Positions 1 through 56,393 of a stretch of DNA of 56,393 nucleotides are shown here, in pieces. This stretch comes from Bacteroidales bacterium. GTDB lineage: Bacteria > Bacteroidota > Bacteroidia > Bacteroidales > GCA-2748055. Position numbers and translations under genes: made by a program. The stretch spans positions 1 through 56,393 of the forward strand of contig JAGLOO010000036.1 of the NCBI GenBank assembly GCA_023138875.1, read 5' to 3'. Positions within the stretch are counted from its first letter, which is position 1. Each line of letters begins with the position of its first letter. Under the pieces are notes generated by a model that did not search any database, was not told the origin of the DNA, and saw only the letters and a list, made by a program, of their open reading frames with translations.

Positions 1-65
1 TTTTAAAAAACCTTTAATTATCAATGATTTACGTTAATTCTATACGTTAGATTTGCAAATATAAA

Positions 66-73
66 TACTTTTG
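66..73 (+). promoter_or_regulatory. Candidate -7 promoter element for mutY
   Basis: TACTTTTG matches the Bacteroidota -7 consensus TAnnTTTG about 85 bases before the mutY start, in AT-rich DNA. No convincing -33 TTTG was found at 17-23 bases upstream, so this is a weak call. The rest of bases 1-156 shows no gene. Confidence 0.35.
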
Positions 74-156
74 CGTGAATATGAAATTGATTTGAATTAA
101 TTTTTATTTTAGTGTGCTTAATATAAGTGAATTATAAATAAGGATTAGCGAAGGTA

Positions 157-1209
157 ATGAAAATTGATGGAATAATCCGTGGGTGGTATGAAAAAAACAG
201 AAGGGACCTTCCATGGCGCAATACAGGCGACCCTTACCGCATCTGGCTGTCGGAAGTGATCCTGCAGCAAACCCGCGTCAGCCAGGGCCTGGACTACTAC
301 CTTGAGTTCACCAGAGCCTTTCCGGATGTGGTTTCACTGGCACGTGCCAGTGAAGATGAGGTACTGAAGAAGTGGCAGGGACTGGGCTATTACAGCCGGG
401 CACGGAACCTACACGAGGCTGCCAGGCATGTAGTGGACCGTTTACAGGGGCAGCTCCCCGGGACTTACCAGGGATTGCTTGAATTGAAAGGGGTGGGTAC
501 ATATACCGCATCTGCCATTGCTTCCATCTGTTTCGGGGAACCACGTGCAGTTGTGGATGGCAACGTATCCAGGGTAATCAGCCGGCTGTTCGGGGTAGAG
601 GAACCGGTCAACAGCACAACCGGTGGAAAAATTATTGCTTCACTGGCTGATGAGTTGCTGGACCGTCAGGATCCGGGCACCCACAACCAGGCCATGATGG
701 AATTCGGTGCCCTGCTATGTCTCCCTGTTTCGCCCGATTGTGATGCATGTCCCCTCAAAGACCATTGTGTTGCATGGCGAACCGGCCGGGTAGAGTTCTT
801 CCCTGTAAAGATCCCCAAACAAAAACCGGTAAATCGGTGGATCTACTACTTTATTTTAAGATGTCAGGGAGAGACCATCATCACCAAACGTGGTCGGGAC
901 GATATATGGCCATCGCTCTACCAGTTCCCGGTGGTGGAATCTGCTGAGTCCATCGGGGCGGAGGAGATCATTGGCAGGTTGAATGGGGCTCTGCTGCCGG
1001 GAGCCGCCGGGGTGACCATCCATAGGATCTCTGATCCCATCAAGCACCAGCTGACCCACCGCACCATTCATGCCAGGTTTATCCATGTAGATCTCGGTTT
1101 GTGGCCCCGGCCTCTGCCCTCAGGATGGATAAAGATTTCTATGGACCGGCTGGACGATTTCCCGGTTGCCAGATTGATTAACAGGTACATGGAAGTAGCT
1201 AAATTTTAG
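157..1209 (+). CDS. mutY: A/G-specific adenine glycosylase MutY
   Basis: Base-excision repair glycosylase that removes adenine mispaired with 8-oxoguanine. The 350-residue length is normal for the family. The HhH-GPD domain fills the N-terminal half, with catalytic Glu33 in EVILQQT and the helix-hairpin-helix Asp134 in VVDGNVSR. The [4Fe-4S] cluster ligands Cys188, Cys195, Cys198 and Cys204 have the expected C-x6-C-x2-C-x5-C spacing. The C-terminal third (about 225-350) is the NUDIX-like domain that recognises 8-oxoG. ssb follows after 35 bases on the same strand, so two DNA-maintenance genes are adjacent, but ssb has its own promoter-like element. Nothing is missing from the catalytic set. 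Confidence 0.97.
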   Translation: MKIDGIIRGWYEKNRRDLPWRNTGDPYRIWLSEVILQQTRVSQGLDYYLEFTRAFPDVVSLARASEDEVLKKWQGLGYYSRARNLHEAARHVVDRLQGQLPGTYQGLLELKGVGTYTASAIASICFGEPRAVVDGNVSRVISRLFGVEEPVNSTTGGKIIASLADELLDRQDPGTHNQAMMEFGALLCLPVSPDCDACPLKDHCVAWRTGRVEFFPVKIPKQKPVNRWIYYFILRCQGETIITKRGRDDIWPSLYQFPVVESAESIGAEEIIGRLNGALLPGAAGVTIHRISDPIKHQLTHRTIHARFIHVDLGLWPRPLPSGWIKISMDRLDDFPVARLINRYMEVAKF

Positions 1210-1217
1210 TATCTTTG
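1210..1217 (+). promoter_or_regulatory. Candidate -7 promoter element for ssb
   Basis: TATCTTTG directly follows the mutY stop codon and lies 27 bases before the ssb start. It fits the Bacteroidota consensus TAnnTTTG exactly. No clear -33 element was identified. Confidence 0.45.
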
Positions 1218-1244
1218 GAATGAAATAATCAATCATAGAATCGC

Positions 1245-1733
1245 ATGTCTGTAAACAAAGTAATCCTGGTAGGGAATGTGGGAAAAGACCCTGAAACACG
1301 GTATCTTGACGAGTCGACCGCCATATCAAAATTCCCTCTCGCCACCAGCGAAACCTATAAGAACAAGAGTGGTGAGCGTGTCTCCAACACCGAATGGCAC
1401 AATATAGTGCTCTGGAGGGGGCTTGCACAGGTCGCTGAAAAATATGTGAAGAAAGGGACTCAGATTTACATTGAGGGACGGATCAAAACCCGGTCGTATG
1501 ATGACAGCGAAGGCAACAAAAAATACATCACCGAGATTGTCGGCGACCAGTTGCAGTTGCTGGGCAAACGGCCCGATGATTCCCCGGAAGGAGGAAAACA
1601 GGTGGCCCAGGAAAAGCCACAGCAGGCTGCCCAGGCACAGCCGGGCAATTCCGGTCAGACCCAGGCACCTTCAAATGGTCCGGGCGATCCTTTTCAATCC
1701 GGGGACAATGGCCCTGATGATCTCCCATTCTGA
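1245..1733 (+). CDS. ssb: Single-stranded DNA-binding protein
   Basis: Binds and protects single-stranded DNA during replication, repair and recombination, and recruits partner proteins through its tail. The N-terminal 110 or so residues form the OB fold, beginning MSVNKVILVGNVGKDPE and including the EWHNIV segment typical of bacterial SSB. A Gln/Pro/Gly-rich disordered linker (about 113-152) follows, and the protein ends in the acidic tip DDLPF, the conserved partner-binding motif. The 162-residue length is typical of Bacteroidota SSB. The start is the first ATG after the TAnnTTTG element. Confidence 0.96.
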   Translation: MSVNKVILVGNVGKDPETRYLDESTAISKFPLATSETYKNKSGERVSNTEWHNIVLWRGLAQVAEKYVKKGTQIYIEGRIKTRSYDDSEGNKKYITEIVGDQLQLLGKRPDDSPEGGKQVAQEKPQQAAQAQPGNSGQTQAPSNGPGDPFQSGDNGPDDLPF

Positions 1734-1760
1734 ATCGATAGTTAACCTTTATCTCCAAAT

Positions 1761-3074
1761 TTGGAACCGGCGTTTTCAACCATTTTGCTTCAGGCTGTTT
1801 TGATGCCCCTTACAACGGGTACCTTCATTGGCGTCGTTGTGGTGTTCATCCTCCTTTTCTTTTCGGCCATGATCTCCGGATCGGAGGTAGCCTTTTTCAG
1901 CATGGGTCCCCAGCACATCAATGCCATGAAGGAGCATCCGTCCCGCAAAGAACAGCTGGTGTTGAATCACCTGAAAAAACCCGATCGGCTTCTAGCTAAT
2001 ATTCTCATTACCAACAATTTCATTAATGTGGGTATTGTGATCATTGCCTCTTTTGTTACAGGAACACTTTTCAATTTTACCGTCAGTCCTGCGATAGGAT
2101 TCCTGATCCGGGTCATTATTATTACTTTCCTCCTGCTGCTTTTCGGAGAGATCATCCCCAAGGTGTATGCCAACCGGTTCGCACCCAAGTTTGCCAGGAG
2201 GATGGCCATTCCGCTGGTCGTGCTTGACAGGATATTCCAGCCGCTCATTTACATCCTGATCAAATCCACCAGTCTGGTGAACCGCCGCCTGGCTAAAAAA
2301 AGACAGAACATCTCCATGGACGATCTTTCTGAGGCGTTGGACCTGACCACCGGTGTGGTGAAGGATGAAAAGGACATGCTTGAAGGCATTGTAAGGTTCA
2401 GCAACCTGGAGGTATCTGAGATCATGAAACCCAGGACAGATCTGGTAACTGTGGATATCAAGACCGGTCTGAAAACCCTTATTAAGGTGATCATCGATTC
2501 GGGTTTCTCACGGATCCCTGTATTCGAGGAGACCTCCGATCACCTCAAGGGGATCCTCTATGTAAAGGACCTGCTGCCCCACATCAATCAACAGGATCAG
2601 TTCAACTGGCAGAAGCTCATCCGTGAACCTTTCTTTGTACCCGAAACCAAGAAGATCAATGACCTGCTGAAGGAGTTCCAGGAGAAGAAGATCCACCTGG
2701 CCATCGTGGTGGATGAATACGGGGGAACGGAAGGGATCGTAACCATGGAGGATATCCTGGAGGAGGTAGTGGGTGAGATCATCGATGAATCGGATGAGGA
2801 GGAAGTATTTTACAGGAGGATCGATGCCCGGACCACCATTTTTAAAGGCAAGACCCTGCTCAATGATTTTTACAAGGTTACCGAACTGGACGATGAGCTT
2901 TTCGATGATGTGAAGGGAGATGCTGAAACGGTAGCGGGACTGATTCTTGAACTGAAGGGAGGATTCCCGCGGATCAACGACATTATCCAGTGCAAGAACA
3001 TTGAATTTACTATACTGGGTATGGATAAGAGAAGGATCAAAGAGGTCAAGGTGTACCTGACTGAACTGACATAA
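1761..3074 (+). CDS. gldE: Gliding motility-associated CBS/CorC-type membrane protein GldE
   Basis: Inner-membrane protein of the CNNM/HlyC-CorC architecture, known in Flavobacterium as GldE, an accessory to gliding and type IX secretion. An N-terminal DUF21 transmembrane region (about 20-180) has SGSEVAFFS and the conserved ITNNFINVG and FGEIIPK segments. Two CBS domains follow (about 200-330; RIPVFEE, VVDEYGGTEG), then a C-terminal CorC_HlyC transporter-associated domain. The chosen start is a TTG; it gives the N terminus MEPAFSTILLQ, which fits GldE homologues better than the internal ATG at 1803. gldD follows after 31 bases, a pairing known in the phylum. Confidence 0.9.
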   Translation: MEPAFSTILLQAVLMPLTTGTFIGVVVVFILLFFSAMISGSEVAFFSMGPQHINAMKEHPSRKEQLVLNHLKKPDRLLANILITNNFINVGIVIIASFVTGTLFNFTVSPAIGFLIRVIIITFLLLLFGEIIPKVYANRFAPKFARRMAIPLVVLDRIFQPLIYILIKSTSLVNRRLAKKRQNISMDDLSEALDLTTGVVKDEKDMLEGIVRFSNLEVSEIMKPRTDLVTVDIKTGLKTLIKVIIDSGFSRIPVFEETSDHLKGILYVKDLLPHINQQDQFNWQKLIREPFFVPETKKINDLLKEFQEKKIHLAIVVDEYGGTEGIVTMEDILEEVVGEIIDESDEEEVFYRRIDARTTIFKGKTLLNDFYKVTELDDELFDDVKGDAETVAGLILELKGGFPRINDIIQCKNIEFTILGMDKRRIKEVKVYLTELT

Positions 3075-3105
3075 ATAACCTGACATTGTATTTTGAAGAG
3101 ACCGT

Positions 3106-3675
3106 ATGATCATCCGCAACACCATATTCCTTTTGCTGATTTTGTTGCTTTCCTGCGATCATTCTGTTACCCCTAAGCCAACCGGGTATGTTAGGATCGA
3201 TTACCCTGAGAAAACCTACAGTATCTATACCGGATCGGAGTTCTTCCAGTTTGAGATCCCCGATTACGCCCGGGTCGAGACCGACAGCAGCCAGGGGGCA
3301 GAACCGGGGTGGATCAACGTGGCCATCCCGCAGCTCAATGGAAAGATCCACCTGAGTTACAAACCGGTGGATCACAACCTGGATGATTACATTACCGACT
3401 CCCGGACCCTGGTATATAAACACACCGTAAAGGCCGAAGGGATCGAAGAGTCGCCTTTTATACATCGCAATGAATCACGTTTTGGAATGGTATATGATTT
3501 GAAGGGGAATGTGGCTTCAGCTGTCCAGTTTTTTGTTACGGACAGCACACATCACTTTCTCAGGGGATCGCTCTACTTCAACTGCCGGCCCAACCGTGAT
3601 TCACTGAATCCGGTTATTGACTTTTTGCGTGAGGACATCATGCATATGATTGAGACCACGGAATGGAAGTATTAA
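3106..3675 (+). CDS. gldD: Gliding motility lipoprotein GldD
   Basis: GldD is a lipoprotein required for gliding and T9SS function in Flavobacterium. This 189-residue protein starts with a hydrophobic signal ending in the lipobox LLLSC (Cys17), so it should be anchored to a membrane facing the periplasm. The body carries the GldD-typical stretches GYVRIDYPEK and INVAIPQLNGKIHLSY. It sits immediately downstream of gldE, as expected. No enzymatic motif is visible and its molecular role in secretion remains undefined in the literature. Confidence 0.9.
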   Translation: MIIRNTIFLLLILLLSCDHSVTPKPTGYVRIDYPEKTYSIYTGSEFFQFEIPDYARVETDSSQGAEPGWINVAIPQLNGKIHLSYKPVDHNLDDYITDSRTLVYKHTVKAEGIEESPFIHRNESRFGMVYDLKGNVASAVQFFVTDSTHHFLRGSLYFNCRPNRDSLNPVIDFLREDIMHMIETTEWKY

Positions 3676-3729
3676 TCAAATTTGTTTAACTTAGTCGCCC
3701 CTTCACAGGGAATCTGAAATTAAGATATC

Positions 3730-4365
3730 GTGGGAGTATTTTTGAAAACAGAAATATTGCCTGATTGCCATCTGGGTGTATGGGAGATTACGGAGGATTT
3801 CGATTCACTGTACAGCATGGTTAACCTGGCCACTGTGGAGAAGACCAAACTCGACAGTTTCAAAAACATCAGCAGGAAGGTGGAGTGGCTTAGTGTAAGG
3901 GCCCTGGTCAAGAACATGCTTGGAAAGGATACCCGGATCCTTTATAATGCTGAGAACAAGCCTTTTGTGAGGGGTAATACACATAACATCAGCATTTCCC
4001 ATTCCAATAACCTGACGGCAGTCCTGATCAGCCAGGACAAAAGGGTGGGTATTGACCTGGAGTATATGTCGGGCAAGATCAGCAAGGTGGCGAATAAATT
4101 CATCAATGATAAGGAGAACCTCACTGCCGATCCTGACAAGCAAAAGTATCACCTCTATCTGCACTGGTGTGCCAAGGAGGCCATGTATAAGATCTGCGAC
4201 AAACAGGATATCAATTTCCGGGACGGGCTCACCATTGCCCCGTTCAGTCCCGACGAACATGGTTTCATGAACGGGCATGTGATCAATGGGAACGGTGAGG
4301 AGGATTTTGAACTGGAATACCTGCAACACGATAACTATGCACTGGTCTGGTGCGTGAAAGAATGA
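3730..4365 (+). CDS. 4'-phosphopantetheinyl transferase superfamily protein
   Basis: Transfers the phosphopantetheine arm of CoA to a carrier protein, giving holo-ACP. The 211-residue protein has the Mg-binding motif VGIDLE (Asp109, Glu111) and the second signature WCAKEAMYK (Glu150, Lys154), diagnostic of the Sfp/AcpT superfamily. The start is GTG, because the next in-frame ATG is about 30 codons in. Its stop overlaps the start of the next gene by 4 bases (ATGA), so the two are translationally coupled. Whether the target is fatty-acid ACP or another carrier cannot be told from the sequence. Confidence 0.85.
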   Translation: MGVFLKTEILPDCHLGVWEITEDFDSLYSMVNLATVEKTKLDSFKNISRKVEWLSVRALVKNMLGKDTRILYNAENKPFVRGNTHNISISHSNNLTAVLISQDKRVGIDLEYMSGKISKVANKFINDKENLTADPDKQKYHLYLHWCAKEAMYKICDKQDINFRDGLTIAPFSPDEHGFMNGHVINGNGEEDFELEYLQHDNYALVWCVKE

Positions 4366-5096
4366 ACAGTTTTTACGAACAACTCCGGGACAAGAGCAGA
4401 AAACGGTTCGCCCTGCTGGTTGACCCGGACAATTACGACGACAAATCCCTGAATGAACTCATCAGGTGCATCAACCAGGATCCGCCCGACCTGTTGTTGG
4501 TGGGAGGCAGTCTCCTTTTTAATCCCATCGATATCACCATTACCGCACTGAAACTGGGCACGCACATCCCGGTCTTTATCTTTCCCGGGAATGTGATGCA
4601 GCTCTCCGACAGGGCTGACGGGATCCTTCTCCTGTCACTGATCTCGGGGCGCAATCCCGAGTTCCTTATTGGCAATCATGTGCTGGCCGCACCCCACCTG
4701 AACCGGTCGGGGCTCGAGATCATACCCACAGGGTACCTGCTCATTGAAAATGGCAAATCCACCTCAGTGGAATACATGAGCACCACCCGTCCCCTCCCCT
4801 TTGGTAAACCGGAAATTGCTGTGGCCACGGCCATGGCCGGAGAGATGCTGGGACTGAAGACCATTTACCTGGAAGCGGGAAGCGGGGCCGTCAAAACAGT
4901 AGGACTGGACATGATCCGGGCCATCCGGAAAAAGATCTCCCTCCCGCTGATCGTGGGCGGAGGCATCACTTCGATCGAAAAAGCCAGGGAAGTTTACCAG
5001 GCAGGCGCCGACATGATCGTCGTAAGCACCGTACTGGAAAAACAACCCGAACTGATCAGGGATTTTTGTGCGCTCAGGGAACAGTTGAACAGGTAA
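4362..5096 (+). CDS. Geranylgeranylglyceryl-phosphate synthase family protein
   Basis: TIM-barrel prenyltransferase of the GGGPS/PcrB family, which joins a polyprenyl diphosphate to sn-glycerol-1-phosphate. Visible family features are LLVDPDNY near the N terminus, LLVGGSLL, the YLEAGSGA segment, and the phosphate-binding loop VGGGI followed by AGADMIVVST at the C terminus. The 244-residue length fits the bacterial group II enzymes. The ATG at 4362 overlaps the upstream stop. The last 244 bases of the locus, including the stop, are repeated at 6081-6324 after an inserted element, so the gene stays intact although an IS landed at its end. The actual prenyl donor is not known. Confidence 0.87.
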   Translation: MNSFYEQLRDKSRKRFALLVDPDNYDDKSLNELIRCINQDPPDLLLVGGSLLFNPIDITITALKLGTHIPVFIFPGNVMQLSDRADGILLLSLISGRNPEFLIGNHVLAAPHLNRSGLEIIPTGYLLIENGKSTSVEYMSTTRPLPFGKPEIAVATAMAGEMLGLKTIYLEAGSGAVKTVGLDMIRAIRKKISLPLIVGGGITSIEKAREVYQAGADMIVVSTVLEKQPELIRDFCALREQLNR

Positions 5097-5099
5097 TCG
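4856..5099 (+). repeat. Direct repeat copy 1 (244 bp), left flank of the IS remnant
   Basis: This segment covers the 3' end of the GGGPS gene plus three bases beyond its stop. It recurs at 6081-6324 with an exact offset of 1225 and one mismatch (t4891 versus c6116, a Val to Ala difference). The bases just outside the repeat differ. Its edge abuts the terminal inverted repeat at 5100, so it is read as a long target-site duplication. Confidence 0.95.
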
Positions 5100-5134
5100 C
5101 CTGTTTTCGTCACCGGGACACCCTGGCCGGTTTT

Positions 5135-5236
5135 TCACAGGATTTTGTCTGGGATTTTGTCCACCAGCTCCTGCTCCTCAGTAAGCCCAATGCTATCCTG
5201 GGTAATAAGGGCTTTAAGAGCTATTAAACGCTCGCT
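5135..5236 (-). pseudogene. Possible C-terminal remnant of the IS transposase
   Basis: A 33-codon open stretch on the minus strand ends in TGA at 5135-5137, about 20 bases inside the left terminal inverted repeat. Its last residues, GLTEEQELVDKIPDKIL, look like an amphipathic protein C terminus. Position and orientation are those expected for the 3' end of the transposase that begins at 5999, but the sequence alone does not prove the family. Confidence 0.35.
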
Positions 5237-5358
5237 TCATTTTTCTATTGATTTGACTGATAATTAACTATTTAGGGTTGGCCTTTCAAAGCCCTACCCA
5301 TGGACTGCTCGAGCACACTATTGCCTGCGGTCGAGAACTTACAAGCTTGGGTCCCTGT

Positions 5359-5467
5359 CCGTAGCAACAGTCCACCGTAGTAGCAGTCTACCGTAGCAAC
5401 AGTCCACAGGGGCGACTCTCAGGGGCGTCTCACCGGTGCGGCTCTCAGGGACAGCACTCAGGGGCGG
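5359..5467 (+). repeat. Two adjoining short tandem repeat arrays (16 bp x3, then 13 bp x4.7)
   Basis: Three 16-bp units (5359-5374, 5375-5390, 5391-5406) are of the form ccgtagcaacagtcca, the first and third identical. They run directly into 13-bp units (5407-5419, 5420-5432, 5433-5445, 5446-5458, then a partial) of the form caggggcgactct with substitutions. The array is GC-rich against the AT-rich DNA to its right. It lies inside the IS remnant and has no visible coding potential. Confidence 0.85.
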
Positions 5468-5554
5468 ATAGGGAGCATCAATTATGATTGGTCGTACTGG
5501 TATATGGTACAGACAGGACTGATGTCGACACTAAGGACAAAAAAATCTGGAATA

Positions 5555-5672
5555 GATATAAATTATCCAGTTATTAACTATTTTGATGTTGATTTGGATA
5601 ATAAATATCTATCGATAGATATATTTTATCCGAAAAGCACCAAATAAGTATAGTAACTGGATAATTTATATC
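5555..5672. repeat. Nested palindrome, 118 bp
   Basis: Perfect 19-bp outer arms (5555-5573 and 5654-5672, gatataaattatccagtta and its reverse complement) enclose a second inverted repeat at 5596-5631 with about 16 of 18 positions paired around a central tcga. The whole could fold into a long two-level hairpin or cruciform. No flanking target duplication was seen. It may be a miniature element or an IS end that landed inside the older IS remnant. Confidence 0.8.
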
Positions 5673-5731
5673 CCTTTTCCATGAGTAGTCAATTGAGTTG
5701 GTGCATTATTAAGCAGTCTTCAAGCAGAAAT

Positions 5732-5839
5732 ATGTTTGGTTTTACATTTCAGGATGTGGCGAGGGAATTTCCGGAGAAGAACCGTGTTCATCTGGCCAGG
5801 ATACTTGCAGACATGTTCGATAAGGGTATGCTAGTATAG
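5732..5839 (+). pseudogene. Short winged-helix-like protein fragment
   Basis: A 35-codon reading frame contains FTFQDVAREFP and LARILADMFDKGML. Its pattern of helix, recognition helix and KGML turn resembles part of a winged-helix domain. It lies inside the IS remnant on the opposite strand to the transposase fragment and has no continuation in frame. The parent family was not recognised, and it is far too short to be a complete domain. Confidence 0.35.
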
Positions 5840-5859
5840 GCTGTTTTGTGCAGGCAGGT

Positions 5860-5999
5860 ATCTCTTCCGGATTAGAAAAGGATCCAGCAGTCTTGGCTAC
5901 ACGATAACAGCCACTGCTGTAAGCAATGATCTGTAAGCTTACCGTCCCGCTCTTGTTCTTTTTCTCCCGGACAAACACGCAAACAAGATAATGGGACAC
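5860..5999 (-). pseudogene. IS1634-family transposase, N-terminal remnant
   Basis: The minus-strand reading frame from 5999 gives about 45 residues with FVREKKNKSGTVSLQII followed by YRVAKTAGSFSNPEEI. This is the pattern of IS1634-family transposase N termini in Bacteroidota (x-VR-x-KKNKSG-x-x-S, then KT-x-G, then S-N-P-E-E-I). After about 5860 the family resemblance is lost although the frame stays open. It starts about 70 bases inside the right terminal inverted repeat, as expected for the element's 5' end. It cannot encode an active transposase because the DDE catalytic core is absent. Confidence 0.7.
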
Positions 6000-6040
6000 C
6001 CGAAAATATCAAAATCGAGAACCTATATCGCAGATTATCT

Positions 6041-6057
6041 ATGACTTAAAAAGTCAT
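6041..6057. repeat. Small hairpin inside the right end of the IS remnant
   Basis: atgactt-aaa-aagtcat has 7-bp perfect arms and a 3-base loop, located between the transposase start and the right terminal inverted repeat. It may form part of the element's end or shield the transposase from outside transcription. Confidence 0.5.
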
Positions 6058-6080
6058 ATGAAAGGAAGTGACGAAAACAG

Positions 6081-6324
6081 GAAGACCATTTACCTGGAAG
6101 CGGGAAGCGGGGCCGCCAAAACAGTAGGACTGGACATGATCCGGGCCATCCGGAAAAAGATCTCCCTCCCGCTGATCGTGGGCGGAGGCATCACTTCGAT
6201 CGAAAAAGCCAGGGAAGTTTACCAGGCAGGCGCCGACATGATCGTCGTAAGCACCGTACTGGAAAAACAACCCGAACTGATCAGGGATTTTTGTGCGCTC
6301 AGGGAACAGTTGAACAGGTAATCG
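6081..6324 (+). repeat. Direct repeat copy 2 (244 bp), right flank of the IS remnant
   Basis: Matches 4856-5099 at 243 of 244 positions. It carries a non-functional copy of the last 79 codons of the GGGPS gene, including the VGGGI and AGADMIVVST segments and the stop. An in-frame ATG at 6058 inside the IS end makes an open frame of 87 codons, but the protein would lack most of the TIM barrel and is best treated as a duplicated gene end. Confidence 0.93.
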
Positions 6325-6345
6325 TTGGCGTTTTCTTGAAGTGAC

Positions 6346-7986
6346 TTACTTCACAAGATCGGGGATCACCTTTCCCGATGCATTTTCAGGCATGGAGATT
6401 TCAAGGAAATAAGCGATTGTGGCAGCAATATCCGTGGGTGAAACCTCGTAGGGAATGGTCACGCGGTTTATCTTCCACCCATAAAAGATCAGCGGTACAT
6501 GCGGACCGAATTTGAATTCGGTAAACCCATTCCTCCCCACACTGCTGTGTTCCACCCAACCGGGAGTCAGGTAGATAATCACATCGCCCGACCGTTTCTG
6601 GTGGTAACTGTTCTGGATCCTTTCATACACCCCGTCGGTGAAGTTGTTGCGCTGCAACACATAGGCCTGAAGTGCATTGGACACACCTCCCATCTGGATC
6701 ATGAACCTTGCTACGCGGTCCTGCACCTCCTCCAGTGAAAGCCTGGAGTCTTCAATGAGCTGGTGGTTCAGATAGATCTGCTGTGCATAATAGAATTTCA
6801 CCCAGTCGCCCTGTCCATAGATGGCATTCAGGTATGATTTCAGGAGCGAAATGCTGCTCCGGTAATTAAAGAATCCTGCGGGGATCCGGCTTTCTGCCAG
6901 GTACCGGGGATCGTCGGCCAGGGCATTTTCGGCCGTAACGTAGACCAGTACATTTTCCAGTCCCAGCTGGTCATCCAGGAATTCCAGCAGATGGGCGATG
7001 TCCTGATCCAGCCGAAGGTAAGTATCCTGCATTTCCACCGACCAGGTACTGTACTTGTCTGCCAGGTACTTGGTGGTATTGAACCCAATGTGGATCATGT
7101 CACTGACACCCCGCTGACCCAGCTCCTCGTTCACGATGGCTGCAATGGCCAGATCCTTGGTAAAGGTATTTCCCCAGGGGGTGGACATGAGTACGCTGTA
7201 ATCGGTTTCTGAACGGTCCCTGGAACTGATCCGGGAAAGCTCATAGGGAAAGGTGATCTGTCCGTTGAATCCGGTCTCATAGGGATTGTTATCAAGCATG
7301 CTCTCGCTGTACTCAGCAATGGGAAGCAAAGGTTCCCAGGTCCTTTCCAGGTAGATGTCCTGGTATTTTTTCTCGTTGAAATCTTTTACCCAGCCGGGGA
7401 GAGAATCCGCATAATAACTGTTGGTGATCCAGGAGGCCGTGGCGGGATCCATCCAGTAGGCGCCCGTGGCTGTATGTCCCGACATGAGGACTGCTGCCTG
7501 TGGGTCCATGGAAACACCGATCGACCGGGACTTAAAGCGGCTGATTACACGCAACTCATCGGCCAGGGTACGGCTGTACAGCAACACAGGGGAATACTGA
7601 CCTGTACCATAGGATCCTTCGATGGTGGTTTGCTCTGCATCATCCAGACTGTAGATGATCTGGTTGGAGAGGCGCTCATACCAGAAATCGGAAACGATCC
7701 CGTGTGCATTGGGTTTGGCACCGGTGGAAATGGAGGCATACCCCACAGATGGTTCGGTGATCAGGTAATTGTACCTGGCATTTTTGCAGTTGGCCCCTGT
7801 GGAAGCCATCTTCCGGAAACCTCCGTCACCGAATTTTTCCCAGTACACAGAAAGATAATCATACCGCATCCCCGAGACGGTGATACCTACTACCAATTTG
7901 GGTTTCTGGGAAGGGATCTTCTGTCCGGAAACCGTGAAGGCACAGGCGATTAGAATCGACATTAAATAAATGGTTCGCAACCTCAT
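6346..7986 (-). CDS. Alkaline phosphatase PafA-like protein with degenerate active site
   Basis: Exported protein with a signal peptide ending near SGQ and the overall PafA/nucleotide-pyrophosphatase fold: HGIVSDFWY, FTKDLAIAA and QDTYLRLDQDI are all recognisable. The catalytic set is largely gone. Numbering from the ATG at 7986, the first metal Asp of the usual VVDQMR is Ser38, the nucleophile Thr aligns with Pro79, the D-x3-H metal pair reads Lys306 and Asp310, and the TADHG pair reads Glu353-Asn354. Only the final His496 (GPHVPL) remains. A TTG precedes the ATG. It is 51 bases downstream of transketolase on the same strand. Likely a binding or scaffolding pseudoenzyme rather than a phosphatase. 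Confidence 0.82.
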   Translation of the reverse strand: MRLRTIYLMSILIACAFTVSGQKIPSQKPKLVVGITVSGMRYDYLSVYWEKFGDGGFRKMASTGANCKNARYNYLITEPSVGYASISTGAKPNAHGIVSDFWYERLSNQIIYSLDDAEQTTIEGSYGTGQYSPVLLYSRTLADELRVISRFKSRSIGVSMDPQAAVLMSGHTATGAYWMDPATASWITNSYYADSLPGWVKDFNEKKYQDIYLERTWEPLLPIAEYSESMLDNNPYETGFNGQITFPYELSRISSRDRSETDYSVLMSTPWGNTFTKDLAIAAIVNEELGQRGVSDMIHIGFNTTKYLADKYSTWSVEMQDTYLRLDQDIAHLLEFLDDQLGLENVLVYVTAENALADDPRYLAESRIPAGFFNYRSSISLLKSYLNAIYGQGDWVKFYYAQQIYLNHQLIEDSRLSLEEVQDRVARFMIQMGGVSNALQAYVLQRNNFTDGVYERIQNSYHQKRSGDVIIYLTPGWVEHSSVGRNGFTEFKFGPHVPLIFYGWKINRVTIPYEVSPTDIAATIAYFLEISMPENASGKVIPDLVK

Positions 7987-8040
7987 CAATTTCGCAACTT
8001 AAATCATCAATAAATGCTCCTGGCTTCCTCAGCAGCGGCT

Positions 8041-10080
8041 TTAGATCCCCAGCATATCAATCACCTGTCTGTATACATTCTCACCGGTAAAGCCCAGTTT
8101 CTCATCCAGCACATTGTATGGCGCAGAGTAACCAAAACTTTCCAGTCCAAATACTTTCCCATGCGCGCCCACCAGTCCCTGTAGGGTTACCGGCAATCCT
8201 GCGGTCATCCCAAATACAGGAATTCCTGCGGGAATGACACGCTCCTGGTATTCCTGCTCCTGGTCCCTGAAAACTCCTTCCGAGATCACAGAGACAATCC
8301 TGACCTTCAGATCTTTTCTCTCCTGTAGCAGGTCAGCTCCTGACAGCAGGGTGGCCACTTCCGAACCGGAGGCCACCATCACCACATCGGGGGTTCCTTT
8401 ACAATCCCTTGCCACATAGGCTCCTTTTTCTGCCTGGAGGGCATCTGTGTACCTGTCGGAACCGGGTTGGGTGGGCACATCAGGGATCCCCTGCCTCGAC
8501 AGGATCAGGGCTGTAGGGGTGGTATCGTTTTCCAGGGCCATCTTCCAGGCCACGGTGGTTTCTAAGGCATCGGCGGGCCTGAGGACCATCATGGAGCGTT
8601 TCCCATGGTGGTTCTTAAGGTGCTCCAGCAATCTGATCTGAGCCTCCTGCTCCACAGGCTGGTGGGTCGGACCATCTTCGCCCACCCTGAATGCATCGTG
8701 GGTCCATACATATTTCACCGGCAACTGCATGAGTGCGGCCATACGTGCGGCCGGTTTCATATAGTCGCTGAATACAAAGAAGGTACCGATCACCGGGATC
8801 ACACCTCCGTGAAGGGCCATGCCGTTGGCAATGGATGCCATGGTAAGCTCACACACCCCCGCCTGGAGGAAGGAACCGGTGAAATCGCCATTGGTAAAAG
8901 CGGTGGTGTTTTTCAGATAACCATCGGTCTTGTCGCTGTTGGAAAGGTCGGCCGAAGCCACGATCAGGTTCTCCACCTTTCCTGCCAGGCTGGCCAGTAC
9001 CGCTCCGGAAGCGCCGCGTGTCGCTGCACCTGATTTTTGTTCGATGGCTGCAAAATCGATCTCCGGAAGAATTCCCGAAAGGAACTGATGGAGTTTAGCT
9101 GCAAGTTCGGGATTGGCTTTCTCCCAGGCTGCCTGTACTGCCTTTTTCTCAGCTGCCTGTTTACGTTTTTCATCCAGCACCTTTTCATAGGCGGCTTTCA
9201 CTTCGGGGAAGATCGCAAAGGGATTGTGAGGATCACCTCCCAGGTTCTCAATGGATTTCTCAAAGGAAGCACCCGCGGCTGACAGGGGCATCCCATGCAT
9301 AGAGGTCTGTCCCTCAAAATTGGCACCATCCTCATCCACAGCACCTTTACCCATGACCGTCTTCCCGATAATCAGTGTGGGCCTTTTCTTCTCTTCCTGA
9401 GCCAACTGCAGGGCATCGTATATCTGTGCGGGATCATTGCCGTTGATGGTCAGCACATGCCAGTTCCAGGCTTCATATTTTTTAGCTGTATCCTCGGCCG
9501 AAACGGCCTCGGTGCGGGTAGAAAGCTGGATGTCATTGGAATCGTAGAACATCACCAGGTTGCTCAGTCCCAGGAATCCTGCAATACGTCCCGCACCCTG
9601 GGAGATCTCTTCCTGGACCCCCCCGTCGGAAATAAATGTGTAGGTTTTATGTGCCATCCAATCTCCGAAGCGCGCTACCAGGAACCTTTCGGTAATGGCA
9701 GCCCCAACAGCCATGGTATGGCCCTGACCCAGGGGTCCTGATGTATTCTCCACACCCCTTGTTACATCCACTTCGGGGTGACCGGGAGTGGGACTGCCCC
9801 ACTGGCGGAAATTGCTCACCTCATCCAGGCTGTAGTTCCCGGTGAGGGTGAGGATGCTATAGAGCATGGGCGACATATGCCCGGGATCCAGGAAAAACCG
9901 GTCCCGCATTGGCCATGCCATATCATCGGGATCAAAATTGAGGAAATGGGTATAGAGCATCTCTACGAAATCAGCTCCGCCCATGGCTCCGCCTGGGTGA
10001 CCCGATTTTGCTTTTTCAACCATGGCTGCTGAAAGGATGCGAATGTTGTCTGCTACTCTGATGTGAATCCTATTATCCAT
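8041..10080 (-). CDS. tkt: Transketolase
   Basis: Thiamine-diphosphate enzyme of the non-oxidative pentose phosphate pathway, moving two-carbon ketol units between sugar phosphates. The full-length 679-residue protein has KSGHPGGAMGGAD near the N terminus, the TPP-binding region SDGGVQEEIS followed by FYDSNDIQLS, the pyrimidine-binding domain with the HDAFRVGEDGPTHQP stretch, and a C-terminal domain from about residue 540. A TAGTTTTG promoter-like element sits about 52 bases upstream. The gene is divergent from ychF. Confidence 0.96.
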   Translation of the reverse strand: MDNRIHIRVADNIRILSAAMVEKAKSGHPGGAMGGADFVEMLYTHFLNFDPDDMAWPMRDRFFLDPGHMSPMLYSILTLTGNYSLDEVSNFRQWGSPTPGHPEVDVTRGVENTSGPLGQGHTMAVGAAITERFLVARFGDWMAHKTYTFISDGGVQEEISQGAGRIAGFLGLSNLVMFYDSNDIQLSTRTEAVSAEDTAKKYEAWNWHVLTINGNDPAQIYDALQLAQEEKKRPTLIIGKTVMGKGAVDEDGANFEGQTSMHGMPLSAAGASFEKSIENLGGDPHNPFAIFPEVKAAYEKVLDEKRKQAAEKKAVQAAWEKANPELAAKLHQFLSGILPEIDFAAIEQKSGAATRGASGAVLASLAGKVENLIVASADLSNSDKTDGYLKNTTAFTNGDFTGSFLQAGVCELTMASIANGMALHGGVIPVIGTFFVFSDYMKPAARMAALMQLPVKYVWTHDAFRVGEDGPTHQPVEQEAQIRLLEHLKNHHGKRSMMVLRPADALETTVAWKMALENDTTPTALILSRQGIPDVPTQPGSDRYTDALQAEKGAYVARDCKGTPDVVMVASGSEVATLLSGADLLQERKDLKVRIVSVISEGVFRDQEQEYQERVIPAGIPVFGMTAGLPVTLQGLVGAHGKVFGLESFGYSAPYNVLDEKLGFTGENVYRQVIDMLGI

Positions 10081-10131
10081 GCTGTTACTAGTTTCTATAT
10101 AAAAGGTTATGGTTCGTTAAAAAATGAAGCC

Positions 10132-10139
10132 CAAAACTA
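10132..10139 (-). promoter_or_regulatory. Candidate -7 element for transketolase
   Basis: Read on the minus strand this is TAGTTTTG, an exact TAnnTTTG match 52 bases before the tkt start codon. A clear -33 element was not seen at normal spacing. Confidence 0.45.
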
Positions 10140-10186
10140 CCTATTAATATTTAATTGCGAGCCATAAGGAGATAGTTCTTTTTTCG

Positions 10187-10194
10187 TATTTTTG
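10187..10194 (+). promoter_or_regulatory. Candidate -7 element for ychF
   Basis: TATTTTTG matches TAnnTTTG and lies 18 bases before the ychF start, implying a very short leader. It forms a divergent pair with the tkt element about 50 bases to its left. Confidence 0.45.
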
Positions 10195-10212
10195 AGCCAC
10201 AATTAACACATT

Positions 10213-11310
10213 ATGGCACTAAAATGCGGGATCATCGGAGTGGCCAACGTAGGTAAATCCACACTTTTCAATTGCATGTCCAATACCAAAGTGGAGACAT
10301 CAAGCTTTGCCTTCACTTCAAACAAATCCAATGTGGGTGTGGTTAGCGTACCCGATCCCAGGCTGTATAACCTGGAGAACTTTCAGTCCACCGACCGGGT
10401 GATCCCCGCCACGGTGGATATTGTGGATATCCCGGGCCTTGCAAAGGGGGCCAGTCAGGGTGAGGGTGTGGGAAACAAATTCCTGTCCGACATCCGGAAT
10501 ACAGATGCACTGATCCATGTCCTGAGGTGCTTTGATGATGACGGGCTGCCCCATATCGACGGATCGGTGAATCCGGTCCGGGACATAGAGACCATCAACC
10601 TGGAGCTCCAGGCAAAGGACCTGGAAGCGGTGGAGAAGAAGATGGAAAGGCTGGCCAAGATTGCCAAATCGGGTGACAAAGATGCGCGGAGGGGTATCGA
10701 GGTACTGGAACAATACAGGGTACACCTTGAGGATTTTCAGAATGCCCGGACCCTGGAGGTAAGCGACACCGACCTGAAACATGTGGAGGATATGTTCCTG
10801 CTTACCAGCAAACCCGTGATGTATGTGTGTAATGTGGAAGATGAATCGGCCCTGACGGGCAATGCATACGTGGACAAGGTAAAGGAATTTCTGGACGATG
10901 AGCAGACGCAGATCCTGGTGATAGCCGCCCGGCTGGAATCGGAGATTGCCGAACTGGAGGAGGAGGTTGACCGGAAGGAGTTCCTGGACGATGCCGGCCT
11001 GGAGGAGCCGGGAGTGAATAAGCTGATCCGTTCCGCCTACTCCATGCTGAACCTGGTCTCTTTCTTCACGATAGGCCCCAAAGAAATCAGGGCATGGACC
11101 ATCCGGAAGGGAACCCTTGCCCCCGCAGCAGCCGGGGCCATCCACTCCGACCTTCAGCGCGGATTTATCCGGGCCGAGGTGATGAAATATGAAGATTTTA
11201 TCTCCCTGGGATCGGAACAGGCCTGCAAAGAACAGGGTAAGCTTTCGGTAGAAGGGAAGAACTACGTGGTGAAAGAAGCCGACATCCTGCACATCCTGTT
11301 TAACGTCTGA
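10213..11310 (+). CDS. ychF: Ribosome-binding ATPase YchF (Obg family)
   Basis: Universally conserved Obg-family P-loop NTPase that binds ribosomes and prefers ATP. The P-loop is GVANVGKST. The usual G4 motif NKxD is replaced by NVED, which is the family hallmark that shifts specificity to ATP. G3 is DIPGLAKGASQGEG. A coiled-coil insertion (about 130-180) and a C-terminal TGS domain from about residue 280 complete the normal 365-residue architecture. The next gene starts one base after its stop, suggesting cotranscription with an exported peptidase of unrelated function. Confidence 0.96.
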   Translation: MALKCGIIGVANVGKSTLFNCMSNTKVETSSFAFTSNKSNVGVVSVPDPRLYNLENFQSTDRVIPATVDIVDIPGLAKGASQGEGVGNKFLSDIRNTDALIHVLRCFDDDGLPHIDGSVNPVRDIETINLELQAKDLEAVEKKMERLAKIAKSGDKDARRGIEVLEQYRVHLEDFQNARTLEVSDTDLKHVEDMFLLTSKPVMYVCNVEDESALTGNAYVDKVKEFLDDEQTQILVIAARLESEIAELEEEVDRKEFLDDAGLEEPGVNKLIRSAYSMLNLVSFFTIGPKEIRAWTIRKGTLAPAAAGAIHSDLQRGFIRAEVMKYEDFISLGSEQACKEQGKLSVEGKNYVVKEADILHILFNV

Positions 11311-11311
11311 C

Positions 11312-12841
11312 ATGCGTTTGCACGCACTCATTAATTATCTTTTAGAGAAGCGCTTATTGGCCTTTCTTGCCGGACTGATGATCCTGTCTGCCTTGTCCGC
11401 CCAGTGGCGGCAGGTGCAGTTCGACGACAGCGACATGGCCCTTGACCTCACCGAGGCGTTCACCTTTCAGAAATATCCCACCTACCACCAGTATGTGGAA
11501 ATGATGCAGACCTATGCGCAGGATTACCCTGGTATTTGCCGGCTTGACACCTTTGGCACCTCGGTGAACGGACGCCTGTTGCTGGCCCTGAAGATCAGCG
11601 ACAATCCGGAACTGGCCGAACCGGAGGCGAATTTCCTCTACTCTTCCACCATGCACGGGGATGAACTGGTGGGATACGTCCTTATGCTCAGGCTTGCCGG
11701 CCATTTGCTGAAAGGCTATGGGACAGATCCGGAAGTAACGGGTCTGGTGGACAGCCTTTCGATCTGGATCAACCCGCTGGCCAATCCCGACGGCAGTTAC
11801 TCCCAGGACAACAATTTGTCCCTTAAAAATTCAACCCGTCGGAATGCGGACGGAATCGACCTGAACCGGGATTTTCCCGACCCTTCAAAAGCCGAATCCG
11901 GTGACACTACCGGCCGGACCCGGGAGAACCAGGCCATGATGCACTTCATGAAGAAGAACGGATTCACCCTTTCGGCCAACATTCACAGCGGTGCCGAGGT
12001 GGTGAATTACCCGTGGGACCATACCTATGATCTGCATGCGGATGATCCCTGGTACCGGTTTGTATCCAGGGAGTATGCCGATGAGGCCAGGGCGGTTGAT
12101 CCGGGATACATGAGTGATTGGGTGGATGGGATAACCAACGGTGCACAATGGTACCGGATCTATGGTGGTCGACAGGATTATGTGAATTATTACCTGGAGG
12201 GACGGGAGGTAACACTGGAACTTTCCAATGCATACCGCCTGGGTTCCGACTACCTGGAAGAATTCTGGGATAAGAATGAAAGGTCACTGCTCAACTACAT
12301 GGCCCAGAGTATGTACGGAATCAGGGGCAGGATAAGCGACCGGGAGAGCGGAGATCTGGTAAGTGCCCGCATCTTCATTCCCGGCCACGACAACGCCTCC
12401 TCGGTGGTGCATAGCTTTGCAGACCATGGGGACTTTTACCGCCTCATCAGGGAGGGGGTGTATGATGTGGTGGTCTCGGCCCAGGGCTACCTCAATGATA
12501 CCCTCAGGGGAGTGACGGTCACCGACTATACGGCCACCTACCTGGACATCCGATTGGAGATGGATCCCAAAGCCGGACTAACCTCCGAACTCTCAGCTGC
12601 TGGATTCAGGCTCTATCCCAATCCGGCCTCCAGCCGGCTCATTGTGGAACCGCATCACGTACAGCCCGGACCCTTAGAGATGAAGGTGATTTCTACGGAC
12701 GGACAGCTGCATTGGCACCGGACCTTTTATTATGCCGGTCACCCGGTTACCCTCAACACCGAAGCATTGCCCGAAGGATTGTACATCCTCAGGATCAATT
12801 CCGCCGAGCTTTCCCGGAGCATAAGATTCATCAAGCAGTAA
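11312..12841 (+). CDS. Secreted M14 zinc carboxypeptidase with T9SS type A sorting domain
   Basis: A 509-residue exported metallopeptidase. A signal peptide (about 1-30, ending ALSAQ) is followed by a complete M14 catalytic domain: zinc ligands His115 and Glu118 in MHGDE and His225 in NIHSG, substrate-binding NR in DLNRDFP (185-186), and the general base Glu303 in TLELS. A beta-sandwich carboxypeptidase-regulatory-like domain follows (about 335-415). The last 75 or so residues form a T9SS type A sorting domain with LYPNPASS, a GLYILRI strand and a terminal IRFIKQ. It should be carried across the outer membrane by T9SS and released or anchored after domain cleavage. The ATG starts one base past ychF. 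Confidence 0.93.
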   Translation: MRLHALINYLLEKRLLAFLAGLMILSALSAQWRQVQFDDSDMALDLTEAFTFQKYPTYHQYVEMMQTYAQDYPGICRLDTFGTSVNGRLLLALKISDNPELAEPEANFLYSSTMHGDELVGYVLMLRLAGHLLKGYGTDPEVTGLVDSLSIWINPLANPDGSYSQDNNLSLKNSTRRNADGIDLNRDFPDPSKAESGDTTGRTRENQAMMHFMKKNGFTLSANIHSGAEVVNYPWDHTYDLHADDPWYRFVSREYADEARAVDPGYMSDWVDGITNGAQWYRIYGGRQDYVNYYLEGREVTLELSNAYRLGSDYLEEFWDKNERSLLNYMAQSMYGIRGRISDRESGDLVSARIFIPGHDNASSVVHSFADHGDFYRLIREGVYDVVVSAQGYLNDTLRGVTVTDYTATYLDIRLEMDPKAGLTSELSAAGFRLYPNPASSRLIVEPHHVQPGPLEMKVISTDGQLHWHRTFYYAGHPVTLNTEALPEGLYILRINSAELSRSIRFIKQ

Positions 12842-12947
12842 CCCACATCAGCTGTTTGTAACTTGACCGGCCATCTTGGTTCGATTTTTGTATTTTTAGC
12901 TGAGAATCAGCAGCATGTCTGAATAAATATCTATCAAGAATCAACGC

Positions 12948-14345
12948 ATGACCAGAAGACCAACCGGAATTATTCCTGCACTCCTGATGCTGACAGCCCT
13001 TCTGTTTACACCCGTCCTTCAGGCACAGGAGGTCACCACAGGATATAAACCCAAATCGAGGATCCTTTTTATTTTTGATGCCTCCAACAGCATGGCCGGA
13101 CAGTGGGACGGTGCCCGCAAGATCGATATCGCCCGGGAGATCCTGGAGGACATGGTCGACAGCCTGGAGCAGATGTCCAATGTGGAGATGGCCCTTCGCA
13201 TTTACGGACACCAGAGTCCGGTGCCTCCCCAGGATTGTAATGATACCAAGCTGGAGGTTCCCTTCGGTCCTAATAACGCTTCACGGATCAGGCAGAAACT
13301 CCGGTTTATCAATCCCAAGGGCACCACCCCCATCGCCTATTCACTGGAACTGGCTCCGGATGATTTCCCCCCGTGCGGGAATTGCCGGAATATCATCCTG
13401 TTGATCACCGACGGGGTGGAAGCGTGTGAGGGTGATCCCTGCGCGGTCTCCCTTCGGCTCCAGAAAAAAGGGATCATTCTGAGGCCGTTCGTGATCGGCA
13501 TAGGAACCGATCCCGGATTTCGGGAAACCTTCAACTGCATTGGCGAGTATTACAATGCCCCCAACAAAAAGCAATTCAGGGAGGCCCTCAAGGTGGTCAT
13601 TGCCCAGGCCCTCAATGCCACCAGTGTGCAGGTGAACCTGCTGGACACCAAGCAGCGGCCCACCGAAACAGATGTAAATGTGGTTTTTTATGACCGTTTT
13701 TCGGATGTGATCCGGTACAACATGATCCATACCATCAACAGCAAAGGCAATCCGGATACACTCTCGCTTGACCACCTGAGTACTTACAATGTGAAGGTCC
13801 AGACCATTCCACCTGTCACCATCGACAGCATCAGGCTAGTCACCGGGCGCCACAATACCATAGGCATTGATGCCCCACAGGGTTACCTGCATGTGAGGAC
13901 CAGCCGGGGAAAAGCATATGACAATGAGAAAATCCTGGTAAAGAAGGCCAATGATCCGCGAACCATCAATATCCAGGAGATGGGGAACGTGGGCAAATAC
14001 ATCGTGGGTGCCTATGACCTGGAAATTCCCATCTATCCCCTTATGATGGTGGAGGATGTGGAGATACTGCAGAGCTACACCACAACAGTGGAGATCCCGG
14101 CTCCGGGTTATGTCACCTTCACGGCGCTGCAGCCGGGAGCAGGAACGCTGTACCAGCTTACTCCCGAAGGAGACCAGGTCTGGGTAATGAACCTTCAGGA
14201 GAACAGAAAGACCCAGGGGTATTATCTCCAGCCCGGCTCATACAGGGTGGTTTTCCGGCGGGCTGACCTGAGGTCCACTTCATTCAGCCTTGTGAGGGAT
14301 TTGGAAGTGGATTCAGGATCCTCTGAAACCGTTAAGTTTTATTAG
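12948..14345 (+). CDS. Exported von Willebrand factor A domain protein
   Basis: The 465-residue protein begins with a signal peptide (about 1-27, ending LQAQ). A vWA domain (about 38-230) has an intact MIDAS: Asp44, Ser46 and Ser48 in DASNS, the GTTPIAYSL Thr, and the LLITDG Asp. The domain is cysteine-rich for its class, with QDCND, FPPCGNC, EACEGDPC and NCIGEYYN suggesting disulphide bonds in the periplasm. The C-terminal half (about 235-465) looks all-beta and is of unrecognised family. No sorting domain is visible, so it is probably periplasmic. Ligand and function are not known. Confidence 0.85.
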   Translation: MTRRPTGIIPALLMLTALLFTPVLQAQEVTTGYKPKSRILFIFDASNSMAGQWDGARKIDIAREILEDMVDSLEQMSNVEMALRIYGHQSPVPPQDCNDTKLEVPFGPNNASRIRQKLRFINPKGTTPIAYSLELAPDDFPPCGNCRNIILLITDGVEACEGDPCAVSLRLQKKGIILRPFVIGIGTDPGFRETFNCIGEYYNAPNKKQFREALKVVIAQALNATSVQVNLLDTKQRPTETDVNVVFYDRFSDVIRYNMIHTINSKGNPDTLSLDHLSTYNVKVQTIPPVTIDSIRLVTGRHNTIGIDAPQGYLHVRTSRGKAYDNEKILVKKANDPRTINIQEMGNVGKYIVGAYDLEIPIYPLMMVEDVEILQSYTTTVEIPAPGYVTFTALQPGAGTLYQLTPEGDQVWVMNLQENRKTQGYYLQPGSYRVVFRRADLRSTSFSLVRDLEVDSGSSETVKFY

Positions 14346-14459
14346 TGCCTGCAAGAAACGAATTTACGAGCTCAACGAAGTTAAAACGGCAGAAAAATGA
14401 AGTGGCTGAGTTAAACCTTTCGAAAACCAGTAAGTCAAACCACCAAATCTTGCTTGAGA

Positions 14460-15008
14460 ATGCCGGAATGGGATGACAGGGAAATCATTGAAGGAATAAA
14501 GGTCCCGGGTAAAGAGGAACTTGCTTTTAACCAGCTGGTGTTCAAGTACCAGGAGAGGTTGTACTGGCATATCAGGAAAATCGTAATCGCCCATGAGGAT
14601 GCCGATGATGTCCTGCAGAACACCTATTTAAAGACGTGGAGATCACTGCCCAAATTCCGTTCCGATTCCAGCCTGTTCACATGGCTATACCGCATTGCCA
14701 CCAATGAAGCACTCACATTTTTGAAGCAGAAAAAGAGGAAAGGGTTTGTTCCATGGGCGGATGTGGAGAACAGGATGGGCGAAGTACTTGAGTCGGATCC
14801 CTGGTTTAACGGTGATGAGATACAGCTGAAGTTGCAGCAGGCTATTCTGAAACTGCCTAAAAAACAAAGAGTTGTATTTAACATGAAATATTTTGACGAA
14901 ATGAAATACAAGGAGATGTCGGAGATACTGGATACCTCGGTGGGAGCACTGAAGGCCTCCTATCACCATGCTGTCAAAAAAATTGAGGCGATGCTGGGCG
15001 ATGATTAA
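14460..15008 (+). CDS. ECF-type RNA polymerase sigma factor
   Basis: About 182 residues with the two-domain ECF layout. Region 2 contains EDADDVLQNTYLKTWRSL and the FRSDSSLFTWLYRIA segment. Region 4 contains LPKKQRVVFNMKYFDEM and a helix-turn-helix ending AYHHA-like in GALKASYHHAVKKIE. The ATG at 14460 is preferred over a TTG two codons earlier. Two small envelope proteins follow within 50 and 20 bases on the same strand, a common Bacteroidota arrangement for a sigma factor and its membrane regulator. The target promoters cannot be predicted here. Confidence 0.92.
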   Translation: MPEWDDREIIEGIKVPGKEELAFNQLVFKYQERLYWHIRKIVIAHEDADDVLQNTYLKTWRSLPKFRSDSSLFTWLYRIATNEALTFLKQKKRKGFVPWADVENRMGEVLESDPWFNGDEIQLKLQQAILKLPKKQRVVFNMKYFDEMKYKEMSEILDTSVGALKASYHHAVKKIEAMLGDD

Positions 15009-15053
15009 ACCTTTTTTCATCATAAAGGTCTAACCAATAACTGTATAAAAAAA

Positions 15054-15461
15054 ATGACAAAGGACAACAAGAAGCAAAATCCATTCAGTGTACCTGAAGG
15101 CTACTTTGAAAGCTTTCCCGGAAAGCTGCAGGAGCGGATCAGGGAGATGGAGGAAACACGTGTCCCTGTACGAAAGATCGGCAGATCTTCAGGATTCAGG
15201 CTGGCCCTTGCAGCAGCCATTCTGGGAGTGGCACTGATCAGCTATTCCATTATCCGGATCACCATTGTGAATTATGGCAGGTTGCCCGATTACACCGATA
15301 TTGCACTGCTGGAGGAGATGGGCATTATTGATGACGACAGTTACCTGGTTGGTTTTTTGGAAACCGGGGCTGAGATCCTGGACGAAGAGGAGGCATATAT
15401 GAGCCAGGCCATGGAATATCTTGCGCTCAATAATGTGGAAATGGATCTTATATTTGAATAA
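15054..15461 (+). CDS. Small single-pass membrane protein, putative anti-sigma partner
   Basis: The 135-residue protein starts with a cytoplasmic stretch containing NPFSVPEGYFESFP, a motif often seen in small proteins next to Bacteroidota ECF sigma genes. One transmembrane helix follows (about 62-82, LALAAAILGVALISYSI), then an acidic periplasmic tail rich in Asp and Glu. Topology and location right after the sigma factor suggest it holds or tunes that sigma factor, but no zinc-binding anti-sigma motif is present. The role is inferred from context. Confidence 0.75.
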   Translation: MTKDNKKQNPFSVPEGYFESFPGKLQERIREMEETRVPVRKIGRSSGFRLALAAAILGVALISYSIIRITIVNYGRLPDYTDIALLEEMGIIDDDSYLVGFLETGAEILDEEEAYMSQAMEYLALNNVEMDLIFE

Positions 15462-15478
15462 GCAAAAGAGATTGGATC

Positions 15479-16012
15479 ATGAACAGAAAAATCACCCTGA
15501 GTTTAGCTGCCATCACATTGCTGGTATTATCCACATGGACGGCACAGCTTTCAGCACAGTCTGAAGAACAGATCAAACGGTTCAACGAAGAGCGGGAAAT
15601 TTTCTATACAGAAAAGCTGGAACTAACGGAAAAAGAATCGGAGGCTTTCTGGCCCATTTATAACGATTTCCACAACCGGAAAATGAAACTGATGAAGGAT
15701 GAAAGGAATACCTTCAGGTACTGCCATAAGAATGCCGACAACCTGACTGATGAAGAGTTCCTGGAGACACTTGAAAAGGTCAGGAAACTGAAGGACGACC
15801 AGCACAAGCTGGAACAGGAGTATTATCACAACAGGTTCCTTGAGGCCCTGCCACCCCGAAAAGTCATGTTGCTTTATAAGGTGGAATGGGATTTCCGGGG
15901 TTACCTGATCAGACAGCTCCGAGGAGATGGCCAGGGACCGCACGGAAGAAGAGGAGGAAGACCGGATTCGGATCGGGGGCCCAAGGCCTCGCCACCTATG
16001 AACCCGTTATAG
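15479..16012 (+). CDS. Periplasmic Spy/CpxP-like protein of the ECF cluster
   Basis: The 177-residue protein has a signal peptide (about 1-26, ending LSAQ). A mostly helical, highly charged body follows with LELTEKESEAFWPIYNDF and ALPPRKVMLLYKVEWDF, a pattern shared by Bacteroidota proteins often labelled sensors of ECF sigma factors and loosely like Spy/CpxP chaperones with their LT-x2-Q/E repeats. The tail (about 150-177) is Gly/Arg/Pro-rich and disordered. It lies 17 bases after the membrane protein, so the three genes look like one envelope-stress module. It is convergent with hutH, 22 bases away. Confidence 0.78.
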   Translation: MNRKITLSLAAITLLVLSTWTAQLSAQSEEQIKRFNEEREIFYTEKLELTEKESEAFWPIYNDFHNRKMKLMKDERNTFRYCHKNADNLTDEEFLETLEKVRKLKDDQHKLEQEYYHNRFLEALPPRKVMLLYKVEWDFRGYLIRQLRGDGQGPHGRRGGRPDSDRGPKASPPMNPL

Positions 16013-16034
16013 GCCATCCGGTGACCTTTTCCAG

Positions 16035-17576
16035 CTAATTGTCTTCGGGAGAATAATCCCGGATCACCAGCAGATCTTCCGGCAGATTCAGATCTACATC
16101 CCGCAGGTAGCGTACACTGGCTTCCATGTCCCGGTACATCACCTTATCATCATCCACAAACGACACATATTTCCGGTAGCCTTCCAGGAAATTCTCCAGA
16201 TATGGGCTCGTACGGGCGGGCCTTCTGAATTCCAGGGCCTGTGCCGCATTGTACAGCTCAATGGCCAGGATCCGCTCCAGGTTAAGCATGACCCGATAGG
16301 CTTTGGTGGCTGCATTGGCCCCCATGCTCACATGGTCTTCCTGTCCCTGCGACGACTCAATGGAATCCACCGATGACGGGGTACACAACTGCTTGTTGTG
16401 GCTCACCATGGAAGCTGCCGTATACTGGGGAATCATAAAACCGGAGTTGAGTCCCGGGTTGGCCACCAGGAAGTGGGGCAATCCCCGCGTTCCCGACACC
16501 AACTGGTAGGTCCTCCGTTCGGAAATATTCCCGATCTCGGACATGGCGATGGCCAGGTTGTCAAGGGCAAGGGCCAGAGGCTGACCATGGAAGTTCCCCG
16601 CCGAGATGATCATATCCTCCTCAGGAAATATGGTTGGATTATCGGTCACCGAATTGATCTCGTTCCGGAAAACATAGGATACGTAATTGATGGAATCTTT
16701 GGATGCCCCGTGCACCTGCGGAATACATCTGAACGAGTAGGGGTCCTGTACATGGGCCTTGGACCGTGAGATCAGTTCACTTCCCTCCAGGAGCCAGCGG
16801 ATCCTTCGGGCAGTAACGATCTGACCCTGGTGGGGCCTGATCTGCTGCACCAGATCGTGGAAGGGTTCGATTCGTCCGTCGAAAGCATCCAGGGAAAGGG
16901 CTCCGATGATGTCGGCCAGCCTGGAAAGTTTGAAAACCCGCAGACAAAGTTCCACCCCGTAAGCGCTCATGAACTGTGTGCCATTCAGCAATGCCAGGCC
17001 CTCTTTGGATTGCAAATCAATGGGATCCCATCCCATTTCCTTCAGGGCCTCTGATGCTTTTTTCCTGGTGCCCTTTATGTCCACATCGCCCATGCCCAGC
17101 AATGGCAGGCTCATGTGCGCCAGGGGAGCCAGGTCGCCCGATGCACCCAGGGAACCGTAGGTATAGATCACCGGGAGAATATCGTGGTTGTACATATCTG
17201 CCAGGCGCTGAACGGTAGCCACCTGCACCCCCGAATTCCCATAGGAGAGGGATTGGATCTTCAAGAGCAACATCAGCCTGGTGATCTTACCCGGAACCTC
17301 GTCCCCCATCCCGCATGCATGTGACATGACCAGGTTCTTCTGCAGCAAGCCAAGATTTTTCTTGGAAATTACCGCATCACACAGCGAACCAAATCCCGTA
17401 TTGATGCCATAGATGATCTCATCCTCATTTTCAAGCCTGTGATCCAGGTAATCCCTGCACTTTGAGATTCTCGCAATCACATCATCGGAAAGGACAATTT
17501 TCTGCTGCTCGTTTATGATCTCTTCGATTTTTTCCCAGCCGATCTCCTCGGTGGTCACCAGGTGCACCTTTTCCAT
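16035..17576 (-). CDS. hutH: Histidine ammonia-lyase
   Basis: Deaminates histidine to urocanate, the first step of histidine degradation. The Ala-Ser-Gly triad that cyclises to the MIO electrophile is in GSLGASGDLAPLAHM. The selectivity region VMSHACG has Ser-His rather than the His-Leu or Phe-Leu of tyrosine and phenylalanine lyases, supporting histidine as substrate. SQGQEDHVSMG and YGINTGFGSL are also typical. The 513-residue length is normal. No other hut gene is in the window. It follows hisS by 38 bases on the same strand. Confidence 0.93.
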   Translation of the reverse strand: MEKVHLVTTEEIGWEKIEEIINEQQKIVLSDDVIARISKCRDYLDHRLENEDEIIYGINTGFGSLCDAVISKKNLGLLQKNLVMSHACGMGDEVPGKITRLMLLLKIQSLSYGNSGVQVATVQRLADMYNHDILPVIYTYGSLGASGDLAPLAHMSLPLLGMGDVDIKGTRKKASEALKEMGWDPIDLQSKEGLALLNGTQFMSAYGVELCLRVFKLSRLADIIGALSLDAFDGRIEPFHDLVQQIRPHQGQIVTARRIRWLLEGSELISRSKAHVQDPYSFRCIPQVHGASKDSINYVSYVFRNEINSVTDNPTIFPEEDMIISAGNFHGQPLALALDNLAIAMSEIGNISERRTYQLVSGTRGLPHFLVANPGLNSGFMIPQYTAASMVSHNKQLCTPSSVDSIESSQGQEDHVSMGANAATKAYRVMLNLERILAIELYNAAQALEFRRPARTSPYLENFLEGYRKYVSFVDDDKVMYRDMEASVRYLRDVDLNLPEDLLVIRDYSPEDN

Positions 17577-17614
17577 ATCCCACTGTTTTAACGAATCAAT
17601 TGCAGAAAAAAAAA

Positions 17615-18979
17615 CTATACAGACAGCCGCTCCACCAGCTGTTCCGGGGTAAGCCGTTCCTGGTTTCCGGTCTCCATCTCCTTCAGGGTCACCATCCCAT
17701 CCTGCATCTCCTGTTCACCCACCAGGGCCACAAAGGGGATGTTCCTGGAGTTGGCATAACTCATCTGCTTTTTCATCTTTGCCGGGTCGGGGTACAGCTC
17801 GGAAGCGATCCCCCTGTTTCTAAGCTTACCGAGAACAGGGAAAATATACTGTACCTCCTGCTGACCGAAATTCACAAAGAGCACCCTGGTATCCATCTCT
17901 CCGTGACCGGGGAAACGTTCCAGCTGTTCCAGGACGTCATAGATCCGGTCTGCTCCGAAAGAGACACCCACGCCCGATACACCGTCCAGGCCAAATATTC
18001 CGGTGAGGTCGTCATACCTGCCTCCCCCGCATATACTGCCGATCTGCACTTCTTCCGATTTCACTTCAAAGATGCTCCCTGTATAGTAGTTGAGTCCACG
18101 TGCAAGCGTTATATCAAATTCGACCTCTGCCTCCATCGTGTCCGGTTCCATATAGCCGAACAGTTGCCTGATCTCAACGAGTCCCTCCATCCCAGTGGTT
18201 GAAGGTCCCAGGTAATCTTCCAGGAATTCCAGCTTCTCCCGGTTGCTTCCTTCCATTTTCAACACAGGTTCAAGCTTTTGCATGGAATCCTTTCCCAGGC
18301 CCCTCTGCTCCAGCTCCAGCATCACCTTCTCCATGCCCACCTTTTCCAGCTTATCGATGGCCATGGTAATATCCATCATTCTTTCGGATTCTCCGATCAC
18401 CTCTGAGATACCGGCCAGCACCTTCCGGTTGTTCATTTTGATCACCACCTTCAGTCGCAACGCACTGAAAACCTCGTCCATGATGCGGACCAGTTCATAT
18501 TCATTCAGCAACGAATTGCTGCCGATCACATCCACATCACACTGGTAAAACTCCCTGTACCTGCCTCTCTGGGGACGATCGGCCCTCCATACCGGCTGGA
18601 TCTGGTAACGTTTGAATGGAAAGACAATCTCGTGGCGATGCTGCACCACAAACCGGGCAAAGGGAACGGTGAGGTCAAACCTCAGTCCCTTCTCAGAGAT
18701 CATGGTCCCCAGCTTACCCGCCGGAATTGTGACCAGCTCTTCCTCGCTGAGTTTACCTTTAAAATCGCCAGAGTTCAGGATCTTGAACAGGAGTTTATCA
18801 CCTTCGGCCCCATACTTCCCCATCAGGGAAGAGAGGTTCTCCATGGCCGGGGTCTCGATGGGAAGGTAGCCATAGGTTTTAAAAATCTTACGGACGGTAT
18901 CAAAGATGAAATTCCGTCTGGCCATTTCCAGGGGTGTGAAATCTCTCGTTCCTTTTGGAATGGATGGTTTGTCTGCCAT
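17615..18979 (-). CDS. hisS: Histidyl-tRNA synthetase
   Basis: Class II aminoacyl-tRNA synthetase charging tRNA-His. Motif 1 region [10 protein letters not shown] is at the N terminus, motif 2 contains [14 protein letters not shown], and the histidine-binding HisA signature is [13 protein letters not shown] followed by motif 3 with [13 protein letters not shown]-terminal anticodon-binding domain starts near residue 360. The 454-residue length is typical of Bacteroidota. It lies 9 bases downstream of an exported hypothetical protein and upstream of hutH. Confidence 0.96.
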
Positions 18980-18988
18980 GTGGAGCTG

Positions 18989-19846
18989 CTATTGGCTGGC
19001 TTTGGCCAGTTTCTTAAAATCACTTTCCAGGAAGGCATCCGGTTTTTTGGCGCTGACCTTATGGTAATCGAAATAATAGAATTTCGCATCACCTGCGCCA
19101 ATGAGGATCTTGTACACCCGTGCGTTCATTTTCTTCCCTTCGGGCCCTACCTTGTGAAGGAACACCGCATTCTCGTCACCCTCCATGATCAGTTCCTTGA
19201 TCTTGTCCGTATCCACGATCTTCACCTGGTTGGAGTAAACGGACCGGATCTTTGCTTCCGAAGCCACATTCCGGTCAAGCTCCTCCTCCACCAGGTAAAT
19301 GGTTTTGCCCTTCACATCGGCCATGTTGTCGTTGTAATGTTTGTACACATTTTGTGACACCATGTCAGGCTTCTCGGTAATCAACCGGACATGGTCCTGC
19401 ATGAACTTGACCAGCGTTCCAAGCTTATAGGCGTACCTGTCCTCATCCACACCGTAGTAACTGAGTGGCAGGTTGGCAATGTCTTTCATATCATCAATGG
19501 TCTTGTAGTCACCTCCCAGTGAAAGACAGAGGAACATGTACCTGGTATGGGATTTGTCTTTCTCAAAATTGACTGCCGCCAGGTAGAGAAAGGAGGCGTT
19601 TTTATCCACGCTTTTATCCCCGAAGTCGTCGTGCTGAAGAAACTCATATTCGGTAATGTTCCAGTATTTCTTAATGGCATCCTGGATCTCAAAATTGTAC
19701 TCTGCCATGGGATTGTCACTGAGCACCACATAGGTCTTTGTAGTATGAAAGTGATTCAGGTCTTTTGCGGTTGCAAGGTATTCCCGCTGGGCCTGCAAAT
19801 GAAGCAAAGGGATCATCACAAGCAGAAAGGCAGTGTACTTTTTCAT
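18989..19846 (-). CDS. Exported protein of unknown function
   Basis: A 285-residue protein with a clear signal peptide (about 1-19, ending LLHLQAQ). No family motif was recognised. The mature part is mixed alpha/beta, with repeated short strands such as TKTYVVLSD, KTIYLVEEEL and VYKILIGAGDAKFYYFDYH, and no transmembrane segment, so it is probably periplasmic. It sits between hisS (9 bases downstream) and another exported protein (30 bases upstream), and these two unknowns may form a unit. Likely a conserved Bacteroidota family. Confidence 0.75.
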   Translation of the reverse strand: MKKYTAFLLVMIPLLHLQAQREYLATAKDLNHFHTTKTYVVLSDNPMAEYNFEIQDAIKKYWNITEYEFLQHDDFGDKSVDKNASFLYLAAVNFEKDKSHTRYMFLCLSLGGDYKTIDDMKDIANLPLSYYGVDEDRYAYKLGTLVKFMQDHVRLITEKPDMVSQNVYKHYNDNMADVKGKTIYLVEEELDRNVASEAKIRSVYSNQVKIVDTDKIKELIMEGDENAVFLHKVGPEGKKMNARVYKILIGAGDAKFYYFDYHKVSAKKPDAFLESDFKKLAKASQ

Positions 19847-19876
19847 GTATATGTGTTTATAGGGTAGAACGGCATG

Positions 19877-20581
19877 TTAATTGGCAGGAAAGTAGAGGGG
19901 GTATTTCTCATTGAACCTGCGGATAAAGACAAATTTCATCTGCTTTTTCTTCCGGTTCCTGAGTGCTCCGAATTCATCGGCCAGTTCCGGGTCCTTCATA
20001 AGCAGCACCTCAATGGTCTCGATATCATAATCCATCACTTCGCCCGATTCAAAATCAAGCAGGTATTGCCTGAGCTCTGTATTGGTGTAACTTGACCGGG
20101 GCATGGAATACCGGTTGTTATAGTATGAATTCGAATAATAAGGATCGTAGTAATAAGGATCGTAATAGTTTGAATTATAGGTAGTTACGGAGGCTACAAA
20201 ATGGGATATACTGCCCACAAAACCGATTCTGTGAAAAGCGGATCCCACGTTTATATAGAGCACCCCATTCCGGCCATATCCCCAGATATTCGAAGTTTTC
20301 ATCACCTTTTTCACACCGTTGTTGTCATAGATCACAATCTCTTTCAATGCGGTGATCTTATCATAGAATGCCCTGTCGAACATATTTATATCGGTAACAA
20401 TCCTGGCCGTTGGAATAGGCGCATTCTCCTTCACCATTTCAAAATTGGCATAGATCCCGTCCCTGAATTCAAAGTCGGGGGAGTATCTCACCATCCCGCT
20501 GCCTTCACCTTCCTGTGCAACCAGTACCGGGGTCAGCAACATCAGCATCAGTATACCTGTTAATCGCATAATCATACGCAT
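19877..20581 (-). CDS. Exported Tyr-rich protein of unknown function
   Basis: The start is set at the ATG at 20581, preceded by GGAGGGACG, giving about 234 residues that begin directly with a signal peptide (MRMIMRLTGILMLML, cleaved after LVAQ). A longer reading from 20641 would put 20 unlikely residues ahead of the signal. The middle contains a low-complexity segment with repeats of YDPYY and SNSYY (about residues 135-160). The C-terminal third is charged and helical, ending in KYPLYFPAN. No family was recognised. Secretion to the periplasm or surface is inferred. Confidence 0.75.
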   Translation of the reverse strand: MRMIMRLTGILMLMLLTPVLVAQEGEGSGMVRYSPDFEFRDGIYANFEMVKENAPIPTARIVTDINMFDRAFYDKITALKEIVIYDNNGVKKVMKTSNIWGYGRNGVLYINVGSAFHRIGFVGSISHFVASVTTYNSNYYDPYYYDPYYSNSYYNNRYSMPRSSYTNTELRQYLLDFESGEVMDYDIETIEVLLMKDPELADEFGALRNRKKKQMKFVFIRRFNEKYPLYFPAN

Positions 20582-20626
20582 CGTCCCTCCTCCCACAAAA
20601 TTACTAACTAATATACGTTTATGGCA

Positions 20627-20634
20627 CAAAAATA
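20627..20634 (-). promoter_or_regulatory. Candidate -7 element upstream of the Tyr-rich exported protein
   Basis: Read on the minus strand this is TATTTTTG, a TAnnTTTG match 46 bases before the start codon. A second match, TAATTTTG, is at 20596-20603 nearer the gene, so which one is used is uncertain. Confidence 0.38.
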
Positions 20635-20702
20635 AAGCCAATATTCATCAGGAATGTTCAAATTTTCTATTACTTTGTCATAATAGCCATTTAAAAACGC
20701 CC

Positions 20703-22403
20703 ATGTTTCACGAATTCCTCCAGCGAATTATCTCCTACGGTATCGAGGAGAAGATGGAACAGGCCCTTGTAAACAGGATCAGGAGGATCAACCTCTATCA
20801 CATGATCCTGTTGGTCTTACTATTTATTTCGATCCTGTGGTCGTCCATCACCCAGATGACCATAATGATTGTCACCTGCAGCATTATGCTGCTTGCAACT
20901 GTGGCCGTCTACTTCCAGCTACCCGCATCAAAGAAACCGGAGCTGAACAGCATGCTGGTCCTGACCATTACAGCATTGCTTCTCCTTTCGGGGTACCTGT
21001 TCAATGTTGGTGTCTCAGGAACGCTGATCATGGCTTTATACCTGCTTTTTCCGCTGGCAGCTGTAAGTGTTCATGGAAAGCGGGGAATCATAGTGCCTGT
21101 GGTCCTGGGCGTGGCGACCCTGGCAGGCAATTACCTGCCCGTGTTCAAGGAGGGCTTCCACCTGGATATTTTTAATATACTGCTTTTCTTTTCTACCTAT
21201 GCCCTGGTGATCATCATTTCACTTTTCGTGGAGCGTTCAAACCGGGAGTTGCTCACAAGCCTTACAGATTCCAAAAGTCAGTATGAGAATCAGATCGTCC
21301 GGAAGGATGAGTTTATTTCCAAACTGTCTCATAAACTGAGGACCTCCCTCAGCAACATCACCCTGATCAACAACCTGGTACATGACAGCAGGTTAACCTC
21401 AGAGCAGCAGGAGTTAATGGAGACCCTGAAGGCCTCCACAAACAACCTGATCGAGGATGTAAACAACATCGTGGAGATTGCTTCCCCGGGGATTATCGAT
21501 TATAAAAAGAGCATCATCTCCTTTGATCTGACCCGGGTGCTGGAGGAGGCTGTAAGCATCCTTCAATCGGGCCCTTCCTTTCATGAGGAGGTGACCATCC
21601 AAAGGTCGGACCACATCTCCCATTACCTGATTGGCGATCCCAGCCTGCTTCGAAGCCTGGTGGTGAACATCATTAAAGGGTTAAGTATCTACAAGCATAC
21701 CGGCCATCCGGTTGAACTTCTTATCGACAACCTGAGGGAAACGCCAAGCCAGGTGCGTCTGGAGCTGAGGTTTACTGTAGAGTCGGACCTGGGCGAGGAC
21801 CTTGTTGTCTATGTGGATTCATTGAAACGCAACACCGGTTACCAGGTCTCCAACCTGGCAAATGCCCACAGGCTGCTCGAGGATAGTGAAAGCGGACTGA
21901 CTGCTGTCTTTGATGGTCGGGTTGCCTCGGTCTTCTTCTTCCAGAATTTTACTAAAGATTCCACCAGGAGTGTGATTGAACCGGCCAGGGAGGTGCAGGA
22001 GAAACGAAGTGATAAGGCATCGATGGCCCTGAAAGATGCCAAGATATTGCTGGTGGAAGACAATGAGATCAACCAGAAGATCGTATTGCTGAGCCTTAGC
22101 AAGAAGGTTAGTCAGATCGACGTTGCAGCGAACGGGAAAGAAGCGCTGGAGATGTTCGGAATCAAACGATATGACTTGATTCTCATGGATATTATGATGC
22201 CTGTGATGGATGGAATTGTTGCCACCAAGAAAATCCGTGAAATTGAATCCACGAGCGACAGGCATGTGCCCATCATTGCCATCACCGCCAATGCCCTGGA
22301 GGGTGACAGGGACAATTGCATGGCTGCCGGAGTAGATGATTATATTGCCAAACCCATCCAGGCAGATGCGCTGGTCAGAATGATGAAAAACTTGCTGGCC
22401 TGA
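20703..22403 (+). CDS. Hybrid histidine kinase-like protein with degenerate kinase core and intact receiver
   Basis: The 566-residue membrane protein has about six transmembrane helices (35-175), a dimerisation/phosphoacceptor helix with His210 in LSHKLRTSLSN (usual SHEIRTPL, so Glu and Pro are lost), a poorly conserved ATPase region (about 280-415), and a receiver domain (445-566). The ATPase region has no D-x-G-x-G, no G-x-G-x-G lid, and only half of the N box (VNIIKG). The receiver is complete: Glu452, Asp453, phosphoacceptor Asp496 in LILMDIMMPVMDG, Thr529 and Lys550. It may be phosphorylated by another kinase or act without ATP. Its 3' end overlaps the SpoIIE-like gene by 29 bases, tail to tail. 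Confidence 0.87.
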   Translation: MFHEFLQRIISYGIEEKMEQALVNRIRRINLYHMILLVLLFISILWSSITQMTIMIVTCSIMLLATVAVYFQLPASKKPELNSMLVLTITALLLLSGYLFNVGVSGTLIMALYLLFPLAAVSVHGKRGIIVPVVLGVATLAGNYLPVFKEGFHLDIFNILLFFSTYALVIIISLFVERSNRELLTSLTDSKSQYENQIVRKDEFISKLSHKLRTSLSNITLINNLVHDSRLTSEQQELMETLKASTNNLIEDVNNIVEIASPGIIDYKKSIISFDLTRVLEEAVSILQSGPSFHEEVTIQRSDHISHYLIGDPSLLRSLVVNIIKGLSIYKHTGHPVELLIDNLRETPSQVRLELRFTVESDLGEDLVVYVDSLKRNTGYQVSNLANAHRLLEDSESGLTAVFDGRVASVFFFQNFTKDSTRSVIEPAREVQEKRSDKASMALKDAKILLVEDNEINQKIVLLSLSKKVSQIDVAANGKEALEMFGIKRYDLILMDIMMPVMDGIVATKKIREIESTSDRHVPIIAITANALEGDRDNCMAAGVDDYIAKPIQADALVRMMKNLLA

Positions 22404-23343
22404 TCCCGATCACTATCTGATCATCGATCTGGTCGTGATGCCCTCCCATCCATTCATTGATATTCTCTTCAAGTTTACGGTGCTGGTCTTCCATGGGAAG
22501 ATGGTGGATGGACATCAGGAGGTGCCTGAAGCGGCGGTACTTAAACTTCTTTCCTTCCGGTCCGCCGAACTGGTCGGGATACCCGTCTGAAAACATATAA
22601 AGTATATCGTCCTGTTCAAGATCAATGGACCTGTTGGTGAACGATCCCCTGTGTACCCCGTAATCGGGACCCACAATGATCCGGTCACCTTTCAACTCGA
22701 GGATCTCGTTGTTGCGAACAATATAGACCGGATTGAATGCACCGGCATATTCAAGGGTATGGTTTGCGTAATCGTATGCACAGAAGGCCAGGTCGATTCC
22801 GTCCTTCAGGGAGAGTTCTTCCAGATTCCCGAAAACCAAATCGAAATACCTGTTCATCTCATTCAGAATACTGGCCGGCCGGAAGATCTCCCTTTCTACC
22901 ACGATCTGCCTGAAGAACTCCAGCCCTAGCAGCGACATAAATGCACCCGGTACCCCATGACCTGTACAATCGGCCACAGAAAACAGCACCTTTCCGTTGA
23001 TCCTCCTGGCCCAGTAGAAGTCGCCACTTACGATATCCTTGGGTCGCTGATAAATGAAAGATTCCGGGAATAGCCGGCGCATTTCCCTGGGTGTGATGAA
23101 CATGGCTTTCTGGATCCGCTGGGCATACTTGAGACTGTCTTCAATATTTTTAGTGCGGATTTGAAGCAGGTTGCGTTGAAAGTCCAGTGCCTTGTAGTCA
23201 CGCCGCAGCAACCGCATCCTTTTGTTATAAAGAAGGATATGTATGGATACACCAAGTAACCCGGCCACCAGGATACCGGCAGTCAGTTCATTGAATAGGT
23301 CAAGTATGGCTCCAAAAGTCCATTCCATGTTTGGATGAAGCAC
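22375..23343 (-). CDS. SpoIIE-type PP2C serine/threonine phosphatase, membrane-anchored
   Basis: The 322-residue protein has one N-terminal transmembrane helix (about 13-35), a short coiled-coil linker (about 45-75), then a PP2C/SpoIIE phosphatase domain. Metal-binding motifs are present: PKDIVSGDFYW, VADCTGHGVPGAFMS, the FAYD-like DLAFCAYDYANHTLEYA, MFSDGYPDQFGG and DDQIVIGIR. Such enzymes usually dephosphorylate anti-sigma antagonists or other signalling proteins in Bacteroidota. The gene converges on the hybrid kinase-like gene with overlapping ends. No direct partner is encoded here. Confidence 0.9.
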   Translation of the reverse strand: MLHPNMEWTFGAILDLFNELTAGILVAGLLGVSIHILLYNKRMRLLRRDYKALDFQRNLLQIRTKNIEDSLKYAQRIQKAMFITPREMRRLFPESFIYQRPKDIVSGDFYWARRINGKVLFSVADCTGHGVPGAFMSLLGLEFFRQIVVEREIFRPASILNEMNRYFDLVFGNLEELSLKDGIDLAFCAYDYANHTLEYAGAFNPVYIVRNNEILELKGDRIIVGPDYGVHRGSFTNRSIDLEQDDILYMFSDGYPDQFGGPEGKKFKYRRFRHLLMSIHHLPMEDQHRKLEENINEWMGGHHDQIDDQIVIGIRPASFSSF

Positions 23344-23365
23344 TTATTTCTTTCCACGTAATATA

Positions 23366-23373
23366 CAAATATA
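23366..23373 (-). promoter_or_regulatory. Candidate -7 element for the SpoIIE-type phosphatase
   Basis: On the minus strand this reads TATATTTG, matching TAnnTTTG, 22 bases before the start codon. A -33 element at normal spacing was not evident. Confidence 0.4.
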
Positions 23374-23414
23374 GAGGTAAATGCCAAAAATGCTTACACG
23401 AATGAATGAGATTC

Positions 23415-23440
23415 AAAAAAAACCCCCGGATTAGCAGGGG
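23415..23440 (-). terminator. Intrinsic terminator of the citrate synthase gene
   Basis: On the minus strand a CCCC...GGGG stem with a 9-10 base loop is followed by eight T residues, about 50 bases after the citrate synthase stop. Confidence 0.65.
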
Positions 23441-23487
23441 ATTTTCCCGGATGGTTCCGGTATATGTTAAAAGGGTGGATCGGGGGA

Positions 23488-24837
23488 CTACGTATCCTTG
23501 CAATTCTTTGATTTCTCGGACTTTTTTTCCTCCTTGGCTTTCATGGCCATCTTCTCCAGCATCTCGGTGGTTATTGATTTGGGTCGTTCCAGCGAATAAC
23601 CGAGGGCTCTGTCCCAGATGAGGTTAGCTGTGATACCAATGGACCGTCCAATACCAAAGAGCACAGTATAGAACTCATACTCATTAATGCCATAGTGCCA
23701 GTGGATGATCCCGGACTGAGCGTCCACATTGGGCCATGGGTTTTTGGCCTTGCCCTGCTCCTTCAGGATGGGAGGCACTACCTTATAGAGTAAATCGGTG
23801 TACTTGAACAGCAGGTCGTCCTTCATATGCTTCAGGCAGAACTCCCTTTGCAGTGTATAACGCGGATCGGTCTTACGCAGAACAGCGTGACCAAATCCGG
23901 GAATTACCTGCCCGGAATTGAGTGTATCCCAGACGTGCTGTTTCATCTCATCCTCGCTGGGAACCTGTCCGTCCATCTTCTCGACCAGATCCTGCAACCA
24001 CCTCAGCACCTCCTGGTTGGCAAGCCCGTGAAGGGGTCCTGCCAATCCGTTGATCATGGCCGAGATGGAGAGGTAAATATCCGAAAGGGAACTGCCCACC
24101 AGGTGACCGGTATGTGCACTCACATTCCCGCTTTCATGGTCGGCATGGATGATAAAGTTCAACCTGGAAACATCATCGTAGGGTTTGGGGATCCCCATCA
24201 TGTGGGCAAAATTAGCACCCATGTCCAGGTTGGGATTGGATTGAATCCGCTTCCCGTCCCTGTAAAGTTTAGCATAAATATAAGAGGCCACTTCGGGCAA
24301 CTTGGCCAGCAGGTTGAGTGAATCCTCATATGTGGGATCCCAGTAATCCATCTTGCTGATCCCACCCTGGTACTTCTTGGTAAAGAATGACTCGCGCTGC
24401 ATGGTAAGTATGGCTGCAGAGAAAATGGCCATGGGGGGTGAAAAGGATGGGAAAGCATCGATCACTTCGTAGACATAACGAGGCAGTATTCTGCGTTTAC
24501 GGAACTCGTCTGCCAGGTCAGCCACCTCGCTATCAGTAGGGATGTCGCCGGTAAGCAACAGAAAATAGAGCCCTTCCACATAGGGCATTTCTGCACCGGG
24601 TGCTTTAGGAAGTTTTTCAAAAACCTCGGGCAGGGTATATCCCCTGTACCGGATACCTTCCATGGGGTCCAGATACGATATGTCGGTTACAAGGCTCTTG
24701 AGACCCCGCATCCCGCCAATTACCTGTGCAATGGTTACCTGGTCGACAACCACATCACAATAATCTTTAACAAGTTTTCTTGTTCTGGGTCTCCACTCTT
24801 CGATTTTCTGGTGGAGTTTTTCTTTTAGTCTCGCCAT
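23488..24837 (-). CDS. gltA: Citrate synthase
   Basis: Condenses acetyl-CoA and oxaloacetate to citrate at the entry to the TCA cycle. The 449-residue protein resembles the mitochondrial-like type rather than the short bacterial form. Catalytic residues are visible: His in AGPLHGLANQEVL, His in PGFGHAVLRKTDPRY and Asp in PWPNVDAQSGI. The N terminus (MARLKEKLHQKIEEW) is helical. The C-terminal extension is Lys/Glu-rich. It is separated from enolase by about 300 bases that hold enolase's terminator, and by its own terminator downstream. Substrate preference for 2-methylcitrate was not excluded but is less likely. Confidence 0.93.
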   Translation of the reverse strand: MARLKEKLHQKIEEWRPRTRKLVKDYCDVVVDQVTIAQVIGGMRGLKSLVTDISYLDPMEGIRYRGYTLPEVFEKLPKAPGAEMPYVEGLYFLLLTGDIPTDSEVADLADEFRKRRILPRYVYEVIDAFPSFSPPMAIFSAAILTMQRESFFTKKYQGGISKMDYWDPTYEDSLNLLAKLPEVASYIYAKLYRDGKRIQSNPNLDMGANFAHMMGIPKPYDDVSRLNFIIHADHESGNVSAHTGHLVGSSLSDIYLSISAMINGLAGPLHGLANQEVLRWLQDLVEKMDGQVPSEDEMKQHVWDTLNSGQVIPGFGHAVLRKTDPRYTLQREFCLKHMKDDLLFKYTDLLYKVVPPILKEQGKAKNPWPNVDAQSGIIHWHYGINEYEFYTVLFGIGRSIGITANLIWDRALGYSLERPKSITTEMLEKMAMKAKEEKKSEKSKNCKDT

Positions 24838-24993
24838 ATTTTTCAGGTTTACATTAGGAAAATAATTAATTTAGGGTTACACAATATACCACATATATTC
24901 AGATATTTCAATAGTTGGCGGGCCTTACATAACATATCTTCAGGATATTCAAAGTCGCTGAATTTCGTTTGAAGGAGAGGAAATGATAGTTAT

Positions 24994-25007
24994 CGCCCGT
25001 GCCGGGC
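24994..25007. terminator. Short GC hairpin in the eno-gltA gap
   Basis: gcccg-tgc-cgggc forms a 5-bp perfect stem next to the enolase terminator. Apart from this and the terminator, the interval 24838-25135 holds nothing recognisable as a gene. Confidence 0.35.
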
Positions 25008-25013
25008 AAGACT

Positions 25014-25044
25014 AAAAAAGGGCCCTCCCGGTTGAGAAAGCCCC
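25014..25044 (-). terminator. Intrinsic terminator after enolase, end of the ribosomal block
   Basis: On the minus strand GGGCTTTCTC and GGGAGGGCCC pair around an AACC loop, using some G-U pairs, and TTTTTT follows. It lies about 90 bases past the enolase stop, so it would end the long transcript that includes rplQ and eno. Confidence 0.7.
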
Positions 25045-25135
25045 ATGCTTTTTTGACAGGGAATTTATAGGAGGAGCCTATAATACGTTGCTTGCAAAGT
25101 ATTTCAGCTCCGACTTAAATATCCTGGAAAAAATC

Positions 25136-27039
<1,904 letters not shown>

Positions 27040-27044
27040 TGCAA

Positions 27045-28037
27045 TTAATCCTTGTCCAGTTTGTATTTACTTGTATCCATCCCAAAAGTCAGGTTCATGT
27101 TGGTCAGAAGTTCTTCCAGCTCGGTGAGCGACTTCTTACCGAAGTTCCTGAATTTCAACAGGTCGTTCTTATTGAATTTAACCAGGTCACCCAGGGTCTC
27201 CACTTCAGCGGCCTTGAGGCAATTCAGGGCCCTCACAGAAAGATCAAGGTCAACCAGTTTCGCTTTGAGCAGCTGGCGCATGTGCAATACTTCCTCATCG
27301 AACTCCTCGTTGACGAAATTCTCATCGGTATCGAGGGTGATCTTTTCATCAGAGAAGAGCATGAAATGATAAATGAGGATCTTGGCAGCCTCCTTTAATG
27401 CTTCCTTGGGATGGACGGAGCCGTCGGTCATGATCTCCAGGATCAACTTCTCATAGTCGGTTTTCTGTTCAACACGGTAGTTCTCAATGTCATACCTCAC
27501 ATTTTTAATGGGGGTAAAGATGGAATCCACAGCGATCAGACCGAACTCAGCCTCGGCGGGCTTGTTCTCATCGGCAGGAACATAACCACGTCCCTTGTTG
27601 ACGGTGATCTCTATCTGGAGCTTTACATCCGGTTCCATGCGACAGATCACCAGTTCGGGATTCAGTACTTTGAATCCACTGAGGAACCTCTGCAGGTCAC
27701 CTGCCTTGAACTCATCCTGACCGGTAATGGTGACGATGACTTTCTCATCGTTCACAGCCTCGATCTGCTTTTGAAAGCGTACCTGCTTCAGGTTCAGTAT
27801 CATTTCTGTAAGGTCCTCGATCACGCCGGTGATGGTGGAAAATTCGTGCTCCACCCCGTCGATTTTTATGTTGGTAATGGCATACCCTTCAAGTGAAGAG
27901 AGCAGGATGCGCCTCAGGGCGTTTCCCACGGTAATACCATAGCCAGGTTCAAGGGGACGAAACTCAAATTTACCATACCTGTCATCTGCATCGAGCATGA
28001 CGACCTTATCTGGTTTTTGAAAAGCTAAAATGGCCAT
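27045..28037 (-). CDS. rpoA: DNA-directed RNA polymerase subunit alpha
   Basis: Alpha subunit that nucleates RNA polymerase assembly and contacts UP elements and activators. The 330 residues include an N-terminal dimerisation domain ([20 protein letters not shown]) and a C-terminal domain with paired helix-hairpin-helix motifs ([32 protein letters not shown]), separated by an acidic linker. It lies between rpsD and rplQ, as in the classical alpha operon, with 5-18 base gaps. Confidence 0.98.
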
Positions 28038-28055
28038 AATATGAATGTGATTATA

Positions 28056-28664
28056 TTATTTTGAATAAAGTTCAACGATGAGCTGCTCTTTAATATTCTC
28101 GGGAATCTCCTCACGCTCGGGACGGTTCAGGAATTTTCCTGTCATGGAAGCTTCATCCCATTCAAGCCATGATGAAGATCCATACCTGGCAGTGGTCAGC
28201 GACTCGGTGATCACCTCCAGGGATTTTGAGCGCTCCCTTACACCCACAGCATCGCCCGGTTTAAGTATGTAAGACGGAATATTTACAATGTCACCATTAA
28301 CAGTGATGTGCCTGTGGGTAACAAGCTGACGGGCACCAGCACGTGTGGGTGACAGTCCCATCCTATAAGCCACGTTGTCAAGCCTCGACTCAAGCAATTG
28401 CAGGAGCACTTCACCGGTGATACCCTTGCTTCGGGAAGCCTTGTCGAACATATTCCTGAACTGCTTTTCCAACACACCATATGTATACTTGGCCTTCTGC
28501 TTCTCTTTCAACTGAATACCATATTCTGAAGCCTTGCGTCTCCTTTTGTTGTTTCCGTGCATTCCGGGAGGATAATTCTTCTTCTCAAAAGACTTGTCCG
28601 TCCCGAAAATAGGATCTGAAAATTTGCGTGCAATTTTGGTTCTCGGACCTCTGTACCTTGCCAT
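28056..28664 (-). CDS. rpsD: 30S ribosomal protein S4
   Basis: Primary 16S rRNA-binding protein that organises the 5' domain. The 202 residues start [15 protein letters not shown]. An S4 RNA-binding domain is at about 95-160 ([29 protein letters not shown]). The N-terminal zinc-finger Cys residues of some bacteria are absent, giving the C-minus form. Confidence 0.98.
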
Positions 28665-28690
28665 CTATTTATCTTGTTAATTGTTACTAA

Positions 28691-29080
28691 TTATACCCTG
28701 CGCCTTTTGGCCGGCCGACATCCGTTGTGTGGCAGCGGGGTTACATCAACGATCTCGGTAACTTCGATGCCGGAAGCATGGAGGTTACGGATGGCTGATT
28801 CCCTGCCCGATCCGGGTCCTTTGACATATACCTTCACCTTTCTCAGTCCAAGGTCATAAGCCACCTTGGCACAGTTCTGAGCTGCCATCTGCGCTGCATA
28901 GGGTGTATTCTTCTTTGAACCCCTGAATCCCATTTTTCCGGATGAAGCCCAGGAGATCACCTGTCCCTGATTGTTGGTCAGGGAAATGATGATATTATTG
29001 AAGGAGGCATGAATATGTGCCTGCCCTATAGGTTCAACTTTAACTGTTCGTTTTTTTGACGATCCTGTCTTCTTAGCCAT
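28691..29080 (-). CDS. rpsK: 30S ribosomal protein S11
   Basis: Small-subunit platform protein contacting the Shine-Dalgarno region and E-site. The 129 residues include [17 protein letters not shown], the conserved [16 protein letters not shown], and the basic C terminus [15 protein letters not shown] typical of the family. Confidence 0.98.
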
Positions 29081-29097
29081 AACCTCTTATATTACTC

Positions 29098-29481
29098 TTA
29101 TTTGGTTGCTTTCTTCTTGTTTGCTACTGTCTTTCTCCTTCCCTTACGGGTACGGGCATTGTTCTTTGTGCTCTGTCCGCGGGTGGGCATACCAATACGG
29201 TGACGGATACCCCGGTATGACCCGATGTCCATCAGTCGCTTGATATTCAGCTGAACGGATGACCTGAGTTCACCTTCAACCTTGAACTCTTCAGTTTCAT
29301 TGATCACTCTCCTGATGGCAGCAATCTGGTCATCATTCCAGTCTTTCACTTTGATATTGCGGTCGACGCCCGCAGCATCAAGAATCGTTTGGGCACGGCT
29401 ACGACCAATGCCGTATATGTAAGTCAGACTTACTTCACCTCTTTTGTTCTTGGGCAGATCAACACCAACTATTCTAGCCAT
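29098..29481 (-). CDS. rpsM: 30S ribosomal protein S13
   Basis: Head protein at the subunit bridges B1a/B1b. The 127 residues start [19 protein letters not shown], have the helical [12 protein letters not shown] and the [17 protein letters not shown] signature, and end in a Lys-rich tail that reaches the P-site tRNA. Confidence 0.98.
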
Positions 29482-29513
29482 ATGCTTCTAATTGTTAATT
29501 ATGTTTCAAAACT

Positions 29514-29630
29514 CTATCCCTGGCGCTGTTTAAACTTGGGGTTTTTCTTATTAATAATGTATAAGCGTCCCTTCCTCCTTACGATTTTGCAGTCGGAACT
29601 GCGCTTTTTTACAGATGCTCTTACCTTCAT
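29514..29630 (-). CDS. rpmJ: 50S ribosomal protein L36
   Basis: A 38-codon gene between infA and rpsM, short enough to be missed by length cut-offs. The protein starts [20 protein letters not shown], continues with [18 protein letters not shown] and ends in TAG at 29514-29516. Only one Cys is present, so this is the C-minus form lacking the zinc ribbon ligands of Cys4/Cys3His L36. Such forms are expected in zinc-independent lineages. Confidence 0.95.
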
Positions 29631-29638
29631 TGCGAATA

Positions 29639-29857
29639 TTATTTATATCTGAACGAAATTCTTCCTTTGGTCAGGTCGTAAGGTGACATTTCAACTTTGA
29701 CCCTGTCTCCCGGCAACAATTTTATATAATGCATTCTCATCTTTCCGGAGATATGGGCTGTAATGATGTGTCCATTTTCCAGCTCCACCCGAAACATTGC
29801 ATTTGATAAGGCTTCGGTGATCACACCGTCCTGTTCAATAGAAGCTTGTTTTGCCAT
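29639..29857 (-). CDS. infA: Translation initiation factor IF-1
   Basis: A 72-residue S1/OB-fold protein that binds the 30S A-site at initiation ([58 protein letters not shown]). Its ATG overlaps the stop of map by one base (TAATG), pointing to translational coupling. Confidence 0.98.
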
Positions 29858-30642
29858 TAGCTGTTCATGTTTTTTAACACTTCTTCTATATATGAGAAGG
29901 TGGACAGTATGTCTGCCTTCTCTTTATCAATTGCCACTGCCAGTTCAAAGTGGGCAGAGGGTAAATTATCTGCTGCACGTATGGTCCAGCCGTCCGGTTC
30001 CTGCTTGATCTGCTGCCTGCCCATGTTGATCATGGGTTCAATACAGATCACCATGCCTCTCTTCAACTTCGGACCGGTACCCCGTTTCCCATAATTGGGC
30101 ACCTCGGGGGCTTCATGCATGTTGCGGCCCAGTCCGTGTCCAACCATCTCCCTGACCACGCTGAATCCATTGCTCTCGGCATGTTGCTGAACCGCATTCC
30201 CGATATCACCGGTACGCCGGCCATCCACCGCCTGTTCAATGCCTTTAATCAAACATTCGCGCGTTATGGTTAACAATTTGCGGACCTTCTCACTTACCAC
30301 TCCAACTTTGAAGCTGAAGGCGGTGTCGCCATAAAAACCATTTATGAGTACACCACAATCTACCGAAACCACATCTCCCTCTTCCAGCACTACTTTCTCA
30401 GATGGAATTCCATGAACTACTTCGGAATTCACAGAGGTACAGAGTGTCTTCGGATAACCCTGGTATCCCAGGAATCCGGGGACAGCCCCGTGGTCGCGGA
30501 TGAATGTTTCAGCTACCTGATCCAGTCTTTCGGTTGACACTCCCGGGGTGATCTGTTTTGCAACCTCGGCCAGTGTCTTCGAAACAAGCAAATTGCTCTG
30601 GCGCATCAGCTCAATTTCATCTGCTGTTTTAATTAAAATCAT
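29857..30642 (-). CDS. map: Methionine aminopeptidase type I
   Basis: Removes the initiator Met from nascent proteins. About 261 residues from the ATG at 30642 (a TTG precedes it). The dimetal ligands appear as Asp in [15 protein letters not shown] (two Asp), His in [11 protein letters not shown], Glu in CIEPM and Glu in SAHFEL. In the last motif the usual EHT after the Glu reads ELA, which is a mild departure. It lies between secY and infA, its normal place in this operon. Confidence 0.94.
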
Positions 30643-30660
30643 CAAAGAACGCTCTCTATT

Positions 30661-32001
30661 CTACATAGCAGCTGCGCTGCCTGTCCTGCCCTTGATCCTG
30701 CCTGTCTTTGTCAGTCCGTCATAATGACGCATCAACAGATGGCTTTCGATCTGCTGCAGTGTATCGAGGATCACACCCACCATGATCAGAAGTGAGGTTC
30801 CACCGAAAAACTGGGCAAAACTCTGGTTCACCCCTGCCATCATCGCGAAGGCAGGCATAATGGCCACAAAGGCCAGGCAAAAAGATCCGGGCAATGTGAT
30901 CCTGGACATCACTGCATCCAGGAATTCGGCGGTCTTCCTGCCCGGTTTCACTCCAGGTATAAATCCGCCATTCTTTTTCATATCCTCGGCCATCTGTGTG
31001 GGATTCACCGTAATGGCTGTATAGAAATATGTAAAGAGGACAATCAGCATTGCATTGGTAAAGTTATACCAGAATCCCACAGGATTGGAAAATACCGCTG
31101 CAAAACCAGATGCTGCATCAGCCTTGGCAAAACCTGCCACGGTGATGGGGATAAACATGAATGCCTGGGCAAAAATAATGGGCATTACCCCTGCGGCATT
31201 TACTTTCAGTGGAATGTACTGTCGGACACCGCCGTACTGCTTGTTCCCCACAATACGCTTGGCATACTGGACGGGTATTCTCCTGGTTCCCTGAACCAGC
31301 AGGATGGTTCCCATGAAGACCACGAAAAGGATCACAATCTCCACAAGGAAAGAGACAAGTCCACCCCCCTGATTACCCAACTTCTCCATAAATTCCATGC
31401 CAATCGACTGGGGCATCCTGGCAATGATCCCGATCATGATGATCAGTGAGATCCCGTTACCGATACCCTTATCGGTGATCTTTTCACCCAGCCACATGAT
31501 AAACATGGTACCGGCCGTGAGGATAATCATGGCTCCCATCCGGGAGAATTGCTCTGAAAAAGCTTCAGCCGGTAGCTGGTAACGCAGGCTTGTAATGTAG
31601 CTCAATCCCTGGGGGATCAAAATGGCTAAGGTCAGGTACCTGGTGATCTGACTGATCTTCCGTCGTCCACTCTCACCTTCACGTTGCAATTTCTGAAAAT
31701 AAGGAACTGCAATCCCCAGCAGCTGAACCACAATGGAAGCTGAGATATAGGGCATGATCCCAAGTCCAAATATGGAAGCCCTTGCAAATGCTCCACCTGT
31801 AAAGAGGTTGAGAAGATCGAGAATGCCTGCTCCACCCTGGTTGCGGTTAGCCATCTCTGAAATAAGTACCGGATCGATCCCGGGCAGAACAATATGTGTT
31901 CCAAGCCGATAGATCAGGATAATTCCCAGGGTATAGATGATCCTTGCCTTCAGGTCCTCAATCTTCCAGATATTCTTTATTGTTTCAATAAACTTTTTCA
32001 T
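30661..32001 (-). CDS. secY: Protein translocase subunit SecY
   Basis: Channel-forming subunit of the Sec translocon in the inner membrane. The 446 residues have ten predicted transmembrane helices, with IYRLGTHIVLPGIDP early, the plug/TM2 region FALGIMPYISAS-like in GLGIMPYISASIVVQLL, and basic cytoplasmic loops that contact the ribosome (LQREGESGRRKISQ). It follows rplO by 17 bases. Confidence 0.97.
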   Translation of the reverse strand: MKKFIETIKNIWKIEDLKARIIYTLGIILIYRLGTHIVLPGIDPVLISEMANRNQGGAGILDLLNLFTGGAFARASIFGLGIMPYISASIVVQLLGIAVPYFQKLQREGESGRRKISQITRYLTLAILIPQGLSYITSLRYQLPAEAFSEQFSRMGAMIILTAGTMFIMWLGEKITDKGIGNGISLIIMIGIIARMPQSIGMEFMEKLGNQGGGLVSFLVEIVILFVVFMGTILLVQGTRRIPVQYAKRIVGNKQYGGVRQYIPLKVNAAGVMPIIFAQAFMFIPITVAGFAKADAASGFAAVFSNPVGFWYNFTNAMLIVLFTYFYTAITVNPTQMAEDMKKNGGFIPGVKPGRKTAEFLDAVMSRITLPGSFCLAFVAIMPAFAMMAGVNQSFAQFFGGTSLLIMVGVILDTLQQIESHLLMRHYDGLTKTGRIKGRTGSAAAM

Positions 32002-32018
32002 AAGTCAGTCAGGTTCAA

Positions 32019-32465
32019 TTAGATTTGCTCTACAGTACCCTCCAGTGCCTCAATGGCAACAACCGCTGATTTGGAAAATGCGTGGGCTTTTACAGTCAGT
32101 TTGGTCTTCAGTTCACCATTTCCCAGGATCTTCACCAGGGAGTTCTTCCGAACCAGGCCAGCCTCGATCAAAATATCTATATTAATCTCCTTCAGCTTTT
32201 TCGTCTCGGCCAGCTCCTGCAGTGTGCTAATGTTGACACCTTTATATTCCTTGCGATTGATATTTCTAAAACCAAATTTCGGAACCCTGCGCTGCAATGG
32301 CATCTGTCCTCCTTCGAAGCCTGTCTTGCGAGAGTAACCGGAACGGGACTTCTGCCCCTTGTGACCGCGTGTGGAAGTACCACCATAACCGGAGCCCTGT
32401 CCACGCCCGATCCTTTTCCTGCCCTTTGTCGAGCCCTTTGCCGGTTTTAAGTTGCTCAAATCCAT
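32019..32465 (-). CDS. rplO: 50S ribosomal protein L15
   Basis: Late-assembly 23S-binding protein of 148 residues. The N-terminal half is a basic, Gly-rich extension (GRKRIGRGQGSGYGGTSTRG, GHKGQKSRSG), and the C-terminal domain ends in SKSAVVAIEALEGTVEQI. It sits between rpmD and secY. Confidence 0.97.
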   Translation of the reverse strand: MDLSNLKPAKGSTKGRKRIGRGQGSGYGGTSTRGHKGQKSRSGYSRKTGFEGGQMPLQRRVPKFGFRNINRKEYKGVNISTLQELAETKKLKEINIDILIEAGLVRKNSLVKILGNGELKTKLTVKAHAFSKSAVVAIEALEGTVEQI

Positions 32466-32487
32466 ATTATTGTTCTATAAATTGTTA

Positions 32488-32673
32488 CTACTTAATTTCT
32501 TCAACTTCCACCAGGTGCAATACCTTCTGTACCATACCCCTGACCTGGGGAGTGCCTTCCACCTCTATGGTCTGGTGAAGTTTTTTGAGTCCAAGTGCTT
32601 CAAGGGTCCTCTTCTGCCTTGCGGTCCGCTTAATGCCACTTTTTACCTGGGTTACCTTAATTTTTCCCATCAT
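32488..32673 (-). CDS. rpmD: 50S ribosomal protein L30
   Basis: A 61-residue protein (IKVTQVKSGIKRTARQKRTL, LGLKKLHQTIEVEGTPQVRG). Two consecutive ATG codons are possible starts (32673 and 32670); the difference is one residue. Confidence 0.96.
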   Translation of the reverse strand: MMGKIKVTQVKSGIKRTARQKRTLEALGLKKLHQTIEVEGTPQVRGMVQKVLHLVEVEEIK

Positions 32674-32681
32674 TCTACGAA

Positions 32682-33194
32682 TTATCCGTTAAATACTTTA
32701 TCCAGAGAAACAGCCCTTTGCTGAGCAACCGCTTTGGCATCCCTCAGCTCAAGCAGCGCATCGAAAGTGGCCTTCACAAGGTTGTGAGAATTGGATGAGC
32801 CCTTGGATTTGGCCAGTACATCCTTTACACCAACACTTTCAAGTACTGCACGCATGGCACCCCCTGCCTTCACGCCGGTACCACCGGAAGCCGGCTTGAT
32901 GAAAACCTTTGCACCTCCGTATTTGCCATACTGCTCATGAGGAATGGTTCCATTGATGATGGGTACCTTGATCAGGTTTTTCTTGGCATCTTCAACTCCC
33001 TTGGCAATGGCTGTGGTAACTTCTTTGGCTTTACCCAGACCGTGGCCTACAATGCCTTCTTCGTTCCCTACCACAACAATGGCTGAGAAACTGAAGGTAC
33101 GACCACCTTTTGTAACCTTGGTTACACGCTGAATGCTTACCAGACGGTCCTTCAGATCGAGGTCACTCGTTTTAACTTTTCTGATACTTGACAT
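32682..33194 (-). CDS. rpsE: 30S ribosomal protein S5
   Basis: Decoding-fidelity protein of 170 residues. The dsRNA-binding N-terminal domain has [19 protein letters not shown] and [20 protein letters not shown], and the C-terminal domain has [18 protein letters not shown]. The start follows rplR by 6 bases. Confidence 0.97.
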
Positions 33195-33200
33195 ACTTCT

Positions 33201-33557
33201 TTACAATTTAAGTCCGCTTTTCCTGGCAGCATCCGCTAAATTCTTAACCCTGCCATGGTATAAAAACCCGTTCCTGTCGAAAACGACATTCGAAATTCCT
33301 TTTTCCTTTGCTTTCTCAGCAATTCTCTTTCCAACCAGTTTGGCCTTTTCTATCTTGTTGACTGTCTGACTGGCAATTTCTTTCTCTTTGGATGAGGCAG
33401 TCACCAGTGTCTGGCCGGTTACATCGTCAACCAGCTGCACATAGATCTGCTTGTTGCTCCTGTAGACAGTCATTCTCGGCCGCTCCCCGCTTCCGGAAAG
33501 CCTTTTACGGATCCTGTACTTGATTCTCTGCCTTCTGTCTGCTTTTGTAAAAGCCAT
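33201..33557 (-). CDS. rplR: 50S ribosomal protein L18
   Basis: 5S rRNA-binding protein of 118 residues, with [20 protein letters not shown] at the N terminus, [18 protein letters not shown], and the C-terminal [19 protein letters not shown]. Gaps to rplF and rpsE are 55 and 6 bases. Confidence 0.97.
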
Positions 33558-33612
33558 CGTAATACTCTTTATATATTTTCCTAACTATCCTAACGTTCTA
33601 ACTTCCTAACAC

Positions 33613-34170
33613 TTATATCGAAGCTGTTTTTCCAGCCTTCCGGCGCAATTGTTCACCCACAAATTTGATGCCCTTGCCCTTATAAGGCTCCGGCGGACGG
33701 AAGGACCTGATCTTGGCCGCCACCTGTCCGATCAACTGCTTGTCAGCACTGGTCAGTGTAATGACGGGATTGGAACGTCTTTCTGTTTTTGTCTCAATGG
33801 TTACCTCCGCGGGCACCCGCAAGATGATATCGTGCGAAAATCCAAGGCTCAGCTCCAGGCGGTCTTTTTCCTTCACTTCGGCCCTGTATCCAACACCTAC
33901 CAGCTCCTGCTGAATGGTATACCCTTCCGATACACCCACGACCATGTTACTCACCAGTGAACGATACAGTCCATGCTTTGACTTGTGGTCTTTCTCTTCA
34001 GTTGATCTTGAAACAAATACCTGATTCTCTTCAACCTTCAGGGTAATGTTTTTGTCAACCTGCTGTTTTAGTTCACCTTTTGGACCTTTTACGGTCACCA
34101 GGTTATCCTTGTCCACCTCGATGGTAACACCTGCAGGTATGTCGATGGGTAAAAATCCTATCCTTGACAT
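33613..34170 (-). CDS. rplF: 50S ribosomal protein L6
   Basis: Protein near the factor-binding site, 185 residues, with two similar alpha/beta domains. Recognisable segments are MSRIGFLPIDIPAGV, VTVKGPKGEL and the C-terminal signature FRPPEPYKGKGIKF followed by RRKAGKTA. Confidence 0.97.
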   Translation of the reverse strand: MSRIGFLPIDIPAGVTIEVDKDNLVTVKGPKGELKQQVDKNITLKVEENQVFVSRSTEEKDHKSKHGLYRSLVSNMVVGVSEGYTIQQELVGVGYRAEVKEKDRLELSLGFSHDIILRVPAEVTIETKTERRSNPVITLTSADKQLIGQVAAKIRSFRPPEPYKGKGIKFVGEQLRRKAGKTASI

Positions 34171-34188
34171 GAATTGTTCTCCTCTTAA

Positions 34189-34584
34189 TTAATATACATA
34201 ACACAGCACCTCACCGCCTATGTTCAGGCTACGCGCTTCCTTATCGGTAATCAGGCCCTGGGAGGTTGATATAATGGCAACACCAAGTCCATTCAATACC
34301 CTGGGAAGATGGTCCTTGTCCACATACTTCCTCAATCCGGGTTTACTGATACGCTGAAGTGACTTGATGGCCGCCAATTTGGTTTCAGGATTGTATTTCA
34401 GTGCAATCTTGATGTTCCCCTGGGGACCTTGCTCTTCAAATTTATAGTTAAGGATGTACCCTTTCTCGAAAAGAATGCGGGTCATATCCTTCTTTATATT
34501 GGACGCAGGGATTTCCACCACTTTGTGTTTAGCCATTACAGCATTTCTGATGCGGGTAAGATAATCTGCAATCGGATCTGTCAT
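34189..34584 (-). CDS. rpsH: 30S ribosomal protein S8
   Basis: Central-domain 16S-binding protein, 131 residues, starting [18 protein letters not shown]. The C-terminal [19 protein letters not shown] is the family signature. In other bacteria S8 is the repressor of the spc operon; no matching mRNA site was identified here. Confidence 0.97.
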
Positions 34585-34619
34585 TTTTTCTCTCTCTTTA
34601 AATATTCTTAAACCAATAT

Positions 34620-34889
34620 TTACCAGCTGGCTTTTTTAATACCGGGGATCAATCCCTGAGAAGCCATTTCCCTGAATGTGATCCTGCTGATACCGAACTG
34701 ACGCATGTATCCCTTGGGACGACCGGTCAGTTTACAACGGTTATGAAGCCTGATGGGATTTGAATTCCGCGGCAACCTGCTCAGCCCCACGTAATCGCCT
34801 TCAGCTTTAAGTTTTGCTCTTTTTTCAGCGTACTTTTCAACCAGTTTCTGCCGCTTTACTTCACGAGCTTTCATTGATTCCTTCGCCAT
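34620..34889 (-). CDS. rpsN: 30S ribosomal protein S14
   Basis: Head protein of 89 residues. The start is placed at the ATG at 34889 ([14 protein letters not shown]), since a longer frame from 34925 would add 12 residues overlapping the rplE end. [20 protein letters not shown] and [16 protein letters not shown] are typical. The Cys-x2-Cys zinc motif is absent, so this is the zinc-independent long form. Confidence 0.96.
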
Positions 34890-34893
34890 ACTT

Positions 34894-35454
34894 CTATTTT
34901 TTTTCGTTTTTAAACGGTATACCAAATTCTTTCAGCAGGGCAGTTCCTTCCTCATCGGAATGGGCCGATGTAACAAAGGTGATCTCCATACCCATGATCT
35001 TACTGATCTTGTCTATATCAATTTCGGGGAAGATGATCTGTTCGGTAATCCCCATGGTATAATTGCCCCTCCCGTCAAACTTGGAAGAGACTCCTCTAAA
35101 GTCACGTATCCTTGGCAGTGCCACAGTGATCAGGCGCTCCAGAAATTCAAACATCCTTTCACGGCGCAGGGTTACTTTCACACCGATGGGCATGCCCTTT
35201 CTGAGCTTGAAGTTGGAGATGTCCTTGGTGGAAATGGTTTGCACGGCCTTCTGTCCGGCAATCTGCGCCAATTCTTCCTGTGCAGCATCAATGAGCTTCT
35301 TGTCAGCAATAGCCTGACCGATACCCTGGTTGATCACGATCTTCTGAAGGCGTGGTGCCTGCATCAATGACGAATAACCGAACTGCTTCATGAGCGCAGG
35401 AACGATCTCATCATTGTATTTCTTCTCTAATGTAGGTGTGTATTGCTTGTCCAT
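34894..35454 (-). CDS. rplE: 50S ribosomal protein L5
   Basis: 5S rRNA-binding central-protuberance protein. About 186 residues from the ATG at 35454 ([15 protein letters not shown]), one base past the rplX stop. [31 protein letters not shown] and [18 protein letters not shown] are diagnostic. Confidence 0.97.
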
Positions 35455-35455
35455 C

Positions 35456-35779
35456 TTACTTGATCTCCTCACCTGATTTTTTAGCGTATCTCACTAATTT
35501 GTTTTTGTCGTTTAACCTTCTGCCTGTTCTGGTAGACTCTCCGCTGGAAGGATCCACAAGGTTCAGGTTGGAAAGGTGTACAGCGGCTTCCTGCTTGGTG
35601 ATTCCACCCTGGGGATTAGTGGCATTGGGCTTCGTGTGCTTGGATACAATGTTCACCCCTTCTACGATGGCCCGGTTCTTGTCACGGTTAATATCCAGGA
35701 CCCTGCCCTTCTGCCCCTTGTACTCGCCTGTATTGACGATCACCTGGTCACCTTTTCTAATATGTAATTTCTTTTGCAT
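35456..35779 (-). CDS. rplX: 50S ribosomal protein L24
   Basis: Assembly-initiator protein with a KOW motif ([20 protein letters not shown]). The start is set at the ATG at 35779 ([10 protein letters not shown]), giving 107 residues; an upstream ATG four codons earlier gives an unusual N terminus. Confidence 0.96.
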
Positions 35780-35800
35780 CTGACTGATCATTTGAAATTT

Positions 35801-36166
35801 TTACAATACCTCGGGAGCAAGTGATACAATTTTCATGTAACTATCCCTGAGTTCCCTGGCAACAGGACCAAAAATACGGGTTCCCCTCATCTCATCCAGG
35901 TTGTTCAGCAATACCACGGCATTGTCATCAAACCTGATGTAGGAACCATCTTTGCGCCTGATCTCCTTCCTGGTCCTGACAACAACCGCCTTGGATACGG
36001 TGCCCTTCTTGACCTCACCCGAAGGAATGGCGCTTTTTACAGTAACCACCACTTTGTCACCAATGGATGCATACCGCTTGCCTGTTCCACCGAGCACGCG
36101 GATGCACAATACCTCTTTGGCTCCACTGTTATCGGCTACGCCTAATCTACTCTCTTGTTGTATCAT
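35801..36166 (-). CDS. rplN: 50S ribosomal protein L14
   Basis: 121-residue beta-barrel protein that forms bridges with 16S rRNA. It starts [19 protein letters not shown] and contains the signature [19 protein letters not shown] and the C-terminal [13 protein letters not shown]. Confidence 0.98.
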
Positions 36167-36168
36167 GA

Positions 36169-36435
36169 TTACTTAGCTCTTTCGATAATTTCTATTAATC
36201 TCCACCTTTTATTCTTGCTCAGGGGCCTGACCTCACTGATCTTTACAGTATCACCTATATTGCTGCTGTTCTCTTCATCATGAGCCATGAACCTGGAGGT
36301 CTTGTTCACGAATTTACCGTATATGGGGTGCTTCACCTTTTGTTTTACAGTGATCACAATGGATTTCTCCATGCTGTTGCTTACCACAACACCGATACGT
36401 TCGCGTCTTGTATTTCTTGTATTTTCCATATTCAT
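36169..36435 (-). CDS. rpsQ: 30S ribosomal protein S17
   Basis: An 88-residue OB-fold protein binding the 16S 5' domain ([40 protein letters not shown]). The ATG overlaps the rpmC stop by one base (TAATG), which supports the 36435 start over an ATG two codons later. Confidence 0.96.
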
Positions 36436-36644
36436 TATTCCTTTTCAGACTGCTGATTGATTTGCCTGGCCCTCATCTCAGTTTTCAGCCGTGCAATGTT
36501 CCTGCGTGTTTCAACGATCTTATTGGGGTTGTCGAGCGGGGATACGGCATGGTTCATGCGCATGCGTACCAGCAAGTTCTCCTCACTATCGAGGCGCTCT
36601 TCCAACTCCTTTATTGCTAATTCTCTTATCTCAGAACTGTTCAT
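36435..36644 (-). CDS. rpmC: 50S ribosomal protein L29
   Basis: 69-residue two-helix protein at the tunnel exit ([36 protein letters not shown]). Its stop overlaps the rpsQ start, so the pair is likely coupled. Confidence 0.96.
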
Positions 36645-36666
36645 GTTCGTATTATCTTCTAGATTT

Positions 36667-37089
36667 CTAATCTTCTATATAATCCCTGCGTACCACAAAC
36701 TTGGTGGTGATGGGGAATTTTTGAGCACCAAGGCGCAGTGCCTCTTTGGCTACTTTAAAGGGTACACCTTCCACTTCGAAAATGACCCTGCCAGGGGTAA
36801 TAGGATAAACAAATCCTTCCGGTGCTCCTTTACCTTTACCCATACGTACTTCAGCAGGTTTCTTGGTGATGGGTTTGGCCGGGAAAATGCGTATCCACAG
36901 CTGTCCTTCCCTCTTCATGTGACGGGTGATAGCCTGACGGGCTGCTTCGATCTGGCGTCCTGTGATCCATGCACTCTTCTGTGCTTTGATACCAAATGAA
37001 CCGAATGCGAGCTGATTTCCCCTCTGGGCGTTTCCTTTCATGCGCCCTTTCTGCATTCTCCTGAATTTGGTTTTCTTCGGTTGTAACAT
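36667..37089 (-). CDS. rplP: 50S ribosomal protein L16
   Basis: 140-residue protein near the A-site tRNA elbow. It starts [38 protein letters not shown] and the conserved R of [14 protein letters not shown] are present. It lies 22 bases before rpmC. Confidence 0.97.
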
Positions 37090-37115
37090 TGTATGCGATT
37101 TTCCAGATTATATGA

Positions 37116-37817
37116 TTAATTCCTTCCCCTCTTTCTCATTCCACCCTTGGGCTTCACGTTGGATGCGCCGATGTTGGGTGACAGGTCGCGCTTTCCAAAG
37201 ATCTCGCCGTTGCAGATCCAGACTTTAATACCGACCACTCCTACCTTGGTGTGTGCTTCTGCCAGTGAATAATCGATATCGGCACGGAGTGTATGCAGCG
37301 GGATCCGTCCGTCCTTGTATGTTTCGGTACGGGCCATTTCGGCACCACCCAGACGGCCACTGATGAGCACCTTGATACCCTGGGCTCCCATACGCATGGT
37401 AGAGGCAATACCCATTTTGATGGCTCTGCGATAGGAGATTTTCCCTTCCACCTGGCGTGCGATGTTGTTGGCAACGATGGTCGCATCCAGTTCAGGACGT
37501 TTCACTTCGAAAATGTTGATCTGCACCTCTTTTTTGGTGATATTTTTCAACTCTTCCTTCAGTTTATCCACTTCCTGTCCGCCTTTGCCGATGATGATCC
37601 CGGGACGAGCGGTATTTACGGTAACAGTGATGAGCTTCAATGTACGCTCAATGATAATCTTGGAAATGCTGGCCTTGGCCAGACGGGCAATCAGGTATTT
37701 TCTGATCTTGTTGTCCTCAACCAGCTTCGTGGAGTAGTCCTTTCCACCGTACCAGTTTGAATCCCATCCTTTGATGATTCCCAGACGATTACCTATCGGA
37801 TTTACTTTTTGTCCCAT
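37116..37817 (-). CDS. rpsC: 30S ribosomal protein S3
   Basis: mRNA-entry-site protein of 233 residues. The N-terminal KH domain carries [18 protein letters not shown]. The C-terminal domain has [20 protein letters not shown] and [19 protein letters not shown]. The start is directly adjacent to the rplV stop. Confidence 0.98.
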
Positions 37818-38240
37818 CTATGCTAAATTTTCTTGTTCTTCGTTTATGTTCTGACTATCGATTACAATGGTCACGTGGTTTGAACGCTTCTTGATCCTAT
37901 GAGCCCTTCCCTGGGGAGCAGGTTGTATCCGCTTCAGGGTCCTTGATTGGTTTACAAAGGCTTCCTTCACGAACAGACTGCTCTCTTCGATCCTTGCTCC
38001 TTCGTTTTTGGCCTGCCAGTTTGCAATGGCAGAAAGCAAAAGCTTTTCAACTTTCCTGGAAGCCTCCTTGGAACTGTACTTCAGTAAGTCAAGTGCCATG
38101 TTCACCTCCACACCCTTGATCATATCGGCTACCAATCGCATTTTACGGGGAGAAGTAGGACAGTTTCTTAATACTGCATAATACTTATCCTGCTTCTCTT
38201 CTTTTAACTGATTCGCTCTGTTTCTTTTTCTTGCACCCAT
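37818..38240 (-). CDS. rplV: 50S ribosomal protein L22
   Basis: 140-residue tunnel-wall protein with a beta-hairpin loop ([20 protein letters not shown]). [18 protein letters not shown] is the N-terminal signature. No loop deletion or insertion of the type linked to macrolide resistance is evident, though no reference was compared. Confidence 0.97.
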
Positions 38241-38258
38241 TTCTTGTAGGTTTAAATA

Positions 38259-38525
38259 TTATCGCTGCTTTCCACCGTGACCCCTGAACATGCGGGTAGG
38301 TGCAAATTCACCAAGTTTATGACCCACCATGTTCTCGGTAATGTACACCGGGATGAATTTGTTGCCATTATGAACGGCAATGGTATGGCCCACAAAATCC
38401 GGCGAGATCACCGATCTTCTCGACCAGGTCTTCATCACCGACTTCTTCCCGGAATCGTTCATTTCCAGGATGCGCTTCTCCAGCTTGAAATCTATAAATG
38501 GTCCTTTTTTCAGTGAACGGCTCAT
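38259..38525 (-). CDS. rpsS: 30S ribosomal protein S19
   Basis: 88-residue head protein that makes inter-subunit contacts ([53 protein letters not shown]). Confidence 0.98.
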
Positions 38526-38531
38526 GCTATG

Positions 38532-39365
38532 CTATTTTTTTGATTTCCTCTTTTCAACAATATACTTATCTGAATACTTCTTCTTCGAGCGGGTTTTATA
38601 ACCCTTGGCAGGCAATCCTGTCCTGGACCTTGGGTGCCCTCCCGATGCACGGCCTTCGCCACCTCCCATGGGGTGATCGACCGGATTCATGGCTACACCA
38701 CGGGTACGCGGACGGCGTCCCTGCCAGCGCGAACGACCAGCCTTACCTGACTTTTCCAGTCCGTGGTCAGAATTGGAAACCATACCAACCGTGGCGCGGC
38801 ATGAGGTCAGTACCATCCTTGATTCCCCGCTGGGAAGTTTGATGATGGTATACTTACCATCCCTGGAAGTAAGGGTTCCGTATGAACCGGCACTCCTTGC
38901 CAGCATTCCACCCTTACCAGGCTTCAATTCAATGTTATGGATATTGGTTCCCAGGGGAATATTGGCCAGCAGCATGCTGTTCCCTGGTTCCGGTACAACC
39001 TTGTCGCCGGATATTATTTTCTGTCCGGCTTGAATACCTTCAGGGGCAATAATATACCTCTTCTCTCCATCGGTGTAGACCAACAGCGCAATCCGTGCAG
39101 AACGGTTGGGATCATACTCAATGCTCTTCACGGTGGCTTCCATGTTATCCTTATCCCTTTTGAAGTCGATCAGGCGATACCGCTTCTTATGACCGCCACC
39201 CATGTAGCGCATGGTCATTTTTCCGGTATTATTCCGGCCCCCGCTTCTCTTCATGGGCCTGAGCAATGACTTCTCCGGCTTCGCATTGGGTGTGAGCTCA
39301 TCGAATGACGAAATCTCCTTAAAACGCTGGCCCGGGGTTGTGGGTTTATACTTCTTGATTGCCAT
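38532..39365 (-). CDS. rplB: 50S ribosomal protein L2
   Basis: 277-residue core protein of the peptidyl-transferase region. The conserved catalytic-area loop [16 protein letters not shown] is present along with [19 protein letters not shown] and the basic C terminus. It precedes rpsS by 6 bases. Confidence 0.98.
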
Positions 39366-39371
39366 TATTCC

Positions 39372-39662
39372 TTAAATGTTGCTGTAAAAATCAATTACTT
39401 CACCTTCGGCCAGTGTAACTACTGCCTTCTTATAGGAAGGAGTTTTACCAACTGAAACACCGGACTTGGTATGACGCTGCTTGCGTTTCCCTGCGTAACG
39501 CATGGTATTCACTTCTGAGACCTTTACACTGTAAAGCTCTTCCACCGCCTGCCTGATCTGGAGTTTGTTGGCACTTTTATTTACCACAAAACCATACCGG
39601 TTGAATGCTTCCCCCTGGGCAGTCATCTTCTCGGTTACTATGGGCTTAATTAAAATATTCAT
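39372..39662 (-). CDS. rplW: 50S ribosomal protein L23
   Basis: 96-residue tunnel-exit protein, docking site for trigger factor and SRP (IKPIVTEKMTAQGEAFNRYG, ANKLQIRQAVEELYSVKVSE, VNTMRYAGKRKQ). Confidence 0.97.
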   Translation of the reverse strand: MNILIKPIVTEKMTAQGEAFNRYGFVVNKSANKLQIRQAVEELYSVKVSEVNTMRYAGKRKQRHTKSGVSVGKTPSYKKAVVTLAEGEVIDFYSNI

Positions 39663-39683
39663 AATCTGTTCGATTCAAAACCA

Positions 39684-40307
39684 TTAAGCATTCTTCTGCA
39701 GAACATCAAGTGAACTCTCGACAAATAATAAAGCTGATGCATTCATTATTTCGTATGTGTTTAATTCCGAGAGTGTTATAACTTTCGAATTTTGCAGATT
39801 TCGCGACGACAAATATAAGTTTTTATTTCTTTCATTGATGACAAAGAGTGACTTTTTATCGTCGATCTTCAGATTTTTCCGGATGTTCGCAAATTCGCTG
39901 GTTTTCGGGGCTTCCATGGAGAAGTCCTCAACCACCATTACTTGCTTGTTCTTCACCTTGTAGGTAAGGGCTGATTTGCGAGCCAGTTCCTTTACCTTGC
40001 GGTTCAGCTTACCTCCATAGCTCCTGGGTCTGGGACCGAAGACCCGGCCACCACCCCTGAACAGCGGGTTCTTGATGTCACCAAAACGGGCTGTACCTGT
40101 ACCCTTCTGACGCTTGATCTTTTTTCGGCTACCCTGAATCTCACTACGCTCCTTGGTCTTGCTGGTACCCTGGCGCTTGTGAGCCATGATCTGCTTTACA
40201 TCCAGGTAGATGGCATGATCATTGGGTTCGATCCCGAAAATCTCTTTATTCAGTTTAACCTTTTTTCCGGTGCTTTCCCCGGCTATATTCATTACATCTA
40301 ATTCCAT
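39684..40307 (-). CDS. rplD: 50S ribosomal protein L4
   Basis: About 207 residues from the ATG at 40307 ([19 protein letters not shown]), whose first bases overlap the rplC stop (TGATG). The tunnel loop contains [20 protein letters not shown]. In enterobacteria L4 represses the S10 operon; no comparable leader was looked for in detail. Confidence 0.97.
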
Positions 40308-40924
40308 CACTTCTCAATAATTAAATATGAACCATTTGATCCGGGAACAGATCCTTTCAGAATCAGGAGATTATTCTCAGGTACAATTCTCATCACCCTG
40401 AGGTTTAGAATTTTCACTCTGCTATTTCCCATCTGACCGGCCATCCGCATTCCTTTGAATACCCTGGAAGGATAGGATGAGGCACCCAGTGAACCCGGTG
40501 CACGCATCCGGTTGTGCTGACCGTGGGTAGCGTCGTTCACACCCTTGAAGTTGTACCTTTTAACAACACCCTGGAATCCTTTACCTTTTGAGACTCCGGA
40601 CACATCCAACCAAGTATCATCATGAAAATAATCAACAGTGATCACGTCACCCGCTTTCCAATTTTTTACAAATCCCTTCAATTCAATCACCTTCCTTTTG
40701 GGTGTGGTATTGGCTTTGGCGAAATGGCCCTGTTCGGCTTTGGGAGTGTTTTTCTCCTTTTTATCGCCAAAAGCCAGTTGAACTGCAGCATAACCGTCAG
40801 ATTCAACGGTTTTCACCTGTGTTACCGTGCAGGGACCAGCCTGAATCACAGTACAGGGGATGTTTTTTCCATCTTTATCGAAAACGGAAGTCATTCCGAT
40901 TTTCTTACCAATTAATCCTGGCAT
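40307..40924 (-). CDS. rplC: 50S ribosomal protein L3
   Basis: 205-residue early-assembly protein ([35 protein letters not shown]). The central extension has [28 protein letters not shown] and [12 protein letters not shown]. Confidence 0.98.
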
Positions 40925-40944
40925 CTTATTTTGTTTTAGCTGTG

Positions 40945-41250
40945 TTAGACTTTTATTTCAACTTCAACTCCACTGGGCAACTCAAGCTTCATGAGTGCAT
41001 CGATGGTCTTAGGAGTAGAGCTGTATATATCCAGCAGCCTTTTGAAAGAACTTAACTGGAACTGCTCCCTTGATTTCTTATTTACAAAGGGAGACCTCAG
41101 CACAGTGTACACCCTCTTATGCGTGGGAAGGGGAACGGGTCCGCTAACCACAGCGCCTGTGGACTTCACTGTCTTCACAATCTTCTCGGCTGATTTGTCA
41201 ACCAGGTTGTGATCGTATGACTTCAATTTAATTCTAATCTTCTGACTCAT
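40945..41250 (-). CDS. rpsJ: 30S ribosomal protein S10
   Basis: 101-residue head protein, also known in antitermination with NusB ([53 protein letters not shown]). First gene of the S10 cluster, 15 bases after fusA. Confidence 0.98.
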
Positions 41251-41265
41251 TATCGTACCAATTAT

Positions 41266-43365
41266 TTAAAATTTTCCTGTTACCTTTTCAAGTATCTCTT
41301 TGGCCAAATTCTCTGGCATGCCTTCATAATGGCTAAATTCCATGGTGGAAGTTGCCCTGCCTGAGGAGAGTGTCCTGAGCACGGTTACATAACCGAACTG
41401 CTCTGCCAACGGTACTTTGGCTTTGATTACCCTGGCTCCGGCTTTAGAATCCATCCCTTCCACCTGTCCGCGTCTTTTGTTCAAGTCGGAGATTACATCC
41501 CCCATATACTCCTCGGGTGTAACCACCTCTACGGCCATAATGGGCTCAAGGATGATTGGACCGGCTTTGAGCGCTGCATGTTTGAATGCCTGCCTTGCTA
41601 CAATCTCAAAGGCAAGCTGGTCCGAGTCCACTGCGTGATAGGACCCGTCCATAAGGCGTACCTTAAGGTTCTCAATGGGGAATCCTGCCAGTGGTCCGTT
41701 GAACATGGCATTTTTAAAGCCTTTTTCTACCGAAGGTATATATTCACGGGGCACGTTGCCTCCCCTGATCTCACTGGCAAATTGTAATCCTTTTGCGTTA
41801 TCGTCGGCGGGACCAATGTACACTTCTATGTCGGCAAATTTACCCCTGCCGCCGGTCTGTTTCTTAAAGACTTCCCTGTGTTTTACCTCGATTGTAAGGG
41901 CTTCCTTGTAGTTCACCTGGGGAGTCCCCACATTGCACTCCACTTTGAACTCCCGCTTCAGCCTGTCCATAAGGATCTCCAGGTGCAGCTCACCCATCCC
42001 GTTGATGGTGGTCTGACCTGTATCCATATTGAACCGTACCTGGAAGGTAGGATCTTCCTCGACCAGCTTGTTCAGGGCAATCCCCAGCTTGTCAATATCG
42101 GCCTGAGTTTTGGGCTCAATGGCGATACCGATCACAGGTTCGGGGAAATCAATGGATTCGAGGATCATGGGCTTACCCACATTGGTTATGGTATCACCGG
42201 TCCGCAGTTCCTTCAATCCAACCACAGCACAGATATCCCCTGCGTCAATCTCCTTCTTTGGATTTTGTTTGTTGGCATGCATCTGGTATATACGGCTGAT
42301 GCGTTCCTTCTTCCCGGTGCGGTTATTGAGTACCATGATGCCTTCCTGGAGTTTTCCAGAATAAACCCTCACATAGGCAAGCCTGCCTACAAAGGGATCG
42401 GTTGCAATCTTAAATACCAGTCCGGTTAAGGGCTCCTCTGAATCGGGCTCCCTGGATATTTCTTTGTCAGTTCTTGGATCTATTCCATAGACAATACCTA
42501 TGTCAAGGGGGCTGGGAAGCAGGTCGGAAATGGCATCCAGCAGGCGCTGAACTCCTTTGTTCTTAAATGCAGAACCGCACAGGACGGGAACGATGTCCAT
42601 ATTGATGGTGGCCCTGCGGGTATAGGTCATGAATTCTTCAACGGAGATGGAATCCCTGTCTTCCAGGAATCTTTCCAGGAGATCGTCATCGGAAACGCAA
42701 ACGGCCTCTACCAGCTTCTCTCTCCACTCTTCCACAGTTTCCACCAGGTCATCGGGGATCTCGCAGTATTCATATTTCATCCCCATGGCCTCGTCCTCTT
42801 TCCAAACAATGGCCCTGCGCTCGATCAGGTCAACAATTCCTTTAAAATCCTCTTCTGCACCAAAGGGGATTTGCAGAGGAACAGGGTTCGATCCAAGCTT
42901 ATCCTTGATCTCAGAAACAACCCTGAAAAAATCGGCGCCCGCCCTGTCCATTTTATTGATGAAAGCCATGCGGGGAACCCGGTATTTGTCGGCCTGACGC
43001 CAGACAGTTTCAGACTGGGGCTCAACTCCACCCACAGCACAGAATACAGCCACAGCACCGTCCAGTACACGCAACGAACGTTCAACTTCTACGGTGAAGT
43101 CAACGTGACCGGGAGTATCCAGAATATTGATCTTGTACTCCTGGTTGTTGTGGTTCCAGAAAGTGGTTGTTGCTGCTGATGTAATGGTGATTCCGCGTTC
43201 CTGCTCCTGTACCATCCAATCCATAGCAGCGGCTCCGTCATGGACCTCACCGATGCGATGGGTGATACCTGTATAGAACAGTATGCGTTCTGTGGTGGTA
43301 GTCTTCCCGGCATCGATGTGCGCCATGATCCCAATATTCCTTGTATATTTTAGATCTGGGGTCAT
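41266..43365 (-). CDS. fusA: Elongation factor G, canonical
   Basis: GTPase that drives tRNA-mRNA translocation and ribosome recycling. The 699-residue protein has G1 AHIDAGKTT, switch I with QERGITI, G3 DTPGHVDF (catalytic His present) and G4 NKMDR. Domain IV with the PTGP-like tip region and domain V follow ([18 protein letters not shown]-like at the end). Lies between rpsG and rpsJ as in the classical str operon. A second, divergent EF-G is encoded on the other strand near 44.5 kb. Confidence 0.98.
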
Positions 43366-43410
43366 AAGTGTCGCACACTTACCTTTCTATAAATGCTATC
43401 AAAAAATGTA

Positions 43411-43887
43411 TTAGAACCTAAAATGTGCAAAGGCCTTGTTGGCCTCGGCCATGCGGTGTGTGTCTTCTTTCTTTTTATATGCACCGCCTTCATTGTTATA
43501 TGCTGCAACTGTTTCAGATGCAAGTTTCTCACTCATGGATTTGCCTGCACGGTTGCGGGAAAACAGAATGAGATTTTTCATCGACATGGAGATCTTGCGA
43601 TCTGGCCTTACTTCCATGGGAACCTGGAATGTTGCACCACCTACCCTGCGGCTCTTCACCTCAACCTGTGGTGTAATATTATCCAATGCCCCCTTAAAAA
43701 TTTCCAGAGCCGTTTTTCCTTCGTCCTTGGTTCTCTGCTCAACAATATCCATGGCTTCATAGAAGATGTCATAAGCCTTGCTCTTCTTTCCACTCATCAT
43801 TAGATTGTTCACAAACCTGGTTACATACGGATCATTGTATCTAGGATCCGGCAGCAGAATTCGTTTTTTCGGTTTAGTTTTCCTCAT
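43411..43887 (-). CDS. rpsG: 30S ribosomal protein S7
   Basis: 158-residue 16S 3'-domain organiser ([69 protein letters not shown]). Confidence 0.98.
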
Positions 43888-43916
43888 TGTGACTATACCT
43901 AATATATTATATTGTA

Positions 43917-44294
43917 TTATTTCTTCTTGGGTTTCTTTGTTCCGTACTTGGATCTGCGCTGGGTCCTTCCCTCAACTCCTGAAGTATCCAGAGCACCGCG
44001 GATAAGGTGATACCTTACACCTGGAAGATCTTTTACTCTTCCGCCACGGATCAACACAATGGAGTGCTCCTGCAGGTTGTGGCCTTCACCAGGAATATAG
44101 GCGTTCACCTCTTTCTGGTTGGTCAACCTCACCCTGGCTACCTTACGCATGGCTGAGTTCGGCTTCTTAGGTGTGGTGGTGTATACACGCACACAAACAC
44201 CGCGTCTCTGGGGACATGAATCCAGTGCGGGAGCCTTGCTCTTATCGTTCAATTTTTTTCGGCCTTTACGAACTAATTGTTGAATCGTCGGCAT
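43917..44294 (-). CDS. rpsL: 30S ribosomal protein S12
   Basis: 125-residue decoding-centre protein. [18 protein letters not shown] and [20 protein letters not shown] hold the wild-type Lys residues at the two streptomycin-linked positions. First gene of the long ribosomal block; it has a promoter-like element about 50 bases upstream. Confidence 0.98.
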
Positions 44295-44340
44295 ACTGCA
44301 TTGATAGTTATATGAATATACGCTTGTTAATTTCGGTTCG

Positions 44341-44368
44341 CAAAGGTATTATTTTTTTTTAAAAACAA
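44341..44368 (-). promoter_or_regulatory. Promoter of the rpsL-led ribosomal block
   Basis: On the minus strand, TTG (44368-44366) and TACCTTTG (44348-44341, an exact TAnnTTTG) are separated by 17 bases. This matches the Bacteroidota -33/-7 arrangement. The spacer is an A/T-rich run. It lies 47 bases before the rpsL start, with no equally good promoter inside the block. Confidence 0.65.
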
Positions 44369-44406
44369 GAATTATTTAATGGATAAGTTTAGAATCAAAA
44401 TTTTAT

Positions 44407-44414
44407 TATTTTTG
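44407..44414 (+). promoter_or_regulatory. Candidate -7 element for the EF-G paralogue
   Basis: TATTTTTG matches TAnnTTTG 73 bases before the ATG at 44487. A gtttag sequence about 18 bases upstream could serve as a weak -33. It is divergent from the rpsL promoter. Confidence 0.5.
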
Positions 44415-44486
44415 CATCAATTAACGTCAGGCTACCAGAACAAAATCTATTGTATAATTTATTGATTACCTTTTATTTAATACCCG

Positions 44487-46643
44487 ATGAAGACATATTC
44501 AACCAATCAGATTAAAAACATCGCCCTGCTCGGTAATTCCGGGTCAGGTAAAACCACACTTGCTGAGGCCATGCTTTTCGAAGGCGGAGTGATTGACCGA
44601 AGAGGAGACGTGGACAGTAAGAACACCATGTCTGATTACAACCAGATCGAGCAGGAAAACCAGACGAGCATGTATTCCAGTATTATGTACAGTGAATACA
44701 ATGGGAAAAAGATCAACATACTGGACGTTCCGGGTGCTGATGATTTTGTGGGCGGAACCGTTTCAAGTCTGAACGTTGCAGATACCGGGGTGATCCTTGT
44801 GAATGCCCAGAATGGGATTGAAGTGGGTACCGAGATCCACAGCAGATGGCTTGAGAAATTCAACAAACCGGCCATATATGTAATTAACAGGTGTGACCAT
44901 GACCATGCCAACTTTGACAAAGCATTTGAATCGATCAAGGATAGAGTCGGGGGAGATGCCGTACTTGCACAGTTTCCTGTGAATGCAGGTCCGGGATTTG
45001 ATTCCGTCGTGGACATTATTCAGATGAAACTTTTAAAGTACCCCAAGGAGGGTGGCAAACCCGAGTTAACCGCCATTCCGGATTCGGAAATGGACCGGGC
45101 GGAAGAACTAAGGAACGAGCTTATTGAGAAGGCAGCAGAGAATGATGAAGCCCTGATGGAACTCTTCTTTGAGAATGATACACTCACCGAAGATGAGATG
45201 CGGACCGGGATCACTGCCGGTGTGGTTGCCCGCGGATTGTTCCCCGTATTTTGCATGTCAGCCAAACAGAATATGGGTGTGGGTCGTTTCATGGAATTTA
45301 TAACAAACGTGGCTCCTTCAACCGATGAGTTAGCTGTTGTTACTACAGTTGACGGAACAAAGGTGAAATGTGATACCAGCGGACCTACATCCGTATTTGT
45401 TTTCAAAACCTCGGTTGAATCCCACATCGGGGAGATCAATTTCTTCAAGGTAATGTCTGGTGAACTCAAAGAAGGTGCTGACCTGAACAACAACTGGACA
45501 CGCAACAAGGAGCGGTTCTCACAGATCTTCTGTCCCCTCGGAAAGAACCGTACCAAAGTGGCGTCACTTGCAGCCGGAGATATTGGCTGTACGGTGAAAA
45601 TGAAGAACACCAAAACCAATCATACCCTCACATCACCCGACGTATCTTATACATTTGCTAACATTTCCTTCCCGGAGCCCAAATTCAGGACAGCCATTAA
45701 GTCGGTGAGCGAAGGCGATGATGAGAAACTTGGTGAAGCCCTCACCAGGATCCACCAGGAAGATCCCACGGTGATTATTGAATACAGCAAGGAGCTGAAA
45801 CAGATCATTTTGTCGGGTCAGGGTGAATACCACCTGAACATTGTCAAGTGGCAACTGGATAACATATTCAACGTCGAGACCACTTTTGTAACTCCCAAAA
45901 TACCTTACCGCGAAACCATTACCAAAGCTGCCCAGTCCGATTACAGGCACAAGAAGCAGTCAGGTGGTGCAGGTCAGTTTGGTGAGGTTCACATGATCAT
46001 TGAACCCTACACTGAAGGGTCCGAACCAAAACCCATGTTCAAACTGGGCGGGAAAGACCACAAGATGTCCAACCGTGGTACAGATGCCCACAGCCTGTCC
46101 TGGGGTGGTACACTGGAATTTGTGAACTGCATCGTGGGTGGATCCATCGACGCACGTTTCCTCCCCGCCATCCTGAAAGGGATCATGGAAAAACTGGAGG
46201 AAGGACCCCTTACAGGTTCTTATGCCCGTGACATCCGCGTTTATGTATATGACGGAAAGATGCACCCGGTCGACTCCAACGAAATCTCCTTCATGCTGGC
46301 CGGACGAAATGCTTTCAGTCAGGCCTTCAAGGTGGCCGGTCCGAAGATCATGGAGCCGGTTTACAATGTGGAGGTACTTGTTCCTTCCGACAAGATGGGT
46401 GATGTGATGAGCGACCTGCAGGGAAGAAGGGCCATCGTCCAGGGAATGTCCAGTGAGAAGGGATTCGAGAAGATCGTGGCCAAGGTGCCCCTGGCGGAGA
46501 TGAATAAATACTCCACCGCCCTGAGTTCACTTACCAACGGACGAGCCATGTACAGCATGAAGTTCGATGAGTACGTGCAGGTACCGGGTGAAATCCAGGA
46601 AGAACTACTGAAGGCGTACGCAGCAGAACAGGAAGAGGAATAG
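44487..46643 (+). CDS. fusA2: EF-G paralogue (EF-G2-like) lacking the catalytic GTPase His
   Basis: A 718-residue EF-G homologue with all five domains. The P-loop GNSGSGKTT is intact, but G3 reads DVPGADDF with Ala84 at the place of the catalytic His, switch I lacks the ERGITI motif (reads ENQTSMYSS), and G4 is NRCD. Domain IV and V landmarks such as KKQSGGAGQFGEVHMII and MHPVDSNEISFMLAGR are kept. An EF-G paralogue in Bacteroides thetaiotaomicron is known to support translocation without GTP hydrolysis; this protein fits that class. It is divergent from the rpsL block, so it can be regulated separately. Two tandem terminators follow. Confidence 0.9.
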   Translation: MKTYSTNQIKNIALLGNSGSGKTTLAEAMLFEGGVIDRRGDVDSKNTMSDYNQIEQENQTSMYSSIMYSEYNGKKINILDVPGADDFVGGTVSSLNVADTGVILVNAQNGIEVGTEIHSRWLEKFNKPAIYVINRCDHDHANFDKAFESIKDRVGGDAVLAQFPVNAGPGFDSVVDIIQMKLLKYPKEGGKPELTAIPDSEMDRAEELRNELIEKAAENDEALMELFFENDTLTEDEMRTGITAGVVARGLFPVFCMSAKQNMGVGRFMEFITNVAPSTDELAVVTTVDGTKVKCDTSGPTSVFVFKTSVESHIGEINFFKVMSGELKEGADLNNNWTRNKERFSQIFCPLGKNRTKVASLAAGDIGCTVKMKNTKTNHTLTSPDVSYTFANISFPEPKFRTAIKSVSEGDDEKLGEALTRIHQEDPTVIIEYSKELKQIILSGQGEYHLNIVKWQLDNIFNVETTFVTPKIPYRETITKAAQSDYRHKKQSGGAGQFGEVHMIIEPYTEGSEPKPMFKLGGKDHKMSNRGTDAHSLSWGGTLEFVNCIVGGSIDARFLPAILKGIMEKLEEGPLTGSYARDIRVYVYDGKMHPVDSNEISFMLAGRNAFSQAFKVAGPKIMEPVYNVEVLVPSDKMGDVMSDLQGRRAIVQGMSSEKGFEKIVAKVPLAEMNKYSTALSSLTNGRAMYSMKFDEYVQVPGEIQEELLKAYAAEQEEE

Positions 46644-46666
46644 GTCGTCTTCAATGGATATAAAAC

Positions 46667-46711
46667 GGCGCTGAAATCCGTTGCTACGCAACATATTAAG
46701 GCGCCTTTTTT
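46667..46711 (+). terminator. Intrinsic terminator, copy 1, after the EF-G paralogue
   Basis: GGCGC (46667-46671) pairs with GCGCC (46701-46705), enclosing a second hairpin gttgc-tac-gcaac (46680-46692), and six T residues follow. It lies 24 bases past the EF-G paralogue stop. Confidence 0.75.
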
Positions 46712-46769
46712 ATTTCCATTTCCGACTCCTTACCTCCCTGTTTACTTCGTAATAAAAGAATGGGGAAAC

Positions 46770-46814
46770 GGCGCTGAAATCCGTTGCTACGCAACATATT
46801 AAGGCGCCTTTTTT
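46770..46814 (+). terminator. Intrinsic terminator, copy 2
   Basis: Exact repeat of the first terminator shifted by 103 bases, with the same outer stem, inner hairpin and T tract. Confidence 0.72.
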
Positions 46815-46980
46815 ATTTCCATTTCCGACTCCTTACCTCCCTGTTTACTTCGTAATAAGAGAATGGGGAAACGGTACTGAAATTCGTTGTAATCTATCGC
46901 AACAAGTTCCATATTCTCCTGTAGTATTATCGACAGGTTATTCAATACGGAAGCCTATAGAGGCTGTCAAATTTGTAACA

Positions 46981-47012
46981 TTTGTGTAAGTTATCTATAT
47001 TGCGTAACTTTA
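46981..47012 (+). promoter_or_regulatory. Promoter of the AAA ATPase gene
   Basis: TTTG (46981-46984) and TAACTTTA (47005-47012, one mismatch to TAnnTTTG) are 20 bases apart, 26 bases before the ATG at 47038. Confidence 0.5.
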
Positions 47013-47019
47013 CAGTTAC
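47004..47019. promoter_or_regulatory. Inverted repeat over the -7 region, possible operator
   Basis: gtaac-tttaca-gttac has perfect 5-bp arms straddling the -7 element. Further gtaac/gttac copies occur at about 46975 and 47031, so a repressor or autoregulatory protein could bind here. No regulator gene is adjacent. Confidence 0.35.
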
Positions 47020-47037
47020 TTACAAACAAGTTACATC

Positions 47038-48165
47038 ATGAAACAAGTACCTTTCAAATTCGGAGAGGTTGTCACTGGAGAGCATTTTACCAACAGGGAG
47101 GATGAAATTAATAAGTTACGGAGCAACTTCATTTCACTGCAAAACACCATCATCATATCCCCACGCCGCTATGGGAAAAGTTCACTGGTGAAAGAGGCTG
47201 CAGAAAGATTTGTCCAGAAGGAAAAAGGATACTTTTTCTGCTTTTTCGATTTAATGTATATATACTCTGAAGAAGAGTTTTACAATCAGTTTGCCACCAA
47301 AATTCTGAAAGCCACTTCCAACAAAGTCGAAGAATTTCTTCAATTGGCAAAGAACGTGCTCAAAGGAACCAGGGTAACTATAAATACAGGTACCGGGGAG
47401 CCTGCCCTGGAGCTCGGTGTCAACTATATTAAGGACAATATTGATACCATACTCAACCTGCCCCAGATCATAGCCGGGAAAAAGAAGAAAAAGGTTATTA
47501 TCTGTATCGATGAATTTCAGAATATCTCACGCTTTAAACAACACGAAAAACTCCAGGGCAGGCTTAGATCCATTTGGCAGCATCATAAGAATGTCGGGTA
47601 TTTGCTATATGGATCTAAACAGACCATGATGATAGAGATATTCCATAAAACCAACGGCCCTTTCTACAAGTTTGGTGAGACAATTTATCTGAATCGGATA
47701 CATAAAGACCGACTGAGAGAATATGTACAACAGGCTTTTCATTCCACAGGGAAAGAGATATCAGGGGAGATCTGCAACAGGATTATTGATACCATTGAGA
47801 ATCATCCTTACTATCTGCAGCAATTCGCACGAAATACATGGCTTATTTCTGAAGAGAAAGTTACAGAGGCCGATTTCATTGAAGCAAAACGATCCCTGAT
47901 ATCTGAAAACCTGAATTTTTACAATGAGCTGCTGGATAACCTGACCAATTACCAGGTTAACTTTTTAAGGGCACTGCTCAACAAAGAAGAACAGCTCTAT
48001 TCTTCAGAGGTAATATATTCTTATAAGCTGGGGTCATCGGCCAATATCAGGAGGATGTACATCGCATTTGTAAATAAGGGCATTATCATAAAAGAAGGTG
48101 GTAAGATCATCTTTGCCGATCCTGTTTTCAAGCTTATAGCTGAGCAAAGATTCCTGCCTCAATAA
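47038..48165 (+). CDS. Stand-alone AAA/STAND-like ATPase with C-terminal winged helix
   Basis: The 375-residue ATP-binding protein belongs to the archaeal-type ATPase group common as single accessory genes in Bacteroidota. It has the N-terminal FTNREDEINKL box, Walker A SPRRYGKSSL (Lys47; the first Gly is replaced by Ser), Walker B VIICIDEFQN (Asp158, Glu159), a sensor-like LLYGSKQ, and a C-terminal winged-helix-like region (ANIRRMYIAFVNKGII). It is visibly AT-richer than its neighbours and has its own promoter, consistent with horizontal gain. No nuclease domain was recognised in the C terminus. The function is unknown. Confidence 0.83.
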   Translation: MKQVPFKFGEVVTGEHFTNREDEINKLRSNFISLQNTIIISPRRYGKSSLVKEAAERFVQKEKGYFFCFFDLMYIYSEEEFYNQFATKILKATSNKVEEFLQLAKNVLKGTRVTINTGTGEPALELGVNYIKDNIDTILNLPQIIAGKKKKKVIICIDEFQNISRFKQHEKLQGRLRSIWQHHKNVGYLLYGSKQTMMIEIFHKTNGPFYKFGETIYLNRIHKDRLREYVQQAFHSTGKEISGEICNRIIDTIENHPYYLQQFARNTWLISEEKVTEADFIEAKRSLISENLNFYNELLDNLTNYQVNFLRALLNKEEQLYSSEVIYSYKLGSSANIRRMYIAFVNKGIIIKEGGKIIFADPVFKLIAEQRFLPQ

Positions 48166-48219
48166 ACTGCACTCCAGACTATATTCCTTCATAGTGCTCA
48201 AACTTGAACCGGAAGAATT

Positions 48220-48780
48220 TTACTTCAGCAGTTCCTTTAGCTTTGCATCGAGGTATTCTCCGCGCAGGCCTTTTGCCACAATGATGCCGTCGCCGTCAAT
48301 GAGGAAGTTCATGGGGATGCCCATCACCCCGTACATGGCTGCAGGTACCGATTGCCAACCTTTCAGATCACTGACGTGGGACTCCCACTCCAGCCCGTCT
48401 TTCTCAATGGCGCCCACCCACTCCTCCTTGCTTTTGTCCAGGGATACGCCGTAGATTGTAAATCCTGAGCCATTGGCGAAATTTTTGTCCTCAAAGTGCT
48501 GGTATGTTTTTACCAGGTTGGGATTTTTCATTCGGCAGGGGGAGCACCAGGCAGCCCAGAAATCAATCAGGACCATCTTCCCACGCAGGGAGGTAAGGGA
48601 GATCTTCTCTCCATCCGGCGATTTGAACACCAGGTCAGGTGCCCTTTCACCAATATTGATGCCCACCCTGATATCACCCTGTGTTTCAACAGTTGATTCT
48701 GATCCGGACGTATCCCCTTTGCTAAAAGTGCATGATATGAGAAATAATGATGCAGTCAACAGGTAAATGATTCGCTTCAT
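48220..48780 (-). CDS. TlpA-like thioredoxin-fold lipoprotein
   Basis: A 186-residue lipoprotein with lipobox LISC (Cys17). The thioredoxin domain of the AhpC/TSA-TlpA type (about 43-186) has the redox motif WCSPC (Cys79, Cys82), and the cis-Pro segment GVMGIPMNFLID. It probably reduces or oxidises disulphides of periplasmic proteins. It follows murA by 17 bases on the same strand, an arrangement also seen elsewhere in the phylum. Confidence 0.9.
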   Translation of the reverse strand: MKRIIYLLTASLFLISCTFSKGDTSGSESTVETQGDIRVGINIGERAPDLVFKSPDGEKISLTSLRGKMVLIDFWAAWCSPCRMKNPNLVKTYQHFEDKNFANGSGFTIYGVSLDKSKEEWVGAIEKDGLEWESHVSDLKGWQSVPAAMYGVMGIPMNFLIDGDGIIVAKGLRGEYLDAKLKELLK

Positions 48781-48797
48781 GATTCAGGATTAGAGGT

Positions 48798-50105
48798 TCA
48801 GGCCTCACGTTTAATGGATGCGCCCAGCGCATTCAGGCGGAGATCGATATTTTCATAACCGCGATCGATTTGTTCAATGTTATGAATGATGCTTGTGCCC
48901 TCGGCCGCCATGGCTGCAATAAGCAATGCCACGCCTGCACGGATATCAGGTGAAGACATGACGGTAGCCCTAAGGCGAATGGCGTGATCCAATCCGATGA
49001 CAGTTGCCCTGTGGGGATCGCACAGAATGATCTGGGCACCCATATCAATGAGTTTATCCACGAAGAAAAGACGGCTCTCAAACATCTTCTGATGGATCAG
49101 TACGCTTCCGCTGGCCTGTGTGGCTGTCACCAGGATCACACTGAGCAGGTCAGGCGTAAGTCCCGGCCAGGGCGCATCGGCGATTGTCATAATGGCCCCG
49201 TCGATGAATGTCTCAATGGCATAGTGCTCCTGGAGAGGGATCAGCAGGTCATTCCCCTTTGGCTCCATCATGATCCCCAGTCTCTGGAAAGAAGCCGGGA
49301 TAATGCCTAACTGGTCAAAACCTACATTCTTGATTGTCAATTCGGAGCAGGTCATGGCAGCCATTCCAATGAAACTGCCCACCTCGATCATATCAGGAAG
49401 GATGGTATGGTCGGTTCCACCAAGTTGGTCCACCCCCTGGATGATAAGCAGATTTGAGCCAATGCCCGAGATACGTGCACCCATGCGTACAAGCATTTTA
49501 CAAAGTTGCTGTATGTAGGGCTCACAGGCGGCATTATAGATGGTAGTGGTACCTTCAGCCAGCACACTCGCCATGATGATATTGGCTGTCCCCGTCACAG
49601 AGGCTTCATCCAGAAGCATATAAGCACCCTTCAGGTTGGATGCATTGACCCGGTAAAAATTCTTTGCATGGTCAAAATCAAAGGTGGCTCCCAACGATTG
49701 AAATCCGATGAAGTGTGTATCCAGCCTTCGACGTCCGATTCTGTCACCTCCCGGTTTGGGTAAAACGGCCTCTCCGAATCTGGCCAGCAGGGGACCAATG
49801 ATCATCACAGAGCCCCGCAGGGCAGCCGACTGCTGGCTGTATGCATCTGTTTTGAAATAGTCCTGATCCACATGCTCAGCCTGGAAACTATAGCTGGTAT
49901 CTGCAAGCTTTTCAACCCCTACGCCCAGATTTTCAAGAAGTTTGATCAGCATCAAAACATCCATGATCCGGGGGAGGTTGTGGATGGTGATTTTTTGAGG
50001 GGTAAGCAGCGTAGCACAAAGGATTTGCAGTGCTTCATTCTTGGCACCCTGGGGAGTGATCTCCCCATGAAGTCTGTGTCCACCTTCGATAATGAATTTA
50101 CCCAT
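48798..50105 (-). CDS. murA: UDP-N-acetylglucosamine 1-carboxyvinyltransferase
   Basis: First committed step of peptidoglycan synthesis, transferring enolpyruvate from PEP to UDP-GlcNAc in the cytoplasm. The 435-residue protein is complete. The active-site loop reads PGGDRIGRRRLD, with Asp121 where the fosfomycin-reactive Cys normally sits (Cys115 in E. coli numbering). Asp is catalytically competent and is known to confer fosfomycin insensitivity. Lys22 and Asn23 in GAKNEAL and a terminal Arg-rich segment are present. Cotranscribed with a DUF4290 gene 3 bases upstream. Confidence 0.96.
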   Translation of the reverse strand: MGKFIIEGGHRLHGEITPQGAKNEALQILCATLLTPQKITIHNLPRIMDVLMLIKLLENLGVGVEKLADTSYSFQAEHVDQDYFKTDAYSQQSAALRGSVMIIGPLLARFGEAVLPKPGGDRIGRRRLDTHFIGFQSLGATFDFDHAKNFYRVNASNLKGAYMLLDEASVTGTANIIMASVLAEGTTTIYNAACEPYIQQLCKMLVRMGARISGIGSNLLIIQGVDQLGGTDHTILPDMIEVGSFIGMAAMTCSELTIKNVGFDQLGIIPASFQRLGIMMEPKGNDLLIPLQEHYAIETFIDGAIMTIADAPWPGLTPDLLSVILVTATQASGSVLIHQKMFESRLFFVDKLIDMGAQIILCDPHRATVIGLDHAIRLRATVMSSPDIRAGVALLIAAMAAEGTSIIHNIEQIDRGYENIDLRLNALGASIKREA

Positions 50106-50108
50106 GGA

Positions 50109-50714
50109 TCAGGATTGCTGTTTCTTCTTCCCTCCTCCCTTCTTCTTGCGGTTCTTCGCAAGAATATCCTTGGTTTCGGGAAGTTTCAGGTCCTCGCTGA
50201 TTTCCAGTTTTCCACCTGACAGGGTCTTAAGATCCAAAAAGATCACCTCGTCACTCACTGCTTCTCTGTTCCATGTGAGGTAGGACTTTTTCATGTGAAA
50301 AGCAATCAATCTGGTCAGATCCTCCTTTTCCTCTCCGGGTTCAAGCTCTACGGCTTTTTCGATCATCAGTACAATGGACCTGCCATAATGCTTAAACCTT
50401 ATTTTGTGCTGGTCATAAGGAACCTTCCTTGGCTTGCTCTTCAGGGATGTCTTATCGGGCCAATCATATGGTGAGTCTATATCCAGGTCAAAATCAGAAA
50501 TGATGGCCAGGTGGTCCCATAGCTTGTGTTTGAAATCATTTACATCCCGCAGGTGGGGATTCAGGTTCCCCATAACAGCAATTACCGAGCGTGCGGCGCG
50601 GTTCCTCTCATCACGGTCCTCAATGGTCTTGATGTGGTTGACCATCTTCTGTATGTTCCTGCCGTATTCCGGCAATATCAGCTTCTTACGGCTGGAATTG
50701 TAATCGTATGACAT
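50109..50714 (-). CDS. DUF4290 family protein
   Basis: A 201-residue cytoplasmic protein typical of Bacteroidota (YGRNIQKMVNHIKTIEDR, MGNLNPHLRDVNDFKHKLWD). No catalytic motif is evident. It ends in a Lys-rich tail (KNRKKKGGGKKKQQS). It directly precedes murA, with a 3-base gap, so a link to cell-wall synthesis is inferred from conserved context only. Confidence 0.88.
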   Translation of the reverse strand: MSYDYNSSRKKLILPEYGRNIQKMVNHIKTIEDRDERNRAARSVIAVMGNLNPHLRDVNDFKHKLWDHLAIISDFDLDIDSPYDWPDKTSLKSKPRKVPYDQHKIRFKHYGRSIVLMIEKAVELEPGEEKEDLTRLIAFHMKKSYLTWNREAVSDEVIFLDLKTLSGGKLEISEDLKLPETKDILAKNRKKKGGGKKKQQS

Positions 50715-50752
50715 TAAATTGGATTTTTTACAAAAGTAATTCTTTTAAGTGA

Positions 50753-51043
50753 TTACCCTATTGAAATGTTCAATTGTTTTCCTAATCCATTCTCAATCAA
50801 TCTATAGTATGTAGAAATCTGGATGTCACTTTTTCCTCGCTCTATTCGTGAAATATAGCTTTTCTTCGTCCCGGTCCTTCTTGCGAGTTCTTTTTGGGTT
50901 AACCGGGCTTCCTTTCTTGCTTCTTTAAGCATAACTCCCAATCTGAAAGCAAGAGATTTCGCATCGTATTCATCTCTGGCCGAAGTGCCTTTTTCGCCGT
51001 ATTCCCTAATAAGTATGTCTTCAAAATCTGTTATGTTTTGCAT
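50753..51043 (-). CDS. XRE-family HTH protein, HigA-like antitoxin
   Basis: About 96 residues from the ATG at 51043, one base after the stop of the toxin remnant (a longer start from GTG at 51067 would overlap the toxin reading frame). A Cro/C1-type helix-turn-helix (about 40-85) contains LTQKELARRTGTKKSYISRI. Position and size match a HigA antitoxin. Its toxin partner upstream is truncated, so the protein is an orphan regulator that may still bind its own promoter region. Confidence 0.85.
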   Translation of the reverse strand: MQNITDFEDILIREYGEKGTSARDEYDAKSLAFRLGVMLKEARKEARLTQKELARRTGTKKSYISRIERGKSDIQISTYYRLIENGLGKQLNISIG

Positions 51044-51044
51044 T

Positions 51045-51163
51045 TTATCTGTCTCCATATTTTTCACTAAAATACTCTTTCTTCATTTTCTCTGCGATTC
51101 GTAATTCTTTTAATGGTGTCTTTTGAGTTTTCTTAACAAAACAATTTGTCAATACAACCAGAT
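51045..51163 (-). pseudogene. Truncated HigB/RelE-like toxin, C-terminal remnant
   Basis: About 38 codons ending in TAA (51045-51047) read LVVLTNCFVKKTQKTPLKE and then AEKMKKEYFSEKYGDR, matching the C-terminal part of Gp49/HigB-like toxins with their LTNCFVKKT-x-KTP motif. No start codon or N-terminal half exists: the frame runs straight into the end of uvrD (stop at 51166-51168). A deletion appears to have fused the toxin tail to the uvrD terminus. It cannot make an active RNase. Confidence 0.75.
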
Positions 51164-51165
51164 CG

Positions 51166-53475
51166 CTATTCCACCACCCTCAGCTTGGCGAACTTCAGCA
51201 ACAACTGCTTTTTTCCAATGGGAAATTCGACGGTGGCTTTTACATTGGAATCTGCTCCTTCCAGGATCTTCACCTCTCCGATACCGAAGCGGGGATGCTC
51301 TACTTTTGTTCCCACTTTGATCTGGTCCGGACTGGATGGGGTAAAATCCTTTGGGGGCTGTGAGGTCTGCGAGGTCTGGTTCACATTCACCAGTTTGCGT
51401 CCGCCCACCTGGATCTTTGAAGGTTGGGAACGGCGTTCCATAATCTTTCGGTAGGTTTCGGGAACATAGCGTTCCTTTTCTGTTTGCTCAGCCTGGGGCA
51501 ATACGGGGTAGAAATCGGGCGGGAGGTCCAGGTATTTGGTATCGATCTCTTTGATGAAACGGCTGGGTGAACACGCATGCTGGATGCCCCACTTGTACCT
51601 TTGGGCAGCATAGGAAATTACAGCGGTCTTCCCGGCACGGGTCAGCGCCACATAGAACAGCCGGCGTTCCTCTTCCAGGTCCTTTGGATTGTCGGTGCTC
51701 ATCGGGGATGGAAACAACTCCTCTTCCACCCCGGCTATGACCAGGTGTTTGAACTCAAGTCCTTTGGCCGAATGGATGGTCATGATGCTCACCTTGTTCC
51801 GGTCCTCATCCTTGTCCTGGTCAGCATCGGTCATCAGGGTCACTTCCTGCAGATAGTCACCCAGGGTCATCTCCCCGTTATCTTCCGAATTGTCGGTGAA
51901 ATCCTTGATCCCGTTCAGGATTTCCTCCACGTTTTCGTACCTGCTTACATTTTCAGGGGTTTGATCCGACTTCAGATCCGAAATGATCCCCGCTTCATTG
52001 GCAATGGTGTACGCCAGATCGAAGGCCTCCATCTCGTTCAAACGTTGCTGAAAGCTCCTGACCATTTTCATAAAGCCCTGCAGTTTTACAAGGGTTCCTT
52101 TGTTGAATCCCAGGTGAACCTGGTCCAGGTGCACAAGGATATCCCAGATGTGAGAGTCCAGTTTTTCTGCGTAACCAATCAATTTATCCAGTGTGGTCTT
52201 GCCAATGCCCCGCATGGGATAGTTGATCACACGTTTCAGTGACTCATCATCCCTGGGATTGACCGTAATGCGGAAGTAGGCCAGCAGGTCTTTGATCTCC
52301 TTTCGCTGGTAAAAGGAGAGGGAGCCGTATACTTTGTAAGGGATGTTCATCCTGCGCAGACTCTCCTCAAAGATCCTGGATTGGGCATTGGTCCTGTACA
52401 AAATGGCAAAATCGCTGTATTCCAGCTGCTCCCTGAACCTAAGATCGGAGATGTGGCCCGCCACGTTATAACCCTCTTCCCTGTCATCGGTCGCTTTCAC
52501 TACCCGGATCTGCTCTCCAGTTTCGTTGTTGGAAAAAACCTCCTTGGAGATCTGTCCCCTGTTCTTCTTAATCACGCTGTTGGCCGCATTGACAATGGTC
52601 CGGGTCGACCGGTAGTTCTGTTCAAGCTTAAAAAGACGGTAATCGGAATAGTCGTTCTTAAAGTTGAGCATGTTTTCGATGCGGGCACCCCTGAAAGAGT
52701 AAATGCTCTGGGCATCATCACCCACCACACAGAGGTTCCGGTGGATCTCCGATAATTTTTTGATGATCATGTACTGGGAGTAGTTGGTATCCTGGTACTC
52801 ATCCACAAGAACATAATCGAATGCTTCCCTGTACCGGTCCAGCACCGCGGGATGATCCCTGAAGAGCAGGTTGGTTTGCAGCAGCAGGTCGTCGAAATCC
52901 ATGGCACCGAAATGCTTGCACCGCTTCACATACCTGTCATACACCTCACCCTGGCGCGGACGCCGGTTCACCTGGTCACGTACCTGGTACTCCCCGCTTC
53001 CGAGATATACATCGGGTGTGACCAGGTTGTTCTTGGCAGCCGAGATCCTTCCGAACACTTCCGCAGGCTTGTATATCTTTTCATCCAGGTTGAACTCTTT
53101 AATGATGCTTCTAACAAGGCTGCGCGAATCGATGGTATCATAAATGGTAAAACTGGAAGGGAATCCCAGTATCTCAGCCTCCTGGCGAAGTATCCTGGCA
53201 AACAGTGAGTGAAAGGTTCCCATCCAGAGGCGCCTGGCCAGATCGGGGGCAACCAGTGTGGCAATGCGTTCCTTCATCTCCCTGGCTGCCTTGTTGGTAA
53301 AAGTGAGGGCCAGGATCCTGGATGGAGATATTCCCATGGAAAGCAAGTATGCAATGCGGTACGTGAGCACCCGGGTCTTACCTGAGCCGGCACCGGCAAT
53401 GACCAGTGCCGGGCCCTTATGATTCATCACTGCTGCCTGCTGCGCCTCGTTCAAATCCTGCTTTATCGCTTCCAC
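51166..53475 (-). CDS. uvrD: ATP-dependent DNA helicase UvrD/PcrA
   Basis: SF1A 3'-5' helicase used in nucleotide-excision and mismatch repair and in clearing replication obstacles. The 769 residues carry motif I AGAGSGKTRVLTYR, motif Ia TFTNKAAREMKER, motif II VDEYQDTN, motif III GDDAQSIYSFRGA, motif IV NYRS, motif V TIHSAKGLEF and motif VI FYVALTRA, then the Tudor-like C terminus with GTKVEHPRFGIGEV. The start is GTG; no in-frame ATG precedes it before a stop. Its stop lies 3 bases from the toxin remnant. Confidence 0.96.
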   Translation of the reverse strand: MEAIKQDLNEAQQAAVMNHKGPALVIAGAGSGKTRVLTYRIAYLLSMGISPSRILALTFTNKAAREMKERIATLVAPDLARRLWMGTFHSLFARILRQEAEILGFPSSFTIYDTIDSRSLVRSIIKEFNLDEKIYKPAEVFGRISAAKNNLVTPDVYLGSGEYQVRDQVNRRPRQGEVYDRYVKRCKHFGAMDFDDLLLQTNLLFRDHPAVLDRYREAFDYVLVDEYQDTNYSQYMIIKKLSEIHRNLCVVGDDAQSIYSFRGARIENMLNFKNDYSDYRLFKLEQNYRSTRTIVNAANSVIKKNRGQISKEVFSNNETGEQIRVVKATDDREEGYNVAGHISDLRFREQLEYSDFAILYRTNAQSRIFEESLRRMNIPYKVYGSLSFYQRKEIKDLLAYFRITVNPRDDESLKRVINYPMRGIGKTTLDKLIGYAEKLDSHIWDILVHLDQVHLGFNKGTLVKLQGFMKMVRSFQQRLNEMEAFDLAYTIANEAGIISDLKSDQTPENVSRYENVEEILNGIKDFTDNSEDNGEMTLGDYLQEVTLMTDADQDKDEDRNKVSIMTIHSAKGLEFKHLVIAGVEEELFPSPMSTDNPKDLEEERRLFYVALTRAGKTAVISYAAQRYKWGIQHACSPSRFIKEIDTKYLDLPPDFYPVLPQAEQTEKERYVPETYRKIMERRSQPSKIQVGGRKLVNVNQTSQTSQPPKDFTPSSPDQIKVGTKVEHPRFGIGEVKILEGADSNVKATVEFPIGKKQLLLKFAKLRVVE

Positions 53476-53650
53476 AAAATCCAGATTAAATTGGCTGACT
53501 AAGATAACATATGTTCATGGATTATGACCACAGCAAATCGTGGGTAAACTCACAATTTATTGCACAGTTATCTTAAAAGTTGCAATTTTGTGGGCCTTTT
53601 GTTCGTATAATATTTTAGCAATAATCCGTTTATAGTGTATAATAATAGAA

Positions 53651-55126
53651 ATGTTGCATCCCGGACCGGTTGAAAAAAAAATCATTTTAGGGTTGATCTT
53701 TTTCCTTTTTGCTGTCAGCATTGCCTGGACGCAGATCACCTCATCCACCGCCGATCACGTGGATACCATCAGCTATCCCGTTAGTCAGGGTGAGGATCCC
53801 CTGTTTGTCTTCTACCAGATCAACCAGGTTCCAAAACCCGGGAGCCTTTCAGCAACTTTACCAGGCTCAGGAAATTATAATTTTGAATGGAGCAAGTATA
53901 ATCCCGCCATCAACGGATTTGACCCCCCTTTCAGTTCTGATGCCGGCACAACAACATCTACAGTATCTGATCTGGAAGAGGGAGGATACCAGGTGAGGAT
54001 CCGGGATGGTGGCTCAACCGACACTTCCATGCTGGCTTGGGTGATGCTGGACAACTTCAGGGCTGAAGTGGACAAGACCGCAGATGATAAGGTTCCATCT
54101 CACAAATACACTTGCGTTTTCCTGGTGATGTCAGGATTCGTTACCCCGGATACTTTCGTTTATCATGATCCTGTCTCCCATGATACCATCACCCGTCCCA
54201 TTGATTTCAAATTCAAATGGACCTCGGACAATGACGACCTGAGGATTCCCAACGACACCACCATCCTGGACCCGAACATCACCTACCTGCCTCCCATCAA
54301 GGACACCTGGTACATCCTCACGGCCACCGACGACCTGGGAATGGTGGAGGTGGATTCGGTCCTCTATGAAAGCATCCAGACAAAAGCGAAATTCAGAGTG
54401 GAGTACTATGACAAGTATACTGAAGAGTATGATGCCACTCTGGATGGGACGTGGAGTCCTCCTGATGGTGATGGTAATATGCGTGGAAGCACGGATGCAC
54501 AACTGACCGTCAATTTCAAGAACGAATCGGAAAACGGGGCCAAATTCGAGTGGATCTACCTCGATACCCTGGGTGGCATTAAACAGAGTGAGATCACCTA
54601 TGATACGGCTGCGTTCACAGAGTATACCTATGAAACTGCCGATAAGTATTACTATCCCTATATGGTCTCTACCAGTGAAGCCGGATGTATCGATACCTTC
54701 CGGCTTGAACAGGCTATTTTTGTAGTAAAATCCACGCTGGAGATCCCCAATGTATTCTCTCCCAATGGAGATGAGTGGAATAATTTCTGGGTGTTCAAGC
54801 ACCAGTCCCTCAAATCGTGCAGGGTGACCATCGTGGATCGTAGCGGAAAGGTAGTATACAAAAGAAAGATCGATGATATCTATTCCTGGGACGGCTGGGA
54901 CGGAAACATGCATGACAGCAACCGGAAGGCCCCCGTAGGCCAGTATTATTATGTGGTGGAGGCCCTGGGGTATGACGGGGTGGAATATAAGGACCCCACC
55001 ATCATTGAGAACTGGAAACTGAACAAAGGCAACAACAACCAGACCTCCGGCACAACTTCTCCCGGTGGACAGGATCCCGGGGAAGCTATAACCACCTATA
55101 CCGGCTGGCTGTATCTCTACCGATAA
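53651..55126 (+). CDS. Secreted protein with T9SS type B (CHU_C) sorting domain
   Basis: The 491-residue exported protein has a hydrophobic signal (about 10-28, LGLIFFLFAVSIAWTQ) and a body of PKD/Ig-like beta domains (about 40-360; FEWSKYNPAI, FKWTSDNDDL, FEWIYLDTLGG). A gliding-motility C-terminal domain of type B follows (about 365-491: IPNVFSPNGDEWNNFW, YSWDGWDG, PVGQYYYVVEA, final GWLYLYR). Before the last strand there is an unusual Asn/Gly/Gln-rich loop (about 450-480). The sorting domain marks it for T9SS export to the surface. No enzymatic domain is visible. Confidence 0.9.
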   Translation: MLHPGPVEKKIILGLIFFLFAVSIAWTQITSSTADHVDTISYPVSQGEDPLFVFYQINQVPKPGSLSATLPGSGNYNFEWSKYNPAINGFDPPFSSDAGTTTSTVSDLEEGGYQVRIRDGGSTDTSMLAWVMLDNFRAEVDKTADDKVPSHKYTCVFLVMSGFVTPDTFVYHDPVSHDTITRPIDFKFKWTSDNDDLRIPNDTTILDPNITYLPPIKDTWYILTATDDLGMVEVDSVLYESIQTKAKFRVEYYDKYTEEYDATLDGTWSPPDGDGNMRGSTDAQLTVNFKNESENGAKFEWIYLDTLGGIKQSEITYDTAAFTEYTYETADKYYYPYMVSTSEAGCIDTFRLEQAIFVVKSTLEIPNVFSPNGDEWNNFWVFKHQSLKSCRVTIVDRSGKVVYKRKIDDIYSWDGWDGNMHDSNRKAPVGQYYYVVEALGYDGVEYKDPTIIENWKLNKGNNNQTSGTTSPGGQDPGEAITTYTGWLYLYR

Positions 55127-55209
55127 TAAAGGTGTATATTAGCCGGAAATCTGAAAGCCTGAAAGGAATATTAAATAAGCCTGCCTTAGCGCGATTGAAA
55201 GTTTAAAGG

Positions 55210-55914
55210 GTGAAACAGTTTCGCATTATAATTATTGCTTTTATTCTCATCACCATCGGGGCTTTTATTTATCTGACCGCCGGAACCGATCCGGAATCCC
55301 TTCTCTTTGAACGCATCATGGTCATGGACCAGCATCACCTTGCGCTTATCCTGCTATTATGTGCATTAACCTTGCTCAGCACATTTACTGGATTGCCCAT
55401 TTTCTACCTCTCACTGGCCATGGGGTTTCTGCTCAACTTTACCCCTGCGTTCCTTATATGCTGGGGCGTGAATATCGTAGCGGTAATGGGCACCTACTAC
55501 ATGGTCCGTTTTGCATTCTCTTCGTACTTCGAAGAGCGCTACGGGAAGAAAAAACTGATCCGTCGCATCAACAAGCGCATTCAGAAATACGGACCCTGGA
55601 CCGTTGTATTCAGCCGCGGCATCTACATTATTCCCACCAACATTATCAACTTCAGCTTTCCCTTAAGCAACATCTCCACACGAACCTATTTCCTTGGAAC
55701 CGTCATCGGTCTTATGCCCGAATGCCTGCTGAACGTGCTCACCGGCTACCTGATCAAACACGAAGTGATCCTGCTATCCACCCCGGAAACCAGGAACTGG
55801 CAGGCCCTGATCATCGGGGGATTCATTCTTATCTTTACCATTACTTTCATCCTGCTAAGGATCAGACAGAACCGCAAGAAGAAATTCCGGATTATAAAAG
55901 CGATCCCTTTGTAG
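55210..55914 (+). CDS. TVP38/TMEM64 (DedA-like, VTT domain) membrane protein
   Basis: A 234-residue inner-membrane protein with about six hydrophobic segments. The VTT domain spans about 70-190, with the re-entrant loop FTGLPIFYLSLAMGFLL and the conserved FSRGIYIIPTNIINFSFPLS. Members of this superfamily include lipid scramblases and transporters; the substrate is unknown here. The start is GTG at 55210. The gene is convergent with the disrupted gene at the right edge. Confidence 0.87.
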   Translation: MKQFRIIIIAFILITIGAFIYLTAGTDPESLLFERIMVMDQHHLALILLLCALTLLSTFTGLPIFYLSLAMGFLLNFTPAFLICWGVNIVAVMGTYYMVRFAFSSYFEERYGKKKLIRRINKRIQKYGPWTVVFSRGIYIIPTNIINFSFPLSNISTRTYFLGTVIGLMPECLLNVLTGYLIKHEVILLSTPETRNWQALIIGGFILIFTITFILLRIRQNRKKKFRIIKAIPL

Positions 55915-55970
55915 TGCCCGTAAGATTTGCCACTAAATACTTAATATTGCTTGGATATTTCTTAGTTTTG

Positions 55971-56393
55971 TTAATCTTTAATAAACTTTCCGGATTTGAG
56001 TATTTGTTTGTTTACGAGAACTTTATAAAAGTAAATCCCTTCCGGACAATTTGATAAATCAAATTTCACTATATATTTTCCAGCGCATACTTCCTCGCTT
56101 GTATAATCAACCAACCTTCCGAAGGATTCGGATATATTTTAAAATCATCACAAAGGACTTTATCTTCTAATCCAACACCAGTTATATTAATACTTTCACT
56201 AATAGTCTTTTTGTTTCCAAAACTATCTATGCTCGCCATTTCTAAAACATAATCTCCATTAGGTAAATTAAAGTCAATATTATCATCTCCTGAAAGAACT
56301 TTTTTAATTAATCCACCATCTTTACTAGCCCAAGCAAGTTTTATTGCTGGATCTAACATCTTCATATTTACGGTACTACTGCAAACTTTGTGG
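55971..56393 (-). pseudogene. Disrupted T9SS type A sorting-domain protein, 5' end outside the window
   Basis: The frame is open to the right edge of the window and reads inward through KLAWASKDGG, NGDYVLEMASIDSFG and the start of a type A sorting domain (FKIYPNPSEGW), then stops at 56069-56071 after ALENI. In a different frame just beyond, FDLSNCPEGIYFYKV and LVNKQILKSGKFIKD followed by a stop at 55971-55973 give the end of the same sorting domain. The middle part of the domain (about 25 residues) and the frame are lost, so a deletion plus frameshift broke the gene. The upstream portion may have been a larger exported protein. Confidence 0.7.

Follow-up and report, generated by a model that had tools for sequence, protein, structure and literature searches.

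Analysis of the window, i.e., the whole 56,393-nt stretch of Bacteroidales DNA under study, indicates with a probability of roughly nine in ten that a non-autonomous derivative of an IS1634-type element inserted across the 3' end of a GGGPS-family gene, the staggered joins duplicating 243 bp of target. The earlier note had read the locus as an IS1634-type insertion with a long duplication, and this reading, with the gene kept whole by the duplication, is supported by empty sites in relatives, by other loci and by the transposases of sister copies. Long duplications are already known; what is new here is a rule at the joints, a bias toward convergent gene ends and an AbiEi-like passenger.

The duplication and its target gene

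The direct repeat spans 244 nt (4856-5099 and 6081-6324, a spacing of 1225) and holds one mismatch, in keeping with the initial description of the locus. Because the inverted end takes in G6081 as its final base, the target duplication itself measures 243 bp rather than 244 (4857-5099 and 6082-6324, with T4891 opposite C6116 as the single mismatch). Just inside it lies a perfect 14-nt inverted repeat (5100-5113 and 6068-6081), which had been noticed as perfect inverted ends of 13-14 bp, and the element between the duplication copies measures 982 bp (5100-6081). When the 4.79-Mb, 87-contig genome was searched with the repeated segment, it was found in two places only at E <= 0.001, which excludes a chance repeat. 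The features of the locus are as follows:

4350..5096, + strand: whole GGGPS/PcrB-family gene (PF01884, 128.9 bits against a cut-off of 23.9; stop codon at 5094-5096)
4857..5099, + strand: left target-duplication copy, holding the gene's 3' end with the stop codon and 3 bp
5100..6081: candidate non-autonomous IS1634-type element of 982 bp, bounded by the duplication and 14-bp inverted ends, with related copies
5100..5113, + strand: left inverted end, CCTGTTTTCGTCAC
5100..5232: subterminal part of the left side, which matches the copy at one end of contig C34 with 98% identity
5681..5839, + strand: start of an AbiEi-antitoxin-like gene, reduced to residues 1-53 of the C45 ORF (87% identity) and interrupted by one in-frame TAG
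5823..5999, - strand: N-terminal stub of a transposase, ~59 residues (sharing 62% identity with the C5 copy across 58 aa)
5826..5836: short repeated stretch (element positions 727-737, matching C45 at 564 and 1427)
6068..6081, - strand: right inverted end
6082..6324, + strand: right target-duplication copy, a truncated gene remnant beside the original downstream sequence
6346..7989, - strand: convergent neighbour of phosphodiesterase/nucleotide-pyrophosphatase type (PF01663), which adjoins GGGPS in relatives

The GGGPS stop codon falls inside the left duplication copy, which ends 3 bp beyond it, so that the gene on the left is complete, as had been proposed, and passes the PF01884 threshold. 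On the right, the truncated copy forms an ORF of 87 codons, the first of them supplied by the element end, and it is this copy that adjoins the convergent neighbour, at a distance of 24 bp. GGGPS copies in genomes of the same genus are full or near-full length, with 70-83% identity. The earlier note had suggested looking for an empty site in related genomes. A search with the GGGPS product of 41 genomes (the organism's own and 40 relatives) yielded 29 relative loci, 15 of which were informative in that both GGGPS and the convergent neighbour were present. All 15 have a single GGGPS copy and lack the element, with 5-174 bp between the ends of the two genes. Therefore, the element arrived in this lineage, and it is the left duplication copy that completes the gene. 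At the site of the single substitution, the Ala of the remnant occurs in 11 of 18 relatives and the Val of the full-length gene in 1 of 18; since relatives mostly share the remnant's Ala, the change probably took place in the full-length gene.

These observations are consistent with the following course of events. A transposase acting in trans would have placed the derivative over the 3' end of the GGGPS-family gene: inside the gene, at 4856/4857, one end of the element joined one strand, and 243 bp further on, at 5099/5100 and 3 bp past the stop codon, the other end joined the opposite strand. Strand-displacement fill-in between the joins would then have copied the 243 bp, leaving a whole gene at the left and a useless 3' remnant at the right. 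The spacing would have been free because the two ends joined independently.

Family assignment and interior of the element

Both element ends read CCTGTTTT, with C at position 1 and T at positions 7 and 8, and satisfy the end pattern C-----YT tabulated for the IS1634 family (PMC2266710). The transposase stub of the window alone matched no Pfam or NCBIfam transposase model. Pieces of the transposase on contig C5 scored 179.9 and 145.9 bits against NF033559, the NCBIfam model of the IS1634 family (cut-off 100), and the sister-copy transposases are thus members of that family. An IS1634-like transposase N terminus pointing inward from the right end, as previously reported, is therefore real, if short: it is 62% identical to the N-terminus of the C5 copy. 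At 982 bp, the window element lies below the family's length of 1500-2000 bp, while relatives with both ends placed measure 1531-1713 bp, except for L161 at 1158 bp.

According to the review's account of the family, repeats are mostly 5-6 bp, with IS1549 and IS1634 named as the sole two exceptions (PMC2266710). The 243 bp found here and the 7-403 bp of repeat-bearing relatives break this rule. In the same account, IS1634 of Mycoplasma mycoides and IS1549 of Mycobacterium smegmatis have variable direct repeats of 8-514 bp, and the review passage on them notes the absence of any proposed mechanistic model (PMC2266710). The window element resembles these two in the family of its sister transposases and in its long, variable direct repeats, and differs from them in being 982 bp long, in lacking the body of a transposase and in carrying an AbiEi-like remnant. 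Short repeats are described for three further elements that their authors assign to the family by name, unlike the window element: ISPfe2 of Paracoccus, with 13-bp inverted ends and 6-bp repeats (PMC3281130), ISGka5 of Geobacillus, with 6-bp repeats (PMC8024623), and IS1634-1 of Acidiphilium, for which a figure legend gives a six-base sequence per copy under the term inverted repeats (PMC4549789). As far as these sources describe them, long repeats are a feature of some members of the IS1634 family and not of all. The Acidiphilium transposase is also reported to bind the replication sliding clamp (PMC4549789), a property that would suit repair by long synthesis.

The middle of the element matches contigs C45, C61 and C55, and its right part holds the transposase stub, the ~59 N-terminal residues being all that is left of what should be a complete DDE transposase gene. 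In comparison with the copy split between contigs C34 and C45, ~860 bp are missing from the window element between two copies of the short stretch, and it is because of this loss that the AbiEi-like gene is cut to its first 53 residues. The corresponding ORF on C45 is intact at 274 codons. It scores 23.3 bits against PF09407 (cut-off 22.2) and a weak 24.8 bits against NF047376 of NCBIfam (cut-off 150), and so stands just above the Pfam and far below the NCBIfam threshold for the AbiEi antitoxins of type IV toxin-antitoxin systems; unlike AbiEi in those systems, the gene here sits between IS1634-type ends, and no AbiEii partner came to notice in the pieces inspected. AbiEi-like pieces also lie beside an element-type end in four other genomes of the genus, one end each, the end having two mismatches in G012 and G003 and none in G005 and G016.

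The order of parts (stub, AbiEi-like gene, left end) is common to the window element and the C34|C45 copy, and part of it recurs in C55. The ends are intact, the transposase is non-functional, and more than one copy has a like interior. Since two separately inserted copies share the order of their parts, the derivative appears to have moved after its transposase was lost; the window element was thus most likely already non-autonomous when it inserted, and was probably mobilised in trans by a related transposase. A derivative that was defective before it moved would also explain near-identical repeats around a broken interior. That combination of young repeats and a scrambled interior had been correctly observed at the outset, and neither gene conversion, which was raised for it then, nor fast decay is needed, considering that the C34|C45 copy has the same part order. 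As for a candidate helper, the assembled genome yielded no close transposase that is intact: the gene on C5 is broken and that on C56 is in fragments. Contigs C18, C59 and C80 start only 23-25 bp inside the right end, so a high-copy element may have collapsed and be absent from the assembly. A left-end ORF, 'X', has broken frames in most copies.

Other copies and the target at their joints

Further copies of the inverted end in the same genome had been proposed as a check on the insertion, and allowing at most one mismatch we found 17 occurrences, many of them at contig ends, compared with 1 for a reversed-pattern control. Contig ends at repeats are expected assembler behaviour. To bridge such ends, the outer flanks of 8 left and 9 right ends were compared in all 72 combinations, which gave five matches at the element boundary, every end being used once. 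Besides the window duplication (243 bp, 1 mismatch), these point to four further duplication-flanked insertions: C34|C45 (220 bp, 3 mismatches), C78|C28 (178 bp, 11 mismatches), C27|C18 (172 bp, 3 mismatches) and C46|C59 (403 bp, of which BLAST aligns 400, halting 3 bp before the left end; 23 mismatches). The C5 copy has both ends and no duplication, and the ends on C24, C56, C80 and C55 found no partner among the 72 comparisons. A match on C7, which entered the analysis only as one of the 9 right flanks, was set aside as chance, its neighbouring sequence being unlike either element end.

Within the genus, ~205 within-genome comparisons produced six flank pairs, all of a left-type with a right-type end, with duplications of 22, 17, 75, 65, 55 and 71 bp and 1, 1, 5, 1, 5 and 0 mismatches, respectively; the 22-bp case is a single contiguous element of 1531 bp. 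Adjacency was inferred across contigs for 4 of the 5 own-genome and 5 of the 6 genus duplications. A scan of GTDB genomes with a piece of the C5 transposase yielded 39 loci, in 26 of which both ends could be placed. Twelve of these 26 have repeats (7, 8, 22, 33, 40, 44, 47, 55, 70, 83, 178 and 220 bp), 12 have no duplication and 2 more are cut by a contig end. Flanks exceed 500 bp on both sides in only 5 of the 12 repeat-less relatives, one of the five with runs of N, so that 12 is the most that can truly lack a repeat. The set therefore comprises 23 duplications of 7-403 bp (5 in the own genome, 6 in the genus and 12 elsewhere), long and variable as in IS1634 and IS1549.

The breadth of this set bears on the other ways in which the locus might have arisen. 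Tandem duplications are common, and the 3' end of the gene could have been duplicated in tandem before an element entered exactly at the junction. Yet element ends coincide with repeat edges at independent loci of unrelated sequence, and a tandem duplicate was present at none of the 15 informative relative loci, so we regard this order of events as extremely improbable. Just as improbable is a site-specific integrative element that enters gene 3' ends with its own copy of the gene end. Such elements do restore target tRNA and protein genes, but no integrase ORF occurs in 5100-6081, the empty site in relatives has the same segment, and the presence of DDE-family ends and a transposase stub speaks for transposition. 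The duplicated sequence is moreover different at every site, so that there is no common attachment sequence, and since an Rfam search of 4800-6500 matched nothing up to E = 1 and a tRNA scan found no tRNA in the whole window, there is no attachment site of the tRNA type either. Unequal recombination, in which two nearby insertions in one gene end were followed by crossing-over, has somewhat more to recommend it, since recombination between the copies would yield one element with a flanking repeat that is not a target duplication, and it could account for duplication-less elements as well. However, it requires two nearby insertions in the same orientation at all 23 duplicated loci, no locus with both insertions was seen, and the repeats of L124, L127, L145 and G017 have 0 mismatches; we consider it very unlikely. 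Staggered joining of a mobilised derivative accordingly remains our preferred reading of the 243-bp duplication.

At the joints, the target reads 5'-ARR outward from either element end, whatever the spacing. We scored 86 ends: 22 paired and 26 single ends from the genus, and, from distant elements, 16 with a repeat and 22 without a detected repeat. An A came first at 63 of them (28% expected), and a purine triplet was present at 55, compared with 9.7 expected from the base composition six bases further out. The triplet was found at 29 of 44 left and 26 of 42 right ends, and at 17 of the 22 ends that belong to elements in which no duplication was detected; ARR had been noticed on earlier rows, and these 22 ends were first looked at afterwards. 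At 19 of 34 duplication-bearing ends, RRR occurs in both repeat copies, a count made with older boundaries that were off by one base in several distant elements. Its presence in the second copy shows that the triplet is of host origin. At the window joints, the right end (AAG) follows ARR and the left end (CGA) does not. Actinobacterial ends, counted apart, had a purine triplet in 0 of 8 cases (four elements, L152-L155). The 47 end-like matches in the genus comprised 12 in pairs, 20 single ends that were used and 15 that were omitted, the last being two-mismatch matches, those with subterminal sequence of neither type, and two of three G015 ends, which have near-identical flanks. The motif count also excluded C7 (1 of the 17 own-genome matches), L158 and L161.

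Because the preference is tied to each joint and is indifferent to a spacing of 7-403 bp, it suggests that the two element ends join the target independently. A joint-bound preference that ignores distance is predicted by independent joining and not by a transpososome of fixed stagger. For the long-repeat branch of the IS1634 family in general, we tentatively propose, at slightly less than even odds, that each end is joined at its own 5'-ARR, that the stagger is unconstrained and that fill-in spares genes at gene ends. The stagger may perhaps at times be reversed, giving deletions and copies without a duplication. Independent joining thus offers a testable model for long repeats of the IS1634/IS1549 type. 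Within the open-licence literature, we found no report of an ARR rule or of gene sparing in the IS1634 family.

Gene sparing and convergent junctions

Gene calls around the insertions came from a hexamer-based caller, with 449 kb of the organism's own genome (370 genes, 49 of 349 junctions convergent) as background. None of the 11 genus insertions breaks a called gene, compared with 2.8 gene-sparing insertions expected (tail 1.5e-7). A convergent junction is touched by 8 of the 11 (0.25 expected, or 0.93 given sparing, tail 3e-7); these 11 insertions served both to notice the convergent pattern and to test it, with unpaired ends as a separate check. Of 25 uncut ends among the latter, 19 have a nearest gene whose 3' end points toward the element (p 0.015 when compared with one half). 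For background intergenic bases, the proportion whose nearest gene presents its 3' end is 25% to the left and 53% to the right. In 6 of the 11 genus insertions (window, C34|C45, C27|C18, C46|C59, G003c and G017), one or both joints fall within a coding sequence, which the duplication has kept whole. The PemK-like gene at C27|C18 escaped the hexamer caller and was seen in the plain ORF list and with Pfam; the 154-codon ORF at C46|C59 is a weak one that matches no Pfam model.

The length of the duplication matters for such sparing. In the 449-kb background, a random insertion with a 5-bp duplication would leave all called genes intact in 14% of cases, a figure that rises to 34% at 243 bp and 47% at 403 bp, which provides a numerical reason why long repeats could be favoured. 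Under the proposed independent joining, long fill-in would open to the element gene ends, above all convergent ones, where an insertion with short repeats would disrupt the gene. The remnants of genes that lie next to such elements should not be taken for pseudogenes of lost genes, considering that the whole gene stands on the other side. Of 10 insertions outside the genus, 4 were flagged within an ORF (L141, L144, L152 and L158, the last a doubtful ORF of 92 codons), and these count against gene sparing as a family-wide rule.

Placement at convergent ends could also reflect a choice of target, e.g., of the supercoiled DNA between convergent genes, rather than the survival of harmless insertions. 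The excess at convergent junctions (8 of 11, compared with 0.93 expected given sparing) and the orientation of genes near unpaired ends (19 of 25, p 0.015) would fit such a choice. However, selection against splitting promoters or operons gives an equal bias, the 11 tested sites are those where the pattern was first noticed, and the insertions flagged inside ORFs outside the genus (4 of 10, one of them doubtful at 92 aa) do not agree with it. Neither does the missing hairpin signal at 48 joins (p 0.30). On balance, target choice seems a possible, though the less probable, explanation of the placement. Terminator targeting as its main cause was rejected, folding at the joins being no different from that of random stretches: RNA folding of the 50 nt leading into 48 joins averaged -8.9, compared with -8.0 for 1500 random stretches, and folds below -15 made up 10% and 4%, respectively.

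An argument of the same kind has been made for IS1397, ISKpn1 and other insertion sequences that target REP sequences; these are described as occupying extragenic space between convergent genes, where they are argued to spare genes and regulation (PMC1525189). The genus elements resemble them in using such space. The REP target is palindromic, whereas no hairpin signal was found at the 48 joins here, and, unlike the REP-targeting elements, the genus elements spare genes by duplication as well as by placement.

AbiEi-like passenger gene of the element

A 274-codon reading frame resembling the AbiEi antitoxin lies intact on contig C45 of the source genome (L044:408-1232), where it is flanked by IS1634-type ends, and the element in the window holds a counterpart:

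Window 5681-5839: AbiEi-like counterpart

Pieces of AbiEi-like reading frame also adjoin IS1634-type ends in four other genomes of the genus (G012, G003, G005, and G016). The AbiEi-like gene is a passenger of this IS1634-type insertion-sequence derivative.

An AbiEi-like segment was also seen on contig C61 (L045, C61:78000-80840) without recognisable element ends. There, an AbiEi-like fragment of 100 codons overlaps an amino-acid permease gene (PF13520) at that gene's 3' end, and a reading frame of 78 codons breaks off where the contig ends.

Repeats within and around elements

Upstream of the AbiEi-like start, window 5555-5672 forms a near-palindrome of 118 bp, with 22-nt arms that are 95% complementary and a second inverted pair nested within; C45 and C61 carry it too. 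It resembles a small palindromic repeat lodged within the element. Also within the element, window 5359-5469 contains short tandem units, 16 and 13 bp long, and the number of related units, judged by eye, differs among element copies.

In locus L124, from a Paludibacter MAG, the 1645-bp element and its own 70-bp repeat lie inside a further repeat, 53 bp long (2976-3028 and 6399-6451), with inverted ends CCTGACTTCCGCG; apparently, one element of this kind sits within another.

Genes at the insertion sites and contig starts

On contig C27 (locus L093), a single 172-bp duplication leaves two genes whole, a convergent sulfatase gene and the following:

L093:344-706 (contig C27), minus strand: PemK/MazF-like gene (PF02452, 90.1 bits)

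To the right of the window element, the remnant of the GGGPS-family gene forms a predicted reading frame:

Window 6058-6321: predicted ORF of 87 codons, beginning in the right end of the element

The full GGGPS-family gene, rather than the remnant, has the residue that is probably derived, Val.

Contigs C18, C59, and C80 of the source genome start 23-25 bp into the right end of the element, and their first 25 bases are identical across all three; a high-copy element is probably absent from the assembly.
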